A DNA stretch of 58,778 nucleotides from Thiobacillus sp. (lineage in GTDB: Bacteria > Pseudomonadota > Gammaproteobacteria > Burkholderiales > Thiobacillaceae), in contig JAIBEI010000013.1 of NCBI GenBank assembly GCA_019459055.1, positions 1 through 58,778 of the forward strand. The letters are read 5' to 3'. This document shows, one piece after another, positions 1-58,778 of the stretch. Both the position numbers and the translations under genes were made by a program. The notes beneath the pieces are model-generated. The model was not told where the DNA came from, searched no databases, and saw nothing but the letters and a program-made list of their open reading frames with translations. The first letter of the stretch is position 1, and each line of letters opens with the position of its first letter.

Positions 1-350
1 CGAATACGTGCGCTCACGTCACGAGCGCAAGAAGGTCGAGATGCTCTTTGCGCACCTCAAGCGAATACTGAAACTTGATCGGCTGCGATTGCGTGGACTT
101 AGTGGTGCGAGCGACGAATTCACCCTGGCTGCAGCGGTCCAAAATCTACGTCGTTTGGCCATGCTGACCGCGCAAGCCCCACCAATTGACGGGATAGGTG
201 CGTCTGCTTGACGCAAAAACACCAGGATTAACGAAAAAACCGGGCATTAAGACCCGGTTACGAACCTCGAAATGGGCAACGTTTCAAAAAATCACCCTTG
301 ATGGGGAATGGACTCGGCTGCGACATCGAGTTTTTCAACAGAATCGGTCG
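1..350 (+). mobile_element. 3' end of a DDE-transposase insertion sequence, cut by the window edge
   Basis: This is the right-hand part of an IS. It holds the transposase C-terminus (stop at 209-211), a non-coding tail with a 7-bp hairpin (238-259, AACCGGG/CCCGGTT), and a terminal sequence at 331-350 (tttttcaacagaatcggtcg). That 20-mer is the exact reverse complement of 58634-58653, where another IS begins in the same orientation. I therefore take 331-350 as the right inverted repeat. The exact outer boundary could be 5 nt shorter, because I cannot separate the inverted repeat from its flank. Confidence 0.8.
2..211 (+). CDS. IS5/IS1182-like transposase, C-terminal fragment
   Basis: The frame is open from the window edge to the stop at 211, so only the last ~69 residues are seen. 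It contains HERKKVEMLFAHLK, which fits the R(3)E(6)K part of the Y(2)R(3)E(6)K signature of IS4/IS5-superfamily DDE transposases (R, KKV, catalytic E, MLFAHL, K). The Y position is occupied by R. After it come an RLRLRG segment and a conserved-looking NLRRLAML helix. The truncation is due to the window edge, so whether the element is intact cannot be judged here. A copy starting at 58719 encodes a fitting N-terminus. Confidence 0.8.
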   Translation, partial: EYVRSRHERKKVEMLFAHLKRILKLDRLRLRGLSGASDEFTLAAAVQNLRRLAMLTAQAPPIDGIGASA

Positions 351-411
351 AACTGAGACAGTGGTAGGTCGGTTGAGTTGAAGCGCCTGGCTGGTTCTAA
401 TAAGCAGGGGT

Positions 412-879
412 TCATGACTTGACTACATTCCACTCGGTTTTGAGCACACCTTGGCTATAGATGCGTAGTGCGCGAAGTGCCTCAGATGTGTCTTCACAGG
501 ACTTGTAAGAATCGAAGGCTGTCTGCACAAGACCCGCAAGCGTTGTGTGCTCATCTTCGTTGGGGTTCAAGAGAAGGAGTATCTTCTCGCGTAACCGAGC
601 AGCCTCCTGTTCTTTTTCACGATCCTCCCTTTCTTTTAGTTCCCGCACTTCCTTTGGTTCATCCACTGAAGGCAGTACATACCAGCGGTTTATTGAAATG
701 AGTGAGATGTACAAACTCAAGTTATCCCGAAGGTCATTTATCCACGCTTGGCGCATTGGCCCAAGCATTTGTCGCTTTCCCGCACGGTATGACACAAAAG
801 GGGCGACGATCACTGCAACGAGTGCTGTCGCTGCCGAAATTAGTGAGGCCCAGACTTCAGGCTGAATTTCAGGTTGCAT
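412..879 (-). CDS. Small membrane-anchored protein of unknown function
   Basis: This is a 155-residue protein I do not recognise. Residues ~10-32 form one hydrophobic segment (AALVAVIVAPFVSY-like) close to the N-terminus. It is followed by RQAWINDLRDNLSLYI and then by a strongly charged stretch (EVRELKEREDREKEQEAARLR) that looks like coiled coil. A mostly cytoplasmic C-terminal part is expected. The base composition is clearly more AT-rich than in the genes beyond 1.2 kb, and the gene lies between an IS end (350) and a dispersed repeat (1041), so recent acquisition is likely. It has no recognisable partner. A transmembrane segment plus coiled coil occurs in some phage-defence effectors, but nothing here proves that. 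Confidence 0.6.
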   Translation of the reverse strand: MQPEIQPEVWASLISAATALVAVIVAPFVSYRAGKRQMLGPMRQAWINDLRDNLSLYISLISINRWYVLPSVDEPKEVRELKEREDREKEQEAARLREKILLLLNPNEDEHTTLAGLVQTAFDSYKSCEDTSEALRALRIYSQGVLKTEWNVVKS

Positions 880-1263
880 GGGTATTGATCAAAATATTTA
901 GTTATCGACCCCATTGGTCCGAGAATAACTATATGAATAGCTCCCAGTTTACTAGACTCCTTCGAGCCTCAAGCTTGTGCGTCTGTTTTGGCACCGACAA
1001 GCAGACGCTTGATGAGGTTGGCCTGAATGGCCGCAATGGGTCGGGTGCCGTCCCTCGCCCGTGACTAAAGCTGCCGTTCAGGCAGAGTACGGCGTCAACG
1101 GCGGCAATCAGCGCGACACCGGCCATTGGATTTGGTCAGCGCCACCGGCCGCAATGGCCGAGAAGCGGAAGTTTCGGAGTTTCATTTGAGCGCCAGCACA
1201 GGGCAGGCCTGAGTCTTTCGATCAGCGCAAATTTGACCAGCAGCCCCAGGCCAAGCCGGCGGC
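880..1263. other. Intergenic stretch holding a dispersed repeat
   Basis: No convincing gene is present. Positions 880-1000 are AT-rich and look like the upstream region of the minus-strand gene that starts at 879. From about 1041 the sequence becomes GC-rich and matches the inverted copy near 58.5 kb. A 65-codon minus-strand frame (929-1126) is just the translation of this repeat. Positions 1161-1263 lie downstream of the regulator gene that ends at 1264, and I see no clear terminator there. Confidence 0.6.
1041..1160 (-). repeat. ~120-bp dispersed repeat, left copy (inverted relative to 58518-58636)
   Basis: Read on the minus strand, this copy aligns with 58518-58636 on the plus strand over its whole length. 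By eye the identity is roughly 85-90% with one single-base indel. Both copies contain the small hairpin CTGCC-gttca-GGCAG (around 1070-1085 here). The pair sits just inside the IS ends at the two edges of the window, each copy reading outward. I assign no function; it looks like an old non-coding dispersed element. Confidence 0.75.
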
Positions 1264-1896
1264 TTAATGCCGCTTGTGGTCTTCCTTCAGCGCCAGGGTG
1301 GCGACCTGGACGCGGTTGCGCAGGCCGAGCTTTTCCATGATGTTGCGCAGGTGGTTGCGCACGGTGTTTTCCGACAGCGTCATCTGGTAAGCGATGGCCT
1401 TGTTGGACAGGCCTTCCTTCACGTGGTTGACGATTTCCATTTCGCGCGCGGTCAGTGCCGACAGTGCGCTGTTGTTGAGTTCGCCGCGCGCCATCTTCTG
1501 CATGATGTTGAGCGGGAAACTGCTCTGGCCGTCGCACACGCTGCGGATGGCGGCGAGCACCTGGTCGGGTTCGCTGGACTTGATGACGTAGCCGTCGACG
1601 CCGGACGAGATCGCTTCGGAGATCTCCTCGTCGGAGTCGGCAATGGTGAGCATGATGACCTTGATGCCGAGGTCGCGCAGGTCGGAGACGAGGTCGAGGC
1701 CGTCGGCGTCGGGCAGCGAGCGGTCGAGCAGCGCGGCATCGGCACGGTTGCCCGCCGCCAGCCAGGCGCGCAGCTCGGCGGCGTTGGCCAGCTGCGCGGT
1801 GAGCGTGAGGTCCGGCTCCTGCTGGATGTAGCCCGCCACGCCCATGCGCAGCAGGGGGTGATCGTCAATGAGAATGATGTTCAAGGGGGTTGGCAT
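1264..1896 (-). CDS. NarL/FixJ-family response regulator
   Basis: This 210-residue two-domain regulator has a receiver domain at the N-terminus, with acidic pair D11/D12, phospho-acceptor D58 (in ALLDRSLPDADG), T84 and K106. A LuxR-type helix-turn-helix follows at about 145-195 (LTAREMEIVNHV and SNKAIAYQMTLSENTVRNHL). It should bind DNA after phosphorylation by a histidine kinase, but no kinase gene is adjacent, so it is an orphan here. The ATG at 1896 is chosen because GGAGAC lies about 8 nt upstream; the frame stays open further upstream without a better start. It lies in the same direction as the dioxygenase gene but 212 bp after it, so it probably has its own promoter. Confidence 0.85.
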   Translation of the reverse strand: MPTPLNIILIDDHPLLRMGVAGYIQQEPDLTLTAQLANAAELRAWLAAGNRADAALLDRSLPDADGLDLVSDLRDLGIKVIMLTIADSDEEISEAISSGVDGYVIKSSEPDQVLAAIRSVCDGQSSFPLNIMQKMARGELNNSALSALTAREMEIVNHVKEGLSNKAIAYQMTLSENTVRNHLRNIMEKLGLRNRVQVATLALKEDHKRH

Positions 1897-2068
1897 TGGG
1901 TCTCCGTTGAATGTGAAGCGACACGCTATTATGCCGGCAGCCTGCGCGGTGCTTTTTCGAATACCGCATGATAGACCGGAATGGGCAGCCGTTTCAGCAA
2001 TCTGCCCGCCCCCCCAGCGTGATACTCCCGCGGTATTTCGAACGCATTGCGAAGTGAAGTGCTCCAGC

Positions 2069-2095
2069 GAGCGTGCGGGTTGATGGCGCACGCTC
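2069..2095 (-). terminator. Hairpin downstream of the dioxygenase gene
   Basis: A perfect 9-bp stem, GAGCGTGCG (2069-2077) and CGCACGCTC (2087-2095), with a 9-nt loop, starts 14 nt after the stop of the 2109-2858 gene. There is no T-run after it on the minus strand, so it may be a weak terminator or an RNA 3'-end stabiliser. Confidence 0.4.
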
Positions 2096-2108
2096 CAAGC
2101 TTCCTTGA

Positions 2109-2858
2109 TCAGCCTTGGCGGCTCTCTGCAATCTGCGCGCAATACTGCTGCAAATGCTCCGGCACGCCGGGCGGGCAGGCGCCGCACTCGCGGTTGCCGG
2201 GCACGGCGTAGTCGATGAACTTGGGGTAGGCGAGCTTCAATTCGCTCATCAGCTTGACGAAGTCGTCCAGCGTGCGCTCGCCGCCGAGCCGGGGATTGCG
2301 TGCCTTTTCCTGGCCGATGGTGCTGATGCGGCGCAGCTCGTAGTCGTGCGCCGGGTAGACCAGGGTGTCGTCGTCGAGCGCGAACAGCTTGCCGCGCACC
2401 GAGTGATAGAGCGCGGTGGCGTCGCCGTTCTGGAAGTCGGTGCGGCCGCAGGCTTCGATCAGCAGCGCATCTCCGCTGTAGAGCCGCCCGTCGTGCAGGT
2501 AGGCAAAGTGGTTGTCGGTGTGGCCGGGGGTGTGGATTGGCGTCAGTTCGACCGAGCCCATCCTGAACGGCGTGCCCTCGACGATACCGGAGTCGGTGCA
2601 CGGCAGCGCATCGAGCGCGGGGCCGGCAATCTTGCTGCCGGCGACTTCCTTCAGCTTCTTTGCCGAGGTGATGTGGTCGGCGTGGATGTGCGTCTCGACG
2701 GTGAATGCGAGCTTGAGCCCGAGCGCGTTGACCGCTGCAAGGTCGCGCTCCCAGGTCGGCAGCACCGGGTCGATCAGCAGCGCCTGGCCGGTTTCCTCGC
2801 AGCCGAGGAGATAGGTGTAGGTGCTGGAAACGGGCTCGAACAGCTGCTTGAAAATCAT
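2109..2858 (-). CDS. ETHE1-like persulfide (sulfur) dioxygenase, MBL fold
   Basis: This 249-residue metallo-beta-lactamase-fold protein has the metal-binding THIHADH motif at residues 56-62, TPGHTDN near 114, YSGDALLI (bridging Asp) and PAHDY near 170. The single THIHADH site, the compact length and the CPPG-type tail fit the ETHE1/sulfur dioxygenase branch better than glyoxalase II. Known members use Fe(II) and O2 to oxidise glutathione persulfide to sulfite, which suits a sulfur oxidizer. AGGAGG lies just upstream of the ATG at 2858. The gene begins 21 nt after glcF, so it may be co-transcribed with glycolate oxidase, an unusual pairing. Substrate is inferred from family only. Confidence 0.8.
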   Translation of the reverse strand: MIFKQLFEPVSSTYTYLLGCEETGQALLIDPVLPTWERDLAAVNALGLKLAFTVETHIHADHITSAKKLKEVAGSKIAGPALDALPCTDSGIVEGTPFRMGSVELTPIHTPGHTDNHFAYLHDGRLYSGDALLIEACGRTDFQNGDATALYHSVRGKLFALDDDTLVYPAHDYELRRISTIGQEKARNPRLGGERTLDDFVKLMSELKLAYPKFIDYAVPGNRECGACPPGVPEHLQQYCAQIAESRQG

Positions 2859-2879
2859 TGGGGCCTCCTGAGGACGTGA

Positions 2880-4118
2880 TCAATGTGCGGCCAGTGCATC
2901 GTCCAGAAGTTCCACCCAGTGTCGCACCGGAATCGTTGTGCCGGATTGCAGGTGGGTGAGGCAGCCGATATTGGCGGTGACGATCATCTCCGGCGCGCAG
3001 GCCTGCAGATTTCCGAGTTTGCGGATTTTCAGTTGGTTGGCGATGTCGGGCTGCAGGATCGAATAGGTGCCGGCGGAGCCGCAGCACAGGTGCTTTTCGG
3101 CCACCGCAGCGAGCTCGAACCCGGCGTCGGTCAGCAGCATTTCGACGCCGCCGGTGAGCTTCTGCCCGTGTTGCAGGGTGCACGGCGGGTGGTAGGCGAT
3201 GCGTTTTTGGGTGAGGGGCGAGGGGTGAGGGGTGAGGGACTTCAGCGCGGCCGCTTCGGAAACGAGGATTTCTGAAATGTCCTTCGTTGCGGCGGACACC
3301 CGCGCCGCCTTTTCCGCATAGGCGGGATCACTGCGCAGCAGCCAGCCGTAGTCCTTCACCATCACGCCGCAGCCCGAGGCGGTCATCACGATCGCCTCCA
3401 CCCCGGCGTCGAGGTGCGGCAGCCAGGCGTCGATGTTGCGGCGCGCGGCGGCGAGGCCGTCCTCGGTGTCGTTGAGGTGGTGCGCCAGCGCGCCGCAGCA
3501 GCCGGCTTCTCTGGCTGCGATCAGCGAGATGCCGATCCGGTCGAGTACGCGTGCGGTGGCGCTGTTGATGTTGGGCTTGATGCCGGGCTGCACGCAGCCC
3601 TGCAGGACCAGCATGCGGCGGGCATGAACCGGCCGCGGCCAGTCGCCCGCGGCTTCGGCTGCGGGAATGCGCAATTTGATGAAGCCGGGCATCAGGCCGC
3701 GCATGCTCTGGCCGAGTTTCAGCGCGCTGTTGAACAGCAGTTGCGTTCCGAGGCCGGTTTTCAGCGCGGCGCGCGCGGCGGTTTCGCGTACGCCGCGTCC
3801 GACCTTTTCCTCGACGAGGTGGCGCCCGATGTCGAGCAGCTTGCCGTATTCCACGCCCGACGGGCAGGTGGTTTCGCAGTTGCGGCAAGTCAGGCAGCGG
3901 TCGAGGTGAAGCTGGGTCTTCGCGGTCGGGGTCGCGCCCTCGAAGACCTGTTTGATCAGGTAGATGCGGCCGCGCGGCGAATCGAGTTCATTGCCGAGGA
4001 GTTGATAGGTCGGGCAGGTGGCGAGACAAAACCCGCAATGCACGCAACTGCGCAGGATGCTTTCGGCGACCTCGCCCTCGGGGGTGTTGCGGAAGGATTC
4101 GGCGAGCGTGGTCTGCAT
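2880..4118 (-). CDS. glcF: Glycolate oxidase iron-sulfur subunit GlcF
   Basis: This is a 412-residue electron-transfer subunit of the membrane-associated glycolate/2-hydroxyacid dehydrogenase GlcDEF, which passes electrons from flavin to the quinone pool. Two ferredoxin-type 4Fe-4S motifs lie in the first ~110 residues (CVHCGFCLATCP and CLTCRNCETTCPSG). They are followed by two CCG domains (GCCGALAHH and LCCGSAGTY). The start at 4118 lies 1 nt after the glcE stop, indicating tight coupling. An in-frame heptamer repeat (3209-3239) encodes an odd SLTPHPSPLT stretch between the CCG domains. The frame and all cysteine motifs are intact, so the enzyme is probably functional. Confidence 0.92.
   Translation of the reverse strand: MQTTLAESFRNTPEGEVAESILRSCVHCGFCLATCPTYQLLGNELDSPRGRIYLIKQVFEGATPTAKTQLHLDRCLTCRNCETTCPSGVEYGKLLDIGRHLVEEKVGRGVRETAARAALKTGLGTQLLFNSALKLGQSMRGLMPGFIKLRIPAAEAAGDWPRPVHARRMLVLQGCVQPGIKPNINSATARVLDRIGISLIAAREAGCCGALAHHLNDTEDGLAAARRNIDAWLPHLDAGVEAIVMTASGCGVMVKDYGWLLRSDPAYAEKAARVSAATKDISEILVSEAAALKSLTPHPSPLTQKRIAYHPPCTLQHGQKLTGGVEMLLTDAGFELAAVAEKHLCCGSAGTYSILQPDIANQLKIRKLGNLQACAPEMIVTANIGCLTHLQSGTTIPVRHWVELLDDALAAH
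3209..3239. repeat. GGGTGAG-type heptamer repeat inside glcF
   Basis: Four consecutive 7-mers (GGGTGAG, GGGCGAG, GGGTGAG, GGGTGAG) follow the string ATGCGTTTTT on the plus strand. On the coding strand they read SLTPHPSPLT inside GlcF. The murG end (44138 onward) has the same ATGCGTTTTT string followed by four CCCTGAC-type heptamers. This suggests a dispersed simple-repeat element that has been tolerated in frame here. Confidence 0.75.
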
Positions 4119-4119
4119 G

Positions 4120-5166
4120 TCAGAAGTCCGGATACAGGCGCCCGCGGTTGAAAATGCCTTCGGGGTCGAAGCGCTGCTTGAGATTGCGGTGCAGCGTCGC
4201 GAGCGCCGGCGTGAGCGGGGCGAACACTCCGTCGACCGGTGCATTGCCGCGGAACAGGGTGGCGTGGCCACCGGCTGTCTTGGCCGCTTCGCGCAGCGCG
4301 GCGGCAGGCAGGTCGCTGGCCAGCCAGCGGACCGCGCCGCCCCACTCGATCCATTGCGCGTCGCCGCGTTGCAACGGCGGCGTGGTGGACTTCACGGCCA
4401 GCCGCCACAGCGGGCGCTTGTCGAAGAAGGGTGTCGCCTGGTCGCGCAGACGCTGCCAGAAGGCGGCGGCATCCTTCAGCGTTTCGCCGCCGAGTTTGGC
4501 CTGCGCAGCCTGCACCGCGGACGCCGCGCCGGACAGCCGCAGCGTCAGCCGGCCGGCGTGCCATGAAGTTGCCGACAGCGGCAGCGGCTGCCCAGCCCAC
4601 TGGTTCATTTTCAGGATGGCGGCCGCTTCGTCCAGTTCGTATTGCAGCGTGGTTTCCGCCTTCGGCCGCGGCAGCACCTTGAGCGAGACTTCGGTGATCA
4701 GGCCGAGCGTGCCGAGCGCGCCGACCATCAGCCGCGACACATCGTAGCCGGCGACGTTCTTGATCACCTGGCCGCCAAAACGCAGCGGCTGCCCGGTGCC
4801 GTCGATCAAGCGCACGCCGAGAACGAAGTCGCGCACCGCACCGGCATAGGGGCGGCGCGGGCCGGACAGGCCGGCGGCGATGCAGCCGCCCAGCGTGGCG
4901 GGTCCATTGAAGTGCGGCGGCTCGAACGCCAGCATCTGATTCTGCCCGGCGAGCAGCGCCTCGATTTCGGCCAGCGGGGTGCCGGCGCGCGCAGTCAGCA
5001 CCAGCTCTTTCGGCTGGTAGTCGACCACGCCTGTGAGCACGCGTGTGTTGAGGACTTCACCTTCATCGGCATTGCCGTAGAAGGTTTTGCTGCCGCCGCC
5101 GTGGATGATCAGTGGCGTGCTGCTGGCGTGGGCGGCGCGGATGCGCTCGATGGTGGCGTCCAGCAT
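4120..5166 (-). CDS. glcE: Glycolate oxidase FAD-binding subunit GlcE
   Basis: This 348-residue protein has a PCMH-type FAD-binding N-terminal half. A glycine-rich segment appears around IIHGGGSKTFYG, and the second FAD loop around PATLGGCIAAGLSGPRRP. GlcE pairs with GlcD to form the flavin part of glycolate oxidase. The ATG at 5166 shares its A with the TGA of glcD (TGATG), so translation is coupled. The C-terminus ends in a typical FDPEGIFNRGRLYP motif. It is slightly shorter than GlcD, as is usual for GlcE proteins. Confidence 0.9.
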   Translation of the reverse strand: MLDATIERIRAAHASSTPLIIHGGGSKTFYGNADEGEVLNTRVLTGVVDYQPKELVLTARAGTPLAEIEALLAGQNQMLAFEPPHFNGPATLGGCIAAGLSGPRRPYAGAVRDFVLGVRLIDGTGQPLRFGGQVIKNVAGYDVSRLMVGALGTLGLITEVSLKVLPRPKAETTLQYELDEAAAILKMNQWAGQPLPLSATSWHAGRLTLRLSGAASAVQAAQAKLGGETLKDAAAFWQRLRDQATPFFDKRPLWRLAVKSTTPPLQRGDAQWIEWGGAVRWLASDLPAAALREAAKTAGGHATLFRGNAPVDGVFAPLTPALATLHRNLKQRFDPEGIFNRGRLYPDF

Positions 5167-6620
5167 CAGAACCTCGGCAACTCGGGATGCGGCAGCTGGC
5201 CGCCGTGGATGTGCATCGCGCCCCACTCGGCGCAGCGATGCAGCTCGGGCACGGCCTTGCCGGGATTCAGCAGCTTGTCGGGGTCGAACGCGGCCTTCAC
5301 CTCGTGAAAGCGCGTCAGCTCCGGCGTGGCGAACTGCACGCACATCTGCTTGATCTTCTCCAGCCCGACGCCGTGCTCGCCGGTGATGGTGCCGCCGACC
5401 TCGACGCACAGTTCGAGAATCCTGCCGCCGAAATTTTCGGCCTTGTGCAGTTCGCCCGGCGTGTTGGCGTCGAACAGGATTAGCGGATGCAGGTTGCCGT
5501 CGCCGGCGTGGAACACGTTGGCAACGGCCAGGCCATATTCCGCGCTCATCTCGCTGATGCGCTGCAGCACGTGCGGCAAAGCGCCGCGCGGAATGGTGCC
5601 GTCCATGCAGTAGTAATCGGGCGCCAGGCGGCCGACCGCGGGGAAGGCCGCCTTGCGACCGGCCCAGAATTTGAGGCGCTGCTCCTCGCTCTCGGCGGTG
5701 CGGATCTCGGTGGCGCCGGAGGCTTCGAGCACTTCGCGCACGGTGAAGATGTCGGCCGACACCTCCTCGTTGACGCCGTCGACTTCGCACAAAAGCAGCG
5801 CCTCGCAGTCGAGCGGGTAGCCGGCGTGGACGAAGGCCTCGGCGGCATGGATGGCGAGGCGGTCCATCATTTCGAGACCGGCGGGAATGACCCCGGCGGC
5901 GATGATGTTGCCGACTGCGGCGCCGGCTTTGGCCACGTCGTCGAACGCCGCCAGCACCACTTGCGCGCGTTCGGGGCGCGGCAACAGCTTGACCGTGATT
6001 TCGGTGATCACCGCCAGCATGCCTTCCGATCCGGTCATGAGCGCGAGCAGATCGTAGCCCGGCGCATCCAGCGCATCGCTGCCGATTTCGAGCAGTTGGC
6101 CGTCGATGGTCCAGGCGCGCAGCTTCTGGATGTTGTGCACGGTGAGGCCGTATTTCAGGCAGTGCACGCCGCCGGAGTTTTCCGCCACGTTGCCGCCGAT
6201 CGAGCAGGCGATCTGCGACGACGGGTCGGGCGCGTAGTAAAGATTGTGCTGCGCGACGGCTTCGGAAATCGCCAGATTGCGTACGCCGGGCTCGACCACG
6301 GCGGTGCGCGCCAGCGGGTCGATCGCCTTGATGCGGTTGAGCTTGGCCAGCACGAGCAACACCGCGCCATCGACCGGCAGCGCGCCGGCGGAAAGCCCGG
6401 TGCCGGCGCCGCGCGCTACCACGGCCACCTTGTGTTGATGGCACAGCTGCAGGATCGCCGCCACCTGCGCCTCGTTCTCCGGCAGCACCACCACGTCGGG
6501 CGTGTTGCGGTACGCCGCCAGGCCGTCGGACTCGAACGGCAGCAGGTCTTCACGCTCGTTGAGCACGCAGTGCGGCGGCAACAGACGGCGTAGCTTTGAG
6601 AGGAAGGCGGGACTGAGCAT
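5166..6620 (-). CDS. glcD: Glycolate oxidase catalytic FAD subunit GlcD
   Basis: This 484-residue flavoprotein oxidises glycolate, or a related 2-hydroxyacid, to the 2-oxoacid. It has the FAD-binding core VVARGAGTGLSAGALP near residue 70 and SIGGNVAENSGG near 140. The C-terminal FAD-oxidase domain has the metal/substrate signature HAGDGNLHPLIL and the ending TGEHGVGLEKI. Its length matches the family. It is the first of the glcD-E-F genes and starts 20 nt after the DUF1537 kinase gene, which suggests one transcript. Glycolate arises from Rubisco oxygenation in autotrophs, a plausible source here. D-lactate or a sugar-acid product is an alternative substrate. Confidence 0.92.
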   Translation of the reverse strand: MLSPAFLSKLRRLLPPHCVLNEREDLLPFESDGLAAYRNTPDVVVLPENEAQVAAILQLCHQHKVAVVARGAGTGLSAGALPVDGAVLLVLAKLNRIKAIDPLARTAVVEPGVRNLAISEAVAQHNLYYAPDPSSQIACSIGGNVAENSGGVHCLKYGLTVHNIQKLRAWTIDGQLLEIGSDALDAPGYDLLALMTGSEGMLAVITEITVKLLPRPERAQVVLAAFDDVAKAGAAVGNIIAAGVIPAGLEMMDRLAIHAAEAFVHAGYPLDCEALLLCEVDGVNEEVSADIFTVREVLEASGATEIRTAESEEQRLKFWAGRKAAFPAVGRLAPDYYCMDGTIPRGALPHVLQRISEMSAEYGLAVANVFHAGDGNLHPLILFDANTPGELHKAENFGGRILELCVEVGGTITGEHGVGLEKIKQMCVQFATPELTRFHEVKAAFDPDKLLNPGKAVPELHRCAEWGAMHIHGGQLPHPELPRF

Positions 6621-6640
6621 GAAGGCGTTGAGGTGTCGGA

Positions 6641-7975
6641 TCAGGCTGCGAGTTTAGCCGGGCTCGCCTGCGCGTGCGAGGGCGCGAGCCGCCGGTAGGC
6701 TTCCGCCAGCGCGCCGTCGTCGCCGACGTTGCCGGGAAAAATGACCACCGGCAGTTGCGGCAGGCGGTGCGCGGGCGGCGTCTGCACCACGGTGACGCCG
6801 GGCAGGATCTGCCCCAGCACGCGCGATGCGGCCAGAGCGAGGCCGGTCGACAGCACGTCGTTGGAGGTGATGCCGCCCTTGCTGATCAGGAAGCCGAGCG
6901 TTTCCGGCAGTCTTTTCACCACATCCATCAGCGTGCCCGACACGGCTTCGCCGAATTTCAATCGCTCCGCCACGCTGGCGAACGTACGCTCCGCGCGGCT
7001 GGTGAACACCACCGGCGTGAGGCCGTGCGCATGGGCGTGGGCGATGCTTGCCGTCAGTTCGTCGACCACTGTCGCGCGCGCGGCCGGCAGGCGGGCGACG
7101 TCGAGCGGCAGGCCGACCACGCCGCGTTGCTTCAAGAGCGCAGTCAGCTGCGCGGTGGTCTTGGCCACGTGCGAGCCGACGACGATGGCGCCGGGCTGGC
7201 CGTCGCGTACCAGGGTGGCAAACGATTCAGCGGCGACCGGCTGCGGCGGCAGCTTCGCCAGCGCGGTGAGCAGCGAGGCCGCGCTGCGGAACAGGAGTCG
7301 CTTGCCGCCGGCGGCAGCGGCCAGCACTGCATCGGCGAACAGCCGGTAGTCGTCGGCTGATTCGCCGTCGACCACGCCCACCGTGTTGTCGTGCATCGCG
7401 GCGAGCCATTCGCCTGCCGCGCCGGCACGCAGGTCGGCCAGCGTCAGGCGCGCCACATCTTTGGCGGCGACGCGGCCAGCGGTTTTTTCCGCGACGTAGT
7501 CGGGCAGATACGCTGTCGTGTAGCCGAACACCGAGTCGCGCGCGAATTCGGTTTCATGCGTCGGCACCGGCTTGCCGTCGACCATCAGGTAGTGCGTGCT
7601 GTCGCGCGTGATGCGGCCGCCCTCGAAGAACGCCGGGGTCAGCAGCGTGGCGTCGAACGGCCCGAGCACGGCGTTCATCACGTCGGTTTCCACCGGATAG
7701 TGGCCGCGCAGGGTCGAGTCCGAGCGGGACACGAACAGCACCGGGCCGTCGTAGTCGGCCAGCGCAGCCTTGAGGTTGACGCACACCTCGCGGGTGACGG
7801 CGGCGGCGCGTTCCGCGTCCATCCCCCGTGTATTGGTCAGGATGAAGAACAGCGGCGCGGCGTCCGCCAGCGCCGTCTTCAGCGTGGTGACGTCCCAGTG
7901 CGTCAGCAGCAGGCAGGAATGCACCGTCTGCGAGCCGGTGGGATCGTCGTCGAGAACGATGATTTTCGGGTTCAT
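6641..7975 (-). CDS. DUF1537 four-carbon acid-sugar kinase family protein
   Basis: This 444-residue protein begins with the signature IVLDDDPTGSQTVH. It also contains TNTRGMDAERAAAVTREV, SRSDSTLRGHYPVE and the C-terminal ISKGGITSNDVLSTGL. These are hallmarks of the DUF1537 (OtnK/DtnK-type) kinases. Characterised members phosphorylate four-carbon sugar acids such as threonate or 3-oxo-tetronate with ATP. The usual partner PdxA2 is absent; the neighbours are a phosphoketolase-like enzyme upstream and GlcD 20 nt downstream. That context points to a different sugar-acid route. The ATG at 7975 gives the canonical N-terminus; the open frame upstream of it is only repeat sequence. Substrate unknown. 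Confidence 0.88.
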   Translation of the reverse strand: MNPKIIVLDDDPTGSQTVHSCLLLTHWDVTTLKTALADAAPLFFILTNTRGMDAERAAAVTREVCVNLKAALADYDGPVLFVSRSDSTLRGHYPVETDVMNAVLGPFDATLLTPAFFEGGRITRDSTHYLMVDGKPVPTHETEFARDSVFGYTTAYLPDYVAEKTAGRVAAKDVARLTLADLRAGAAGEWLAAMHDNTVGVVDGESADDYRLFADAVLAAAAGGKRLLFRSAASLLTALAKLPPQPVAAESFATLVRDGQPGAIVVGSHVAKTTAQLTALLKQRGVVGLPLDVARLPAARATVVDELTASIAHAHAHGLTPVVFTSRAERTFASVAERLKFGEAVSGTLMDVVKRLPETLGFLISKGGITSNDVLSTGLALAASRVLGQILPGVTVVQTPPAHRLPQLPVVIFPGNVGDDGALAEAYRRLAPSHAQASPAKLAA

Positions 7976-7993
7976 GGTCGAAACCTTTTTCTG

Positions 7994-8083
7994 TCCGCGA
8001 ATACCCGAAGGGCATAAAGGACGCGAAGAAACGCGAAGGAAAAAACCTAGGTTTTCTTCACGGCCCTTCGCGTTCTTCGCGGA
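7994..8083. repeat. CGCGAAGG palindromic dispersed repeat, copy 1
   Basis: This 90-bp inverted structure between the TPP-enzyme gene and the DUF1537 gene begins TCCGCGAA and ends TTCGCGGA. Imperfect arms (GACGCGAAGAAACGCGAAGG opposite CCTTCGCGTTCTTCGC) surround a palindromic centre (aacctaggtt). It belongs to the same family as 19319-19400. On RNA it would form a large hairpin inside the putative operon and could modulate expression of the downstream genes. Confidence 0.8.
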
Positions 8084-8091
8084 TGCATTTT

Positions 8092-10332
8092 TTAAGCCGT
8101 CGCCTGTTCCATCATCGCCAGCGCACGCTCGTGCATCGCCTGTGCATTCATGCCGTTGAAGTCGAACAGCTGCTGCGCGCTGGCGGTGGTTTCGCCGCGC
8201 TTCCAGCAGAAGACGTCGCGTTGCGCGGCCTGGCTGCGCAGCAGCACCGGCTCCAGCGGGCCCGACGGGCCGCCGCTGACGGCGATCAGCACGTCGCCAT
8301 GGAACATCGCGTGGAAGGCGGCGTCGTCCATGAAGCGGCCGTCCGGTTCCGACACGCTGTTCCACAGCACATCGCCGGGACGGTACAGCCGGCGCGGGTT
8401 GACCACGGCGACGATGCGCGAGCCGATGCCGGCTTCGGCCAGTTTCTCGGCGGCGGCGAACACCGGCTGCAGCACCATGTCGCCGGTCACCGCGAACACC
8501 ACGGTATGGGAGCCCGCCGTTTTGTTTGAAGGCAGCTCCTGCAGCACCATCGCGCCGTCGTCAATCGCCTGATAGCTCTGCGCCATCGTGGCGTGGATCG
8601 GCAGCGGCGACTTCGAGGCGGTGATGACGATGCCCTTGTTGTGCTGGTGCAAGGCCCAGTCGTAGCTCGCCTGGATCATGTTGGCGTCGACCGGGAACAG
8701 CGGGTAGACGTTGCCGTTGCGCATCATCGCGGCGAAGTAGCTTTCGATCTCGGGACGCTGGTGGGTCCAGCCGTTGCGGCCCTGCTCCAGCGCGCCAGCG
8801 GTGAACAGGCACACCGTCGCGGGGGTGGGGCGGCGCAGTTCGGCCATCGCCTGGGTCACCGTCTGCCAGATCGGCAGGCCGTTGATGGCGAAGGACTCGT
8901 AGCTGCACCACAGGCTGCGGCCGCCGAACAGCGCGAGCCCCACCGCGAGGCCGGCGCAGGCGTCCTCGTTGAGCGGCTCGTAGACCTGGCCGGACGGGCC
9001 CTGGAAATAGAGGTCGTCGGCGGTCGGGTGGCGGATCGTCAGCGCCTTGTTGATGTTGGCCATGGCGGACGCCTCGTTGCCGTCGGCGTTGGTGACGACG
9101 AACATCGGGTCGCGGCGGCCGACTTCGCCAACCACCTGGCCGAAGGCGGTGGTCGGGATGTGGTTCTCACCGACGGCGAATTCGGTCAGCGACAGGCCAT
9201 CGAGGCTCGGCAGCTCACGCACGGTTTCGGTCACGGCCACGCGTGCGGCCGGGCCGCCGCCGGCGTGACGGAAGTTTTCGCGGGTCAGCTTCCAGGCCTG
9301 GATCGGCAGCGCGCGGCGCTGCAGGCCGGCTTTCACGTCCTCGGAGTCGAGGGTGTGGTGCGCATACAGGTTGTGCGACTTGGCGCCGGTGGCGTGCACG
9401 CCCGCGCCCTTCAGCTGCTTGACGATGAGGCAGGCGCGACGGCCGGACAACGCGCTTTTTGCAGCAACGTCGGCCGCTTTCAAAATGGCGCCGGTGAACG
9501 CCATGCGCGCGGCGAAGCCGAAGGTGGTGCTGTCGGTATACGCCGGCGCGTCCGGGGTGTCGGCATACTCGCGGGCGTCGACCAGGTGCACCTCGTCGAA
9601 CCCATGCGCGCGCCAGTAGTCGGTCATGCGCGTGTTGTCCCACAAGGACACCATGCTGTGGTGCTCCTGCGAATAACCGTTCCACACCAGCACCGGCAGG
9701 TAGTTGGTGACGGCCGGGTAGGCGGTGGCGAAGTGCTGGAACGCGCTCATGATGTAGGGCTCGCCCAGGCCGCCGTCGCCGATGGTGACGGGGAACAGCT
9801 TGTCGCGATTGAGATAGGCGCCGGCCATGGCGAAGTGCTGGCCCTGGCCCAAGGGACCCGCGGGCGCCAAAAGGCCGGGAATCGCGCCCGACAGGTGGCC
9901 CAGGAGGCCGTGGCGCTCGCGGTAGCGCGCGCGCATGTCGGAAACCGTATGGATGCCCATGTCTTCCAGCGAGGTGTCGAGGAACATCGCCGAGTAGAAG
10001 CCGGGCGCGTGGTGGCCGACCTCGGTCACCATATTGCGGTGGCCCAGCAGATGCAGCGCGGCGACCGCGTCGGCGCTGGAGGCGAAGCCGCCCGGGTGGC
10101 CGGACGACTTGCTGCCGGTGACCTGCAGGGTCAGATAGCGCAGCGCGTCGGCGGCCAGCAGGGTCTGATAGATCGCCGCCTCGCTGGTGGCGTCCGGCAG
10201 CGTGGGCTGGTTCGGGCCAAGCAGCGGCGCGGCGCCGAGGCGGTCGATTTCCGGGAAGCTGTCGGCGAAATACTGGATGCCTTCGCAAAAGGCGGGGAAG
10301 GTTTCGGGGGAGGACTGCGTCAACGCATTCAT
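8092..10332 (-). CDS. Phosphoketolase/transketolase-like TPP enzyme (divergent subfamily)
   Basis: This 746-residue thiamine-diphosphate enzyme shows SGHPGGFASSADA near the N-terminus, a transketolase/phosphoketolase TPP loop. It also shows GDGGLGEPYI followed by VLVWNGY, fitting the GDG-Nx-N cofactor motif. A C-terminal half with GRNGWTHQRPEI resembles the phosphoketolase HNGFTHQDPG segment. The classical phosphoketolase strings GPGHGGPA and GDGEAETGPLA are replaced by GHHAPGFYS and GDGGLGEPY, so it is a distinct branch. Relatives are sometimes labelled xylulose-5-phosphate 3-epimerase in databases; I would not rely on that. The ATG at 10332 is chosen because AAGGA sits 6 nt before it; a second ATG at 10338 is too close to that site. 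It is divergent from the IclR gene and likely repressed or activated by it. Confidence 0.8.
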   Translation of the reverse strand: MNALTQSSPETFPAFCEGIQYFADSFPEIDRLGAAPLLGPNQPTLPDATSEAAIYQTLLAADALRYLTLQVTGSKSSGHPGGFASSADAVAALHLLGHRNMVTEVGHHAPGFYSAMFLDTSLEDMGIHTVSDMRARYRERHGLLGHLSGAIPGLLAPAGPLGQGQHFAMAGAYLNRDKLFPVTIGDGGLGEPYIMSAFQHFATAYPAVTNYLPVLVWNGYSQEHHSMVSLWDNTRMTDYWRAHGFDEVHLVDAREYADTPDAPAYTDSTTFGFAARMAFTGAILKAADVAAKSALSGRRACLIVKQLKGAGVHATGAKSHNLYAHHTLDSEDVKAGLQRRALPIQAWKLTRENFRHAGGGPAARVAVTETVRELPSLDGLSLTEFAVGENHIPTTAFGQVVGEVGRRDPMFVVTNADGNEASAMANINKALTIRHPTADDLYFQGPSGQVYEPLNEDACAGLAVGLALFGGRSLWCSYESFAINGLPIWQTVTQAMAELRRPTPATVCLFTAGALEQGRNGWTHQRPEIESYFAAMMRNGNVYPLFPVDANMIQASYDWALHQHNKGIVITASKSPLPIHATMAQSYQAIDDGAMVLQELPSNKTAGSHTVVFAVTGDMVLQPVFAAAEKLAEAGIGSRIVAVVNPRRLYRPGDVLWNSVSEPDGRFMDDAAFHAMFHGDVLIAVSGGPSGPLEPVLLRSQAAQRDVFCWKRGETTASAQQLFDFNGMNAQAMHERALAMMEQATA

Positions 10333-10343
10333 GGCCATTCCTT

Positions 10344-10446
10344 TTTCACAATATGAAAATGTCTCACATGATGTGAAACGATGATCGTATTGAAGCAGAT
10401 CAGGCGACAAATTTCACATTGCGTGATAAATTTTCACTTCATGAAA
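10344..10446. promoter_or_regulatory. Array of four TTTCAC-N5-GTGA/GAAA operators between the TPP enzyme and iclR-type gene
   Basis: Four similar sites lie in the divergent region. Site 1 is TTTCAC-aatat-GAAA (core 10346-10358). Site 2 is TCTCAC-atgat-GTGAAA (10364-10376, a perfect TCACATGATGTGA palindrome). Site 3 is TTTCAC-attgc-GTGA (10414-10426). Site 4 is TTTCAC-ttcat-GAAAA (10434-10446), overlapping the regulator's ATG. The core starts are 18, 50 and 20 bp apart. Two sites lie next to the TPP-enzyme start and two next to the regulator start, as expected for an autoregulated divergent regulator. The binding protein is inferred to be the adjacent IclR-type regulator. Confidence 0.7.
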
Positions 10447-11205
10447 AAAATAAGCTCTTCTATTCAGGTGCTCGACCGTGCCATGGCGCTGGTCGGGATC
10501 CTTTCCCGTGCGCCGGGCCCGGTTGGTCTCACCAAGTTGGCCGGCGAGGCCGAACTCCACACCGCCAGCGCGCACCGCATCCTTGGTTCGCTGATGGCGC
10601 ATGGCCTGGTCGAGAAAACCGGCGCCGGCGAATACGATCTGGGCGTGCGCTGGCTGGAAGTGGGCAATCGCCTGCGTGCTCGTCTCAATATACGTCAGGT
10701 GGCGATGCCTTTCATGCAGCGACTTGCTGAGTTGACAGGCGAAACGGTCAATCTGATTGTTCGTCGCGGCGACGAAGCGGTCTACGTCGAGCGCGTGACG
10801 GGCGGGCAGACGCTGATCCAGGTGGTGCAGGTGGTGGGCGCGCACGCGCCGCTGCACGTGACCGCCGTCGGCAAGATCTTTCTTGCCGAGGACAGCGCCA
10901 GCGGCGTGATGGGCTATGCCGAGCGCACCGGCCTGCCGGCGTACACCAGCAACACCCTGACATCCCTGGACAGACTGCAGGCCCAGCTTGCAACCATCCG
11001 CGTTGAACAGCTTGCACACGACCGCGAGGAAGCCGAAATGGGCGTCGCGTGCATCGGCGCGCCGATCCGAGACGCCGAAGGGAAGCTGGTTGCCGGATTG
11101 TCGATTTCCGCCCCGGCCGATCGTCACAAACCGGGCTGGGACGAAGCCTTGAAAAAAGCCGCCGCGCAGACTGGTGCAGCACTGGGTTACCTGGCCAATG
11201 GCTGA
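10441..11205 (+). CDS. IclR-family transcriptional regulator
   Basis: This 254-residue regulator has a winged helix-turn-helix at about 6-65 (SIQVLDRAMALVGILSR, GLTKLAGEAELHTASAHRIL) and an IclR effector-binding domain at about 80-250 (GETVNLIVRRGDEAVYVER, APLHVTAVGKIFLA, GVACIGAPIRD). Such proteins control catabolic operons in response to small acids. It is transcribed away from the TPP-enzyme/DUF1537/glc block and is the obvious regulator of it. The ATG at 10441 is preferred because the HTH begins right after it. An upstream ATG at 10381 would put operator sites inside the gene. There is no clear Shine-Dalgarno, so translation may be leaderless. Confidence 0.87.
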   Translation: MKKISSSIQVLDRAMALVGILSRAPGPVGLTKLAGEAELHTASAHRILGSLMAHGLVEKTGAGEYDLGVRWLEVGNRLRARLNIRQVAMPFMQRLAELTGETVNLIVRRGDEAVYVERVTGGQTLIQVVQVVGAHAPLHVTAVGKIFLAEDSASGVMGYAERTGLPAYTSNTLTSLDRLQAQLATIRVEQLAHDREEAEMGVACIGAPIRDAEGKLVAGLSISAPADRHKPGWDEALKKAAAQTGAALGYLANG

Positions 11206-11268
11206 ACCTTACGTTGCAAGCGCTGTATTCCCTTGCTCCGCAGGGGCTTTCTTGGCAATGTGGCGGCC

Positions 11269-12291
11269 ATGACCATCGCCACGCTCGTCCCCGCCACCCG
11301 TTATCAGATTGCTGCCTGGCTGCTGACGGCCAGCAGTTTGCTGCTTGTCCTTTACCTGCGGCTGTTGCCGGCCCTGCTTGCCGGCCTGCTGGTGGTGCAG
11401 CTGGTTCACCTGCTGGCGCCGCGGTTCGTCATCGGCAAGCTCGGCCATACCTGGTCCAAGGTGCTGGTGGTGTCCTTGATCACCCTCATCGTGCTGGGCG
11501 CGCTGGGCGGCGTCACCGCCGGCGCCATCCTCTATTTGCGCACCGAGGGCGGACTCACCGGCCTGCTCACCAAGATGGCCGAGGTGATCGAAAATTCGCG
11601 CGAACTGCTGCCGCCGTGGGCCCGCGAGTGGCTGCCGCAAGGCGACGAGTCGGTGATTCGCGCCGGCCTGGTCGAATGGCTGCGCATCCATGCGCAGGAC
11701 CTGCGCAAACTGGGCGGCGACGCCGGCCGCGTGCTGTTGCTGATCCTGGTCGGCTTCATCATCGGCAGCTTTGTCGCGCTGCGCGAAGCCTCGCCGCATC
11801 AGGTGATGGCGCCGCTGGCGCAGGCCCTGTGCGAACGCGTCCACCGCCTGTCCGAAGCGTTCCGCCGCGTGGTGTTCGCGCAGGTGCGGATCTCCGCGCT
11901 CAATGCCCTGCTGACCTGGGCCTATCTTGTCCTGGTCCTGCCCGCGTTCGGCGTCGAGTTGCCCTTCGTCAAGACCATGGTGCTGGTCACCTTTGTCGTC
12001 GGCCTGCTGCCGGTGCTGGGCAATCTCATTTCCAACACCATCATCGTCATCATTTCGCTGTCGCATTCGCTCTACGTCGCCGCCGGCTCGCTCGCCTTCC
12101 TGGTCGTCATCCACAAGCTCGAATATTTCGTGAATGCCCGTATCATTGGGGGTCAGATCAAGGCGCGCGCGTGGGAGCTGCTCATCGCCATGCTGGCAAT
12201 GGAAGCGGCCTTCGGCGTGCCGGGCGTGATCGCCGCACCCGTGTACTACGCGTATATCAAAAAAGAACTGTCCGATAGGGAATTAATCTAA
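11269..12291 (+). CDS. AI-2E family (PerM-like) membrane transporter
   Basis: This protein of about 340 residues has paired hydrophobic segments at the N-terminus (AAWLLTASSLLLVLYL, LPALLAGLLVVQLVHLL), a soluble loop rich in E/W in the middle (PPWAREWLPQGDES), and a C-terminal group with FVVGLLPVLGNLISNTI and VNARIIGGQIKARAWELL. The last is typical of the AI-2E/PerM permease family. The family exports small molecules or ions; the substrate here is unknown. I use the ATG at 11269; a TTG at 11233 would add 12 residues. Its stop overlaps the ATG of the next gene (TAATG), so the two are translationally coupled. Confidence 0.85.
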   Translation: MTIATLVPATRYQIAAWLLTASSLLLVLYLRLLPALLAGLLVVQLVHLLAPRFVIGKLGHTWSKVLVVSLITLIVLGALGGVTAGAILYLRTEGGLTGLLTKMAEVIENSRELLPPWAREWLPQGDESVIRAGLVEWLRIHAQDLRKLGGDAGRVLLLILVGFIIGSFVALREASPHQVMAPLAQALCERVHRLSEAFRRVVFAQVRISALNALLTWAYLVLVLPAFGVELPFVKTMVLVTFVVGLLPVLGNLISNTIIVIISLSHSLYVAAGSLAFLVVIHKLEYFVNARIIGGQIKARAWELLIAMLAMEAAFGVPGVIAAPVYYAYIKKELSDRELI

Positions 12292-12830
12292 TGGCAAGCG
12301 ACACCGAATCCCTCGTCATCACCGCCAGCGGCGAAGACAAAATTGGCCTGGTGGAAGGCTTCACCCGCCGCATCAGCGAATCTGCCTGCAACATCGAGGA
12401 ATCACGCATGGCTTCGCTCGGCGGGCGTTTTGCGCTGCTGATGCGCGTGTCCGGCAGCTGGGACGGGCTGGCCAAGCTGGAAGCCCGCCTGCCGGCAGTG
12501 GGCGAGGAACTCGGCCTGGCGCTCACCCAGCAGCGCACCCGTCCCACCCGTCCGGAAAAGCCGTTGATCCCGTACACCGTCGAAGTCGCCGCGCTCGACC
12601 AGCCCGGCATCGTCAACAGCCTCGCCAATTTCTTCGCGCGCCTGCACATCAACATCGAGGCGCTCGACACCGAGACCTATCCTGCGCCGCACACCGGCGC
12701 GCCTATGTTCGCCGTCCACATGACGCTCGGCATTCCCGCCGACGCCCACATCGCCACCCTGCGCGGCGATTTTCTCGATTACTGCGACGACCAGAATCTC
12801 GATGCGACCTTCGAGCCGGTGCGGATGTGA
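12291..12830 (+). CDS. GcvR-like double-ACT-domain regulatory protein
   Basis: This 179-residue protein is built of two ACT domains. The first (residues ~7-80) starts SLVITASGEDKIGLVEGFTRRI, and the second (~95-175) starts YTVEVAALDQPGIVNSLANFF. The layout matches the glycine cleavage system repressor-like family (GcvR), which binds small ligands and partner regulators instead of DNA. No gcv genes are nearby, so the target is unknown. The start overlaps the permease stop by one base. It ends 24 bp before a convergent gene. Confidence 0.8.
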   Translation: MASDTESLVITASGEDKIGLVEGFTRRISESACNIEESRMASLGGRFALLMRVSGSWDGLAKLEARLPAVGEELGLALTQQRTRPTRPEKPLIPYTVEVAALDQPGIVNSLANFFARLHINIEALDTETYPAPHTGAPMFAVHMTLGIPADAHIATLRGDFLDYCDDQNLDATFEPVRM

Positions 12831-12854
12831 TCCGGCGAAACCTGGGCCCGCTGA

Positions 12855-13820
12855 TCACTCATCCGCGCTCACGCTGAGCTCGATGTAGGACATCGGCATC
12901 TCTTCGTCCTGCTTGTCCATGCGCGGCTGGCTTCGCAGCAGCGCCGCTTCCACCCGTGCCGCCTGCAGTGCGGGGCGATCGATGATGGCGGGATACAGCC
13001 GGTAGTGTTTTTCGATCAGCTCGGCCTGCTGGCAGGCGCAGGCCTCAAGCGCGCTACGGGTGGCGGGCTTTAGATGCGGCAACAGCAACAGCCACGGCGC
13101 CTGCCAGGCGTGGTAGTCGCGCACCAGCCGGGCGTGCGCCGCATCCATGCCGGCGGTGGCGATGAACAGCGGCGGGAAGGCTTCGGCGTCGAGCACGCGT
13201 CCACGCAATTCGTCGCTCCCCTTGAGCGTGTGCAGCCCCAGCCCGTCGCCGTCGTCGGAACGGCGAAACCATTGCGCCACGCCGCTGGCGAGACTGTTCA
13301 CATAACGCGTCAGATACACCCCGGCGGGTTCGGCCGGATCAGCGATGGCCGCGCTGCGGAATTGTTCCTGAGCGGCCATGCCGGCGCGCCAGTCGAGCGG
13401 CGGTCGGGTATCGGTTTCGCTGTCGGCGCGCACGCTGTGCAGCAGCGCCAGCGGCTGGTCGTTGCGGTCGAGCAGCCACAGCTCGAACGGGTCGCGGAAC
13501 CTGAATGGCACGTCGCGATGCACGCGGAGTAGGTGCTCGTACACCACCGCGCCCATTTCCTCCAACCGCCGGAAATCGTCGGACGGATACAGCGGCCCGC
13601 GCTTGAGCCCCTTTTCCGCTGACCAGTGGCCGTAGCGGATATCGGAGATCAGTGCGCGCTTGCCGGCGCGTCCGAGGCCGTCGAGCAGCGTGTCGTTGGC
13701 CACATAGATATCCCATTCGATGCCGTCGGTCGTCACCGCTTCGGCCGATGCAAAACGTATCGTGTGCACCGCCCCGCGAAACGGGTTGAGCAGGCGCTGG
13801 GCGAAGCATTCGATCTGCAT
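12855..13820 (-). CDS. Conserved hypothetical protein, 321 residues
   Basis: I do not recognise a named family. The protein is soluble, without signal peptide or membrane segment. It begins MQIECFAQRLLNPFRGAVHTIR and has motifs such as DGIEWDIYVAND, FRFRDPFELWLLD and HLKPATRSALEACACQQAELIE. Codon usage and composition match the flanking genes, so it appears native. It lies 35 bp downstream of the DUF502 gene on the same strand and may be co-transcribed. The start at 13820 is the only reasonable ATG near the N-terminus. Confidence 0.7.
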   Translation of the reverse strand: MQIECFAQRLLNPFRGAVHTIRFASAEAVTTDGIEWDIYVANDTLLDGLGRAGKRALISDIRYGHWSAEKGLKRGPLYPSDDFRRLEEMGAVVYEHLLRVHRDVPFRFRDPFELWLLDRNDQPLALLHSVRADSETDTRPPLDWRAGMAAQEQFRSAAIADPAEPAGVYLTRYVNSLASGVAQWFRRSDDGDGLGLHTLKGSDELRGRVLDAEAFPPLFIATAGMDAAHARLVRDYHAWQAPWLLLLPHLKPATRSALEACACQQAELIEKHYRLYPAIIDRPALQAARVEAALLRSQPRMDKQDEEMPMSYIELSVSADE

Positions 13821-13855
13821 GGGAACGGATTACATCAGCAGTTGGCGCGACCGGA

Positions 13856-14512
13856 TCATGGCTGCGGGCGGTTGGGCGTAGCGGCCTGGGCGGCAGAGCT
13901 CATCCAGGCGAACAGCGCCGAGCGCATCGCCTCTTCCACCGACATGTCGATCGGCTGCACCCAGTCGCGCGGCACGAAAACCGTGTAGCCGCCGATCATG
14001 TACCCCATCGGCAGATAAACCGCCACGCGGTCGCCCTGCAGGAAGCCGGCGGGCAGGTCGCCGACGCTCTGGCGGGTGACCAGTCCCACCAGTTCGAGCG
14101 GCTGCCCCGGCAGTCTGAGCGCTACCACCGTCTGCTGCGTGGTCTGGTTGCGTTGGGGTGAGAAATAGTCGGCAAAGCTTTTGAGCGAAGAATAAATGCT
14201 TTTCACCACCGGCAGGTTGGTGAAGGGCAGCTCCACCAGCGACAGCAGCTTGCCCATGCCGCGCTGCGACATCAGCATGCCGAGCAGGATGATGCCGGTA
14301 ATGCCCAGCAGCAGGCCCATGCCCGGCACGTAAAGCCTGCCGATGAAGGGCCGGATCAGTTGCATCGCTACGGACTCGCTCCAGCTCAGAAAGACATAGA
14401 GCAGGTAGACCGTAAGCCCGAGCGGCAGGGCGGTGATCAGGCCGCGAAAAAAATACTGGGAAAGATTCTTGGTCAATTTTGAGCCCCGCGACTGTGTCTG
14501 GAAATATTTCAT
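13856..14512 (-). CDS. DUF502 family membrane protein
   Basis: This 218-residue protein has two transmembrane helices in the N-terminal half (ITALPLGLTVYLLYVFLSW and GMGLLLGITGIILLGMLM). They are followed by the family-typical PVVKSIYSSLKSFADYF and a soluble beta-rich domain with VAVYLPMGYMIGGYTVFVP. This is the architecture of DUF502 proteins, which have no established function but are often near membrane or translation genes in proteobacteria. The length is normal. The upstream gap to the divergent lipoprotein gene (14513-14583) should hold both promoters. Confidence 0.85.
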   Translation of the reverse strand: MKYFQTQSRGSKLTKNLSQYFFRGLITALPLGLTVYLLYVFLSWSESVAMQLIRPFIGRLYVPGMGLLLGITGIILLGMLMSQRGMGKLLSLVELPFTNLPVVKSIYSSLKSFADYFSPQRNQTTQQTVVALRLPGQPLELVGLVTRQSVGDLPAGFLQGDRVAVYLPMGYMIGGYTVFVPRDWVQPIDMSVEEAMRSALFAWMSSAAQAATPNRPQP

Positions 14513-14583
14513 GTTGTATCGTTAGCATAACAGCGCCGCGTTGCTAGAATTACCGCTCCTTATCCATATTCAGAGGACGCCCC

Positions 14584-15165
14584 ATGAAAGCCCCTGCCTT
14601 GATTGCCCTTGCCCTGCCTGTCATGCTTGCCGCTTGCGCCAGTGGCCCCAGCGCCGAAGAACAGGCCGCCATGACGGCCGATGCGCGCAAGGCCAGCGGT
14701 GCGCTGATCCAGAAACTCGGCGGCGAGCTGAAAGCTGCGATCAATGAAAAAGGCCCGGAGGGTGCGATCAGCGTATGCAAGGAACGCGCACCGCAGATTG
14801 CCGCCGACATGTCGAAGCAGTTCAACTTTGATGTCAAGCGCGTCAGCCCGAAAAACCGCAACCCCGCCGGCGTGCCCGATGCGTGGGAAGCCGAAGCCCA
14901 GGCCGGGCTGGAAAAACGTCTGGCCGCCGGCGAAAAGCCGGAAACGCTCGACACCTGGCAGATCGTGTCCACGCCCGGCGGCAAACAGTTCCGTTATGCC
15001 AAGGCGCTGCCGGTGCAGCCTGTGTGCCTGACCTGTCACGGCGGCCCGGCTGATATTCCCGAAGGCGTGAAGGCGCGGCTCGCTACCGAATACCCGCTGG
15101 ACAAGGCCACCGGCTATGCGCCCGGCATGGTGCGCGGCATCGTCTCGATCAAGCGTTCGCTGTAA
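14584..15165 (+). CDS. Haem-binding lipoprotein, DUF3365/Tll0287-like domain
   Basis: This 193-residue protein has a lipoprotein signal peptide ending in the lipobox LAAC at about residue 18, so it is anchored in the periplasm. The mature part contains a Tll0287-like (DUF3365) domain with ISVCKERAPQIA, and one c-type haem site CLTCHG near residue 149. The family is thought to sense redox state or small ligands. It ends with the usual GMVRGIVSIKRSL. No obvious redox partner is adjacent, so it is probably a single gene. AGAGGACG precedes the ATG. Confidence 0.85.
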   Translation: MKAPALIALALPVMLAACASGPSAEEQAAMTADARKASGALIQKLGGELKAAINEKGPEGAISVCKERAPQIAADMSKQFNFDVKRVSPKNRNPAGVPDAWEAEAQAGLEKRLAAGEKPETLDTWQIVSTPGGKQFRYAKALPVQPVCLTCHGGPADIPEGVKARLATEYPLDKATGYAPGMVRGIVSIKRSL

Positions 15166-15224
15166 ACATTCCGCGGGAAGGCCGACGAGGTGGTCGGCTT
15201 CGTCAATCCCGGTGTGAGCTGAAC

Positions 15225-15491
15225 ATGGCGACGACCGCCGCCTGGTGTGTCTATATGCTGCGCTGCGCCGACGGCTCGCTTTACACCGGCATCACCACTG
15301 ACATCGTTCGCCGCGTCGCCGAACACAACGGCGATGGCCCGCTGGGCGCCCGCTACACCCGACCCCGTCGTCCGGTGCAGCTGGTCCATGCCGAAGCTGC
15401 GGCCAGCCGCGCGGAAGCCACGCGGCGCGAGGCGGCGATCAAGCGGCTGGATCGCGCGCGCAAGCTGGCGCTGTGCGGGTGCGCGCCATGA
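15225..15491 (+). CDS. GIY-YIG nuclease superfamily protein
   Basis: This 88-residue single-domain protein has VYMLRCADGSLYTGIT, the GIY-YIG core in which YML and YTG replace GIY and YIG, as in the UPF0213/YhbQ group. It is followed by the catalytic-type Arg (VRRVAEHN) and a C-terminal basic helix with E (EATRREAAIKRL). Such small stand-alone proteins are proposed DNA repair or recombination nucleases. It starts 59 bp after the haem lipoprotein. The ATG at 15225 gives the full domain. Confidence 0.85.
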   Translation: MATTAAWCVYMLRCADGSLYTGITTDIVRRVAEHNGDGPLGARYTRPRRPVQLVHAEAAASRAEATRREAAIKRLDRARKLALCGCAP

Positions 15492-15505
15492 TTTTCCTTA
15501 CCGTT

Positions 15506-16443
15506 TCAGCCTGGATCATCCAGCCGCGCCTGTAGCTGCGGCATGACGGCCTCGGCGGCACGCCGGCCGGCATCGATCGCGACGCCGGCGCGGTGAAACT
15601 CCATCAACCCCAGATCCGCGAGGCGCGGCGCCATCGTCACGTCGGGCGGATCGCCTGCGAGCCGGCTGCGCGTGATCAGTACCTGCATGATGTTGATGCT
15701 GCTCGCCACCACATCGAGCATGGCGGGAATTTTGGGTCCCGCATCGTGGTTGATGCCGAGTTGCGACATGCCTGTCTCGATGCGCATCCGCACTGAGTCG
15801 GCCAGGGTTTCGGGCTCGGCGGCGGCGCGCTTGCGCGGCATTTTGGCGGGTGTGGGCTTGAGGTGACGGCCCAGCCGGTGGTGTTCAGATCGACCGCGAT
15901 GACAAGGTCCGCACCCATCGCGCGGCACAGCGACACCGGCACCGGATTGACCAGACCGCCATCGACCAGCCAGCGGCCGTCGAGCTGCACCGGGGTGAAC
16001 AGCCCGGGCAGCGCGATCGAGGCCCGCACCGCGTCAGTCACCGGGCCCTCGCGCAGCCAGACTTCGCGGCCGCGCTGCAGATCGGTGGCGACGGCGCCGA
16101 ACGGACGCGCCAGTTCGCGGATGTCGCGGTCGACAAAATGGTTGCGGAAAAACCCGATCAGCTTCTCGCCCTTGATCAGCCCGCCGGTGAGCGAAAAATC
16201 GAGGAAGCCCACCACGGTCTGCAGGCGCAGGCTGCGCACCCAGGCTTCCAGTGGATCGAGTTCGCCGCCCACATAGGCGGCGCCCACCAGGGCGCCGATC
16301 GAGGTGCCGCAGACGATGTCCGGCTCGATGCCGGCGTCCTGCAGGGCGCGGATCACGCCGATGTGCGCCCAGCCGCGCGCCGAGCCGCCGCCGAGGGCGA
16401 GGCCGATGCGGGTTTTGCCGGGATGGGCGGGGGGCGGTTTCAT
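15506..16443 (-). pseudogene. Patatin-like phospholipase (RssA type), frameshifted
   Basis: The first ~190 codons from 16443 encode a patatin domain with LALGGGSARGWAHIGV (oxyanion loop), GTSIGALVGAAY (nucleophile Ser in GxSxG) and VDGGLVNPVPV (DGG catalytic Asp). After VIAVDLNT the frame loses similarity. The expected continuation, starting LGRHLKPTPAKMPRKR and running to the stop at 15506, is in another frame. A single base appears to be missing around 15872-15885. All catalytic residues precede the break, so a shortened protein ending at 15676 with a foreign tail could still be made. A sequencing error is equally possible. Confidence 0.75.
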
Positions 16444-16451
16444 TCAGCGGC

Positions 16452-18257
16452 CTAATCGGCCTCGCGTTCGAGACCGCAGCAGTGTACCTGTTCGCCTTCC
16501 GACGGCTGGCTGAGAATGGCGCCGGTGACGGGATTGGGACGGAAAACGGTGCAGCCCTTGAGGCCGAGCGCATGCGCCTGCCAGTAAAGCGCCTCGAAGC
16601 GCTCGAACGGATAGTCGGCGGCGGCATTGATGGTCTTGGAAATGGCGTTGTCGACGAACGGCTGCAGCGCGGCCTGCATCTGCAGGTGGGCCAGCGGGTC
16701 GATCTGCCGTGCCTCGACCAGGGCAGGCGGCGTGCCGTTTCCACCCTGTTGCCGCCACAGGTGGCAGGCGTGGTCGACCACGCGATGGGTGCGGTAGCTG
16801 CCGTCCGTTCCCAGCACGCGGCGTTCGGCCTCGGCGGCGAAGACCGGCTCGATGCCGCTGGAAAGATTGTTCGCCAGCAGGCTGATGGTGCCGGCCGGGG
16901 CGATGGCCAGAAGATGGCTGTTGCGGATGCCATGCGCGGCGATGGCGTCGCGAATATCCTCCGGCAGCCGGGCGGCGAATCCGCCTGCCAGGAAGGCTTC
17001 ACGCGCGAACCCGGGAAACGGGCCCTTCTCGCGGGCGAGCTCGACGGACGCGCGATAGGCCGCGTCGCGCAGGGTCTGCATCGCGCGCGTGGCCAGCGCG
17101 CGCGCGGTGCCGCTGTCGTAGTCGAGGCCGAGCAGCACCAGCGCGTCGGCCAGCCCGGTGATGCCGAGCCCGAGGCGCCGCGTGCGATGCGCCTGTTCGG
17201 CCTGCGCCGGCAGCGGATAACGGGAGACGTCGACGACGTTGTCGAGAAAGCGCACCGCGAGCCGCGCCGAGTCGGCCAGCGCATCGAGGTCGAGGCGGGC
17301 GTCGGCGGCAAAGGGTGCGGTCACGAAGGCGACCAGGTTGAGCGAGCCGAGATCGCAGGCGCCGTAGGGCGGCAGGGGAATTTCGCCGCAGGGATTGGTG
17401 GCGGTGATCATTTCGCGGTCGTGCAGGTTGTTCTCGCGATTGATCTGGTCGACGAACAGCACCCCCGGTTCGGCGGTGTCGTAGGCTGCATGCAGGATGC
17501 GCTGCCACAGCTCGCGCGCCTTCACCGTGCGCAGCACGCGGCAGGGCCCCGGCGCGGCGTTGCCGGTCCAGCGGCGCTGCAGCAGGGGTCCGTCGGCCGG
17601 CTCGCCCTCGTGCACAGGGAAAACCAGCGGCCAGTCGCGATTGCCCGCCACCGCCGCCATGAAATCGTCGCTGACCTGCACCGACAGGTTGAAATGCCGC
17701 AGCGCCGCGGCATCGCGCTTGGCGTCGACGAAGATTTCGATATCGGGGTGGTCGCAGCGCAGCGTCGCCATCATCGCGCCGCGCCGCGCCCCGGTCGACA
17801 GCATGGTGGCGCACATGGCGTCCCAGATGCGCATGAAGGACACCGGGCCGGAGGCGATGCTGCCGGTCGCCTGCGCCGTCATGCCAACCGGGCGCAGGGT
17901 GGAAAAATCGTAGCCCACGCCGCCGCCCTGCTGCATGGTGAGCGCGCCTTCCTTCAGCGCCTCGAAGATGCTCACCAGATCGTCGGCGATCTCGCCCATG
18001 ACGAAGCAGTTGAACAGCGTCACCCGGTGCCCGGCGCCGGCGCCGGCGAGAATGCGCCCGCCGGGCAGAAAGCGGAACCCGTCGAGCAGGCGGTAAAAGC
18101 GTTCGGCCCACTGCTCGCGTTCTCCGCTTTCCGCCGTCGCAATCGCATTGGCCACCCGCCGCCAGCTGGCGCCGATGTCGGCCTCGCCCGGCGCGCGGTA
18201 GCGGGTCTCCCAGATATGACGGGAGATTTCCATGCCGAAGGGGTCGGCTGAAGTCAT
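16452..18257 (-). CDS. nrdJ: Adenosylcobalamin-dependent (class II) ribonucleotide reductase
   Basis: This 601-residue protein converts ribonucleotides to deoxyribonucleotides using the B12 cofactor, independently of oxygen. It shows the RNR barrel: LFNCFVMGEI (redox Cys), QQGGGVGYDFSTLRP, NPCGEIPL (active-site Cys and Glu), an APAGTISLLANN segment, and the C-terminal HCCGLE cysteines. There is no N-terminal ATP-cone, so activity-site allosteric control is absent. The protein is shorter than many NrdJ enzymes because the C-terminal zinc-ribbon region is missing or reduced. It is divergent from srkA with a 68-bp gap, too short for a cobalamin riboswitch. Confidence 0.88.
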   Translation of the reverse strand: MTSADPFGMEISRHIWETRYRAPGEADIGASWRRVANAIATAESGEREQWAERFYRLLDGFRFLPGGRILAGAGAGHRVTLFNCFVMGEIADDLVSIFEALKEGALTMQQGGGVGYDFSTLRPVGMTAQATGSIASGPVSFMRIWDAMCATMLSTGARRGAMMATLRCDHPDIEIFVDAKRDAAALRHFNLSVQVSDDFMAAVAGNRDWPLVFPVHEGEPADGPLLQRRWTGNAAPGPCRVLRTVKARELWQRILHAAYDTAEPGVLFVDQINRENNLHDREMITATNPCGEIPLPPYGACDLGSLNLVAFVTAPFAADARLDLDALADSARLAVRFLDNVVDVSRYPLPAQAEQAHRTRRLGLGITGLADALVLLGLDYDSGTARALATRAMQTLRDAAYRASVELAREKGPFPGFAREAFLAGGFAARLPEDIRDAIAAHGIRNSHLLAIAPAGTISLLANNLSSGIEPVFAAEAERRVLGTDGSYRTHRVVDHACHLWRQQGGNGTPPALVEARQIDPLAHLQMQAALQPFVDNAISKTINAAADYPFERFEALYWQAHALGLKGCTVFRPNPVTGAILSQPSEGEQVHCCGLEREAD

Positions 18258-18325
18258 GGCGTGGCGATACGGTCAAGGAGATGAGGCATTATTCGTTTAT
18301 AGCCTTTTACCGTCACCCTGTTTTT

Positions 18326-19309
18326 ATGATGAACCCGTCCCACCCCTATTCCGCGCTGACTCCCGACTGCGCATTGGACGCGCTCGACGCGACCAGCCTC
18401 AAGGCCGACGGCCGCCTGCTGGCGTTAAACAGCTACGAGAACCGTGTCTACCAGATGGGGGTGGAGGACGCAGCACCCGTGGTGGTCAAGTTCTACCGCC
18501 CCGAACGCTGGAGCGACGCCGCCATTCTCGAAGAACACGCGTTCACCACCGAGTTGGCCGCGCGCGAGATCCCGGTCGTCGCCCCGCTGGAACGCAACGG
18601 TGCCACCCTTCACACCCACGCCGGCTTCCGCTTTGCCGTCTACCCCAAGCAGGGCGGGCGCATGCCCGAGTTCGAGCGCGCCGACACCTTGCGCCGGATG
18701 GGCCGCTTTCTCGGCCGCATCCATGCGGTGGGTGCGCAGGCGGATTTTGCGCATCGCCCGACGCTTGATATCGAGACCTTCGGCACCGCCTCGCGCGACT
18801 TCCTGCGCGAGGGCAACTGGCTGCCGCCCGACCTGGTCGCCGCGTGGGACAGCGTGGTCGAGTATGCGCTCGCCGGCGTCGCGCATTGCTACGAACGCGC
18901 CGGCAAGGTGCGCGCCATCCGCCTGCACGGCGACTGCCACGCCGGCAATGTGCTGTGGACCGACGACGGTCCACACTTCGTCGACTTCGACGACAGCCGC
19001 ATGGGGCCGGCGGTGCAGGACCTGTGGATGCTGCTGTCGGGCGAGCGCGACGAGCAGCAGGCGCAGATGAACGAGATCCTGACCGGCTACGAGGACTTCG
19101 CCGAATTCGACCCGCGTGAACTGAATCTGGTCGAGGCGCTCAGAACCCTGAGGCTGATCCACTACGCCGCCTGGCTCGCCCGCCGCTGGGACGACCCGGC
19201 TTTTCCCGCTGCGTTTCCGTGGTTCAATACGCAGCAGTACTGGCAGGCGCGCATTCTCGAACTGCGCGAGCAGATCGCGCTGATGGACGAAGCGCCGCTG
19301 GTGGCTTGA
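18326..19309 (+). CDS. srkA: Stress response kinase A (SrkA/YihE family)
   Basis: This is a protein kinase of about 327 residues with an aminoglycoside phosphotransferase-like fold. It has LNSYENRVYQMG (nucleotide loop), VVVKFYRPERW (catalytic Lys), RLHGDCHAGNVLW (catalytic loop with Asp) and HFVDFDDSRMGPAVQDLWML (metal-binding DFD). These match SrkA/YihE, which protects cells under envelope or oxidative stress. Start choice lies between two adjacent ATGs (18326 and 18329); no strong Shine-Dalgarno decides it. It is divergent from nrdJ and followed by a palindromic repeat. Confidence 0.9.
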   Translation: MMNPSHPYSALTPDCALDALDATSLKADGRLLALNSYENRVYQMGVEDAAPVVVKFYRPERWSDAAILEEHAFTTELAAREIPVVAPLERNGATLHTHAGFRFAVYPKQGGRMPEFERADTLRRMGRFLGRIHAVGAQADFAHRPTLDIETFGTASRDFLREGNWLPPDLVAAWDSVVEYALAGVAHCYERAGKVRAIRLHGDCHAGNVLWTDDGPHFVDFDDSRMGPAVQDLWMLLSGERDEQQAQMNEILTGYEDFAEFDPRELNLVEALRTLRLIHYAAWLARRWDDPAFPAAFPWFNTQQYWQARILELREQIALMDEAPLVA

Positions 19310-19318
19310 AACAAGACA

Positions 19319-19400
19319 GTTATCCGCGAAGGACGCGAAGGGTCGCGAAGAAAAGCATTGGGGGTTTCTTTCGCGCTTCTTCGCGTCCTTCGCGGATAAC
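19319..19400. repeat. CGCGAAGG palindromic dispersed repeat, copy 2
   Basis: This copy has perfect 22-bp inverted arms: GTTATCCGCGAAGGACGCGAAG (19319-19340), and its complement at 19379-19400. They are separated by 38 nt that contain further CGCGAAG/CTTCGCG pairs. It starts 10 nt after the srkA stop and ends 12 nt before the next start codon, so it can serve as the srkA 3' hairpin and also lies in the leader of the amidotransferase gene. It is the same family as 7994-8083. Confidence 0.85.
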
Positions 19401-19412
19401 AGGGGGTAAAGA

Positions 19413-21179
19413 ATGTGCGGCATAGCAGGTGAATTCCGGTTCGACAACAAGGCGCCTGATACGGCGACGATGGATCGCATGCTGGCGAAACTGGCGCGGC
19501 GCGGGCCCGATGCCGAGGGCCAGCACGCCGACGGCCCGGTGCGGCTGGGCCACCGGCGGCTGGCGATCATCGATCTGTCGGAGCACTCGAAGCAGCCGAT
19601 GCTCGACGCCGCCAGCGGCACCGCGCTGGTGTTCAACGGCACCATCTACAACTATCCGGAACTGCGCACCGAGCTGATCGGGTGCGGCCACGTCTTTCAT
19701 TCCGACGGCGATACCGAAGTCATCCTGCGCGCGTATCTGCAGTGGGGCGAGGCCTGCGTCGGGCGCCTGCACGGCATGTTTGCGTTCGCCATCTGGAACC
19801 GCGAGACGCTGTTCCTGGCGCGCGATCGCCTCGGCATCAAGCCTTTGTACTACAGCAAAAACCTCGGCTGCTTCCGCTTCGCCTCGACGCCACAGGCGCT
19901 GCAGGCGGCGGGCGGGGTCGACACCGGCATCGACGCGGTGGCGCTGCATCACCTGTTCACCCTGCATGCGGTGGTGCCGGCGCCGCGCACGATTTTCAAC
20001 GGCGTGCGCAAGCTCGCGCCCGGCACCACCATGACGGTGAATGCGCGCGGTGAGCTCAGGCACAAAAAATACTGGTCGCTGAAGGCGCAGCGGCCGGCCG
20101 CACCGAAGACCGAGGCCGAGTGGACCGAGGCGATTCACGAAAGCCTCAGGCAGGCGGTGAAGAAACGCATCGAGATCGCCGACGTCAAGGTCGGCGTGCT
20201 GCTCTCCGGCGGGCTCGATTCAAGCCTCCTGGTGGCGCTGCTGGCCGAGCAGGGCGTGCCCGACCTGATGACGTTCTCGGTCGGCTTCGAGGACCAGCCG
20301 GAAGAGCGCGGCAACGAGTTCGAGTACTCCGATCCGGTGGCGGCGATGTATGGCACGCGCCACCACAAGTATCTGATCCCCAATTCGGAGGTGCTGCGCC
20401 GCCTGCCCGAGGCGGTGGACCAGATGTCCGAGCCGATGTTCGCGCAGGATGCGGTGGCCTTCTATCTGCTGGCCGAGCAGGTCAGCAAGACGGTCAAGGT
20501 GGTGCAGAGCGGGCAGGGCGCCGACGAGGTGTTCGGCGGTTATTTCTGGTATCCGCGCATGGCGGCGGATACCACGGGCAGCCCGCTGGCGCGCTTTTGC
20601 CGCCACTATTTCGACCGCGACCATGACGAGTTTCTCGAGATGGCTATGCCGGCGTACCACGGCCCCGACTACACGGCGGAAATGATTGCAGGTCATCTGG
20701 CGGAACCTTTTGCCGATGAATTCATCGATCAGGTGTTGCGCATGGACACGACCATGCTGATTACCGACGATCCGGTGAAGCGGGTCGACAACATGACGAT
20801 GGCATGGGGGCTGGAAGCGCGCGTGCCTTTCCTCGATCACCAGCTGGTCGAGCTGGCGGCGTCGATGCCGCCCGAACTGAAGCTGGCCTCCGGCGGCAAG
20901 CACGTGCTGAAAAGCATCGCGCGCGGACGGGTGCCGGACGCGGTGATCGACCGCAAGAAAGGCTATTTTCCGGTGCCCGCACTCAAATTCGTACGCGGAG
21001 AATTTTTGAACTTTATGCAGGACATTTTGAATTCACAGGCCTGCCGCGAGCGCGGCCTGTACCACCGCGCCTACGTGGACAAACTGCTGGATGCCCCGGA
21101 GCAGCACCACACCCGCATTCAGGGCAGCAAGCTGTGGCATCTGGCGCTACTGGAATACTGGCTGCAAAAACATGCGTAA
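19413..21179 (+). CDS. Asparagine synthetase-family amidotransferase, likely NAGGN amidotransferase type
   Basis: This 588-residue protein starts with MCGIAGEF; Cys2 is the glutaminase nucleophile of class II amidotransferases. It has RRGPDAEGQ, LVFNGTIYNY and a synthetase domain with the ATP pyrophosphatase loop VLLSGGLDSSLL. The later segments DDPVKRVDNMTMAWGLEARVPFLDH and KGYFPVPALK match the subfamily that amidates N-acetylglutaminylglutamine, a compatible solute. The usual acetyltransferase partner gene is not adjacent, so plain asparagine synthesis remains possible. AGGGGG from the end of the repeat forms the ribosome binding site. The 3' end overlaps the next gene by 8 nt. Confidence 0.82.
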   Translation: MCGIAGEFRFDNKAPDTATMDRMLAKLARRGPDAEGQHADGPVRLGHRRLAIIDLSEHSKQPMLDAASGTALVFNGTIYNYPELRTELIGCGHVFHSDGDTEVILRAYLQWGEACVGRLHGMFAFAIWNRETLFLARDRLGIKPLYYSKNLGCFRFASTPQALQAAGGVDTGIDAVALHHLFTLHAVVPAPRTIFNGVRKLAPGTTMTVNARGELRHKKYWSLKAQRPAAPKTEAEWTEAIHESLRQAVKKRIEIADVKVGVLLSGGLDSSLLVALLAEQGVPDLMTFSVGFEDQPEERGNEFEYSDPVAAMYGTRHHKYLIPNSEVLRRLPEAVDQMSEPMFAQDAVAFYLLAEQVSKTVKVVQSGQGADEVFGGYFWYPRMAADTTGSPLARFCRHYFDRDHDEFLEMAMPAYHGPDYTAEMIAGHLAEPFADEFIDQVLRMDTTMLITDDPVKRVDNMTMAWGLEARVPFLDHQLVELAASMPPELKLASGGKHVLKSIARGRVPDAVIDRKKGYFPVPALKFVRGEFLNFMQDILNSQACRERGLYHRAYVDKLLDAPEQHHTRIQGSKLWHLALLEYWLQKHA

Positions 21180-22506
21180 AACTTTCTTTCTGCTGGCTGT
21201 GCTGGGTGGCGGCTGTGCGCCGCCCCAGGCCTTTGACACACCGCCCGGCCACATCAGCAAGCCCCAGCCTGCTCAACCCGTCCATCCCGCGCAACCTGCG
21301 CAACCCGTCGATCCCGCTTTCGACAACTGGCTCACCGCTTTCCGTCAGGATGCCGCGGCGCAGGGCATTTCTGCCGCCACGCTGGATGCCGCGCTGACCG
21401 GCGTGATGCCGGTCGAGCGCGTGGTCGAGCTCGACCGCCGCCAGCCTGAATTCCTGCAGACCTTTTCCGATTACCTGAGGGCGCGCGTCACCGCGAGCCG
21501 GGTCGCGCGCGGCCAGGAATTGATGGCCGAACACGCCGCGCTGCTCGATGCGGTCGAACAGCAGCACGGGGTTCCGAAAGCCGTGCTGGTGTCGTTCTGG
21601 GGGCTGGAAACCAACTACGGCGCCACCCTCGGCAGCCACAACATCCCGGCCAGCCTGGCGACGCTCGCCTTCGACGGTCGTCGCAGCAATTTCTTTCGCA
21701 GTCAGCTGCTCGATGCGTTGCGCATCATCGATGCCGGACACGTCAATGCGATCGACATGAACGGTTCGTGGGCCGGCGCGATGGGGCACATGCAGTTCAT
21801 GCCGTCGACTTTCCGCGCCTATGCGGTCGACGGCGACGGCGATGCCCGCATTGACCTGTGGCAATCGCTGCCCGACGCCCTGCATTCGGCCGCGAACTAT
21901 CTCAAACGCGCCGGCTGGCGCACGGGCGAACCGGTGGCCATCGAGGTGCGGCTGCCGGAGGGCTTCGACTGGCAGAACGCGAGTATCGCCAACCGTCTGC
22001 CGGTGGCGGAATGGGCGGCACACGGCGTGCTGGCAGCGGACGGTGCCGTGTTGCCGGTGGTCGACGGCTCTTCCGCAATTGTGCTGCCGCAGGGCTGGCA
22101 GGGTCCGGCTTTCATGGTGTTCGACAACTTCGGCGTGGTGATGCGCTGGAACCGCTCGGTCAATTACGCGCTGGCGGTGGCGCAACTGGCGCAACAGGTG
22201 GCGGGCGGCGGCGGTCTGAGCGTGCAGTCGGGCGAGGCGGGTGCGCTGAGCACGGCGCAACTGCAAGCGCTGCAGCAGGCATTAAACGAATTGGGATTCG
22301 ACGCTGGCGAGGTGGACGGCCTGCTCGGCCCACGCACGCAAATCGCCATCCGGCAATACCAGTTCATGCACCGTCTGCCGGTCGACGGCTATCCCGCGCC
22401 GAGCCTGCTGGCGCACGTCGAGCAAACCCACGCCGTCGCAGCGGAGGCGGGCAGGCTGGCGCCGGCGCCCACTTTTGCCGATCCGGCCACAGATTCAGGA
22501 GAATGA
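21172..22506 (+). CDS. Lytic murein transglycosylase B-like lipoprotein
   Basis: This 444-residue protein has a lipoprotein signal peptide (FFLLAVLGGGCAPP, lipobox Cys near 15) and then a P/Q/A-rich linker. An MltB-type catalytic domain follows, with SFWGLETNYG (catalytic Glu), GSWAGAMGHMQFMPSTF and ALHSAANYLKRAGW. A C-terminal peptidoglycan-binding domain includes ALNELGFDAGEVDGLLGPRT. It cleaves glycan strands of peptidoglycan to anhydro-muropeptides in the periplasm. The ATG at 21172 lies inside the amidotransferase gene (8-nt overlap), suggesting translational coupling of two otherwise unrelated functions. Confidence 0.88.
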   Translation: MRKTFFLLAVLGGGCAPPQAFDTPPGHISKPQPAQPVHPAQPAQPVDPAFDNWLTAFRQDAAAQGISAATLDAALTGVMPVERVVELDRRQPEFLQTFSDYLRARVTASRVARGQELMAEHAALLDAVEQQHGVPKAVLVSFWGLETNYGATLGSHNIPASLATLAFDGRRSNFFRSQLLDALRIIDAGHVNAIDMNGSWAGAMGHMQFMPSTFRAYAVDGDGDARIDLWQSLPDALHSAANYLKRAGWRTGEPVAIEVRLPEGFDWQNASIANRLPVAEWAAHGVLAADGAVLPVVDGSSAIVLPQGWQGPAFMVFDNFGVVMRWNRSVNYALAVAQLAQQVAGGGGLSVQSGEAGALSTAQLQALQQALNELGFDAGEVDGLLGPRTQIAIRQYQFMHRLPVDGYPAPSLLAHVEQTHAVAAEAGRLAPAPTFADPATDSGE

Positions 22507-22560
22507 CGTGAGCGACGCGCGCAACGTATTGGGCCGGCAACATGATGTCCGGTCGACATC

Positions 22561-22908
22561 ATGAGCCTGCAATGCTGGAAATGCGGCGCCAGCCTGGCCG
22601 GCATGCTGCTGCCGCTGTCGCGCCGAGAAACCTGTCCCAGCTGCCGCGCCGACCTGCACGTGTGCAAGCTGTGCCGCCACCATGACGCGCACCGCGCCGG
22701 CGAGTGCCGCGAAATGGCGGCCGAACGCGTCGCCGACAAGACGCGCGCCAACGATTGCGGCTGGTTCGTGCCGCGTCCGGAAGCCTACAAGGGCGGCGGC
22801 GCGGCGATGGCGCAGGCGGGTCGGGGCGCGCTCGATGCGCTGTTTGGCGGGACGCCAGCCAGGGCCGACGCGCCGCAGACGCCGGACGACCTGTTCAAGA
22901 AGCCCTGA
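22561..22908 (+). CDS. Small zinc-ribbon-like protein
   Basis: This 115-residue protein has two CxxC pairs in the first half (LQCWKCGASL, TCPSCRADLHVCKLC) and a further Cys/His group (CRHHD, GECREM). It looks like a double zinc ribbon. The C-terminal half is low in complexity (GGGAAMAQAGRGALDALFGG). No known function. It is 54 bp downstream of mltB in the same direction and only 1 bp from a convergent cytochrome gene. Confidence 0.75.
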   Translation: MSLQCWKCGASLAGMLLPLSRRETCPSCRADLHVCKLCRHHDAHRAGECREMAAERVADKTRANDCGWFVPRPEAYKGGGAAMAQAGRGALDALFGGTPARADAPQTPDDLFKKP

Positions 22909-22909
22909 T

Positions 22910-23578
22910 TCAGGGTTGCAGCGCGGTCAGGTAGGCCGCCAGGCTGCGGATGTCGGCATCCTTGAGGTTGCGGGTATACGCGGCCATCCGTGGATCGATG
23001 CGCTCGCCGTTGCCGCTGCGGTAACGTTTCAGCGAGCCCTCCAGATAGACCTCCTGCTGTCCGGCCAGCCGCGGAATCAGGTGGGTGCCGGTGCCGGTGG
23101 CGCCGTGGCAACTGATGCACAGCTTGTCGTACAGACGCTTGCCCGCGGCGCTGTGCGCGGTGGCAGGCTTGTGGGCAAGCGGCTGCTGCGACAGGAACAG
23201 CGCGATCGCGATCCGCTCGTCGGGGGTCAGGGCCTTGATCATCCCCTCCATGAAGGCCGACGACTTGCGCTGCCCCTGCACGAACTTGTTCATCTGTTCC
23301 AGCAGATAGGCCGCATTCTGGCTCGCCAGATTGGGCACCTCGGGCAGCACACTGTTGCCGCCGGCGCCATGGCAATGCCGGCAGACCGACGCGTCCTTCT
23401 GCCCGCGCTGGATCGCAGCGGACAACATGGCCGGATCCTGGCTGATCTGGGTCAGCTTCTCGTGCAGCGCTTGGGGGGCGGGTGGAGCAGGCTTGTCCGT
23501 GTTGCGGTTCGGAGCCGCGGCAGCGAATGCGGTCACGAACAGCAGGCTGGTGATGCAGGAAAACTTGATCAAGGACAT
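22910..23578 (-). CDS. Dihaem cytochrome c (c4-like)
   Basis: This 222-residue secreted protein has a signal peptide (residues 1-22, LLFVTAFAAAA). Two c-type haem sites follow: CRHCH in the first domain and CISCH in the second, each domain with a likely Met ligand downstream. The two-domain layout fits cytochrome c4, a periplasmic electron donor to terminal oxidases. Many sulfur oxidizers carry several. It is a single gene on this strand. Confidence 0.85.
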   Translation of the reverse strand: MSLIKFSCITSLLFVTAFAAAAPNRNTDKPAPPAPQALHEKLTQISQDPAMLSAAIQRGQKDASVCRHCHGAGGNSVLPEVPNLASQNAAYLLEQMNKFVQGQRKSSAFMEGMIKALTPDERIAIALFLSQQPLAHKPATAHSAAGKRLYDKLCISCHGATGTGTHLIPRLAGQQEVYLEGSLKRYRSGNGERIDPRMAAYTRNLKDADIRSLAAYLTALQP

Positions 23579-23662
23579 GGATCACCTTTCAACGTTATTC
23601 CGGATAATGATATCAACAAATACCACGTTGATGTGCGCCGGCCGTTCCGGGCGTGCCGGCAA

Positions 23663-24562
23663 TCACGCGTCCGGGCTCGTCCGTGCCCCGTTCAACTGTC
23701 GCAGCGCCTGCCATTCGTACAGCAGCAGACCCGCGCCGATCAGCGCGATGCCGGCCCAGCCGCTGGCCGGGATGCGTTCGGCGTTCAGCGTCTGTCCCAG
23801 CAGCAGCGCGGAAACGGGCGTGACCAGCATGATCAGCGCGACGCGCCCGGCATCCAGATGCTTGATCACGTAGTAATACAGCGTAAAGCCCACCACCGAC
23901 CCCAGCACCCCCAGGTAGACGATGGCCGCGCCAGCGCGCAGCGTGGTGCCGGGCGGCAGCTGCGCGGAGTCGGCGATCAACCAGGCCAGCACGAATAGCG
24001 GTGTTGCCACGCCGAGCGAGCCGGTGGTGATGGCAAGCGCGGAAGCGCGAAAATTCAATCGTTTGACCCACACCAGCCCGAGTGCCTGCACGGCCATCCC
24101 GATCACCACAGCCACGGTACCGAGCGTGGCCTGGCCATCGCCCGGCCACGGCTGGCCGAATATCAGCCACAGCCCGGCCAGCGCCAGGCCAAGGCCCACA
24201 ATGCGGATCGGCGTAAGCGTGCGCTCGCTCAACCACAGCGCGGCAAACACGCCGGTGACCAGCGGCGACAGCCCGAAGATGACCGAAATCAGCCCCGACG
24301 GGATATGCAGCGCCCCCCAGTAGGTAAGCAGCATCGCCACGAACAGCGACAGGCCGCTGATCGCGTAAAGCTTCCGCGCGGCAGGGGTGAAGGGGAACGT
24401 CGTGCGGGTGGCGAAGATCAGCAACAAGCAGATCGCCAGCCCGATCAGCATCCGCGCCATCACCGCGAAGCTGAAACTGGCCCCCTGCGCGCTCCACTGA
24501 ATGGCGAGCGGCGTGGTGGACCAGATCAGGATGACGCCCACATAGGCGGCGGGAACGGACAT
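23663..24562 (-). CDS. EamA/DMT-superfamily membrane transporter
   Basis: This 299-residue protein has about ten hydrophobic helices in two EamA repeats. The first begins AAYVGVILIWSTTPLAIQW, and the second includes VIYLGVLGSVVGFTLYYYVIKHL followed by a typical TPVSALLLGQTL. It is probably an exporter of metabolites or amino acids; the substrate cannot be read from the sequence. It follows the rnk gene on the same strand with a 57-bp gap, so it may share its transcript. Confidence 0.85.
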   Translation of the reverse strand: MSVPAAYVGVILIWSTTPLAIQWSAQGASFSFAVMARMLIGLAICLLLIFATRTTFPFTPAARKLYAISGLSLFVAMLLTYWGALHIPSGLISVIFGLSPLVTGVFAALWLSERTLTPIRIVGLGLALAGLWLIFGQPWPGDGQATLGTVAVVIGMAVQALGLVWVKRLNFRASALAITTGSLGVATPLFVLAWLIADSAQLPPGTTLRAGAAIVYLGVLGSVVGFTLYYYVIKHLDAGRVALIMLVTPVSALLLGQTLNAERIPASGWAGIALIGAGLLLYEWQALRQLNGARTSPDA

Positions 24563-24619
24563 GAAGTGCAGGGTCGGGTGGCGGGAGGGATCGCGCCGGA
24601 GGGGGGATCCCGTGTGGCG

Positions 24620-25036
24620 TTACAGCGTGTAATCACCCGTGCGTTCGGGTTGATAGGTGACCTCGACAATGCGCGCACGCACGCTTTGCCCGCCCGGCGC
24701 CACCCATTCGATGTGCTGGCCGACCGTGAGGCCGAGCACGGCAATGCCTGCAGACGCCATCACCGACAGCTGGCCGGGCGCACCGGTGAAATCGCGCGGA
24801 TAAACCAGCGTCATTTCCACCTCCTTGCCGGCGGGCTCGACCACGAAGCGGATACGCGAATTCATGGTGACGACATCGGCCGGCATTTCCTCGGAGCGGA
24901 GAATTTGTGCGCGATCGAGTTCTATGCGCAGCGCGTCCACACCGGGCTGGTCATCGGGCAAGCCCGTGAGCATCGCTTCCAGACGGTCCAGATCGCGCTC
25001 GGATACGGTAATGGCGGGTCGATTGGTGATTTCCAT
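24620..25036 (-). CDS. rnk: Nucleoside diphosphate kinase regulator (Rnk/GreA C-terminal type)
   Basis: This 138-residue protein has the short N-terminal coiled helix (ITVSERDLDRLEAML) and a GreA/GreB-like C-terminal domain (VTMNSRIRFVVEPAG, VYPRDF, GQLSVMASAGIAVLGLTVGQHIEW) typical of Rnk. Rnk binds RNA polymerase near the secondary channel and affects nucleotide pools. I choose the ATG at 25036 because AGGAG is 6 nt upstream; an upstream in-frame ATG would include that ribosome site. A strong terminator of the preceding gene separates it from the phzF-like gene. Confidence 0.88.
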   Translation of the reverse strand: MEITNRPAITVSERDLDRLEAMLTGLPDDQPGVDALRIELDRAQILRSEEMPADVVTMNSRIRFVVEPAGKEVEMTLVYPRDFTGAPGQLSVMASAGIAVLGLTVGQHIEWVAPGGQSVRARIVEVTYQPERTGDYTL

Positions 25037-25060
25037 GAGGTGCTCCTGCATCAATGCGCA

Positions 25061-25094
25061 AAATGAAAACCGCCCGGGCCGAAGCCCGGGCGGT
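25061..25094 (-). terminator. Rho-independent terminator of the PhzF-like gene
   Basis: A perfect 11-bp GC-rich stem, ACCGCCCGGGC (25069-25079) and GCCCGGGCGGT (25084-25094), with a 4-nt loop, is followed on the minus strand by TTTTCATTT. It lies downstream of the gene that ends at 25157 and upstream of rnk. Confidence 0.85.
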
Positions 25095-25156
25095 GTTGCC
25101 CAAAACTATAGCACCGAAGATGGGCCGGAGCCACCCTGCGGTGAAGGGTCGCCCGC

Positions 25157-25936
25157 CTAGAAAGTGATCTCCGCTTCCATGACGGTGACCGCGGATCCTG
25201 AAAGCAGCACGCGATCGCCCTTCAACTCGCAGGTGAGGCTGCCGCCACGCTTCGAAACCTGCCGCGCGGACAGGAGGCGCTTGCCCAAGCGGCCCGCCCA
25301 GTATGGCGCAAGCGCGCAATGCGCGGAGCCGGTGACGGGGTCTTCATGGATGCCGAACTTGGGGGCGAAAAAGCGGCTGACAAAATCAACATCCGTACCG
25401 GGCGCGGTAATGATGACACCGCGCAAATCAAGCTGGGCCAGCAGGGCTTGGTCGGGGGTGATGGCACGAACGGTAGCCTCGCTGTCGAATACGGCCAGGT
25501 AATCGTCGGCGACCAATACCTCGAGAGGTTGCTGCCCAAGCCCTTTGGACAGGATTTCGGAAGGCTCGCATGGTGTCGGCGGACAAGCCGGAAAGTCCAT
25601 TTCCAGCCACTCGCCCTTCCTTTCCACGATGAGCTCGCCACTGCGTGTTTCAAAGGTGATGGACGGCCCGGCGTAGCCGAGAATGTCGAAAAGGACATGG
25701 GCTGTCGCAAGGGTTGCGTGGCCGCACAGGTCAACCTCCTTGACCGGAGTGAACCAGCGCAAGTCGAAGCCTATTTCAGAGGGCACAAAGAAAGCCGTCT
25801 CGGACAGATTGTTTTCCTCCGCGATGGCTTGAAGCAGGCCATCGTCCAGCCAGCTTTCCAGCTGGCACACGGCGGCGGGGTTGCCTTCGAATGCGCGGGT
25901 TGCGAAGGCGTCTACTTGGTATTGTTTGATTTTCAT
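25157..25936 (-). CDS. PhzF-family isomerase/epimerase-like protein
   Basis: This 259-residue protein has the PhzF fold signatures YQVDAFATRAFEGNPAAVC at the N-terminus, EENNLSETAFF (catalytic Glu), FTPVKEVDLCGHATLATA, and HEDPVTGSAHCALAPYW in the second half. Characterised members include phenazine biosynthesis isomerase and amino-acid epimerases. Without phenazine genes nearby the true substrate is unknown. Codon usage is slightly less GC-rich than in the neighbours. A strong terminator follows. Confidence 0.87.
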   Translation of the reverse strand: MKIKQYQVDAFATRAFEGNPAAVCQLESWLDDGLLQAIAEENNLSETAFFVPSEIGFDLRWFTPVKEVDLCGHATLATAHVLFDILGYAGPSITFETRSGELIVERKGEWLEMDFPACPPTPCEPSEILSKGLGQQPLEVLVADDYLAVFDSEATVRAITPDQALLAQLDLRGVIITAPGTDVDFVSRFFAPKFGIHEDPVTGSAHCALAPYWAGRLGKRLLSARQVSKRGGSLTCELKGDRVLLSGSAVTVMEAEITF

Positions 25937-25982
25937 ATCCGGTCTCGATAGAAAAGTGGTTGCCCTACACGTTCAGCAAAAT

Positions 25983-26417
25983 TTAAGGGTTCGCGTTTTG
26001 TCGTAGCACCTTTAACAGGCTTTCCAGGTCAGGCGCTTCTTGATACTGAACCCCACTTGAGCCGACAGCATCCCATGTAGCCTTTGATCCAACATGCAAA
26101 TGGGCGGCAATTTTCAAGCTTGCATGGTCTTCAAGCAAGCCAACGGGTATCCAATACCCGGCCCTGCCATTAAGCGGATTAGGCAATGGGCTTCCGCATT
26201 TTGAACAGAAGTCCGAGCGGTAACCGGTATCTTTTACATATGAGGCAATGCGTTCCTCGCCGCACACCCATTGAAAATTTTCACTTGGGACGATGAGCGC
26301 AGCGTTTGCGACGGAGCCCGTTGCTTTTCGGCATAAAAAACAGTGGCACTGATAGATGTTCGGCAGCGTGCCAGACACTGCGAACTCGACTTCTCCGCAA
26401 AGACATTTACCTCGCAT
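25983..26417 (-). CDS. GFA-family (glutathione-dependent formaldehyde-activating-like) protein
   Basis: This 144-residue zinc protein has the GFA pattern CLCGEVEFAV, YQCHCFLCRKATG and FCSKCGSPLPNP, giving two CxxC-type metal sites. Despite the family name, most members have unknown substrates. The gene is visibly lower in GC than its surroundings and may be transferred. The ATG at 26417 is preceded by an uninterrupted run of 12 G (26424-26435) ending 6 nt before it; there is no ordinary Shine-Dalgarno other than this run. Length variation of the tract could change translation. Confidence 0.85.
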   Translation of the reverse strand: MRGKCLCGEVEFAVSGTLPNIYQCHCFLCRKATGSVANAALIVPSENFQWVCGEERIASYVKDTGYRSDFCSKCGSPLPNPLNGRAGYWIPVGLLEDHASLKIAAHLHVGSKATWDAVGSSGVQYQEAPDLESLLKVLRQNANP

Positions 26418-26423
26418 GCAACG

Positions 26424-26435
26424 CCCCCCCCCCCC
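26424..26435. repeat. 12-bp C/G homopolymer at the ribosome binding position
   Basis: Twelve consecutive C on the plus strand read as G12 on the coding strand of the GFA gene, 6 nt upstream of its ATG. It is the longest homopolymer I noticed in the window and occupies the Shine-Dalgarno position. Confidence 0.9.
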
Positions 26436-26441
26436 GAGCAT

Positions 26442-27074
26442 CTAGCCTGAAATATTCTGCAAACTCTCTGTTGCAATCTCACGCACGTCTGCATCTTCAT
26501 CGGCAGCCCGCGCGTCCAGCCATGGGCGCGCGGCAGCATCCCCGGTTAGCCCAAGGTAGTGACAGGCATCCGCGCGCACCCGCGCGTCGGCGTGCTGCGA
26601 CAGTTCGCCCAGCCGTGGCAGCAGCGCGCGCAGGGTGTCGCTCCCGGCGAATTCTTCCAGCAGCACGCCGGCACCCAGGCGCACGTTGAGGCTTGCCTCG
26701 ACGTTGCCGACGATGGGCAGCACCGCCGCCAGCAGGGCGGGGTCGGCCTCGATCAGCGCCTGCGCGCGCGGCAGCTGGCCTTCCTTCAGCAGCGCATGAA
26801 ACCAGTCGGCCAGCCCCGTCTCGCTGTCGGCCTTGGTCGCCCACTCGGCGAGCTCGGCCTTGCCGTGCACCCCGGTGAGTTCGATGCGGCCGATGCGCAG
26901 CCACGGCACCGAGCGCACCCCGAGCGCTTGCCCGACTTCGGGGCGCTGCTCCAGGTTGACCGCCTCCAGGCGGCCGATCGTGCCCTGTTTCACCAGATCG
27001 GCGAGCGCCGTCAGCATCGCCGGGCAATGCGGGCAGTGGGTGGAAATCAGCAGCAGGGCGTCGGGTGCGGGCAT
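26442..27074 (-). CDS. Thioredoxin-fold protein fused to HEAT-like repeats
   Basis: This 210-residue protein has an N-terminal thioredoxin-like domain (residues ~1-85) with the redox motif CPHC (STHCPHCPAML), a cis-Pro segment VRSVPWLRIG and an acidic turn. The C-terminal half contains helical HEAT-type units (LLPRLGELSQHADARVRADACHYLGL, ADEDADVREIATESL). The combination suggests a redox protein with a protein-binding scaffold. The ATG at 27074 is used; the longer open frame upstream is antisense to the next gene. It is divergent from the hydrolase gene at 27129. Confidence 0.8.
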   Translation of the reverse strand: MPAPDALLLISTHCPHCPAMLTALADLVKQGTIGRLEAVNLEQRPEVGQALGVRSVPWLRIGRIELTGVHGKAELAEWATKADSETGLADWFHALLKEGQLPRAQALIEADPALLAAVLPIVGNVEASLNVRLGAGVLLEEFAGSDTLRALLPRLGELSQHADARVRADACHYLGLTGDAAARPWLDARAADEDADVREIATESLQNISG

Positions 27075-27128
27075 GGGCGTTGTTCGAATGCGATTGGTTG
27101 AATGGTGGCGTGGCGGGATAATGGCTGC

Positions 27129-27767
27129 ATGGAATTTACCATCCTCCCCGTCACCCCGTATCAACAGAACTGCTCCCTGGTGTGGGACGCCGATGGCCGC
27201 GCCGCGCTGATCGATCCCGGCGGCGAGGCCGAACGCCTGCTGGCGGAGGTTGCTGCGCGCGGCCTCACGCTGGAAAAAATCCTGCTCACCCACGGCCACC
27301 TCGATCATGTCGGCGCGGCGGTGGAATTGCGCGAGGCGCTCGGCATTCCCATCATCGGCCCGCAGCGCGAGGAGAAGTTCTGGCTCGACATCCTGCCGCA
27401 GCAGGCCGAGCTGTTCGGGTTTCCGCCGATGCTCGCGTTCACGCCCGATCAGTGGCTGGCGGATGGCGACCGGGTCGAGGTGGGGTCGATCCGTTTCGAC
27501 GTGCTGCACTGCCCCGGCCACACTCCCGGCCATGTGGTGTTTTTTCAGCCGGAAACGCGGCTCGCCTTTGTCGGGGACGTGCTTTTCAAGGGCTCGATCG
27601 GCCGCACCGATTTCCCGCGCGGCGACCACGCCGCCTTGCTGGCCGCCATCCGCAACAAGCTGTTTCCGCTCGGCGATGACGTGCGCTTCGTGCCGGGGCA
27701 CGGCGCGATGTCGACGTTCGGGCACGAGCGCCGCGAGAATCCCTTCGTCGGCCTCGCTGCTGATTGA
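27129..27767 (+). CDS. MBL-fold metallo-hydrolase (YcbL/glyoxalase II-like)
   Basis: This 212-residue protein has the full metal-binding set LTHGHLDHVGA (THxHxDH), HCPGHTPGHVVF, FVGDVLFKGSIGRTDFPRGD and VPGHGAMSTFGHE. The short length without a C-terminal helical domain fits YcbL-type hydrolases. It probably hydrolyses a thioester such as S-lactoylglutathione, but this is by family only. It differs clearly from the dioxygenase-type MBL protein at 2109-2858. An ATG at 27129 gives the usual N-terminus (EFTILPVTPYQQN). Confidence 0.88.
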   Translation: MEFTILPVTPYQQNCSLVWDADGRAALIDPGGEAERLLAEVAARGLTLEKILLTHGHLDHVGAAVELREALGIPIIGPQREEKFWLDILPQQAELFGFPPMLAFTPDQWLADGDRVEVGSIRFDVLHCPGHTPGHVVFFQPETRLAFVGDVLFKGSIGRTDFPRGDHAALLAAIRNKLFPLGDDVRFVPGHGAMSTFGHERRENPFVGLAAD

Positions 27768-27773
27768 GGTTGA

Positions 27774-28679
27774 TTACCCGTCGCGCGGCGGCGGCGTGAC
27801 GGCATCGAGCAGCGCACCCGCGGCGTCCGCCGTGGCCCGTCCCCGATCGCGGCGCGGGTTGTACTCGACGATTTCCATCGCCATGAAGGCCGGGTCCCCG
27901 CGCAGGTGCGACAAGGCTGCGGCGAGTTCGTCGCAGCCCAGGCCGCCCGGGACAGGTGTGCCCACGCCCGGCTCCTCCTCGGGGTCGAGCGCATCCAGGT
28001 CCACGCTCACGCCGAAACCGGCGGTGCCGTGCCGCGCGATGGCGAGCGCCGCGTCGAACACGGCGGCAAGACCGCGCCGGCGGACTTCCTCCATGTCGAA
28101 TACCCGCACGCCCAACCGGTGCAGCAGCGCGGCTTCGCCCGCCTCGTAGCTGCGCACGCCGATCAGGCACACGTGCTCGGGAAGCAGCTTGGCTTCCGGG
28201 CCGTCGATGGCGGTGAGCGCCGCCTCGCCGTGGCCGAGCAGGGCAGCGAGCGGCATGCCGTGGATCTGCCCGCTCGGCGTGGTGGCGAAGGTGTGGCTGT
28301 CCATGTGGGCGTCGATCCAGATCAGGCCGAGCGGGCCGCGGTCGGCCAGCGCGCGGTGCACGCCGCTCCAGGTGCCGATGGCGCAGGAATGGTCGCCGCC
28401 CACGACCAGTGGAAAATTTCCCGCTTTCAGCACGGCCTCCACTTCAGCGGCCAGCCGGGCGCCGAGTGCAGCCACCGCGTGCAGCGGCGTGTCCTCTGCC
28501 TCGCGCGGGACGCGCAGGATCGCACCCCATTGCACATGCTGCAACGGGGTGTCGTGGAACACCCGGTAGCGGCGCAGTGCATCCGGCCCCTCGGCGGTGG
28601 CCGGATCGGGTGCGCCGGCGCCGCTGGCGGCACCGATGATCATGATGTTGCGCGCGGGGGAAACGGGGGCCGGCTTCAT
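27774..28679 (-). CDS. rocF: Arginase
   Basis: This 301-residue enzyme hydrolyses arginine to ornithine and urea. The binuclear manganese site is visible: GGDHSCAIGTWSGV, IDAHMDSHT, and VDLDALDPEEEPGVGTPVPGG. The length and the early IGAASGAG motif fit arginase better than agmatinase. The ATG at 28679 overlaps by 4 nt (ATGA) the stop of a truncated aldehyde dehydrogenase frame, so it may be translated by coupling. It could be the last gene of the AEC permease/GarR transcript. No urease genes are present in the window. Confidence 0.87.
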   Translation of the reverse strand: MKPAPVSPARNIMIIGAASGAGAPDPATAEGPDALRRYRVFHDTPLQHVQWGAILRVPREAEDTPLHAVAALGARLAAEVEAVLKAGNFPLVVGGDHSCAIGTWSGVHRALADRGPLGLIWIDAHMDSHTFATTPSGQIHGMPLAALLGHGEAALTAIDGPEAKLLPEHVCLIGVRSYEAGEAALLHRLGVRVFDMEEVRRRGLAAVFDAALAIARHGTAGFGVSVDLDALDPEEEPGVGTPVPGGLGCDELAAALSHLRGDPAFMAMEIVEYNPRRDRGRATADAAGALLDAVTPPPRDG

Positions 28680-28852
28680 GCGTTTGGCCGGGCGGAAAAG
28701 GCCGCGTGCGCGGCTTCGATCGCGCGTTTGGCATCGGCGATGGTGCTGCGCGGTATGGGGCCGACGATTTCCGTATTGGCAGGGTTGCGAATGGCGAAGC
28801 GTGCGCCATCGGCGGCATTCCGCCATTCGCTGGCGGTCAGCGCCTGTTGCAT
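28676..28852 (-). pseudogene. Aldehyde dehydrogenase N-terminal remnant
   Basis: This 58-codon frame begins MQQALTASEWRNAADGARFA and continues with IRNPANTEIVGPIPRST and DAKRAIEAAHAAFSA. The last two are the start of the Rossmann-type aldehyde dehydrogenase domain (NPANxEIVG, then AIEAAHAAF). The reading stops at 28676, where a complete enzyme would need more than 400 further residues. The stop overlaps the arginase ATG. I read it as the stump of a deleted gene, now serving as a leader for arginase. A functional short peptide cannot be excluded. Confidence 0.6.
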
Positions 28853-28939
28853 GAACAGGGCTGCATCGCGTTGGCGTTCACCGTCAGCGTCTCCGGGCGT
28901 TTCGCTTGGGGCACAGTCTTGCGCGTGAAGCGCGGCGGC

Positions 28940-29830
28940 TCACTTGTCGTTGTCGAGGCTCTCGCCGGTCAGCCGCTCGAGCGCGCGCATGATGGCCGAC
29001 GAGTCGAGTTCGCTGTCTCCGGCGCCCATCAGCGCGTTCATCTGCTGCGCGATCAGCGCAGCGCCGGGCAGCGGGGTGGCGGTTTCCTGCGCGTTGTCCA
29101 TGACGATGGCCATGTCCTTGTGGTGCAGCTTGACCTTGAAGCCGGCCTTGTAGTCGGAGTCGAGCATGCGCTGGCCGTGGACGTCGAGGATGCGGCTGCC
29201 GGCGAAACCGCCCAGCAGCGCTTCGCGCATCTTGACCGGGTCGACGCCGTTGCGGCGCGCCAGCAGGATGGCTTCGGCAACGCCTTCGAAGGTGAGGCCG
29301 ACGACAATCTGGTTGCAGCATTTGACCACCTGTCCGGCGCCGTGGCCGCCGACGTGGACGATGTTCTTGCCGAGGATTTCGAACAGCGGGCGGATCTTTT
29401 CGAAGATCGGCGCTTCGCCGCCGACCATGATCGACAGCGTGCCCTCGCGCGCGGCGACTTCGCCGCCCGACACCGGGGCGTCGAGCATGTGGACGCCGCG
29501 CTCGGCCAGCGCAGCGGCGATGCGGCGGGTGGCGGAGGGCGAGACGGTGCTCATGTCGACGATGGTGTGGCCGGGGCGGGCGCCGTGCACCAGCCCGCGG
29601 TCGCCGAGGATGATCTGTTCGACGTCGGTGGTGTCGGAGACGACGGTGAAGGTGATGTCCGATTCGGCGGCGACTTCGGAGGGGGTGCCCTTGCCAAGCG
29701 CGCCGGCGACCAGCATCGGTTCGAGGCGGTCGAAGCGGCGGCCGTAGACGAACAATTGGTGCCCGGCGCCCAGCAGGTTTTCCGCCATGGGGCGGCCCAT
29801 GATGCCGCTCCCGATGAATCCGATTTTCAT
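28940..29830 (-). CDS. garR: 2-hydroxy-3-oxopropionate (tartronate semialdehyde) reductase-like
   Basis: This 296-residue beta-hydroxyacid dehydrogenase has the NAD(P) loop IGFIGSGIMGRPMAENL, the substrate motif LDAPVSGGEVAAREGTL, and GAGQVVKCCNQIVVGL with the catalytic Lys. GarR/GlxR reduces tartronate semialdehyde to glycerate, downstream of glyoxylate. Related 3-hydroxyisobutyrate dehydrogenases are the alternative. It overlaps the permease stop by ATGA (29827-29830). It could take products from the glycolate oxidase encoded at 2.9-6.6 kb, though no glyoxylate carboligase gene is seen. Confidence 0.82.
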   Translation of the reverse strand: MKIGFIGSGIMGRPMAENLLGAGHQLFVYGRRFDRLEPMLVAGALGKGTPSEVAAESDITFTVVSDTTDVEQIILGDRGLVHGARPGHTIVDMSTVSPSATRRIAAALAERGVHMLDAPVSGGEVAAREGTLSIMVGGEAPIFEKIRPLFEILGKNIVHVGGHGAGQVVKCCNQIVVGLTFEGVAEAILLARRNGVDPVKMREALLGGFAGSRILDVHGQRMLDSDYKAGFKVKLHHKDMAIVMDNAQETATPLPGAALIAQQMNALMGAGDSELDSSAIMRALERLTGESLDNDK

Positions 29831-30783
29831 GATGCAATGCCTTTCACGACAACAAGCCAGAATGGCAGCGTAACCAATCCCACCAGCGTTGACCAGCCCA
29901 TGATGAGGCCTGCCAGGCGGGTATCGAGGCCGAAGCGGTCGGCCAGCGCGATGACCATCACCATGGTCGGCATGGCCGCTTCCAGGATCGCCGCTTCGCC
30001 CGGCTCGGTGAGCGTGCCGGGCCACGCCAGCGCAATCCCCAGCGCCAAGAGCGGCATCAGCGCCAGCTTGATGGCCATGGCGATAAAAACGGCCTTGTGC
30101 GGGCGCAGGTCGTGCCAGGGAATGGTCAGGCCCAGCACGAACAGCATCAGCGGAATGGTCGGGCTGCCGGCCCAGCGCGCGGCTTCCACCAGCGGTTCGA
30201 GTGCCACCTCCGAGAGGTTGACCGCGATGCCCGCCGCGAAGCCCCATACCGGCGGCAGCTTCAGCCACATCGACAGGAACGAGGCATGCTCGGCGTGCTT
30301 CCCGCAGCGAAAGGCGATCCACACGCCGACCGACCACAGCAGCGGCGTGGCGGCGAGCATGTCGGCGAAGAACGGGTAGCGCACGCCCGATTCGCCGTAC
30401 ACCGTGGTGAGAAAGGGGTAGCCGAAGAACAGCACGTTGCCGAAGCCGGACGCCAGTATGACGGCGCCGCGCTGCGGTAGCGTGAGGCCGCGCCCGAGCG
30501 GGGTGGCGAACAGCGCCAGCGCGGACAGCGCAAGGCCGAACAGGGTGGCGGCGCCGAGAATCAGCGGCACCTGCAGGATGGCGAGGTCAACTGTGGCGGA
30601 TGCGCCGGCCGCGAAGAACAGCATGGGCGCAAAAAAATTCAGTACCAGCCGGTTGATTTCGCCGCGCAGGCCGACAATGGAAACGCCGGATTGCCAGCGT
30701 GGCCAGATGGCGCCCGCGGCGATCAGCAGCGACAAGGGCAGCAGCGTTTTAAGCAGCAGTTGCTGTGCGAGCTCGGCAGACAT
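29827..30783 (-). CDS. AEC-family transporter
   Basis: This 318-residue membrane protein has about ten helices, including LLPLSLLIAAGAIW at the N-terminus and LILGAATLFGLALSALALF. Two charged-residue-containing segments sit near the middle. This is the auxin efflux carrier (AEC) superfamily layout, whose bacterial members move organic acids such as malonate or malate. As the first gene before garR, with an ATGA overlap, it may import or export the hydroxyacid handled by that enzyme. Confidence 0.83.
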   Translation of the reverse strand: MSAELAQQLLLKTLLPLSLLIAAGAIWPRWQSGVSIVGLRGEINRLVLNFFAPMLFFAAGASATVDLAILQVPLILGAATLFGLALSALALFATPLGRGLTLPQRGAVILASGFGNVLFFGYPFLTTVYGESGVRYPFFADMLAATPLLWSVGVWIAFRCGKHAEHASFLSMWLKLPPVWGFAAGIAVNLSEVALEPLVEAARWAGSPTIPLMLFVLGLTIPWHDLRPHKAVFIAMAIKLALMPLLALGIALAWPGTLTEPGEAAILEAAMPTMVMVIALADRFGLDTRLAGLIMGWSTLVGLVTLPFWLVVVKGIAS

Positions 30784-30834
30784 GAGGCGGGATGCAGACG
30801 GGTGGGGCGCTCATCATAACGCCGCCATAGGACA

Positions 30835-30859
30835 GCCGGCGCGCGGGAAGCGCGCCAGC
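30835..30859 (-). terminator. Hairpin downstream of pbpG
   Basis: A 10-bp stem (arms 30835-30844 and 30850-30859, 5-nt loop) lies just after the pbpG stop. The one non-Watson-Crick pair is a G-U on the minus-strand RNA but a C-A mismatch on the plus strand, so it is made for minus transcription. There is no T-run, so termination would be weak. Confidence 0.5.
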
Positions 30860-30869
30860 CGGAGTAGGA

Positions 30870-31838
30870 TCAGGTGCGTGAGGCGGGGGTGTGACGGTTG
30901 TCGGTGCGGTGTGACAGGCTGTCGGATTCCAGCCATTGCTTGATGCGGGTGACGTCGCCGGCGCGGCGGCTGGTGCCTTGAGCATCGAGCAGCACGATGA
31001 TGACATCGCGGTTGCCAACCTGCGCCTGCATAACCAGGCAATGGCCCGCTTCGTTGATGAAGCCGGTTTTGGACAGGCCGATGTGCCAGTCTTCCGCGCG
31101 GGTGAAGCGATTGGTGTTGTTGAATGCCACGGTGCGGTAGTGCACCTGGGGCTTTTGCCGTTTTTTCTGGGTCACCACGCGCTGAGTGCCCAGGGTGTAA
31201 TTGCCGGCGGTGCTGATGTCGCGGATTTCGGGGTAATTCTGATAAGCGTAATCGACGAGTTTGGCGAGATCGATCGCGGTCGAACGGTTGCCGCTCGACA
31301 GTCCGGTCGGCTCGACGTACACCGTGTTGTGCATGTCCAGTGCGCGCGCCATGCGGTTCATGGTGGGGACAAAGCGCTCCAGCCCGCCCGGGTAGCTGCG
31401 CCCGAGCGCGTGTGCCGCGCGGTTGTCGGACGCGATCAGCGCCAGGTGCAGCAACTGGCCGCGCGTGTAACGGGCGCCGATGGCCAGGCGTGAGCCGGTG
31501 CCCTTGAGGGTGTCGCGGTCTTCGTTGGTGATGGTGATGTGCTCGTCCAGCGGTTGCGCGGCATCGAGCACCAGCATCGCGGTCATCAGCTTGGTGATCG
31601 AGGCGATCGGCGTCTGCAAGGCGGCATTTTTCGCCAGCAGCGGCTGCCCGCTGGCCTGGTCGAACACCAGGACCGACTGTGCGCTCAGTTCCGGCATCGA
31701 CGCAAAGTCGGGCGCCGCTTGCGGAGCGGACAGCAGGGTGTCGACCTGGTCGCTCAGTTGCAGGGACGTGCGGCCATCGAGCGCGGCGGCGCCGGTGTGA
31801 ACGCACAGCAAGATCAATCCGGTCAGTACAGCTTTCAT
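30870..31838 (-). CDS. pbpG: D-alanyl-D-alanine endopeptidase (PBP7 type)
   Basis: This 322-residue low-molecular-weight penicillin-binding protein acts in the periplasm, cleaving DD cross-links of peptidoglycan. It has a signal peptide (residues 1-20, ending GAAA). The three serine peptidase motifs are present: SITK, SDN (ALIASDNRAAH) and KTG (GLSKTGFINEAGH). The length and lack of a C-terminal membrane helix fit PbpG. I use the ATG at 31838; a TTG at 31853 would add five residues. Neither has a convincing Shine-Dalgarno. Confidence 0.87.
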   Translation of the reverse strand: MKAVLTGLILLCVHTGAAALDGRTSLQLSDQVDTLLSAPQAAPDFASMPELSAQSVLVFDQASGQPLLAKNAALQTPIASITKLMTAMLVLDAAQPLDEHITITNEDRDTLKGTGSRLAIGARYTRGQLLHLALIASDNRAAHALGRSYPGGLERFVPTMNRMARALDMHNTVYVEPTGLSSGNRSTAIDLAKLVDYAYQNYPEIRDISTAGNYTLGTQRVVTQKKRQKPQVHYRTVAFNNTNRFTRAEDWHIGLSKTGFINEAGHCLVMQAQVGNRDVIIVLLDAQGTSRRAGDVTRIKQWLESDSLSHRTDNRHTPASRT

Positions 31839-31950
31839 ATGTGTTTGTTTCAATGAGGGGCGGCAGGATTACAACACCATAGACAACACTATACGGACAT
31901 GTCGACTAAAACTTGAAAACAACAGTTCATGTCCATGACCCCGGTAATTT

Positions 31951-34023
31951 ATGGATGCCTTGATTGACGGTGTAGCAAATTTAGTTATATATGGCAATGG
32001 GATGCGAGAACTTTCGAATAATTCACTGAAGCAGTCGGCGCTAACGGCCTGCCTGTGTGCCCCGGGTGTAGTGGCCGAGTCGCTCGAACTTCTGATGCAA
32101 GGCGCTGCCGCGCAGGCGGAGCTTGCCGCGTGCGTGCGCTGCGACCCCGTGCTGGCGCTGCGTCTGCGGCTGCACCCCATTGATTTCGGCACGCAGCAGG
32201 ATCTGCTGCGTGCGCTGTTACTGGCCGCGCCGGTCGCGTCCGGTGCGGCGCAGGTGACCCATGCGGCGCGCTGGCGCCAGTCGGTTGGCGTCGCGCATCT
32301 GGCGCAGACGCTGGCGGCGCGTGCCGGCGTGGCCGATGCCGAGGCGGCCTGGACTGCGGGCCTTGCCCACAATCTGGCGGAGTATCTCGATACCGGCTCC
32401 ACGCCGCCGGCGCATGCCGCCGACTGGCTCGCCGAACTCGACCCCGACGGCTGGCTGGCCGATGCCGTGCGCTATCACGCCGAACCGCTGGCGCGCGGGC
32501 GCGCGACGCATCCGCTGGTGCGCATCGTCCAGCTGGCCTATCAACTCGTGACCCGTGCCGACGCGGTGGACAGCATCGACGTGCGCGCCGCGCTCACCGC
32601 CCTGCAGCTGGGCGCGGGCGAAGCCGCCCAGTTGCTGGGCGACTCCCTGGCGCAGGCGCGCCAGCTGGCGCAGCGCTTCGGGCTGATCGATTCGGTGGCG
32701 CATACGATTCCACCCGGGCTTCAGCCCGCAGTGGATCGGAGTCCTTTAGGGCCGACGCATGGCGGCGGGTTCGCGCGTCTTGCCCGCCTGTATGCGGCGC
32801 AGGCGGCGCAATCGGCGCTGCACGGTCATTTCCGTCATGCACGCGGGGCCGGCCAGGTGTTTGTGCTGCTGCAGGACGCGATGCGTGCGCTGTTCGGCAT
32901 CGAACACGCCTGCCTGTTCGCCCCGGCCGGCGACGGCACCCTGCAGGTGACGCAGCTGATTCCCACGGCCTCCGGCCTCTCCGCACTGGCGATTCCGCCC
33001 GACGACGTCCATTCGGCGCTGCCGCGCGCGCTGGCGCGCAATGCGCCGCAGCAGTTCGAGTGCGGTGAAGCGGACGCGGCGCTGGTCGACGAACAGATCG
33101 CCCGCCTGCTTGGCGTGTCGCGTTTTATCTGCCAGCCGCTGGTTTTGAGCGACGGCCGGACAGGCGTGCTGGTGGTGGGGGATGCGGTGCCCGGTCTCGG
33201 CGCGTTGCCGCTGTGGCGGTTCACCCTGGCCGAATGTGCCGAGGCCCTGATGTCCCGTCCTTCGGCAGTGCCATTGCCCGCCCAAGCGGCGCCAGTTGCG
33301 CCAAGCGACGACATTCCGCGCGACCGGGTGCGGCGCGCCATTCACGAAGTGGCCAACCCGCTCACCATCATGCGCAATTACGTCAATCTGCTGTCCGACA
33401 AGCTGGGCGCGAATTCGGCGGTGCAGCGCGATCTCGGCATCATCAGCGACGAAATCGAACGGGTGGCGCGCATCGTGCGCGGCATCACCGCGGTCGAGGA
33501 AAACGCGCCGCCCGCCGAGGCGCTCGAGCTGGTGTCGGTCAACAGCGTGGTCTCCGAACTGGTCAGGATGGCGCTCGGTACCCTGCTCATGCCGAACAAG
33601 GTCAACGTGCAGATCGATCTCAATCCGGACGTGCCGCCGCTGCCGCTGCAGAGAGACCTGCTGAAGCAGGTGCTGTTCAACCTGGCCAAGAATGCGGTCG
33701 AAGCCATGCATGCCGGCGGCCATCTCAAATTCACCACGCGGCTGGTCGATGTCGACGGCCAGCGCCAGATCGAAATCGAAGTGGCCGACACCGGCCCCGG
33801 CCTGCCGCCAGCGGTGGTGTCGCACCTGTTCGAACCGGTGGTCAGCGAGAAGGGCGGCGATCACGCCGGGCTCGGCCTGACCATCAGCCGCAGCCTGATC
33901 GAGCGCATGCGCGGCCATCTCAGCTGCACCAGCACGCCGCAAGGCACCCATTTTCTGATCCGCCTGCCGATCATGCAAAACCGCCAGGCTTCACGCACGA
34001 CAACACGCTACGGGTCGATGTAA
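31951..34023 (+). CDS. HDOD-like/GAF-like sensor histidine kinase
   Basis: This 690-residue protein has an N-terminal ~250-residue helical region resembling an HDOD signalling domain (QAELAACVRCDPVLALRLR, AWTAGLAHNLAEYLD). A GAF-like middle region (QVFVLLQDAMRALFGIEHACLF) follows, and then a kinase core. The H-box is AIHEVANPLTIMRNYVNLL, the N-box NLAKNAVEAM, G1 DTGPGLP and G2 GLGLTISRSLIERM. No transmembrane segments are seen, so it is cytoplasmic. It ends 23 bp before a receiver-PAS-GGDEF-EAL gene, its likely partner. The start could also be an ATG at 32002; the Shine-Dalgarno is weak for both. Confidence 0.8.
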   Translation: MDALIDGVANLVIYGNGMRELSNNSLKQSALTACLCAPGVVAESLELLMQGAAAQAELAACVRCDPVLALRLRLHPIDFGTQQDLLRALLLAAPVASGAAQVTHAARWRQSVGVAHLAQTLAARAGVADAEAAWTAGLAHNLAEYLDTGSTPPAHAADWLAELDPDGWLADAVRYHAEPLARGRATHPLVRIVQLAYQLVTRADAVDSIDVRAALTALQLGAGEAAQLLGDSLAQARQLAQRFGLIDSVAHTIPPGLQPAVDRSPLGPTHGGGFARLARLYAAQAAQSALHGHFRHARGAGQVFVLLQDAMRALFGIEHACLFAPAGDGTLQVTQLIPTASGLSALAIPPDDVHSALPRALARNAPQQFECGEADAALVDEQIARLLGVSRFICQPLVLSDGRTGVLVVGDAVPGLGALPLWRFTLAECAEALMSRPSAVPLPAQAAPVAPSDDIPRDRVRRAIHEVANPLTIMRNYVNLLSDKLGANSAVQRDLGIISDEIERVARIVRGITAVEENAPPAEALELVSVNSVVSELVRMALGTLLMPNKVNVQIDLNPDVPPLPLQRDLLKQVLFNLAKNAVEAMHAGGHLKFTTRLVDVDGQRQIEIEVADTGPGLPPAVVSHLFEPVVSEKGGDHAGLGLTISRSLIERMRGHLSCTSTPQGTHFLIRLPIMQNRQASRTTTRYGSM

Positions 34024-34046
34024 CCCGAGGCCTCAGGAGAACAACC

Positions 34047-36245
34047 GTGTCAGATGCCCCCATTGCACTTTCGCCGCAGAACCGTACGGTCAGCAGCTTT
34101 CCGATGCGCCAGCGCCTGCTGGTGGTGGACGACGAACCGCTGATTCTGGAAGGCCTCACGCGCCTGCTCGCCGCCCGCGATTACGAGGTGGTGGCGGCCA
34201 ACGGCGGCTGCGAGGCGCTGATCGCCATCGGCAAGCAGCAGTTCGATGCGATCCTGCTCGACCTCGGGATGCCGGACCTGGACGGCAACGAGGTGCTGCG
34301 TTTCGTTGCCGACCGTGCCGTCGACACCCCGGTGATCGTGGTGTCCGGCGACAGCACCATCGATGCGGCGATCCGTGCGCTGCGCGGCGGCGCCGCCGAC
34401 TTCGTGCGCAAGCCGTACGAACCCGAAGAACTGCTGCGCCGCATCGAGAATACGCTGACGCGACGGCGGCTGGAAAAGGAAAACAACCACATCCTGTTGC
34501 GCCTGCAGCAGTCGGAAAAATGGCATCGCTTTCTGGTCAACAGTTCGCCCGATTTCATCTACACCCTGGACTGCGACGGCCGCTTTACGTTCGTCAACGA
34601 CCGCGTCGAAAGCCTGCTCGGCTACCGTAACGAAGAGTTGTTGGGCCAGCATTACAGCCTGGTGATCCACGAAGACGATATCGCGAACGCCGAACACGTG
34701 TTCAACGAGCGCCGCGCCGGCGACCGCAGCGCGCGAAACATCGAAATCCGCCTCAAGTGCAACCCGGGGATGCGGCGTCCACGCCTGATGAACGGGCGCT
34801 GCAAATCGGTCGAACTGACCGCCACCGGCATGTACGACGAGGAGGCCAGCCCGTTCGAGCAGCGCTTCATCGGCAGCTACGGCGTCGCCAAGGACGTCAC
34901 CGAGCGCAAGCAGGCCGAGGAAACCGTCCACTACCAGGCCTACCATGACCTGCTCACCGGGCTGCCCAACCGCGCGCTGTTCCGCGACCATCTCGGCCTC
35001 ATGCTGGCGCAGACCAAGCGCACCCAGAAACCGCTGGCGGTGCTGAGCCTCGATCTCGATCATTTCAAGGTGATCAACGATTCGCTCGGCCACACCATCG
35101 GCGACGAAATGCTGTTGGCGGTCGGCGCGCGGCTGCGCCAGTGCCTGCGCGAAGGCGACACCCTGGCGCGCCTGGGCGGTGACGAATTCGCCGTACTGCT
35201 TCCCACCCTGGTGTCGCGCAGCGACGTCGACCACATCTGTTGCAAGATCATCCAGGCGCTGTCGAAGCCGATGTACGTCAAGGGCCATGAAATCTACATC
35301 ACGGTCAGCATCGGCGCCTGTGTCGCACCGGAAGACGGCGACATGATCGACAGCCTCATCCGCCAGGCCGAAATCGCCATGTACCAGGCCAAGTCGCAGG
35401 GCCGCAGCCGTTTGCAGTTCTGGGAATCCGGCATGCAGGCGCCCTATTCCGAACGCATGCAGGTCGAGGCCGACCTGCGCCGCGCGCTGGCGCGCAACGA
35501 ATTCGTGCTGTTCTATCAGCCGCAGGTCGACACCATCACCGGCGAAGTGCGCGGATTCGAGGCCCTGCTGCGCTGGTGGCATCCGCAACGTGGGCTATTG
35601 GCCCCCGCCGATTTCATTCCGGTGGCCGAGGAATCCGGCGTCATCGTTCCCATCGGCGACTGGGTACTGCGCCAGGCTTGCGCGCAAGCGGCCGAATGGC
35701 GTCATGCCGGGCTGCCGCCGGTGCGGCTGTCGGTCAACATTTCCGCCCGCCAGCTGGAAAGCGCCGACTTTGTCGACAGCGTCATGCGTGCGGTGCAGGT
35801 GGATTCGCTGGACGGCAACCTGCTGGAACTGGAAATCACCGAAACGCTCCTGATGCGGGACTTCGAAGCCAATGCGATCAAACTCGGGCGCCTGTCCGCG
35901 GCCGGCATCCGGCTTGCCATCGACGATTTCGGCACCGGCTACAGCTCGTTCAAGTACCTGTCGCGCTTCCCCATCCACACGCTGAAGATCGACCAGTCGT
36001 TCGTGCAGGAGCTCGACCGCGAAGAGAACATGTCCATCGTCAATGCCATGATCGCCATGGGGCGAGGCATGAACCTCAACGTCGTCGCGGAAGGCGTTGA
36101 AACCGAATCCCAGCGAGCGCGCCTGCAGCAGATGCAGTGCCATGAGGTGCAGGGCTATTACTACAGCCCTCCGCTTCCCTACCAGGAAGCCACCGCCCTG
36201 CTAGGCCGGCATACGCGCGGCTTCAACCAGCGGGTGGCAGGCTAG
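34047..36245 (+). CDS. Response regulator with PAS, GGDEF and EAL domains
   Basis: This 732-residue cyclic-di-GMP protein has a receiver domain first (~residues 20-140) with VVDDEP, ILLDLGMPD and KPYEPEEL. A PAS domain follows (SSPDFIYTLDCDGRFTFVNDR), then GGDEF with an intact LARLGGDEFAV, then EAL with EALLRW, ISARQ, ETLLM, DDFGTGYSS and EGVET. Both catalytic domains keep their signature residues, so synthesis and breakdown are both possible. It starts at a GTG (34047) preceded by AGGAG. It should be phosphorylated by the kinase encoded immediately upstream. Confidence 0.88.
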   Translation: MSDAPIALSPQNRTVSSFPMRQRLLVVDDEPLILEGLTRLLAARDYEVVAANGGCEALIAIGKQQFDAILLDLGMPDLDGNEVLRFVADRAVDTPVIVVSGDSTIDAAIRALRGGAADFVRKPYEPEELLRRIENTLTRRRLEKENNHILLRLQQSEKWHRFLVNSSPDFIYTLDCDGRFTFVNDRVESLLGYRNEELLGQHYSLVIHEDDIANAEHVFNERRAGDRSARNIEIRLKCNPGMRRPRLMNGRCKSVELTATGMYDEEASPFEQRFIGSYGVAKDVTERKQAEETVHYQAYHDLLTGLPNRALFRDHLGLMLAQTKRTQKPLAVLSLDLDHFKVINDSLGHTIGDEMLLAVGARLRQCLREGDTLARLGGDEFAVLLPTLVSRSDVDHICCKIIQALSKPMYVKGHEIYITVSIGACVAPEDGDMIDSLIRQAEIAMYQAKSQGRSRLQFWESGMQAPYSERMQVEADLRRALARNEFVLFYQPQVDTITGEVRGFEALLRWWHPQRGLLAPADFIPVAEESGVIVPIGDWVLRQACAQAAEWRHAGLPPVRLSVNISARQLESADFVDSVMRAVQVDSLDGNLLELEITETLLMRDFEANAIKLGRLSAAGIRLAIDDFGTGYSSFKYLSRFPIHTLKIDQSFVQELDREENMSIVNAMIAMGRGMNLNVVAEGVETESQRARLQQMQCHEVQGYYYSPPLPYQEATALLGRHTRGFNQRVAG

Positions 36246-36291
36246 CGTGAAATCCGCGCAGCGACGTTCGTCCCGCGCTCGCCTGCCATGC

Positions 36292-36474
36292 TCAACGCAG
36301 CACCACTCGCTCCACCACATAAACCAGTGCCACGACTAGGCCGACGACCAGCGCGAAGCGCAGCACGCGGCCGAGGGTGCGCAGGTATGAGCGGTTGCCG
36401 GTGAACAGCCACGCCAGCCCCAGCGCCACCACACCGATCAGCAGGGCGACGATCAGCAGACGGACGGCAATCAT
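36292..36474 (-). CDS. Small two-helix membrane protein
   Basis: This 60-residue protein is made of two hydrophobic helices ([21 protein letters not shown] and [20 protein letters not shown]) joined by a basic loop ([12 protein letters not shown]). Its ATG overlaps the lpxC stop by 4 nt (ATGA), so it is the last gene of the dcw-lpxC operon and probably translated by coupling. Function unknown; its position suggests a role in the envelope. Confidence 0.7.
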
Positions 36475-37385
36475 GCGGTGAGGGGGTGCAGACGCAGGAA
36501 GGCGAGGGGGACGTCCTCGTTGTGCTCGAAGTTGACGAATTCCCAGGATTCCTGGTGCTGCAGCAGTTCGCGCAGCAGCGCGTTGTTCAGCGCGTGGCCG
36601 GACTTATAGGCTTCGAAGGCGCCGATGATGGGGTGGCCCAGCAGGTACAGATCGCCGATGGCATCGAGCACCTTGTGCTTGACGAATTCGTCGTCGTAGC
36701 GAAGGCCGTCCTGGTTCAGCACGCGGAATTCGTCCATGACGATGGCGTTGTCGAGCGAGCCGCCGAGCGCGAGGCCCTGGTTGCGCAGGTATTCGACCTC
36801 GTGCATGAAGCCGAACGTGCGCGCGCGCGCGACTTCCTTGGTGTAGGCGGTTTCGGCGAAGTCGATGCTGACGGTCTTGCCGCTCCGGTCGAACACGGGG
36901 TGCTTGAAGTCGATGGTGAACTCGACCTTGAAGCCGTTGTGCGGGACGAAGCGCGCCCACTTGTCGCCGTCGCGCACTTCGATCGGCTGCTTGATGCGCA
37001 CGTAGCGCTTGGGCGCATCCTGCTCGACGATGCCGGCGGACTGCAGCAGGAACACGAACGGCGCCGAGGAGCCGTCCATGATGGGAATTTCCGGACCGGT
37101 GAGGTCGACCAGCAGGTTGTCGATGCCCAGTCCCGCGAGCGCAGACATCAGGTGTTCGACGGTGGACACCTTGGCGGCGCCCGATTCGAGCATCGAGCAC
37201 AGCCGGGTGTCGGTCACCAGATAGGGGTCGGCCTTGAGTTCGGCGGGCGGGTCGAGGTCCATCCGCCGGAACACGATGCCGGTATCGGGGCCGGCCGGGC
37301 GCAGGGTCATCTCGACCTTGACGCCGGAATGCAGGCCGACGCCGGTCGCCTTGACCGGCGTTTTCAGGGTGCGTTGCTTGATCAT
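36471..37385 (-). CDS. lpxC: UDP-3-O-acyl-N-acetylglucosamine deacetylase
   Basis: This 304-residue zinc enzyme performs the committed step of lipid A synthesis. Motifs seen are [11 protein letters not shown] at the start, [17 protein letters not shown] (zinc His), [23 protein letters not shown], and the C-terminal [19 protein letters not shown] with zinc ligands. The length is normal. It shows that the organism makes lipopolysaccharide. It follows ftsZ after 84 bp containing a hairpin. Confidence 0.95.
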
Positions 37386-37426
37386 CCGCGCATTTTACCG
37401 GTCACGGGGGCAGGCCGCCATTCACA

Positions 37427-37452
37427 CGGGAACCGAAGTTGACCGGTTCCCG
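37427..37452. other. Perfect hairpin between ftsZ and lpxC
   Basis: A 9-bp inverted repeat, CGGGAACCG (37427-37435) and CGGTTCCCG (37444-37452), with an 8-nt loop, sits in the 84-bp gap between two genes transcribed on the minus strand. No T-run follows, so it may attenuate or stabilise RNA rather than terminate fully. Confidence 0.6.
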
Positions 37453-37469
37453 GGCGAACGCTTCGAGCC

Positions 37470-38615
37470 TCAATCCGCCTGGCGGCGCAGGAAGGCCGGG
37501 ATGTCCAGGGTGTCGATGCCGGAATCGGTCATCGCCTGGATGGTCCGCGAGCGGCGGCTGGTCATCACGTTGGGCACTTCGTCGCTGCCGCCCATCATCA
37601 TCGGCGCATCGTCGGTGCCGTTGCGGATGATCTGCATCGGCTTGACCTGCTGGCGGGCAACCGGGCTGCCGAGGCCGGTGGCGACCATGGTGACGCGCAG
37701 GGCGCCTTCCATGCTGTCGTCGAGCACCTGGCCGACGATGACGGTGGCTTCCTCGGCGGTGAATTCCTTGATGGTGTTCATCACCTCGTGGATTTCACGC
37801 ATCTTGACGGTGCTCGATGCGGTGATGTTGACCAGCACGCCGCGCGCGCCGGCCAGGTTGACGTCTTCCAGCAAGGGGCTGGCGACGGCCTGTTCGGCGG
37901 CGATGCGGGCGCGGTTTTCGCCGCTGGCCTGCGCCGAGCCCATCATGGCCATGCCCATCTCAGACATCACGGTGCGCACGTCGGCAAAGTCGACGTTGAC
38001 CAGGCCCGGGCAGTTGATGACTTCGGCGATGCCGCCGACGGCGCCGTGCAGCACTTCGTTGGCGGCCTTGAAGGCATCGAGCATCGAGATGTCGTCGCCC
38101 AGCACCTGCATCAGCTTTTCGTTGGGGATGATGATCAGCGAATCGACGTGGCGCGCCAGCGCTTCGATGCCGGCGTTGGCCGCGCGCACACGCTTGCCTT
38201 CGAACATGAAGGGCTTGGTGACCACCGCAACCGTCAGGATGCCGAGCTCCTTGGCGACTTCGGCCACCACCGGGGCGGCGCCGGTGCCGGTGCCGCCGCC
38301 CATGCCGGCGGTGATGAACAGCATGTCGGCGCCGTCGATCAGTTCGGCGATGCGCTCGCGGTCTTCCAGCGCGGCTTCACGGCCGACGTCGGGGTTGGCG
38401 CCGGCGCCCAGGCCCTTGGTCACGCCATTGCCCAACTGCAGCTGCAGCTTGGCCTGGTTGCGCTTCAAGGCCTGCGCATCGGTGTTGATGGCGATGAATT
38501 CCACGCCGGTCAAGCCCGAGCTGATCATGTGATCGACCGCGTTGCCGCCGCAGCCGCCCACGCCGATCACCTTGATCACTGCATCCTGGGTGTCTACATC
38601 CATCAGTTCAAACAT
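37470..38615 (-). CDS. ftsZ: Cell division protein FtsZ
   Basis: This 381-residue tubulin-like GTPase forms the division ring. It has KVIGVGGCGGNAVDHM at the N-terminus, the GTP signature GGGTGTGAAPV, a T7 loop with NVDFADVRTVM, and the conserved C-terminal peptide DIPAFLRRQ used by FtsA and ZipA-type anchors. AAAGGAG precedes the ATG at 38615. A 132-bp gap after ftsA could contain an additional promoter; I see no clear consensus there. Confidence 0.97.
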   Translation of the reverse strand: MFELMDVDTQDAVIKVIGVGGCGGNAVDHMISSGLTGVEFIAINTDAQALKRNQAKLQLQLGNGVTKGLGAGANPDVGREAALEDRERIAELIDGADMLFITAGMGGGTGTGAAPVVAEVAKELGILTVAVVTKPFMFEGKRVRAANAGIEALARHVDSLIIIPNEKLMQVLGDDISMLDAFKAANEVLHGAVGGIAEVINCPGLVNVDFADVRTVMSEMGMAMMGSAQASGENRARIAAEQAVASPLLEDVNLAGARGVLVNITASSTVKMREIHEVMNTIKEFTAEEATVIVGQVLDDSMEGALRVTMVATGLGSPVARQQVKPMQIIRNGTDDAPMMMGGSDEVPNVMTSRRSRTIQAMTDSGIDTLDIPAFLRRQAD

Positions 38616-38747
38616 GTTGCTCTCCTTTTTTGCCCAAAACAAAACCAAACTTACAAATCCTTTGGCGTGTTTGCCGCGATGTGTTTTGCATCCGGTACCA
38701 CCGCCAAATCCCGTTTCGACGTCGCTCGCTCAAACCAGCGGGCGGCG

Positions 38748-39983
38748 TCAGAAATTCCCCTTGAACCAGCTTTTCATGCGTTCCAGCACGTCCTTGAAGC
38801 TGCTGCCGGACAGCTTCGGCGCATCGCGTCCGCGCGCCTCCAGCCCGGCCATCAGCAAGCCCATGCAGGTCGCGAAGCGCGGGTTGCGCATCACGTCCGA
38901 CAGCCCCCCCTCATAGCGCGGCCAACCCATCCGCACCGGCATGTGGAAGACCTCTTCGCCGAGTTCGACCATGCCCTGCATCCCCGCCGAGCCGCCGGTG
39001 ATGACGATGCCCGACGACAGCAGTTCCTCGAAGCCGCTGCGGCGCAACTCGGCCTGCACCAGCGAATACAGCTCTTCCATGCGCGGCTCGATGAATTCGG
39101 CCAGCGTCTGCCTGGACAGCGTGCGCGACGGGCGGTCGCCGATGCCGGGCACTTCGATCATGTCGCGCGCGTCGGCCAGCTGGCGCAGCGCGCAGCCGAA
39201 GCGGATCTTGATGTCCTCGGCCTCCTTCGGCGGGGTGCGCAGCGCCACCGCGATGTCGTTGTTGACCTGGTCGCCGGCCACCGGAATCACCGCGGTATGG
39301 CGGATGGCGCCATTGGTGAACACCGCGATGTCGGTGGTGCCGCCGCCGATGTCGACCAGGCAGACGCCGAGCTCCCGCTCGTCCTCGGTCAGCACCGCCA
39401 TCGCCGAAGCGAGCGGCTGCAGCACCAGGTCGGAAACTTCCAGCCCGCAACGGCGCACGCACTTGATGATGTTCTGCGCCGCCGACACCGCGCCGGTGAC
39501 GATGTGCACTTTCACTTCGAGGCGCATCGCGCTCATGCCGAGCGGATCGCGCACGTCTTCCTGGCCGTCGACGATGAATTCCTGCGGGATGGTGTGCAGG
39601 ATCTGCTGGTCGGTCGGGATGTTGACCGCGCGCGCGGTTTCCACCACGCGGTCGACGTCCATCTGACTGATTTCCTTGTCCTTGATGGCGAACATGCCGT
39701 GCGAGTTGAAGCTCTTGATGTGGCTGCCGGCGATGCCGGTATAGACCTCGCGGATCTTGCAGTCGGCCATCAGTTCGGCTTCTTCCAGCGCGCGCTGGAT
39801 GGCATTGACGGTGGCTTCGATGTTGACCACCACGCCGCGCCGCAGGCCGCGCGACGGACTCGTGCCCATGCCGATGATCTCGAGTTCGTCCTCGTCGTTG
39901 ATTTCCGCAACGATGCAGACGATCTTGGAGGTGCCGATGTCGAGGCCGACGACCAGGTTTTTGGAGTCTCTTGGCTTGCTCAT
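38748..39983 (-). CDS. ftsA: Cell division protein FtsA
   Basis: This 411-residue actin-like protein tethers FtsZ to the membrane. Actin-fold signatures are VVGLDIGTSKIVCIVAEI (phosphate 1), VCLVDIGGGTTDIAVF (phosphate 2) and GIVITGGSAGMQGM (adenosine). The C-terminus ends in an amphipathic MKSWFKGNF helix. The ATG at 39983 overlaps the ftsQ stop by 4 nt. Confidence 0.96.
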   Translation of the reverse strand: MSKPRDSKNLVVGLDIGTSKIVCIVAEINDEDELEIIGMGTSPSRGLRRGVVVNIEATVNAIQRALEEAELMADCKIREVYTGIAGSHIKSFNSHGMFAIKDKEISQMDVDRVVETARAVNIPTDQQILHTIPQEFIVDGQEDVRDPLGMSAMRLEVKVHIVTGAVSAAQNIIKCVRRCGLEVSDLVLQPLASAMAVLTEDERELGVCLVDIGGGTTDIAVFTNGAIRHTAVIPVAGDQVNNDIAVALRTPPKEAEDIKIRFGCALRQLADARDMIEVPGIGDRPSRTLSRQTLAEFIEPRMEELYSLVQAELRRSGFEELLSSGIVITGGSAGMQGMVELGEEVFHMPVRMGWPRYEGGLSDVMRNPRFATCMGLLMAGLEARGRDAPKLSGSSFKDVLERMKSWFKGNF

Positions 39984-40765
39984 GTTTCACTCGGTTTGAA
40001 AGGGGATGCGCCGTCCGGCATCCGCACGGCGAAGCCGTCCGGGTAGCGCAGATCGACCGTGGCGGGGGTAATCGGGGCGCTCGGTGCGGCCCCTGGCGCA
40101 GCCGCAGCCAGGTCTTGCGTCGCCGGCTGCGCGCCGAATAGGCGCGGATACACAGCGATGAAACGCGCCAGCCGCGCGTCGGCCTGCTCGCGCCCAAGCG
40201 CCAACTGCATGCCGTTGGCAAGCCGCAGCCGCCAGGCCCGGCGCGGCGACAGGCGCAATTCGTCGATTGTCATGCCGAGCCGGGCGAGCGCGGCCTGATG
40301 GCGGCGATAGGCCGCCATCACCTCGGCGCGGCTGTCCTCGGGGCCGGACAGTCGCGGCAGGCGCGTGTCCGCTGCCGCGACAAACACCTCGCCCGCTTCG
40401 TTAATGAGCGCATTGTCGTTCCAGCGCGCCAGCGGCACATGCTCGGTCAGCGACACCACCAGGGTGTCGGGCCAGCGGCGCTCCACCCGTGCTTCGCGCA
40501 CCCAGGGCAGCTTTTCCAGGCTGTTGCGCACGCCTTCCAGGTCGACGGTGAAGAAGGTGCCGCGCACCTGGCGCTCGGCCACCAGCCGGATCTGCGCTTC
40601 GGTGACATGCGCCACCGCGGTTTTCACCTCGATGCTGCGCAATGCAAACCACGGCTGTGCCACCACCCAGCTGGCGGCGCCATAGCTCAGCAGGCCGAGC
40701 GCACCCCAGGTCAGCACGCGGGCGACCTTCGACAAGGGATGGGCGGCGAGCTCGGGAGAGGTCAC
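39980..40765 (-). CDS. ftsQ: Cell division protein FtsQ
   Basis: This single-pass inner membrane protein has about 261 residues. It has one transmembrane helix near 20-40 ([16 protein letters not shown]) and a periplasmic POTRA domain ([24 protein letters not shown]). A beta domain with [18 protein letters not shown] follows. I prefer the GTG at 40765, because it overlaps the ddlB stop (GTGA) and GGAG lies 8 nt upstream. An ATG at 40792 inside ddlB would add nine residues. Confidence 0.9.
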
Positions 40766-41691
40766 AGCGTCTGCTCCAGAATTTTCATGCACAAGGCGTC
40801 GAAATCCATCCCGGCCACCCGCGCGGCCATCGGCACCAGGCTGTGGTCGGTCATGCCGGGCGAGGTGTTCACCTCCAGCAGGTAGGGATTGCCGAGGCTG
40901 TCGAGCATCAGGTCGACGCGGCCCCAGCCGCGCCCGTCCACCAGACGGAAGGCATCGAACGCGAGTTGCCGCAGCGCCATTTCCTGCGCCTCGGGCAGAC
41001 CCGCCGGGCAGTGGTACTGGGTGTCGTTGCGAATGTACTTGGCTTCGAAGTCATAGAAAGCCTTGTCCTTGGCCGGTTCCAGCCGGATCAGCGGCAGTGC
41101 GCGGTCGCCGAGGATGCCGACGGTGAACTCGGCGCCGTTGATGAACTTTTCCGCCAGCACCAGCGCATCGTGTTCGGCGGCGGTTTCATACGCGGCCGCG
41201 AGCGTGCCGGCCTCGGTCACCTTGCTCATGCCGATGCTGGAGCCTTCGCGCGCGGGCTTGACGAAAATCGGCAGGCCGAGCTTCTTCTCCACCGCTGCGA
41301 AATCGCTGGCGGCGTCGAGGATCGCCCAGTCGGCGGTGGGCAGACCGGCGGCGCGCCACAAGAGCTTGGTGCGCCATTTGTCCATGCCGATGGCCGACGC
41401 CATCACGCCGCTGCCGGTGTAGGGGATGGCCAGCAGTTCGAGCGCGCCCTGCATGCAGCCGTCTTCGCCGAAGCGCCCGTGCAGCGCGATGAACACGCGG
41501 TCGAATTCCCCGCCGATCAAATCGCTGAGATTGCGGTTGGCCGGATCGAAGGCGTGCGCATTGACCCCCTGCCGGGTCAGTGCCGCCAGCACCGCCGCGC
41601 CGCTGTTCAACGACACCGGCCGCTCGGCCGAGGTGCCGCCCAGCAAGACTGCGACTTTTCCGAACCGTTTCGCGGAATCCAATTCACTCAC
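40762..41691 (-). CDS. ddlB: D-alanine--D-alanine ligase
   Basis: This 309-residue ATP-grasp enzyme makes D-Ala-D-Ala for the murein stem peptide. Motifs are [50 protein letters not shown] and the C-terminal [15 protein letters not shown]. It overlaps both neighbours by 4 nt (murB ATGA, ftsQ GTGA), as is typical of the dcw cluster. Length is standard. Confidence 0.95.
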
Positions 41692-42662
41692 TGCCGCTCT
41701 CCAATAATTCGCACTTCGCGGATCAGCTGCACGTTGGTGCGCGCTTCCACGGTGTCTTCAATGTGTTCGATCAGGCGCTCGATGTCGGTCGCCGTGGCGT
41801 TTCCCAGGTTGACGATGAAGTTGGCGTGCTTTTCCGACACCTGCGCGTCGCCGATGCGATTGCCCTTGAGCCCGCAGGATTCGATCAGCCGTGCGGCAAA
41901 ATTGCCGGGCGGATTGCGGAAAACCGATCCGGCGTTGGGCAGGTTCAGCGGCTGCGAAACGATACGTTTTTTCAGCAATTCCCGGATCGTCGCGCGCGCG
42001 ACCGCACCATCGCCGCGGGCCAGACGGAACCAGCCGCCGATGAACCATTCCTGCTGCGGGTGCTTCAGCGCCACGTGCCGGTAGCCCGTCACGTATTCGT
42101 CCGGCCGCCGCTCGTTCAGTCGCCCCTGGCGATCGAGCGTGTGCACCTGCACCAGCTTGTCCCAGGTTTCGCTGCCGTAGCAGCCGGCGTTCATCGCGAT
42201 CGCGCCGCCGACGGTGCCGGGAATGCCGGCCCAGAACTCGCCGCCGACCAGATCGTGATTGGCGGCAAAGCGCGCCAGCCTGGGCGCGGCGACCCCTGCC
42301 TGGGCATATACCAGGGCGGTTTCGATATCCTCCGGCGCGGGCAGCAGTCCGTGCGTGCGGCTTTCGATCGCCAACTTTTTCAGCACGCCGTGCAGCAGGA
42401 TCACCACCCCCTTCACGCCGCCGTCGCGTACCAGCAGATTGCTGCCCAGCCCCACCATGTGAATGGCTTCATGGGCGGGCACCGAACGCACCAGCCAGCC
42501 CAGGTCTTCCAGATCGGCCGGGATGTAGACGCGCTGCGCGGCGCCGCCGGCGCGCCACGACACATGCCTTTTCATCGGCTCGTTGTAGAGGAAGCGCCCG
42601 CGCAGCACCGCTCCGGTGCCGTCTGCCACGTCCATCTCGCTCATCCGGTTGTCATGCTGCAT
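41688..42662 (-). CDS. murB: UDP-N-acetylenolpyruvoylglucosamine reductase
   Basis: This 324-residue FAD enzyme reduces the enolpyruvyl group to give UDP-MurNAc. It has [17 protein letters not shown], the FAD loop [31 protein letters not shown], and the catalytic segment [11 protein letters not shown]. The ATG at 42662 has GGGAG 6 nt upstream and overlaps murC by 11 nt. A later ATG at 42644 is possible. The middle-length loop structure fits type I MurB. Confidence 0.93.
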
Positions 42663-44043
42663 GGGGTGCTCCCAGGGCCGGCGCCACCTGGCCGATGCTG
42701 CCGGCGCCCATCACCAGCACGACGTCGCCCGCCTGTGCCAGATCGTGCACCGTGGCGGGGACCTCGGCGACGTTTTCCACGAACACCGGCTCGACCTTGC
42801 CCGCCACCCGCACCGCACGGGCGAGCGCGCGGCCATCCGCCGCCACGATGGGCGCTTCGCCGGCCGGATAGACTTCGGTCAGCACCAGCATGTCGGTTTC
42901 CGACAGCACCTTGACGAAGTCCTCGAAGCAATCGCGGGTGCGGGTGTAGCGGTGCGGCTGGAACACCAGCACCAGCCGGCGCCCGGGGAAGGCGCCGCGC
43001 ACGGCGGCCAGGGTGGCCGCCATTTCCACCGGGTGGTGGCCGTAGTCGTCGACCAGGGTGTAGTGCCCGCCATCCTTCGCCGCGATCTCCCCATAGCGCT
43101 GGAAGCGGCGGCCGACGCCATGGAATTCGGCCAGCGCCCGGACGATGGCGGTGTCGCTGGCGTCGACCTCGGTCGCCACCGCGATGGCGGCCAGCGCGTT
43201 CAGCACGTTGTGCATGCCGGGGTGGTTCAGCACCACGTCGAGATCGGGCATGCCTTCGCGCCTGACGCCGAAATGCATCCGCCCGTGCTCGAAGCGCGCA
43301 TCGACTGCGCGCACCTGGGCCGCTTCGTCGAAGCCGTAGGTGGTGATCGGCTTGGTGATGCGCGGCAGGATTTCGCGCACGTTCGGGTCGTCGAGGCACA
43401 GCACCGCCATGCCGTAAAAAGGAAGCCGCTGGCAGAAGTCGACGAAGGCCAGCTTCAGCCGCTCGAAGTCGTGGCCGTAGGTTTCCATGTGATCGGCGTC
43501 GATGTTGGTGACGATCGCGATCACCGGCGTGAGATAAAGGAACGAGGCGTCGGATTCGTCGGCCTCGGCCACCAGGAAATCGCCCTGCCCCAGTCGTGCG
43601 TTGGTGCCGGCGGCGGTCAGCTTGCCGCCAATCACATAGGTCGGGTCCATCCCCGCCTCGCCGAGAATGCTGGCGACCAGGCTGGTGGTGGTGGTCTTGC
43701 CGTGGGTGCCGGCCACCGCGATGCCCTGCTTGAGCCGCATCAGCTCGGCGAGCATCAGCGCGCGGGGCACGATGGGGATCTTGTTCTCGCGCGCCGCGGT
43801 CACTTCGGGATTGGATTCCTGCACCGCCGTCGACGTCACCACCACGTCGGCGCCGGCGATATGGCCGGCGGCGTGTCCACGATGAATACGCGCGCCGAGC
43901 GTCGCCAGCCGCTGCGTCACCGCACTGTCGGCCAGATCGGAGCCCGACACCGCGTAGCCCAGATTCAGCAGCACCTCGGCGATGCCGCTCATGCCGACGC
44001 CGCCGATGCCCACGAAGTGGATGTGTTTGACGGCGTGCTTCAT
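42652..44043 (-). CDS. murC: UDP-N-acetylmuramate--L-alanine ligase
   Basis: This 463-residue ligase adds L-Ala to UDP-MurNAc. It shows the Rossmann start [19 protein letters not shown], the ATP loop [16 protein letters not shown], and [18 protein letters not shown] segments of the ligase family. The start at 44043 is the standard one. A 91-bp gap with heptamer repeats separates it from murG, one of the wider gaps in an otherwise overlapping cluster. Confidence 0.95.
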
Positions 44044-44107
44044 GATGCCCTCCGGGCGGTGAGGCGTGTCCACAAGGGATACCGTCCCAAGCGCTGATCG
44101 CGCCAGT

Positions 44108-44180
44108 GACATAAGGAGTGAGGGGTGAGGTGGCTCATGCGTTTTTCCCTGACCCCTGACCCCTGACCCCCGACCCCTCG
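44108..44180. repeat. Heptamer repeat cluster at the murG/murC junction
   Basis: The plus strand reads GGAGTGAGGGGTGAGG (about 44115-44130), then ATGCGTTTTT, then four heptamers CCCTGAC, CCCTGAC, CCCTGAC, CCCCGAC. The second part lies inside murG and encodes its last residues ([10 protein letters not shown]). The same ATGCGTTTTT plus heptamers occurs in glcF (3202-3239). Confidence 0.75.
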
Positions 44181-45274
44181 GCAAGTGCCGCGCAAATATC
44201 GGCGACCTGCCGGGTCGCATCGGGTTTCGCCAGTTCGCGCGCCTTGTCCGACATGGCGGCGAGTGTGGCGCGGTCGAGCCCGCCGATCAGCGCCGCCAGC
44301 TTTTCCGCGCTCAGGTCTTTCTGCTGCATCAGCCAGGCTGCGCCGGCCGTGCTGAGAAATTCGGCATTGCCGGTCTGGTGATCGTCGACCGCGTGGGGAA
44401 AGGGCACCAGCAGCGCCGGCACGCCGGCGCAGGCCAGCTCGGCCACCGTCATCGCGCCGGCACGGCAGATGGCGAAATCGCAGTCGCGCCAGGCGGCGGC
44501 CATGTCCTCGATGTAGTCGCGCACCTCGGCCTCCACCTCGGCGGCGGCATAGTTGGCGCGCAAGGCATCGAGATGCTGACGGCCGGACTGATGCACCACC
44601 CGCGGGCGCTGCCCGGCAGGCAGCAGCGCCAGGGCTTGCGGCACCCGTTCGTTCAGCGCCTGCGCGCCGAGGCTGCCGCCGACCACCAGCAGGCGCAGCG
44701 GGCCGCTGCGGTCGGCGCGATGCGTCGATCGCAGCGCTGCGATATTTGCGCGGACCGGGTTGCCCACCCATTCGGTCGCCACGCGGCGGCACGGTATGGG
44801 CCTGTCCCGGACGCCGCAGAATGCCTGCGGGAACGCAACCAGCACGCGGTCGGCCAGACAGGCCAGCACGCGGTTGGTGAGGCCGCTGACCGAGTTCTGT
44901 TCGTGGATCACCAGCGGCCGGTTGAGGAGGCTCGCCATCATGCCGCCGGGAAAAGCGGTGTAGCCGCCCATGCCGAGCACGACGTCGGGCCGGTGCAGCA
45001 GGAGGGCGCGCAGGCTTTGCCAGAAGGCGACCAGCAGCGTCAGCGGCAGCAGCAGTTTCTTCAGCAGACCCTTGCCGCGCACGCCGCCCATCGACACCCA
45101 CACCATGTCGATTCCGGCTGCCGGCACCACGCGTGCTTCAAGGCCGTTTTTGGTGCCGAGCCAGAATACGTCCCAGCCGCGCGCGCGCATCTCGTCCGCC
45201 ACCGCCAGCGCCGGGTAGACGTGGCCGCCGGTGCCGCCGGCCATGACCATGAGGGTGCGGTTGGCGGCGGCCAT
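44135..45274 (-). CDS. murG: Undecaprenyl-PP-MurNAc-pentapeptide GlcNAc transferase
   Basis: This 379-residue glycosyltransferase converts lipid I to lipid II on the inner membrane face. It has [49 protein letters not shown], and the donor-site [24 protein letters not shown]. The last ~14 residues ([13 protein letters not shown]) come from a heptamer repeat and are not part of the fold. The ATG at 45274 shares a base with the ftsW stop (TGATG). Confidence 0.95.
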
Positions 45275-46431
45275 CAGAACGTCTTCCCCCGCATCATCTG
45301 CCGGTGCTCCCAGTCGATGCGCAGCAGCACGGCAATCGCCAGGCAGTTGGCGATGATGCCGCTGCCGCCGAACGACAGGAAGGGCAGGGTCAGGCCTTTG
45401 GTCGGCAGCAGGCCGACGTTCACCCCCATGTTGATGAGTGCTTGCACGCCGAGCCAGATACCGATGCCCTGCGCCACCAGCGCGCAGAAATTGCGCTCGA
45501 GCTGGGCGGCGCGATGGCCGATCAGAAAGGCCTTGACGATGAGCCAGGCGAACAGCCCGATCACCACCGCCACGCCGATGAAGCCGAATTCCTCGGCGAT
45601 GACGGCGAGCAGGAAGTCGGTGTGCGCCTCGGGCAGGTAGAACAGCTTTTCGACGCTGCCGCCCAGCCCCAGCCCCAGCCATTCGCCGCGCCCGAAGGCA
45701 ATCAGCGCGTGCGACAGCTGATAGCCCTTGCCGTAGGGGTCGGCGAATGGATCCAGGAAGCCGAGGATGCGCTGCATCCGGTATTCCGAGGTGAAAATCA
45801 GCAGCGCGAACCCGATCATCAGCACCACCACCAGCCCGGCAAACAGCTTCCAGTTGAGCCCGCCCAGAAACAGAATGCCCATGGCGATCGCAATAATCAC
45901 CACGAAGGCGCCGAAGTCCGGCTCGCTCAGCAACAGGGCGCCGGCCAGCATCATCACCGCGGCCATCGGCAAGAAGCTCTTCTTGAAGTCGTGCATGAAG
46001 GCGGCCTTGCGCGTGGTGTAGTCGGCGGCGTACAGGACGGCGAGAAACTTCATCAGTTCGGACGGCTGCAGGTTGGCGAAACCGAGCGGAATCCAGCGGC
46101 GGCTGCCGTTGACCTCGCGTCCGATGCCGGGAATCAGCACCACCACCAGCAGCAGCAGGCCGGCGAGAAACAGATAGGGCGCGGCCTGTTGCCACGCCCG
46201 CATCGGCACCTGGAAGGCGGCAATGCCGGCGCCGACGCCAAGGACGATGAACAGGCCCTGCCGCAGCAGATAGAATTCGCCGTTATGGCCGGTGTAGCGG
46301 GACGCTTCGGCAATCGCGAGCGAGGCGGAATACACCATCACCAGGCCGAGCGCCAGCAGGCCGAGTACCAGCCACAGCAGGCTGAAATCGAACTCGGCAC
46401 GGGGTTGCGGGGCGCGCGCGGCGTAAAGCAT
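45274..46431 (-). CDS. ftsW: Lipid II polymerase FtsW (SEDS family)
   Basis: This 385-residue polytopic SEDS protein polymerises septal peptidoglycan with FtsI. Ten hydrophobic segments are visible, with family motifs [47 protein letters not shown], and [18 protein letters not shown]. The ATG at 46431 is 2 nt after the murD stop. The long open frame upstream of it is antisense/alternative reading of murD and is not used. Confidence 0.95.
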
Positions 46432-46433
46432 CG

Positions 46434-47833
46434 TCAACCGGCCCTTTCCGCTGCCAGCTTGTTCACGGCGTCGACAAACACTTCGGCGCGGTGGATGTAG
46501 TTGCGGAACATGTCGAAACTGGCGCACGCGGGCGACAGCAGCACCGCATCGCCGGGTTGCGCCAGACGATGCGCCTGCTCGACCGCTTCCTGCAGACTGG
46601 CCGCACGATGGCTGTCCACGCCGCTTTTCGCGATGGCGGCAGCGATCAAGGGTGCATCGCGCCCGATCAGCACCACCGCGCGGGCGTTGGCCCCGACCGC
46701 GGCCTTGAGCGGACCGAAGTCCTGCCCCTTGCCGTCGCCGCCCAGGATCACCACTGCCTTCTGTTTGCCCATGCCGTAGAGGGCGGCCTCGGTGGCGCCG
46801 ACGTTGGTGCCCTTGGAGTCGTCGTACCAGGTCACGCCATCGATCTCGGCGACCTTCTCCACCCGATGCGGCAAGCCCTTGAAATGCAGCAGCCCGCGCA
46901 GCAGCGCTTCCATCGGCAAATCCAGCGCACGGGTCAGCGCCAGCGCCGCCAGGGCGTTGGCGGCGTTATGCAGCCCGGCCACCGCCAGCGTGGACAGCGG
47001 CATCAGCATGTCGCCGCCGAGGCAGAGTTCATCCTCGCACAGGCCAAAGTTCTCGTCCTTCGGGCTGCGGTCGAGGCCGAAGCTGACCACATGCCGGTCC
47101 GGCAGTGCCATCGCCAGGGTGCGCGCATCGTCGCGGTTCAGCACCTGCACGCCGTTGCCGCTGAAAATCCGCGCCTTCGCCGCGGCGTAGGCATCCATGT
47201 CGGGATAGCGATCCATGTGGTCTTCCGACAGGTTGAGCACGGTGGCGGCATCGGCGTTGAGGCTGGAGGTCGTTTCGAGCTGGAACGACGACAATTCCAG
47301 CGCCCATGCCTGCGGCGCCGGCGCGATGCCGCGCTCGATCTCGATCAGTGCGTCCAGCACCGGCAGGCCGATGTTGCCCGCCACGCAGGTGACGAGGCCC
47401 GCCATCCGGCACATGTCGCCGCACATCGCGGTGACGGTGCTCTTGCCGTTGCTGCCGGTGATGGCGATCACCCGCATCGGGTGTTCGCGCTGGGCATTGA
47501 GCGCACGGATGGCGCGGGCGAACAGCTCGATGTCGCCCACCGCCTCGATGCCTGCCGCAATCGCGCGGGCCACCGCAGGGTCGGCCAGCGGCACGCCGGG
47601 GCTGACCACCAGCAATTCGGTCGACTGCAGCAGCGCTTCGTCGAAGGAGCCGGTGTGAAGCGGCACCTCGGGCAGCCATTCGGCCAGCCGCGCCGCGTGC
47701 GGCGGCGCTTCGCGGCTGTCGGCCACGCTCACCCTGGCGCCGCGCGCCGCCAGCCAGCGCGCGCACGACAGACCGGTGTCGCCCAGGCCGAGCACCAGGA
47801 CGTTCTTGCCGGAGAGCTGCAGGCTGTCGTAGT

Positions 47834-47837
<4 letters not shown>
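46434..47837 (-). CDS. murD: UDP-N-acetylmuramoylalanine--D-glutamate ligase
   Basis: This 467-residue ligase adds D-Glu to UDP-MurNAc-L-Ala. Signatures are [18 protein letters not shown], the ATP loop [27 protein letters not shown], and the late [15 protein letters not shown] with GGDGKGQDF. The ATG at 47837 overlaps the mraY stop by 4 nt. Length is normal for MurD. Confidence 0.95.
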
Positions 47838-48919
<1,082 letters not shown>

Positions 48920-48920
48920 G

Positions 48921-50309
48921 TCAGTGTCCCTCGTGCCCGGGCGCCGAGGCCGTCGGGTCTTCCATGAAACTTTGCACCACGCGCTCCATCTGCATGAAGC
49001 GCGAGCCTTTCACCAACACGGTGGTGCCGGGCGCGAGTTCGTTCTCGAGTTCGGCGAGAAGTTCCTGGATGCGCTCGAAGTGCATCGCGCCGGCGCCGAA
49101 CGCGGCAACGGTTTCCGTCGACAAATCGCCCAGCGCAAGCAGGCGGTCGACGCCCGCCGCGCGCGCGGCCTGCCCGATCTGGGCGTGCATGGCGACCGCA
49201 TCCGCGCCCAGTTCGCCCATGTCGCCCAGCACCAGCACTTTTCGGCCGGGTTGCTGCGCCAGCACCGCCAGCGCGGCTTTCACCGAGTCGGGATTGGCGT
49301 TGTAGGTGTCGTCGAGGAAGGTGCTGCCGTGCAGCGCGGGCTTCCTTTGCAGGCGCCCCTTGACGCCGCTGAAACCGGACAGTCCCACGTCGATGCTGCG
49401 GAGGCTGACGTCGAGCGCGAAGGCGGCTGCGGCGGCGGCGAGCGCGTTCATCGCGTTGTGCTCGCCCGGCACCTGCAGGGCGATCTCGAGGCAGGCATGG
49501 GGCAGGGTGACGGCAAGTGTCGAACCGAATTCGCGGGGCTGGTGGTGCCCGCGCACCGAGGCCGGCTGCCTGATGCCGAAATCAACGACGCAGCGCCGCG
49601 CGTTGATTTCGCGCCACAACCCGGCATGCGGGTCGTCGGCGTTGAACACCGCAATGCCGGCGTCCGTCAGGCCGTTGAAGATTTCGCCCTTGGCGCGGGC
49701 GATGTTCTCGATCGAGCCGAGAAAGCCGACGTGCGCGGTCATTGCGTTGTTGACCAGTGCCACATCCGGCCGCGCCAGCCGCGTCAGATAGTCGATTTCG
49801 CCCGTGTGGTTCATGCCCATTTCCAGCACCGCAAATTGATGCGTCCCGCGCAGGCGCAGCAGCATCAGCGGCAGTCCGATGTCGTTGTTGAGATTGCCTT
49901 CGGTCTTCAGCACGGCCGCGTCGGAGCCGGTTTCCACCCGCAGGATGGCTGCCAGCATTTCCTTCACCGTGGTCTTGCCGTTGCTGCCGGTGACGGCGAC
50001 GACCGGAATCGCAAAGCGTCGGCGCCAGGCGGCGGCCAGCCTGCCGAGCGCGAGGCGGGTGTCGTCGACGCGGATGGCCGCGGCAAGTTCGGGCGCCTGC
50101 GCGGCGTCCAGCACCACGCCGGCCGCTCCCTGCTGCAAGGCCTGGGCGGCGAAAGTGCCGCCGTCGAACTTTTCGCCGCGCAGCGCGATGAAGAGATCGC
50201 CCGGCTGGATGCTGCGGCTGTCGGTGCAGATGCGCAGCACCTCGGCATCGGTATCCGCAAACGGCACGCCGAGCATGGCGGCGGCTTCGGAGAGTTGCAT
50301 CATGGCCAT
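48921..50309 (-). CDS. murF: UDP-MurNAc-tripeptide--D-Ala-D-Ala ligase
   Basis: This 462-residue ligase adds D-Ala-D-Ala, completing the pentapeptide precursor. It has [24 protein letters not shown], the ATP loop [30 protein letters not shown], and [15 protein letters not shown]. Several starts are close together (GTG 50318, ATG 50309, 50303, 50300). I choose 50309, because it forms a TGATG overlap with murE and has GGAG just upstream. Confidence 0.94.
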
Positions 50310-51814
50310 CAGCTCCACGCCTCCAGGGCTTTTCCGGCAACCGCCACGTCGGAGAACGGCAACCGCGCGCCGGCGATTTCCTGGTACTCCTCGTGGCCCT
50401 TGCCGGCGATCACCACCACGTCGCCGTGATGCGCGCCGCCGATGGCCTCAAAAATTGCGCGCGCGCGATCCGGTTCGACGCGCGGTTTGCTGCCGGCCCC
50501 CGCCAGGATGTCGTCGATGATGTGGCGCGGGTCTTCGTTGCGCGGGTTGTCGCTGGTGATCCAGACTTCGTCGGCGCCCGCGGCGGCGGCCTGCCCCATC
50601 AGCGGGCGTTTGCCCTTGTCGCGGTTGCCGCCGCAGCCGAAGACGCAGATCAGCCGCCCGCCGCCGGCGATTTCACGCAGGGTGGCGAGCACTTTCTCCA
50701 GCGCGTCGGGGGTGTGGGCGTAGTCCACCACCACCAGCGGATGCGCATTGCCGCCAAGGGTCTGCATCCGCCCCGGCGGCGGGGCGATGTGCGCCAGCGC
50801 CCGGCAGGCGTCATCCAGCTTGACCTCGGAGACCAGCAGGGCGGCGAGCACGGCAAGCAGGTTGGCGGCGTTGAAACGCCCCAGCAGCGGCGCGTCAATC
50901 TCGGCATTGCCCCAGTCGGTGCGCACCGCGAGGTGCAGGCCCGCCTGCGACAGGCGCAGCTTTTCGCCCACCACGGCGCCGCGCTGGAAGCCATAGCCGG
51001 CGACGCGCGCCGGCCGCGTCTCCGACTCCAGCCGCTGGCCGAAGGCATCGTCGACGTTGACCACCACCCACTCCAGCCCCGGCCAGCTGAACAGCCGCGC
51101 CTTGGCATCGGCATAGCTGTCCATGTCGCCGTGGTAATCGAGATGGTCGCGCGACAGGTTGGTCAGCACCGCGACGTTGAAAGTCGTGCCGTTGAGCCGT
51201 CCTTGCGCCAGGCCGTGCGACGACACTTCCATCGCGCACGCCGCTGCGCCCTGCCGCCGGTAGAGCGCGAGGCGCTGCTGCAGGTCGATGGCGTCGGGCG
51301 TGGTGTTGAGTGCAGGCGTGAGCGCGTCGGGGAAGCCGTTGCCGACGGTACCGATGATGGCGGTTTTGCGCCCCAGCTGGGTGAACGCCTGCGCCAGCCA
51401 ATGCGCCACCGAGGTCTTGCCGTTGGTGCCGGTGATGCCGACCATGTGCAGCGCGCGCGAAGGCTCGCCGTAGATGTGGGCGGCGATTTCGCCGATGCGG
51501 GTTTTCAGGCCGAGCACCCCGGCGTTGGGCACATCAAGGGCGGGATCCCACTGGTAATGGTCGGCTTCCCACAGCACGCCGTCGACGCGCTGCGCCACCG
51601 CCTGCGCGATGAAGTCGCGGCCATCGCGCGTCTCCCCGGGATAGGCGGCGAACACCGTGCCCGGCATGGCCTTGCGGCTGTTGTTGACGAGTTCGGAAAC
51701 GTCGATGCCGAGCCGCTCCAGAATGTGCGGCACCGATTCCCGGATCGCCTGTGATGCGGTCAGGCCGGGGCTTGTGCCCTTTTGGGTGCTTGTGCCCTTT
51801 GGGGTATTCGCCAT
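50309..51814 (-). CDS. murE: UDP-MurNAc-L-Ala-D-Glu--meso-DAP ligase
   Basis: This 501-residue ligase adds the third amino acid. The ATP loop is GITGTNGKTSVAHWL. The DNPRNEDP motif is the DNPR signature of meso-diaminopimelate specificity, so the wall is Gram-negative-type. The first ~15 residues (ANTPKGTSTQKGTSP) are a duplicated low-complexity stretch encoded by two copies of AAAGGGCACAAGC. The ATG at 51814 shares a base with the ftsI stop (TGATG). Confidence 0.94.
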   Translation of the reverse strand: MANTPKGTSTQKGTSPGLTASQAIRESVPHILERLGIDVSELVNNSRKAMPGTVFAAYPGETRDGRDFIAQAVAQRVDGVLWEADHYQWDPALDVPNAGVLGLKTRIGEIAAHIYGEPSRALHMVGITGTNGKTSVAHWLAQAFTQLGRKTAIIGTVGNGFPDALTPALNTTPDAIDLQQRLALYRRQGAAACAMEVSSHGLAQGRLNGTTFNVAVLTNLSRDHLDYHGDMDSYADAKARLFSWPGLEWVVVNVDDAFGQRLESETRPARVAGYGFQRGAVVGEKLRLSQAGLHLAVRTDWGNAEIDAPLLGRFNAANLLAVLAALLVSEVKLDDACRALAHIAPPPGRMQTLGGNAHPLVVVDYAHTPDALEKVLATLREIAGGGRLICVFGCGGNRDKGKRPLMGQAAAAGADEVWITSDNPRNEDPRHIIDDILAGAGSKPRVEPDRARAIFEAIGGAHHGDVVVIAGKGHEEYQEIAGARLPFSDVAVAGKALEAWS

Positions 51815-53556
51815 CACGCGCCCCCGCCCGCACGCGCCATCGCGGGCTGTCCGTTCTGTGTGATCCGGGTCGCGGTTTCCGGCGCATCCGGCGGCACTGC
51901 GAGCTGACGCAGGCTGGCGGCCATCACCTGCGCAAACACCGGGCCGGCCGTGCTGCCGCCGTAATACACCCCGCCGGACGGCTCGTCGATCACCACGCCG
52001 ATGATGAGGCGCGGGTTGGATGCCGGCGCCATGCCGACGAAGGAGGACAGAAAGATATCGGGCGCGTAGCGGCCGCCGACCAGCTTGTGTGCGGTGCCGG
52101 TCTTGCCGGCCACCCGATAGCCCGGCACCTGGGTGCGCGTGCCGGTTCCGCCTTCCTGCGTCACCGTTTCCAGCATGGCGCGCACCTTGCGCGCCACGCC
52201 CGGGGAGAACACCCGCTCGCCGACAATTTCCTGCGGTTCGCGCTTGAGGAACGACAGCGGCATCACTTCGCCGTCGTTGGCAAAGGCCATATAAGCACGG
52301 GTCAGCTGCAGCAGGCTGACCGACAGGCCGTAGCCGTAGGCCATGGTGGCGTGCTCGACCGGCTTCCAGGTGGTGGCATTGCGCAGGCGCCCGGCGGTCT
52401 CGCCGGGGAATCCCGAGCCCGGCAGCTGGCCGAAGCCGGAGCGGTGCAGCACGTCCCAATATTGCTGCGGGGTCAGCGACATGGCCAGCTTCACCGCGCC
52501 GACGTTGCTCGACTTCTGGATGATTTCGCTCACCGTCAACTTGGGGTGCGGGTGGGTGTCGCGCACCAGCTTGGCGCCAACGCGCCAGGTTTCCGGCGTG
52601 TCGATCACGCTGTCTGGGCGATACAGGCCGCGCTCCAGCACCGCCGCCGCGACGAAAGGCTTGATGGTGGAGCCCGGCTCGAAGGTGTCGATCACCGCGC
52701 GGTTGCGCATCGGCCCCGGCTGGTAGTTGCGGCGGTTGTTGGGGTTGAAGATCGGCTGGTTGGCCAGCGCGAGAATCTCGCCGGTCTTGGCGTCGAGCAC
52801 CACCACGCTGCCGCCCTTGGCCTTGAGCGCAACGATCGCCGCCGCCAGTTCGCGGTGCGCCAGATACTGGATGTTCAGATCGAGCGACAGCGCCAGGTTG
52901 CCGCCCATCTGCGCGGTCCGGATCGGCGCCAGGTCGCGGATGGTGTTGCCGCGGCGGTCGCGCTGAATGTGGCGCTGGCCCTCGCGGCCGGCCAGCCAGT
53001 CCTGATAGGCGCGCTCGACGCCTTCCTGGCCGAGATCGTCCACATTGGTGAAGCCGACCACGTGCGCCGCCACTTCGCCCGCCGGGTAATAGCGGCGGAA
53101 TTCGCGCCGCAGGTGCAGGCCCGGCACCCCCATGGTGGCGATCCTGACCGCCTGCTCCGGCGTCACCGGACGCAGCACGCTGAATTCGCCGCGCGTCTTG
53201 CGCGATAGCTTCTTCGTCAGTTCGGACGCCGGCATGCCGAGCACCTTGGCCAGCTGCGCGCGCGCGCCGTCGGACAGCTTGAGTTCATCCGGGCGCGCCC
53301 ACAGGGATTCGACCGGCGTGCTGATCGCCAGCAGCTGGCCGTGGCGGTCGGACACCTGGCCGCGGTGCGCGGGCAGGGTGAGGTTGCGGTTGGCCACCGC
53401 ATCGCCCTTGCCCTGCAGATAGTCGGTATTGAGGCCCTGCAGGTAGAAGGCGCGCAGGGCCACCACCGTGAAGCCGGCGAGCAGCAGGCTGCCCATCGCC
53501 GCCATGCGCCAGGGCGCAAGATTGAGCTTGAGCAGTTTCCTCGCGTGGTAGTTCAT
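51814..53556 (-). CDS. ftsI: Septal peptidoglycan transpeptidase FtsI (PBP3)
   Basis: This 580-residue class B penicillin-binding protein has one N-terminal membrane helix (MGSLLLAGFTVVALRAFYL). The pedestal domain contains RGQVSDRHGQLLA. The transpeptidase motifs are STIK (EPGSTIKPF), SSN (QKSSNVGAVK) and KTGT (VAGKTGTAHKL). It cross-links septal murein with FtsW. The start overlaps the ftsL stop by 4 nt. Confidence 0.96.
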   Translation of the reverse strand: MNYHARKLLKLNLAPWRMAAMGSLLLAGFTVVALRAFYLQGLNTDYLQGKGDAVANRNLTLPAHRGQVSDRHGQLLAISTPVESLWARPDELKLSDGARAQLAKVLGMPASELTKKLSRKTRGEFSVLRPVTPEQAVRIATMGVPGLHLRREFRRYYPAGEVAAHVVGFTNVDDLGQEGVERAYQDWLAGREGQRHIQRDRRGNTIRDLAPIRTAQMGGNLALSLDLNIQYLAHRELAAAIVALKAKGGSVVVLDAKTGEILALANQPIFNPNNRRNYQPGPMRNRAVIDTFEPGSTIKPFVAAAVLERGLYRPDSVIDTPETWRVGAKLVRDTHPHPKLTVSEIIQKSSNVGAVKLAMSLTPQQYWDVLHRSGFGQLPGSGFPGETAGRLRNATTWKPVEHATMAYGYGLSVSLLQLTRAYMAFANDGEVMPLSFLKREPQEIVGERVFSPGVARKVRAMLETVTQEGGTGTRTQVPGYRVAGKTGTAHKLVGGRYAPDIFLSSFVGMAPASNPRLIIGVVIDEPSGGVYYGGSTAGPVFAQVMAASLRQLAVPPDAPETATRITQNGQPAMARAGGGA

Positions 53557-53825
53557 GGCGCACTCACCAGCGTTTCGACGCGCACCCGGTCATGCGGCGG
53601 CGAAATCCGGCCGCGCGGGGGGCCCGCGAGGGTATCGACCCGTGCCGGATTGGCCCAGGTGCTTTGCTCCAGCTGCAGTTTTCCCCATTGCTCGTCCAGC
53701 CCGTGCGCCTGTTTCTTCAGGCGTTCCAGTTCCACAAAATACGTGCGCGAGCGGTGCTGCGACTGGATCACCGCCAGCGCACACCCCACCAGCACCAACA
53801 CCAGGATGGCATTGAGTCGGCTCAT
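53553..53825 (-). CDS. ftsL: Cell division protein FtsL
   Basis: This 90-residue bitopic protein starts with a membrane helix ([17 protein letters not shown]). A periplasmic coiled-coil-like region follows ([28 protein letters not shown]) and then a family-typical [12 protein letters not shown] end. It links FtsB and FtsQ to FtsW/FtsI. It overlaps rsmH and ftsI by 4 nt each. Recognition rests on size, architecture and position. Confidence 0.92.
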
Positions 53826-54751
53826 GCCTCCGCCACCCGTTCCGCCACCCGCAATACGGCGCTGCGCGCCCGCGGGTTGGCCGCCACTTCGCTATCGCCG
53901 GCGCGTTGGGCGCGGCCCACCAGCTTCAGACGCCCCGGTTTCAGCATGGCGGCCTGAATCGGCAGGCGGCGCGGCGCCTGCTCGCCCATCGCCTCGTCGC
54001 GCAGGTAGCGCTTGACGATGCGGTCTTCCAGCGAATGAAAGCTGATGACCGCGAGTCGGCCGCCGGGTTTCAGTTTGTCCACGCATTGCGGCAGCACGGC
54101 ACTCAGTTCTTCCAGTTCGCGGTTGATGTAAATCCGTATAGCCTGGAAGCTGCGGGTCGCCGGGTGTTGCCCCGGCTCGCGCTTTTTGATCGTCGCGGCG
54201 ATGAGGTTCGCGAGTTGCCCGGTGCTGCGGATGGCTGCTTCCTGGCGTGCCGCAACAATCGCGCGCGCAATCGATTTAGCAAACCGCTCTTCCCCGTAGG
54301 TGCGGATGACTTCACTGATCTCCCCCTCTTCCGCCGTCGCCAGCCAGTCTGCCGCCGACAGTCCGCTTCCCGGATCCATGCGCATGTCGAGCGGCGCATC
54401 GAAGCGGAAGCTGAATCCGCGCGTCGCGTCATCAAGCTGCGGCGACGACACCCCGATATCCAGCAAAATCCCGTCCACCTGCGTCAAACCCATTTCGTCG
54501 AGCACCGCGCCCAGCCGCGAAAACGCGCTTTGAACCAGGGTCAGCCGCGCATCCTGCAGGACCGCACCCGCGCGGATGGCGTCCGGGTCGCGATCCAGCG
54601 CGATCAGGCGTCCGGCCGGCCCCAGCTGCGCCAGGATCAAGCGGCTATGGCCACCGCGCCCGAACGTGGCGTCGACATACAGGCCATCGGGCCTGATCGT
54701 CAGTGCTGCCACCGCCTCCTGTGCCAGCACCGGCACATGGGCGGTCTCCAT
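53822..54751 (-). CDS. rsmH: 16S rRNA (cytosine-1402-N4)-methyltransferase RsmH
   Basis: This 309-residue SAM-dependent methyltransferase (old name MraW) modifies C1402 of 16S rRNA. It has [36 protein letters not shown] (SAM loop within), [14 protein letters not shown] turn, [23 protein letters not shown], and [20 protein letters not shown]. The ATG at 54751 shares a base with the mraZ stop (TGATG). Confidence 0.95.
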
Positions 54752-55197
54752 CACAACGTAAAGCCTTCCAGTTCGGGCGGCAGCGCGTCGTCGCTGAAGG
54801 TCAGCGCCTGCGCCACCTGCGCCTCCCAGCGCGCCTCGTTCCACAACTCCACCTTGCCGCCCTGGCCCACCATCACCACGTTTTTATCCAGATCGGCGAA
54901 CTTGCGCAGCATCGGCGGCAGCAGCACGCGACCGGCGCTGTCCATGTCCATGTCGTGCGCATAGCCGACGAGCAATTGTTTGAGACTGCGGGTGCGGGGA
55001 TTGAAGTCGGACAGGCCGTTGAGCTTTTTCTCGATCGGCTCCCACTCGGGCAGGGGGTAGAGCAGCAGGCACTGGCTGGGGTCGGCGGTGATCACCACGC
55101 GCCCGCCGCCGTTCACCAGGAGGGCGTCACGGTAGCGCGCCGGCACCACGAGCCGGCTCTTGCTGTCCAGACTGACCGTTGCGACCCCCCGGAACAT
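54751..55197 (-). CDS. mraZ: Transcriptional regulator MraZ
   Basis: This 148-residue protein of two AbrB-like SpoVT repeats has the motifs [18 protein letters not shown] and [18 protein letters not shown] (the DSxGRxxxP signature twice). It binds GTGGG direct repeats in its own promoter and represses the dcw operon in studied bacteria. Four such boxes lie just upstream (55252-55286). It is the first gene of the cluster. Confidence 0.96.
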
Positions 55198-55251
55198 GCG
55201 CTTCCCCCATTATTGAAATTAGATTTGACCGCGTTTGGCTGGGCGCATTCT

Positions 55252-55286
55252 CCCACAACCTCCCACCAATCACCACTTGCACCCAC
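55252..55286 (-). promoter_or_regulatory. MraZ operator: four boxes at exact 10-bp spacing
   Basis: On the minus strand the sequence reads GTGGG-N5-GTGGT-N5-GTGGG-N5-GTGGG. The boxes occupy 55282-55286, 55272-55276, 55262-55266 and 55252-55256. MraZ is known to bind such helical-phase repeats. The first box overlaps the -10 element, so bound MraZ would block polymerase. Confidence 0.9.
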
Positions 55287-55313
55287 TATAGGGGATAGTT
55301 TTGTGAGGGTCAA
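55285..55313 (-). promoter_or_regulatory. Sigma70-type promoter of the mraZ/dcw operon
   Basis: The minus strand shows TTGACC (55308-55313) as -35, a 17-bp spacer, and TATAGT (55285-55290) as -10. This matches the housekeeping consensus well. Transcription should begin near 55278, about 80 nt before the mraZ ATG. Confidence 0.85.
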
Positions 55314-55325
55314 GCCGACAGACGC

Positions 55326-55358
55326 AAAAAAACCCCTATGCCTCAAGGACTTAGGGGT
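55326..55358 (-). terminator. Rho-independent terminator of rnpB
   Basis: A 7-bp stem, ACCCCTA (55332-55338) and TAGGGGT (55352-55358), with a 13-nt loop is followed on the minus strand by a run of seven T. It lies ~100 nt downstream of the rnpB 3' end and just upstream of the mraZ promoter. A second inverted structure (CTTAGCG/CGCTAAG, about 55400-55440) lies between rnpB and this terminator. Confidence 0.85.
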
Positions 55359-55460
55359 GGTTTTGGGTTGTGGATAAGTTTCTGGAAAAACCGTGGCTTA
55401 GCGGTGAATTCTGCCTATTTTTTTAGGTAAAAACGCTAAGTATTTGAATTGCATGAAAAG

Positions 55461-55752
55461 TGGGAAAGTCAATCGATAAGCCGGGTTCTGTCGTGGACAA
55501 CCATTCCTCTAGGCCGGCCATTGCTGACCGGCTCCAGCCACCTACCCGCAGACTCAGCGAGCCGCTTCATCGCCTGCCTATTTGGTGTTGCTCCGGATGG
55601 AGGTTACCGCGTTTCACCGTAACTTAATACGCTCGTCTCTGTGGCCCTATTCCTCGCCTCACGGCGTCCGGCCGTTAGCCGGCATCCTGCTCTGTGGAGC
55701 CCGGACTTTCCTCTCCCACTTGCGTGGCAGCGGTTGTCTGATCGGCTTCCCC
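55461..55752 (-). ncRNA. rnpB: RNase P RNA
   Basis: The minus strand contains the conserved catalytic core. GAGAGGAAAGTCCGGGCTCC appears near the 5' end, followed by CAGAGACGAG, GGTGAAACGCGGTAAC, CACCAAATAGGC and the 3' signature CCACGACAGAACCCGGCTTA. P1 can form between GGGGAAGCCGATC and GATTGACTTTCCC. The region between CAGAGA and CCGGAGCAA is short, so helices P13/P14 appear to be lacking, as in beta-proteobacterial RNase P RNAs such as that of Cupriavidus. The ends are approximate (a few nt). It processes tRNA 5' ends with RnpA. Confidence 0.93.
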
Positions 55753-55758
55753 GTCGGG

Positions 55759-55764
55759 ATTATA
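55759..55764 (-). promoter_or_regulatory. -10 box of the rnpB promoter
   Basis: A perfect TATAAT lies on the minus strand, 7 nt before the predicted rnpB 5' end at 55752. No good -35 hexamer is seen at 16-18 bp; stable-RNA promoters can tolerate this. Confidence 0.7.
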
Positions 55765-55807
55765 AGGCCTTTACCCGGTCAGCGCGGCACGCGCAATCAG
55801 ACGATGA

Positions 55808-55909
55808 TTGCAAGCCGCTATCGAATACGGCTGCAAGATCCACCCCTGCAAGGGCTGCCTGTCGACGGCGATGCCGCTGTGCAACTCGCCGTGGTCGAAT
55901 TGCATGCCG
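55808..55909 (+). pseudogene. Remnant of an NADPH-dependent FMN reductase-like (flavodoxin-fold) gene
   Basis: The translation of this stretch gives IEYGCKIHPCKGCLSTAMPLCNSP. It resembles the Cys-rich active loop (CxxCxxCxSTAMPLC) of a family of NADPH-dependent FMN reductases, as I recall it. Similarity fades after about 30 codons, and no start or remaining domain is present. The flanks also show nothing of the family, so it is a fragment left by deletion. The identification is from memory of the motif and should be searched. Confidence 0.4.
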
Positions 55910-56122
55910 ACCGACTCCAGGTGCGTCTGTCGCGTCCACGTCCCAAGTACGTTCATCAACGCCCCACAACTGTACGACAGCGCACAGACGTTGCGGAGAC
56001 CACCGGATACGCTTAATGAACGATCCGTTTTGTACGGATTACGTTTCAGGAGAAAGAAGGCGAGCGCGCCATTTTCCTGGCAAGCATTTTCCTGGCAAGC
56101 ATTCCGTCATCGAGGAGCAACC
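55910..56122. other. Intergenic stretch with a 15-bp tandem duplication
   Basis: No convincing gene. It contains CATTTTCCTGGCAAG repeated exactly twice (56070-56084 and 56085-56099), followed by a partial third CATT, and then GAGGAG, the ribosome binding site of the small gene at 56123. With the remnant at 55808-55909 it fills the ~370 bp between rnpB and that gene. Confidence 0.6.
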
Positions 56123-56350
56123 ATGCAAGATCCAAGCACCTGGGGTCTCTGTATCCACTGCAAGTGGTGGCAGATCGAACCCGACGCAGCACTCATGAAT
56201 GATACGAAGGGCCTCTGCATCGACCAAAAACTCCAGCCGTATTTGCTGCGAGTGTCGGGCGATAGCGGCTGCAATCTGTTTGTCGATGGCGTTCCTGCGC
56301 GTGCCGCCGGCTCCGGCGACAGTCCGCCTACCGCCAAGCCAGTGCGTTGA
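56123..56350 (+). CDS. Small Cys-rich protein of unknown function
   Basis: This 75-residue protein has Cys at 10, 13, 32 and 50 in the pattern GLCIHCKWW, GLCIDQ and SGDSGCNLF, which could bind zinc or an iron-sulfur centre. No signal peptide or membrane segment. GAGGAG lies 6 nt before the ATG, which supports real translation. The C-terminal 20 residues are low-complexity (AAGSGDSPPTAKP). I do not recognise a named family; it stands alone between rnpB and the AsmA-type gene. Confidence 0.65.
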   Translation: MQDPSTWGLCIHCKWWQIEPDAALMNDTKGLCIDQKLQPYLLRVSGDSGCNLFVDGVPARAAGSGDSPPTAKPVR

Positions 56351-56443
56351 TTTGCGAGGACGCTGCCTACGCGATGCGGGGCAGCGTTGCGCAGCCTCAC
56401 CGGTCAGCGCGCATTCTCAAGCCACTCCAGATCGGAATACAGC

Positions 56444-58369
56444 ATGCAGCCTCGACGAGTAGTAGCGGGACTGGCCATCGTCCTCTCCGTGCTTGCCCTG
56501 CCGGTCCTGGTGCTGGCCACAACCAGCAACTGGAACTGGCTGCGCGGACCGCTCAGCCAGCATGTCCATGACACCACCGGTCGCACCTTGCTGCTGCAAG
56601 GCGACCTGAAAGTACATCTGGGATGGCCGCACACGCGGATCCATGCAGCAGGCGTGGCTTTCTCCAATCCGTCCTGGGCGCATGAGAAGCAGATGTTCGA
56701 AGCCCGCAACGTCAGCTTTTCCCTTGCAATGCTGCCGCTGTTGGGCGGCCGCATTGTGCTCGACGAGGTGCAGCTGGATCGGGCCGTGGCATTGTTCGAA
56801 AAGGCTGCCGACGGCAGAAAAAACTGGCTGCTCGACCGCCAGCAGCGCGATGAAAGCGCGCGCATCACGGTCAACCATGTCGCCATCAAAGCAGGACGTA
56901 TCGGCTATAGCGACGTGCGGCAAAAAACTGCGATCAGCGCAATCGTCGCAACCCGCGACGCGCCGACTGCAACTGTCACCCCCCTGAGTGTCACCGCGCA
57001 GGGGCAATACCGTGGCCTTACGCTCAAGGTGCAAGCCCAGGGTGCCAGCGTGCTGACCTTGCGCGAGGTCAAGACGCCGTACCGGCTGAAACTGACCGGA
57101 ACAATCGGCCCGACCACGGTGCACGCCGACGGCACCATCACCAATCTGGCCGAGCCTTCCGCGATCGATCTCAAAATCGGCCTGAGCGGCGGCAGCCTGG
57201 CCCAGCTCTATCCGCTTTTCGGCATTGTCTTGCCCGATACGCCGCCGTATGCCACGCAGGGGCGTTTGCTGCATCAGGCGCAGCACTGGCGTTACGAGAA
57301 GTTTTCCGGCCGGATCGGGCGCAGCGACATTGCCGGCACATTGCAGGTGGACACCGGCGGCAAGCGCAGCAAACTGACGGCGACGCTGGCTTCGCGCCAA
57401 CTGCATTTGGCTGATCTGGGACCGCTGGTGGGCAGCGATCATTCATCGGCTGCATCGGCATCCGGCGCGCTGGCCGCTGATCAACCGGCTGCAGCACGCC
57501 GGGTGTTGCCGACTACGCCGTTTCGCAGCAAGCGCTGGCCGCAGATGGATGCCGATGTCACCTACAAGGCAGCATCGATCCAGCACAACGCCGCGCTGCC
57601 GATCGATACGCTCTCCACCCGCCTGCAATTGAAGGACGCGGTATTGACCCTCGACCCACTGCGCGTTGGCGTCGCGGGCGGCAGCCTGGCAGGTTCGCTC
57701 GTGCTCGATGCACGCCAGCAACCAATTCGGGCGCGCGCCGATCTGAACGCACGCAAAATCCGCCTTGCCAGGCTATTTCCTACCTTTGACCAGAACAAGG
57801 CCAGCATTGGCCAGCTCAATGGCGATATCAACCTGCGAGGGCGGGGCGATACCGTAGCGGCCATGCTGGGCAGCGCCGATGGCAAGCTGGCGATAGTGAT
57901 CAACGACGGTGAAATCAGCAAGTTGATGATGGAGTCGGTCGGCCTGCATCTGCTTGAAATCCTGCAAATCAAGATCAGCGGCGACAAACCCATCCGCATC
58001 CGCTGCGGGGTGGCCGACTTCGACGTCAAGCAGGGCGTCATGCAGTCCAATATCCTGGTTTTCGATACCGACATCACCCGTATTGGCGGCAGCGGCAGCA
58101 TCGACCTCGGCAAGGAACAGCTCGACCTGAGGCTGACGCCAAAATCGCGCAAACTGAGCCTGGTGTCATTGCGCACGCCGATTCATGTGCAGGGCAGTTT
58201 CGTCGATCCGCAGGTGTCGCTGGACAAGACGGCGCTGGCCGCACGTGGACTCGGCGCCCTGGCGCTGGGCCTGGTCAATCCCCTGCTGGCGTTGTTGCCC
58301 CTGATTGAAACCGGGCCGGGTCGCGACAGCGAATGCCGTCAAATGATCCAAGAAGCCCAAACCCCTTGA
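56444..58369 (+). CDS. AsmA-family envelope protein
   Basis: This 641-residue protein has one N-terminal membrane helix (VVAGLAIVLSVLALPVLVLA) and a long periplasmic beta-rich part. The AsmA domain start is LLLQGDLKVHLGWPHTRIHAAGVAFSNPSWA. The C-terminal module includes GQLNGDINLRGRGDTVAAMLGSADGKLAI and LVFDTDITRIGGSGSIDLGKEQLDLRLTP. AsmA-like proteins are thought to help move phospholipids to the outer membrane. The ATG at 56444 gives a normal N-terminus; an earlier in-frame start adds a poor leader. It ends 149 bp before the dispersed repeat. Confidence 0.87.
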   Translation: MQPRRVVAGLAIVLSVLALPVLVLATTSNWNWLRGPLSQHVHDTTGRTLLLQGDLKVHLGWPHTRIHAAGVAFSNPSWAHEKQMFEARNVSFSLAMLPLLGGRIVLDEVQLDRAVALFEKAADGRKNWLLDRQQRDESARITVNHVAIKAGRIGYSDVRQKTAISAIVATRDAPTATVTPLSVTAQGQYRGLTLKVQAQGASVLTLREVKTPYRLKLTGTIGPTTVHADGTITNLAEPSAIDLKIGLSGGSLAQLYPLFGIVLPDTPPYATQGRLLHQAQHWRYEKFSGRIGRSDIAGTLQVDTGGKRSKLTATLASRQLHLADLGPLVGSDHSSAASASGALAADQPAAARRVLPTTPFRSKRWPQMDADVTYKAASIQHNAALPIDTLSTRLQLKDAVLTLDPLRVGVAGGSLAGSLVLDARQQPIRARADLNARKIRLARLFPTFDQNKASIGQLNGDINLRGRGDTVAAMLGSADGKLAIVINDGEISKLMMESVGLHLLEILQIKISGDKPIRIRCGVADFDVKQGVMQSNILVFDTDITRIGGSGSIDLGKEQLDLRLTPKSRKLSLVSLRTPIHVQGSFVDPQVSLDKTALAARGLGALALGLVNPLLALLPLIETGPGRDSECRQMIQEAQTP

Positions 58370-58633
58370 GACGCGGACGACCCCGGCAAACCGGATTCAG
58401 AAGGACAAAGCAGACGTTAGCAAGGAGCTGGCAACAGCCGGTTTCTACGAAAAGCCCGGATGACCCCTATGGCTGAGGATGAGACGGTTGACTGCCCCGC
58501 CATGACAGGCCGGTCGTCGGCCATTGCTGCCGGTGGCGCTGATCAAATCCACTGGCCGCTGTCGCGTTGGTTGCTGCCGTTTACGCGGTACTCTGCCTGA
58601 ACGGCAGCTTGGTCACCGGCGAGGGACGGCTCC
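58370..58633. other. Non-coding stretch between the AsmA gene and the IS
   Basis: Positions 58370-58517 contain no recognised gene. A short frame ending SKELATAGFYEKPG (stop at about 58460) has no start and may be the tail of a lost gene. From 58518 the right copy of the dispersed repeat begins and runs into the IS end. Confidence 0.5.
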
Positions 58634-58636
58634 CGA
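58518..58636 (+). repeat. ~120-bp dispersed repeat, right copy (inverted relative to 1041-1160)
   Basis: This copy is the inverted partner of 1041-1160, including the CTGCC-tgaac-GGCAG hairpin. Similarity stops at CCCGACC, where the left copy continues with cattgcggccattcagg but this one enters the IS terminal sequence. The IS therefore appears to have inserted at, or close to, the end of the repeat. Confidence 0.75.
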
Positions 58637-58778
58637 CCGATTCTGTTGAAAAACCCCCTTCAACAATGCCGTCCCCGCAGCTATGATTCTCATCATCTGA
58701 TAAGCGGGGAGCCTAGCGATGATGGGGTGTCAGACAGGTGGCCAGGATCGACTTTTCTACTCTTTCAACCTCGACGAA
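58634..58778 (+). mobile_element. 5' end of an insertion sequence, cut by the window edge
   Basis: It begins with the terminal sequence cgaccgattctgttgaaaaa (58634-58653), the exact reverse complement of the IS end at 331-350. After ~65 nt of leader, a transposase frame starts. The orientation is the same as that of the IS at the left edge. Only 145 bp are visible. Confidence 0.8.
58719..58778 (+). CDS. IS transposase, N-terminal fragment
   Basis: Twenty codons are visible, ending LFYSFNLDE; the LFYxFNLxE string is typical of the N-terminus of IS5/IS1182-type transposases. CGGGGAG lies 7 nt before the ATG at 58719. A second ATG follows directly. The remainder is beyond the window. Confidence 0.75.
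   Translation, partial: MMGCQTGGQDRLFYSFNLDE

Follow-up and report, generated by a model that had tools for sequence, protein, structure and literature searches.

A divergently transcribed IclR regulator, a thiamine pyrophosphate (TPP) enzyme, a DUF1537 kinase (KIN) and glycolate oxidase genes in a Thiobacillus-like genome probably constitute a module with which Calvin-cycle organisms salvage glyoxylate (phosphoglycolate). The gene order was seen again in tens of genomes, so the arrangement is not a product of chance, and its distribution suggests a tie to glycolate and to organisms with a Calvin cycle.

Organization of the Locus

We analyzed a window of 58,778 nucleotides, the whole stretch of DNA considered here, from a host genome, that of a CO2-fixing sulfur bacterium, in which RuBisCO is present, and assigned protein families with Pfam and NCBIfam profiles. 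The IclR-family regulator (10441..11205, forward strand; PF01614, E 8e-43, and PF09339) diverges from a reverse-strand operon that comprises, in order, the TPP enzyme (8092..10332; 746 aa), the four-carbon acid sugar kinase KIN (6641..7975; 444 aa), the FAD subunit gene glcD (5166..6620), glcE (4120..5166), and glcF (2880..4118). The TPP and kinase genes are 116 nt apart, and glcE and glcF 1 nt; the 20-nt and overlapping junctions described in the original prediction were confirmed as those between the kinase and glcD and between glcD and glcE, the latter two sharing one base. As also predicted, the kinase lacks a PdxA2 partner, with no PdxA among the genes of the window scanned with Pfam. GlcE and GlcF exceeded the NCBIfam glycolate oxidase cut-offs (535.9 bits versus 284 and 663.9 versus 333, respectively), whereas GlcD fell slightly below both of its own (820 versus 897 for PRK11230; 551.4 versus 567.9 for TIGR00387).

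Two further sets of genes in the window were set aside. The metallo-beta-lactamase-fold protein encoded next to glcF (2109..2858, reverse strand) is glyoxalase-II-like (TIGR03413, 103 bits versus a cut-off of 200.8); its gene occurs at 10 of 31 proteobacterial loci, all from close relatives, and at 0 of 15 loci of the class sample, which rules it out as a core part and makes it a peripheral passenger. The garR-type reductase (28940..29830) and AEC-type permease (29827..30783) had been suggested to handle a glyoxylate-derived product. Their family calls stood (TIGR01505, 352.8 versus 340.75, and Mem_trans, PF03547), while a general role did not: the reductase lies about 18.6 kb from the operon, of the 40 panel genomes just three exceed the TIGR01505 cut-off and 20 match it more weakly at E <= 1e-60, and the sole linked case seen is L162, where a garR homolog follows glcDEF.

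The best-scoring IclR equivalog of the regulator was BhcR (NF045644), whose cut-off of 350 it fails with 167.6 bits. BhcR senses glyoxylate and belongs to the beta-hydroxyaspartate (glyoxylate) cycle. A divergent IclR gene was found at 25 of 31 proteobacterial and 12 of 15 class-sample loci. The intergenic region contains a palindromic predicted operator of the TTTCAYATTRTGAAA type, TTTCACAATATGAAA (10344..10358), a second predicted operator read towards the TPP gene, TTTCACATCATGTGAGA (10362..10378), and a third, weaker operator-like site with two mismatches that overlaps the IclR start, TTTCACTTCATGAAA (10432..10446). Allowing up to two mismatches, TTTCAYATTRTGAAA matched three times in the window (10344–10358 on both strands and 10432–10446) against 0.05 expected, and operator-like sites appeared in the corresponding gap of 23 of 26 sequences, the pattern having been drawn up after inspection. 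Glyoxylate or a product is the probable signal for the IclR protein, which would act at these tandem predicted operators.

Conservation and Distribution

The original prediction had proposed looking for co-occurrence of these families in relatives, and the TPP–kinase–GlcDEF–IclR arrangement passes this check of linkage: it recurs. KIN lies downstream of TPP on the same strand at 30 of 31 proteobacterial loci with a gap of 0–509 nt, the contig ending at that point in the remaining one, and it follows TPP in all 15 class-sample genomes (gap 11–860 nt), where KIN in L128 and TPP in L168 are contig-end pieces. The glcD gene is on the locus in 26/31 proteobacterial and 9/15 class-sample cases; the 5 and 6 loci lacking it include L017 and L128, on contigs too short to judge, and in L160 and L165 a TRAP transporter gene adjoins the pair instead.

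Among 146 Cyanobacteriota genomes, RuBisCO and KIN were each found in 63, and both in 62; TPP was found in 54, of which 53 also carry KIN. One KIN was present in each of the 16 TPP-bearing cyanobacterial genomes tested for it. The two genes are mostly unlinked in this phylum (KIN on 1 of 49 TPP loci, L041). One cyanobacterium with KIN on a different contig, L039, has TPP in a row with glcD/E-like and glcF-like genes. In eight KIN-bearing cyanobacteria lacking TPP, KIN adjoins 2-hydroxyacid oxidase genes in four: next to an FMN 2-hydroxyacid oxidase in L105 and L106, and between glcD/E-like and glcF-like genes in L107 and L108. No oxidase occurs at the other four loci (L101–L104). The KIN neighborhoods of beta-cyanobacteria revealed no common functional partner; one recurrent neighbor there is MinC.

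In the class sample, KIN accompanies TPP in 16 of 16 genomes, and 15 of these 16 encode RuBisCO compared with 111 of 229 overall. The coincidence of KIN with RuBisCO, the RuBisCO enrichment among TPP-bearing genomes, and the position of KIN beside 2-hydroxyacid oxidases leave the originally proposed catabolism of a C4/C5 sugar acid less well supported, as a weaker rival to glyoxylate salvage. The module must be optional, since 96 of the 111 class-sample RuBisCO genomes lack TPP, and the substrate of KIN must have another source in the 10 of 63 cyanobacterial KIN genomes without TPP. Two genomes (G271 and G388) encode a KIN of 41% identity without either TPP or RuBisCO. The cyanobacterial co-distribution may reflect a single inheritance event, so its p-values overstate independence. 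Similarly, the correlation of TPP and KIN distances over 71 pairs (r 0.93 within proteobacteria and 0.85 within cyanobacteria) is given little weight, since common descent explains most of it and several genomes were counted twice through different loci.

The TPP Enzyme and Its Active Site

Profile scores and a predicted structure place the TPP enzyme in a third branch next to transketolase and phosphoketolase, in line with the divergence originally noted. It passes the Pfam gathering scores for XFP (43.2 versus 22) and XFP_N (25.2 versus 23.7), yet its best NCBIfam phosphoketolase score, 88.9 bits, is far short of the cut-offs (777 or higher), as is its best transketolase score (50.3 versus 488). 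Structure alignments gave 15–20% identity to either family. The superfamily fold and catalytic Glu are both present in the model, in which the active-site loop is of low confidence. At 746 aa the protein is shorter than phosphoketolases (XFP, PF03894/PF09364; 796–845 aa), and its N-terminal half, unlike that of phosphoketolase, also matches a split transketolase subunit (6yak, residues 55–255).

Alignment with phosphoketolase revealed identical residues at Glu456, Asn520, His524, His79, His146, and Lys574 of the TPP enzyme. His548, which is catalytic in phosphoketolase, is replaced by Arg519, invariant in a 50-sequence alignment, and no Arg occupies the position matching phosphoketolase Arg442. 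The strings GHHAPGFYS and GDGGLGEPY, singled out in the original prediction, are present in the translation, and 17 of the 18 positions they span are either invariant or conserved to 90% or more in the same alignment, the exception being Leu189. In one alignment, His320 faces a Glu of the host genome's own XFP, so some transketolase-type histidines could not be placed. Thus, the cut-offs and active-site changes disfavor an ordinary phosphoketolase or transketolase; the enzyme does not look like the former.

The DUF1537 Kinase

KIN contains both DUF1537 kinase domains and the full-length family fold, in common with the acid-sugar kinases 3-oxotetronate kinase and D-threonate kinase. Only one tetronate-kinase equivalog matched, D-threonate kinase (DtnK, NF047819), and KIN fails it at 69.6 versus a cut-off of 450. 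Six solved DUF1537 entries share 18–25% identity with KIN, and a sequence search at E <= 0.001 recovered none of the six. The known kinases are partnered by PdxA2 or OtnC, whereas the partner of KIN is the TPP enzyme. OtnC was rejected as a general partner, as its family (PF00596) is missing from 11 of 40 panel genomes, the host included. Salvage of 4-hydroxythreonine, an activity on record for DUF1537 proteins in the part of PMC7954711 covered here, accounts for neither the TPP partner nor RuBisCO.

Proposed Route for Glyoxylate Salvage

The adjacency of a C4-acid kinase, a ketol transferase, and a source of glyoxylate suggests a simple account, the joining of two C2 units. By family, GlcDEF would oxidize the glycolate arising from RuBisCO oxygenation to glyoxylate. 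The TPP enzyme, a putative glyoxylate-accepting ketol transferase, would act like transketolase on a ketose of the Calvin cycle, probably xylulose-5-P or fructose-6-P, removing a two-carbon ketol and transferring it to glyoxylate to give 3-oxotetronate (HOCH2-CO-CHOH-COOH) with glyceraldehyde-3-P or erythrose-4-P. Arg519, invariant where phosphoketolase has His548, may bind the glyoxylate carboxylate. As a candidate 3-oxotetronate 4-kinase, consistent with activities on record for its family, KIN would phosphorylate the product at O4, and 3-oxotetronate-4-P would then yield DHAP and CO2, either spontaneously or with the help of a decarboxylase. A search for such an enzyme gave no candidate, the OtnC family being absent from the host, and this counts against the route. 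The net conversion would be glyoxylate + xylulose-5-P + ATP to 2 triose-P + CO2, with neither an amino-group shuttle nor NAD(P)H. This particular chemistry is offered tentatively, with somewhat less than even confidence, whereas the role as a salvage module is fairly well supported. Gene order, its conservation and co-distribution, the predicted fold, the altered active-site residue, and the operator-like repeats are observations; substrates, reaction direction, and regulation are inferred. The original prediction placed phosphorylation before TPP-dependent cleavage; the order is better read with the TPP enzyme first, building the C4 acid from glyoxylate, and the kinase second. One CO2 would be lost per glyoxylate, more than in the glycerate pathway, which counts against the route.

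Alternative Explanations

Close to the original prediction is a tetronate salvage in which the 2-hydroxyacid oxidase converts erythronate or threonate, possibly derived from over-oxidation of erythrose-4-P in the Calvin cycle, to 2-oxotetronate; KIN would form 2-oxotetronate-4-P, which the TPP enzyme would decarboxylate or cleave to triose phosphate. We consider this unlikely, at roughly one chance in five. It puts the oxidase, kinase, and TPP enzyme into a single order, DUF1537 enzymes are known C4-acid kinases, and the TRAP transporter genes beside the pair in L160 and L165 fit acid uptake. In addition, the portion of PMC12540250 covered (citing Guo 2024) describes a tetronate pathway of three steps that includes a 2-oxotetronate kinase, and places its enzymes in cyanobacteria. 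However, as far as that coverage of the published routes extends, they use an NAD_binding_2/NAD_binding_11 dehydrogenase and an aldolase-type decarboxylase rather than GlcDEF and a TPP enzyme. The glycolate oxidase cut-offs passed by GlcE and GlcF, with GlcD slightly short, and the distance of KIN from the tetronate-kinase equivalog also argue against it, and it does not readily explain the tight association with RuBisCO. For the OtnC-family decarboxylase of canonical tetronate catabolism, the host genome has no PF00596 match at E <= 1e-10.

The GlcDEF step from glycolate to glyoxylate is, by family, that of the bacterial glycerate pathway, and a rebuilt version of the latter, in which the TPP enzyme makes tartronate semialdehyde from two glyoxylates, a garR-type reductase converts this to glycerate, and KIN serves as glycerate kinase, is improbable. 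The bacterial pathway uses glyoxylate carboligase, for which none of the 40 panel genomes (the host, 17 TPP-bearing and 8 TPP-less cyanobacteria among them) exceeds the cut-off, while 1 of 14 control genomes, presumably E. coli, does. This gap, which also speaks for the salvage route proposed above, would leave room for a substitute, as would the absence of the glycerate kinase family PF02595, the one family covered by the count, from 31/40 genomes including the host and all 8 TPP-less cyanobacteria; the reductase in the window and its homolog in L162 fit as well. Against this, none of the 17 TPP-bearing cyanobacteria is among the three panel genomes that pass the tartronate semialdehyde reductase cut-off, the KIN family is known for C4 acids, and a glyoxylate carboligase would presumably not need the several ketose-cleaving histidines that are kept. 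On the PF02595 and TIGR01505 results, a glycerate kinase role for KIN was demoted to this rival.

A divergent true phosphoketolase isozyme forming acetyl-P from xylulose-5-P or fructose-6-P, with KIN and GlcDEF as mere neighbors, is very improbable given the family score, the invariant Arg in place of His548 and the missing counterpart of Arg442, a true XFP already encoded in the host genome (4e-178), and a KIN linkage that it would leave unexplained. Purified Anabaena Alr1850 was also reportedly found by Moriyama in 2015 to be without phosphoketolase activity.

Relation to the Cyanobacterial Second Phosphoketolase

The cyanobacterial ortholog of the TPP enzyme is probably the neglected 'second phosphoketolase' Pket2 (sll0529 in Synechocystis and alr1850 in Anabaena), as Nostocales homologs share the names 'transketolase' and 'phosphoketolase' that papers give these genes; the match is one of names rather than of those two sequences. 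In the literature, Pket2 is either counted as an isozyme of phosphoketolase or left without a function, whereas we propose a ketol transferase. In the portions of these sources covered, the ambient/high-CO2 expression of sll0529 was only 1.10 (PMC7744508), and double deletion of xfp1/xfp2, with loss of the phosphoketolase pathway, did not affect photomixotrophic growth (PMC9034593); both observations count against the salvage reading. Phosphoketolase was not enriched with the Calvin cycle in a survey that excluded cyanobacteria (PMC7895386, in part). The literature within scope, which included few subscription papers and no bioRxiv preprints, did not connect these genes to glyoxylate in the parts covered.

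Few processes in biology lose as much carbon as photorespiration, which is therefore a prime object of engineering in crops and cyanobacteria. KIN matches RuBisCO almost one to one in the sampled cyanobacteria, and TPP occurs in most, under annotations that name only an extra phosphoketolase and a general sugar-acid kinase. The recurrence of TPP and KIN in most sampled RuBisCO-bearing cyanobacteria suggests an undescribed recycling of RuBisCO waste, and a salvage role could account for sll0529, a gene with no assigned role. It is quite possible, though at somewhat below even odds, that most RuBisCO-bearing cyanobacteria and some sulfur-oxidizing and other proteobacterial autotrophs possess a further natural photorespiratory route, in which ketol transfer to glyoxylate by a third TPP-enzyme family is followed by a divergent DUF1537 kinase that commits 3-oxotetronate to DHAP, with the cyanobacterial 'second phosphoketolase' as its TPP enzyme. 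If so, the enzyme pair would represent a gap in textbook carbon metabolism.

Organization of the operon and its host genome

The IclR regulator gene (10441-11205, + strand) is divergent from an operon on the - strand, in which the gene for the TPP enzyme (10332-8092) is followed, after 116 nt in the window, by the DUF1537 kinase (KIN) gene (7975-6641) and then by glcD, glcE, glcF and a gene for a metallo-beta-lactamase-fold protein. Gene calls and family searches bore out the positions and family assignments of the original prediction, as well as its junctions: 20 nt separate the kinase gene from glcD, and one base is common to glcD and glcE. A NarL-type response regulator gene (window 1264-1896, - strand) comes after the operon and has a counterpart of 99% identity in the proteobacterial locus L003.

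Judging from the 97% identity of the TPP enzyme to a protein named Thiobacillus sp., the host genome (2.93 Mb, 99.98% complete) is Thiobacillus-like. It encodes a separate true phosphoketolase (E 4e-178). Its sole RuBisCO match at E <= 1e-40 (G000:C4:3026-3919, 408 bits) has a score resembling the lower-scoring group among the class matches, and this RuBisCO is probably form II.

In the 58.8-kb window, TTTCAYATTRTGAAA-type palindromes gave three matches (one site counted on both strands plus one further site), all in the IclR-TPP gap, versus 0.05 expected. Of 26 sequences, 23 had such palindromes in this gap under a post hoc pattern (TTTCACATTATGAAA in both L038 and L061 is one example); it gave no match in the gaps of L018, L045 and L070. 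The regulator scored best with the model of BhcR, which controls the beta-hydroxyaspartate (glyoxylate) cycle, under that model's cut-off.

Linkage of the TPP enzyme and KIN

A protein scan of genome contigs yielded 573 confirmed stretches, of which the best 80 were analysed: 31 proteobacterial loci (L003-L027, L038, L044, L045, L061, L070, L075) and 49 cyanobacterial ones. Among these best 80, KIN lay 3' of TPP on the same strand in 30/31 proteobacterial loci, at 0-509 nt; in the exception, L017, the contig ends inside TPP. The same 31 loci carried glcD in 26 cases (on the other side of the locus in L070), glcE in 24, glcF in 23, a divergent IclR gene in 25 and the metallo-beta-lactamase protein in 10.

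The class sample agreed, with TPP in 16/229 genomes and KIN in all 16; in the 15 besides the host the two genes shared a strand at gaps of 11-860 nt (the L128 and L168 pairs include contig-end pieces), accompanied by glcD in nine and IclR in 12. TRAP transporter genes adjoin the pair in L160 (G292; DctP and DctM) and L165 (G215; DctP), where a search of the locus found no glcD; they may serve to take up glycolate or a similar acid. In L162 (G244), glcDEF begins ~5 kb past TPP, and a homolog of garR (61% identity) comes after it.

KIN without TPP occurred in three class-sample genomes, as a fragment in G330 and at 41% identity in G271 (L170) and G388 (L169), both also without RuBisCO. The L169 kinase gene is next to one for a class II tRNA synthetase and one for a 534-aa protein without a Pfam match.

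Co-distribution with RuBisCO and oxidase genes

RuBisCO was present in 111/229 class-sample genomes versus 15/16 TPP carriers (one-sided Fisher p ~1e-4), the remaining carrier, G193, being 86% complete. TPP was missing from 96 of the 111 RuBisCO genomes. Across 146 Cyanobacteriota genomes, 63 had RuBisCO, 63 had KIN, 62 had both and 82 had neither, while 53 of the 54 TPP genomes had KIN; the co-distribution p-values are nominal because oxygenic cyanobacteria are a single clade. The 16 TPP-carrying cyanobacteria searched first each gave exactly one KIN match (60-64% identity). KIN was on only one of the 49 cyanobacterial TPP loci among the best 80 of 573 stretches (L041; up to 10 kb either side).

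Ten cyanobacterial genomes had KIN without TPP. The eight examined (G120 and G133 were left out) have genomes of 1.7-3.4 Mb and KIN identities of 37-48%, and are taken to be mainly alpha-cyanobacteria. KIN is directly 3' of an FMN-dependent 2-hydroxyacid oxidase gene in L106 (PF01070, E 1.3e-123) and L105 (by similarity), the latter with an additional membrane D-lactate dehydrogenase (PF09330), and is flanked by glcD/E-like and glcF-like genes in L107 (Pfam-checked) and L108 (BLAST only). The outer neighbours recur in L104 without an oxidase between them, and these neighbour searches found no oxidase beside KIN in L101-L103. Different 2-hydroxyacid oxidases thus adjoin KIN at an apparently single chromosomal spot. 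In cyanobacterial locus L039, glcD/E-like, glcF-like and TPP genes are consecutive, and KIN is located on a different contig. Taken together, these distinct gene arrangements connect KIN as well as TPP with glycolate-type oxidation.

Proposed route and alternatives

DUF1537 kinases act on C4 acids, including 3-oxotetronate (PMC12540250). The simplest chemistry linking a glycolate oxidase to a C4-acid kinase would be ketol transfer to glyoxylate. Glycolate oxidase would supply glyoxylate from glycolate, the TPP enzyme, acting like a transketolase, would convert it to 3-oxotetronate, and KIN would phosphorylate this product, which could then lose CO2 to give DHAP. Genomes with KIN and no TPP need another source of KIN substrate.

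Alternatives were considered alongside a 40-genome panel (15/16 TPP-positive class-sample genomes, without G368; 8/10 KIN-only cyanobacteria; 17/54 TPP-positive cyanobacteria). The strongest rival is that the kinase serves tetronate salvage; class II aldolases (PF00596, the OtnC family) were found in 29/40 panel genomes, and the search of the host genome found none. A rebuilt glycerate pathway is disfavoured because tartronate semialdehyde reductase is rare, passing the cut-off in 3/40 genomes, host included (E <= 1e-60 matches in 20/40). Glyoxylate carboligase passed its cut-off in 0/40 genomes and in 1/14 controls; the weaker matches in all 40 are taken for acetolactate synthase-like enzymes. 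Glycerate kinase (PF02595) occurred in 9/40, with none in the host or the eight KIN-only cyanobacteria. The host has one reductase that passes TIGR01505, encoded next to an AEC-type permease (window 28940-30783, - strand), and a second at G000:C1:27899-28759, both lacking an obvious substrate source because no carboligase exceeds the cut-off.

That the TPP enzyme is an ordinary phosphoketolase is disfavoured by its sequence and gene context. Synechocystis sll0529 and Anabaena alr1850 are presumably its orthologs, since the annotation matches and Nostocales homologs are numerous. Alr1850 reportedly lacks phosphoketolase activity. Published tables label alr1850 "Transketolase" or "Phosphoketolase region". 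One study treats both genes as a neglected second phosphoketolase, with the phosphoketolase activity of sll0529 awaiting verification per its authors (PMC7744508), and a review lists sll0529 as Pkt2 (PMC11257934); in another review's figure on regulation that responds to 2-phosphoglycolate, sll0529 appears as a putative transketolase whose function is unknown (PMC7281370). Counting against a low-CO2 role are an ambient/high CO2 expression ratio of 1.10 for sll0529 (PMC7744508) and the unaffected photomixotrophic growth of a double deletion (PMC9034593).

The gene cluster of the original prediction is real, and the finding reaches beyond a local sugar-acid pathway: the host cluster seems to represent, in operon form, a TPP-kinase pair that occurs widely among Calvin-cycle bacteria. 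This pair probably has a role in glyoxylate handling, and the specific route via 3-oxotetronate to DHAP is a testable hypothesis. If the host RuBisCO is indeed form II, much phosphoglycolate would be expected in air.
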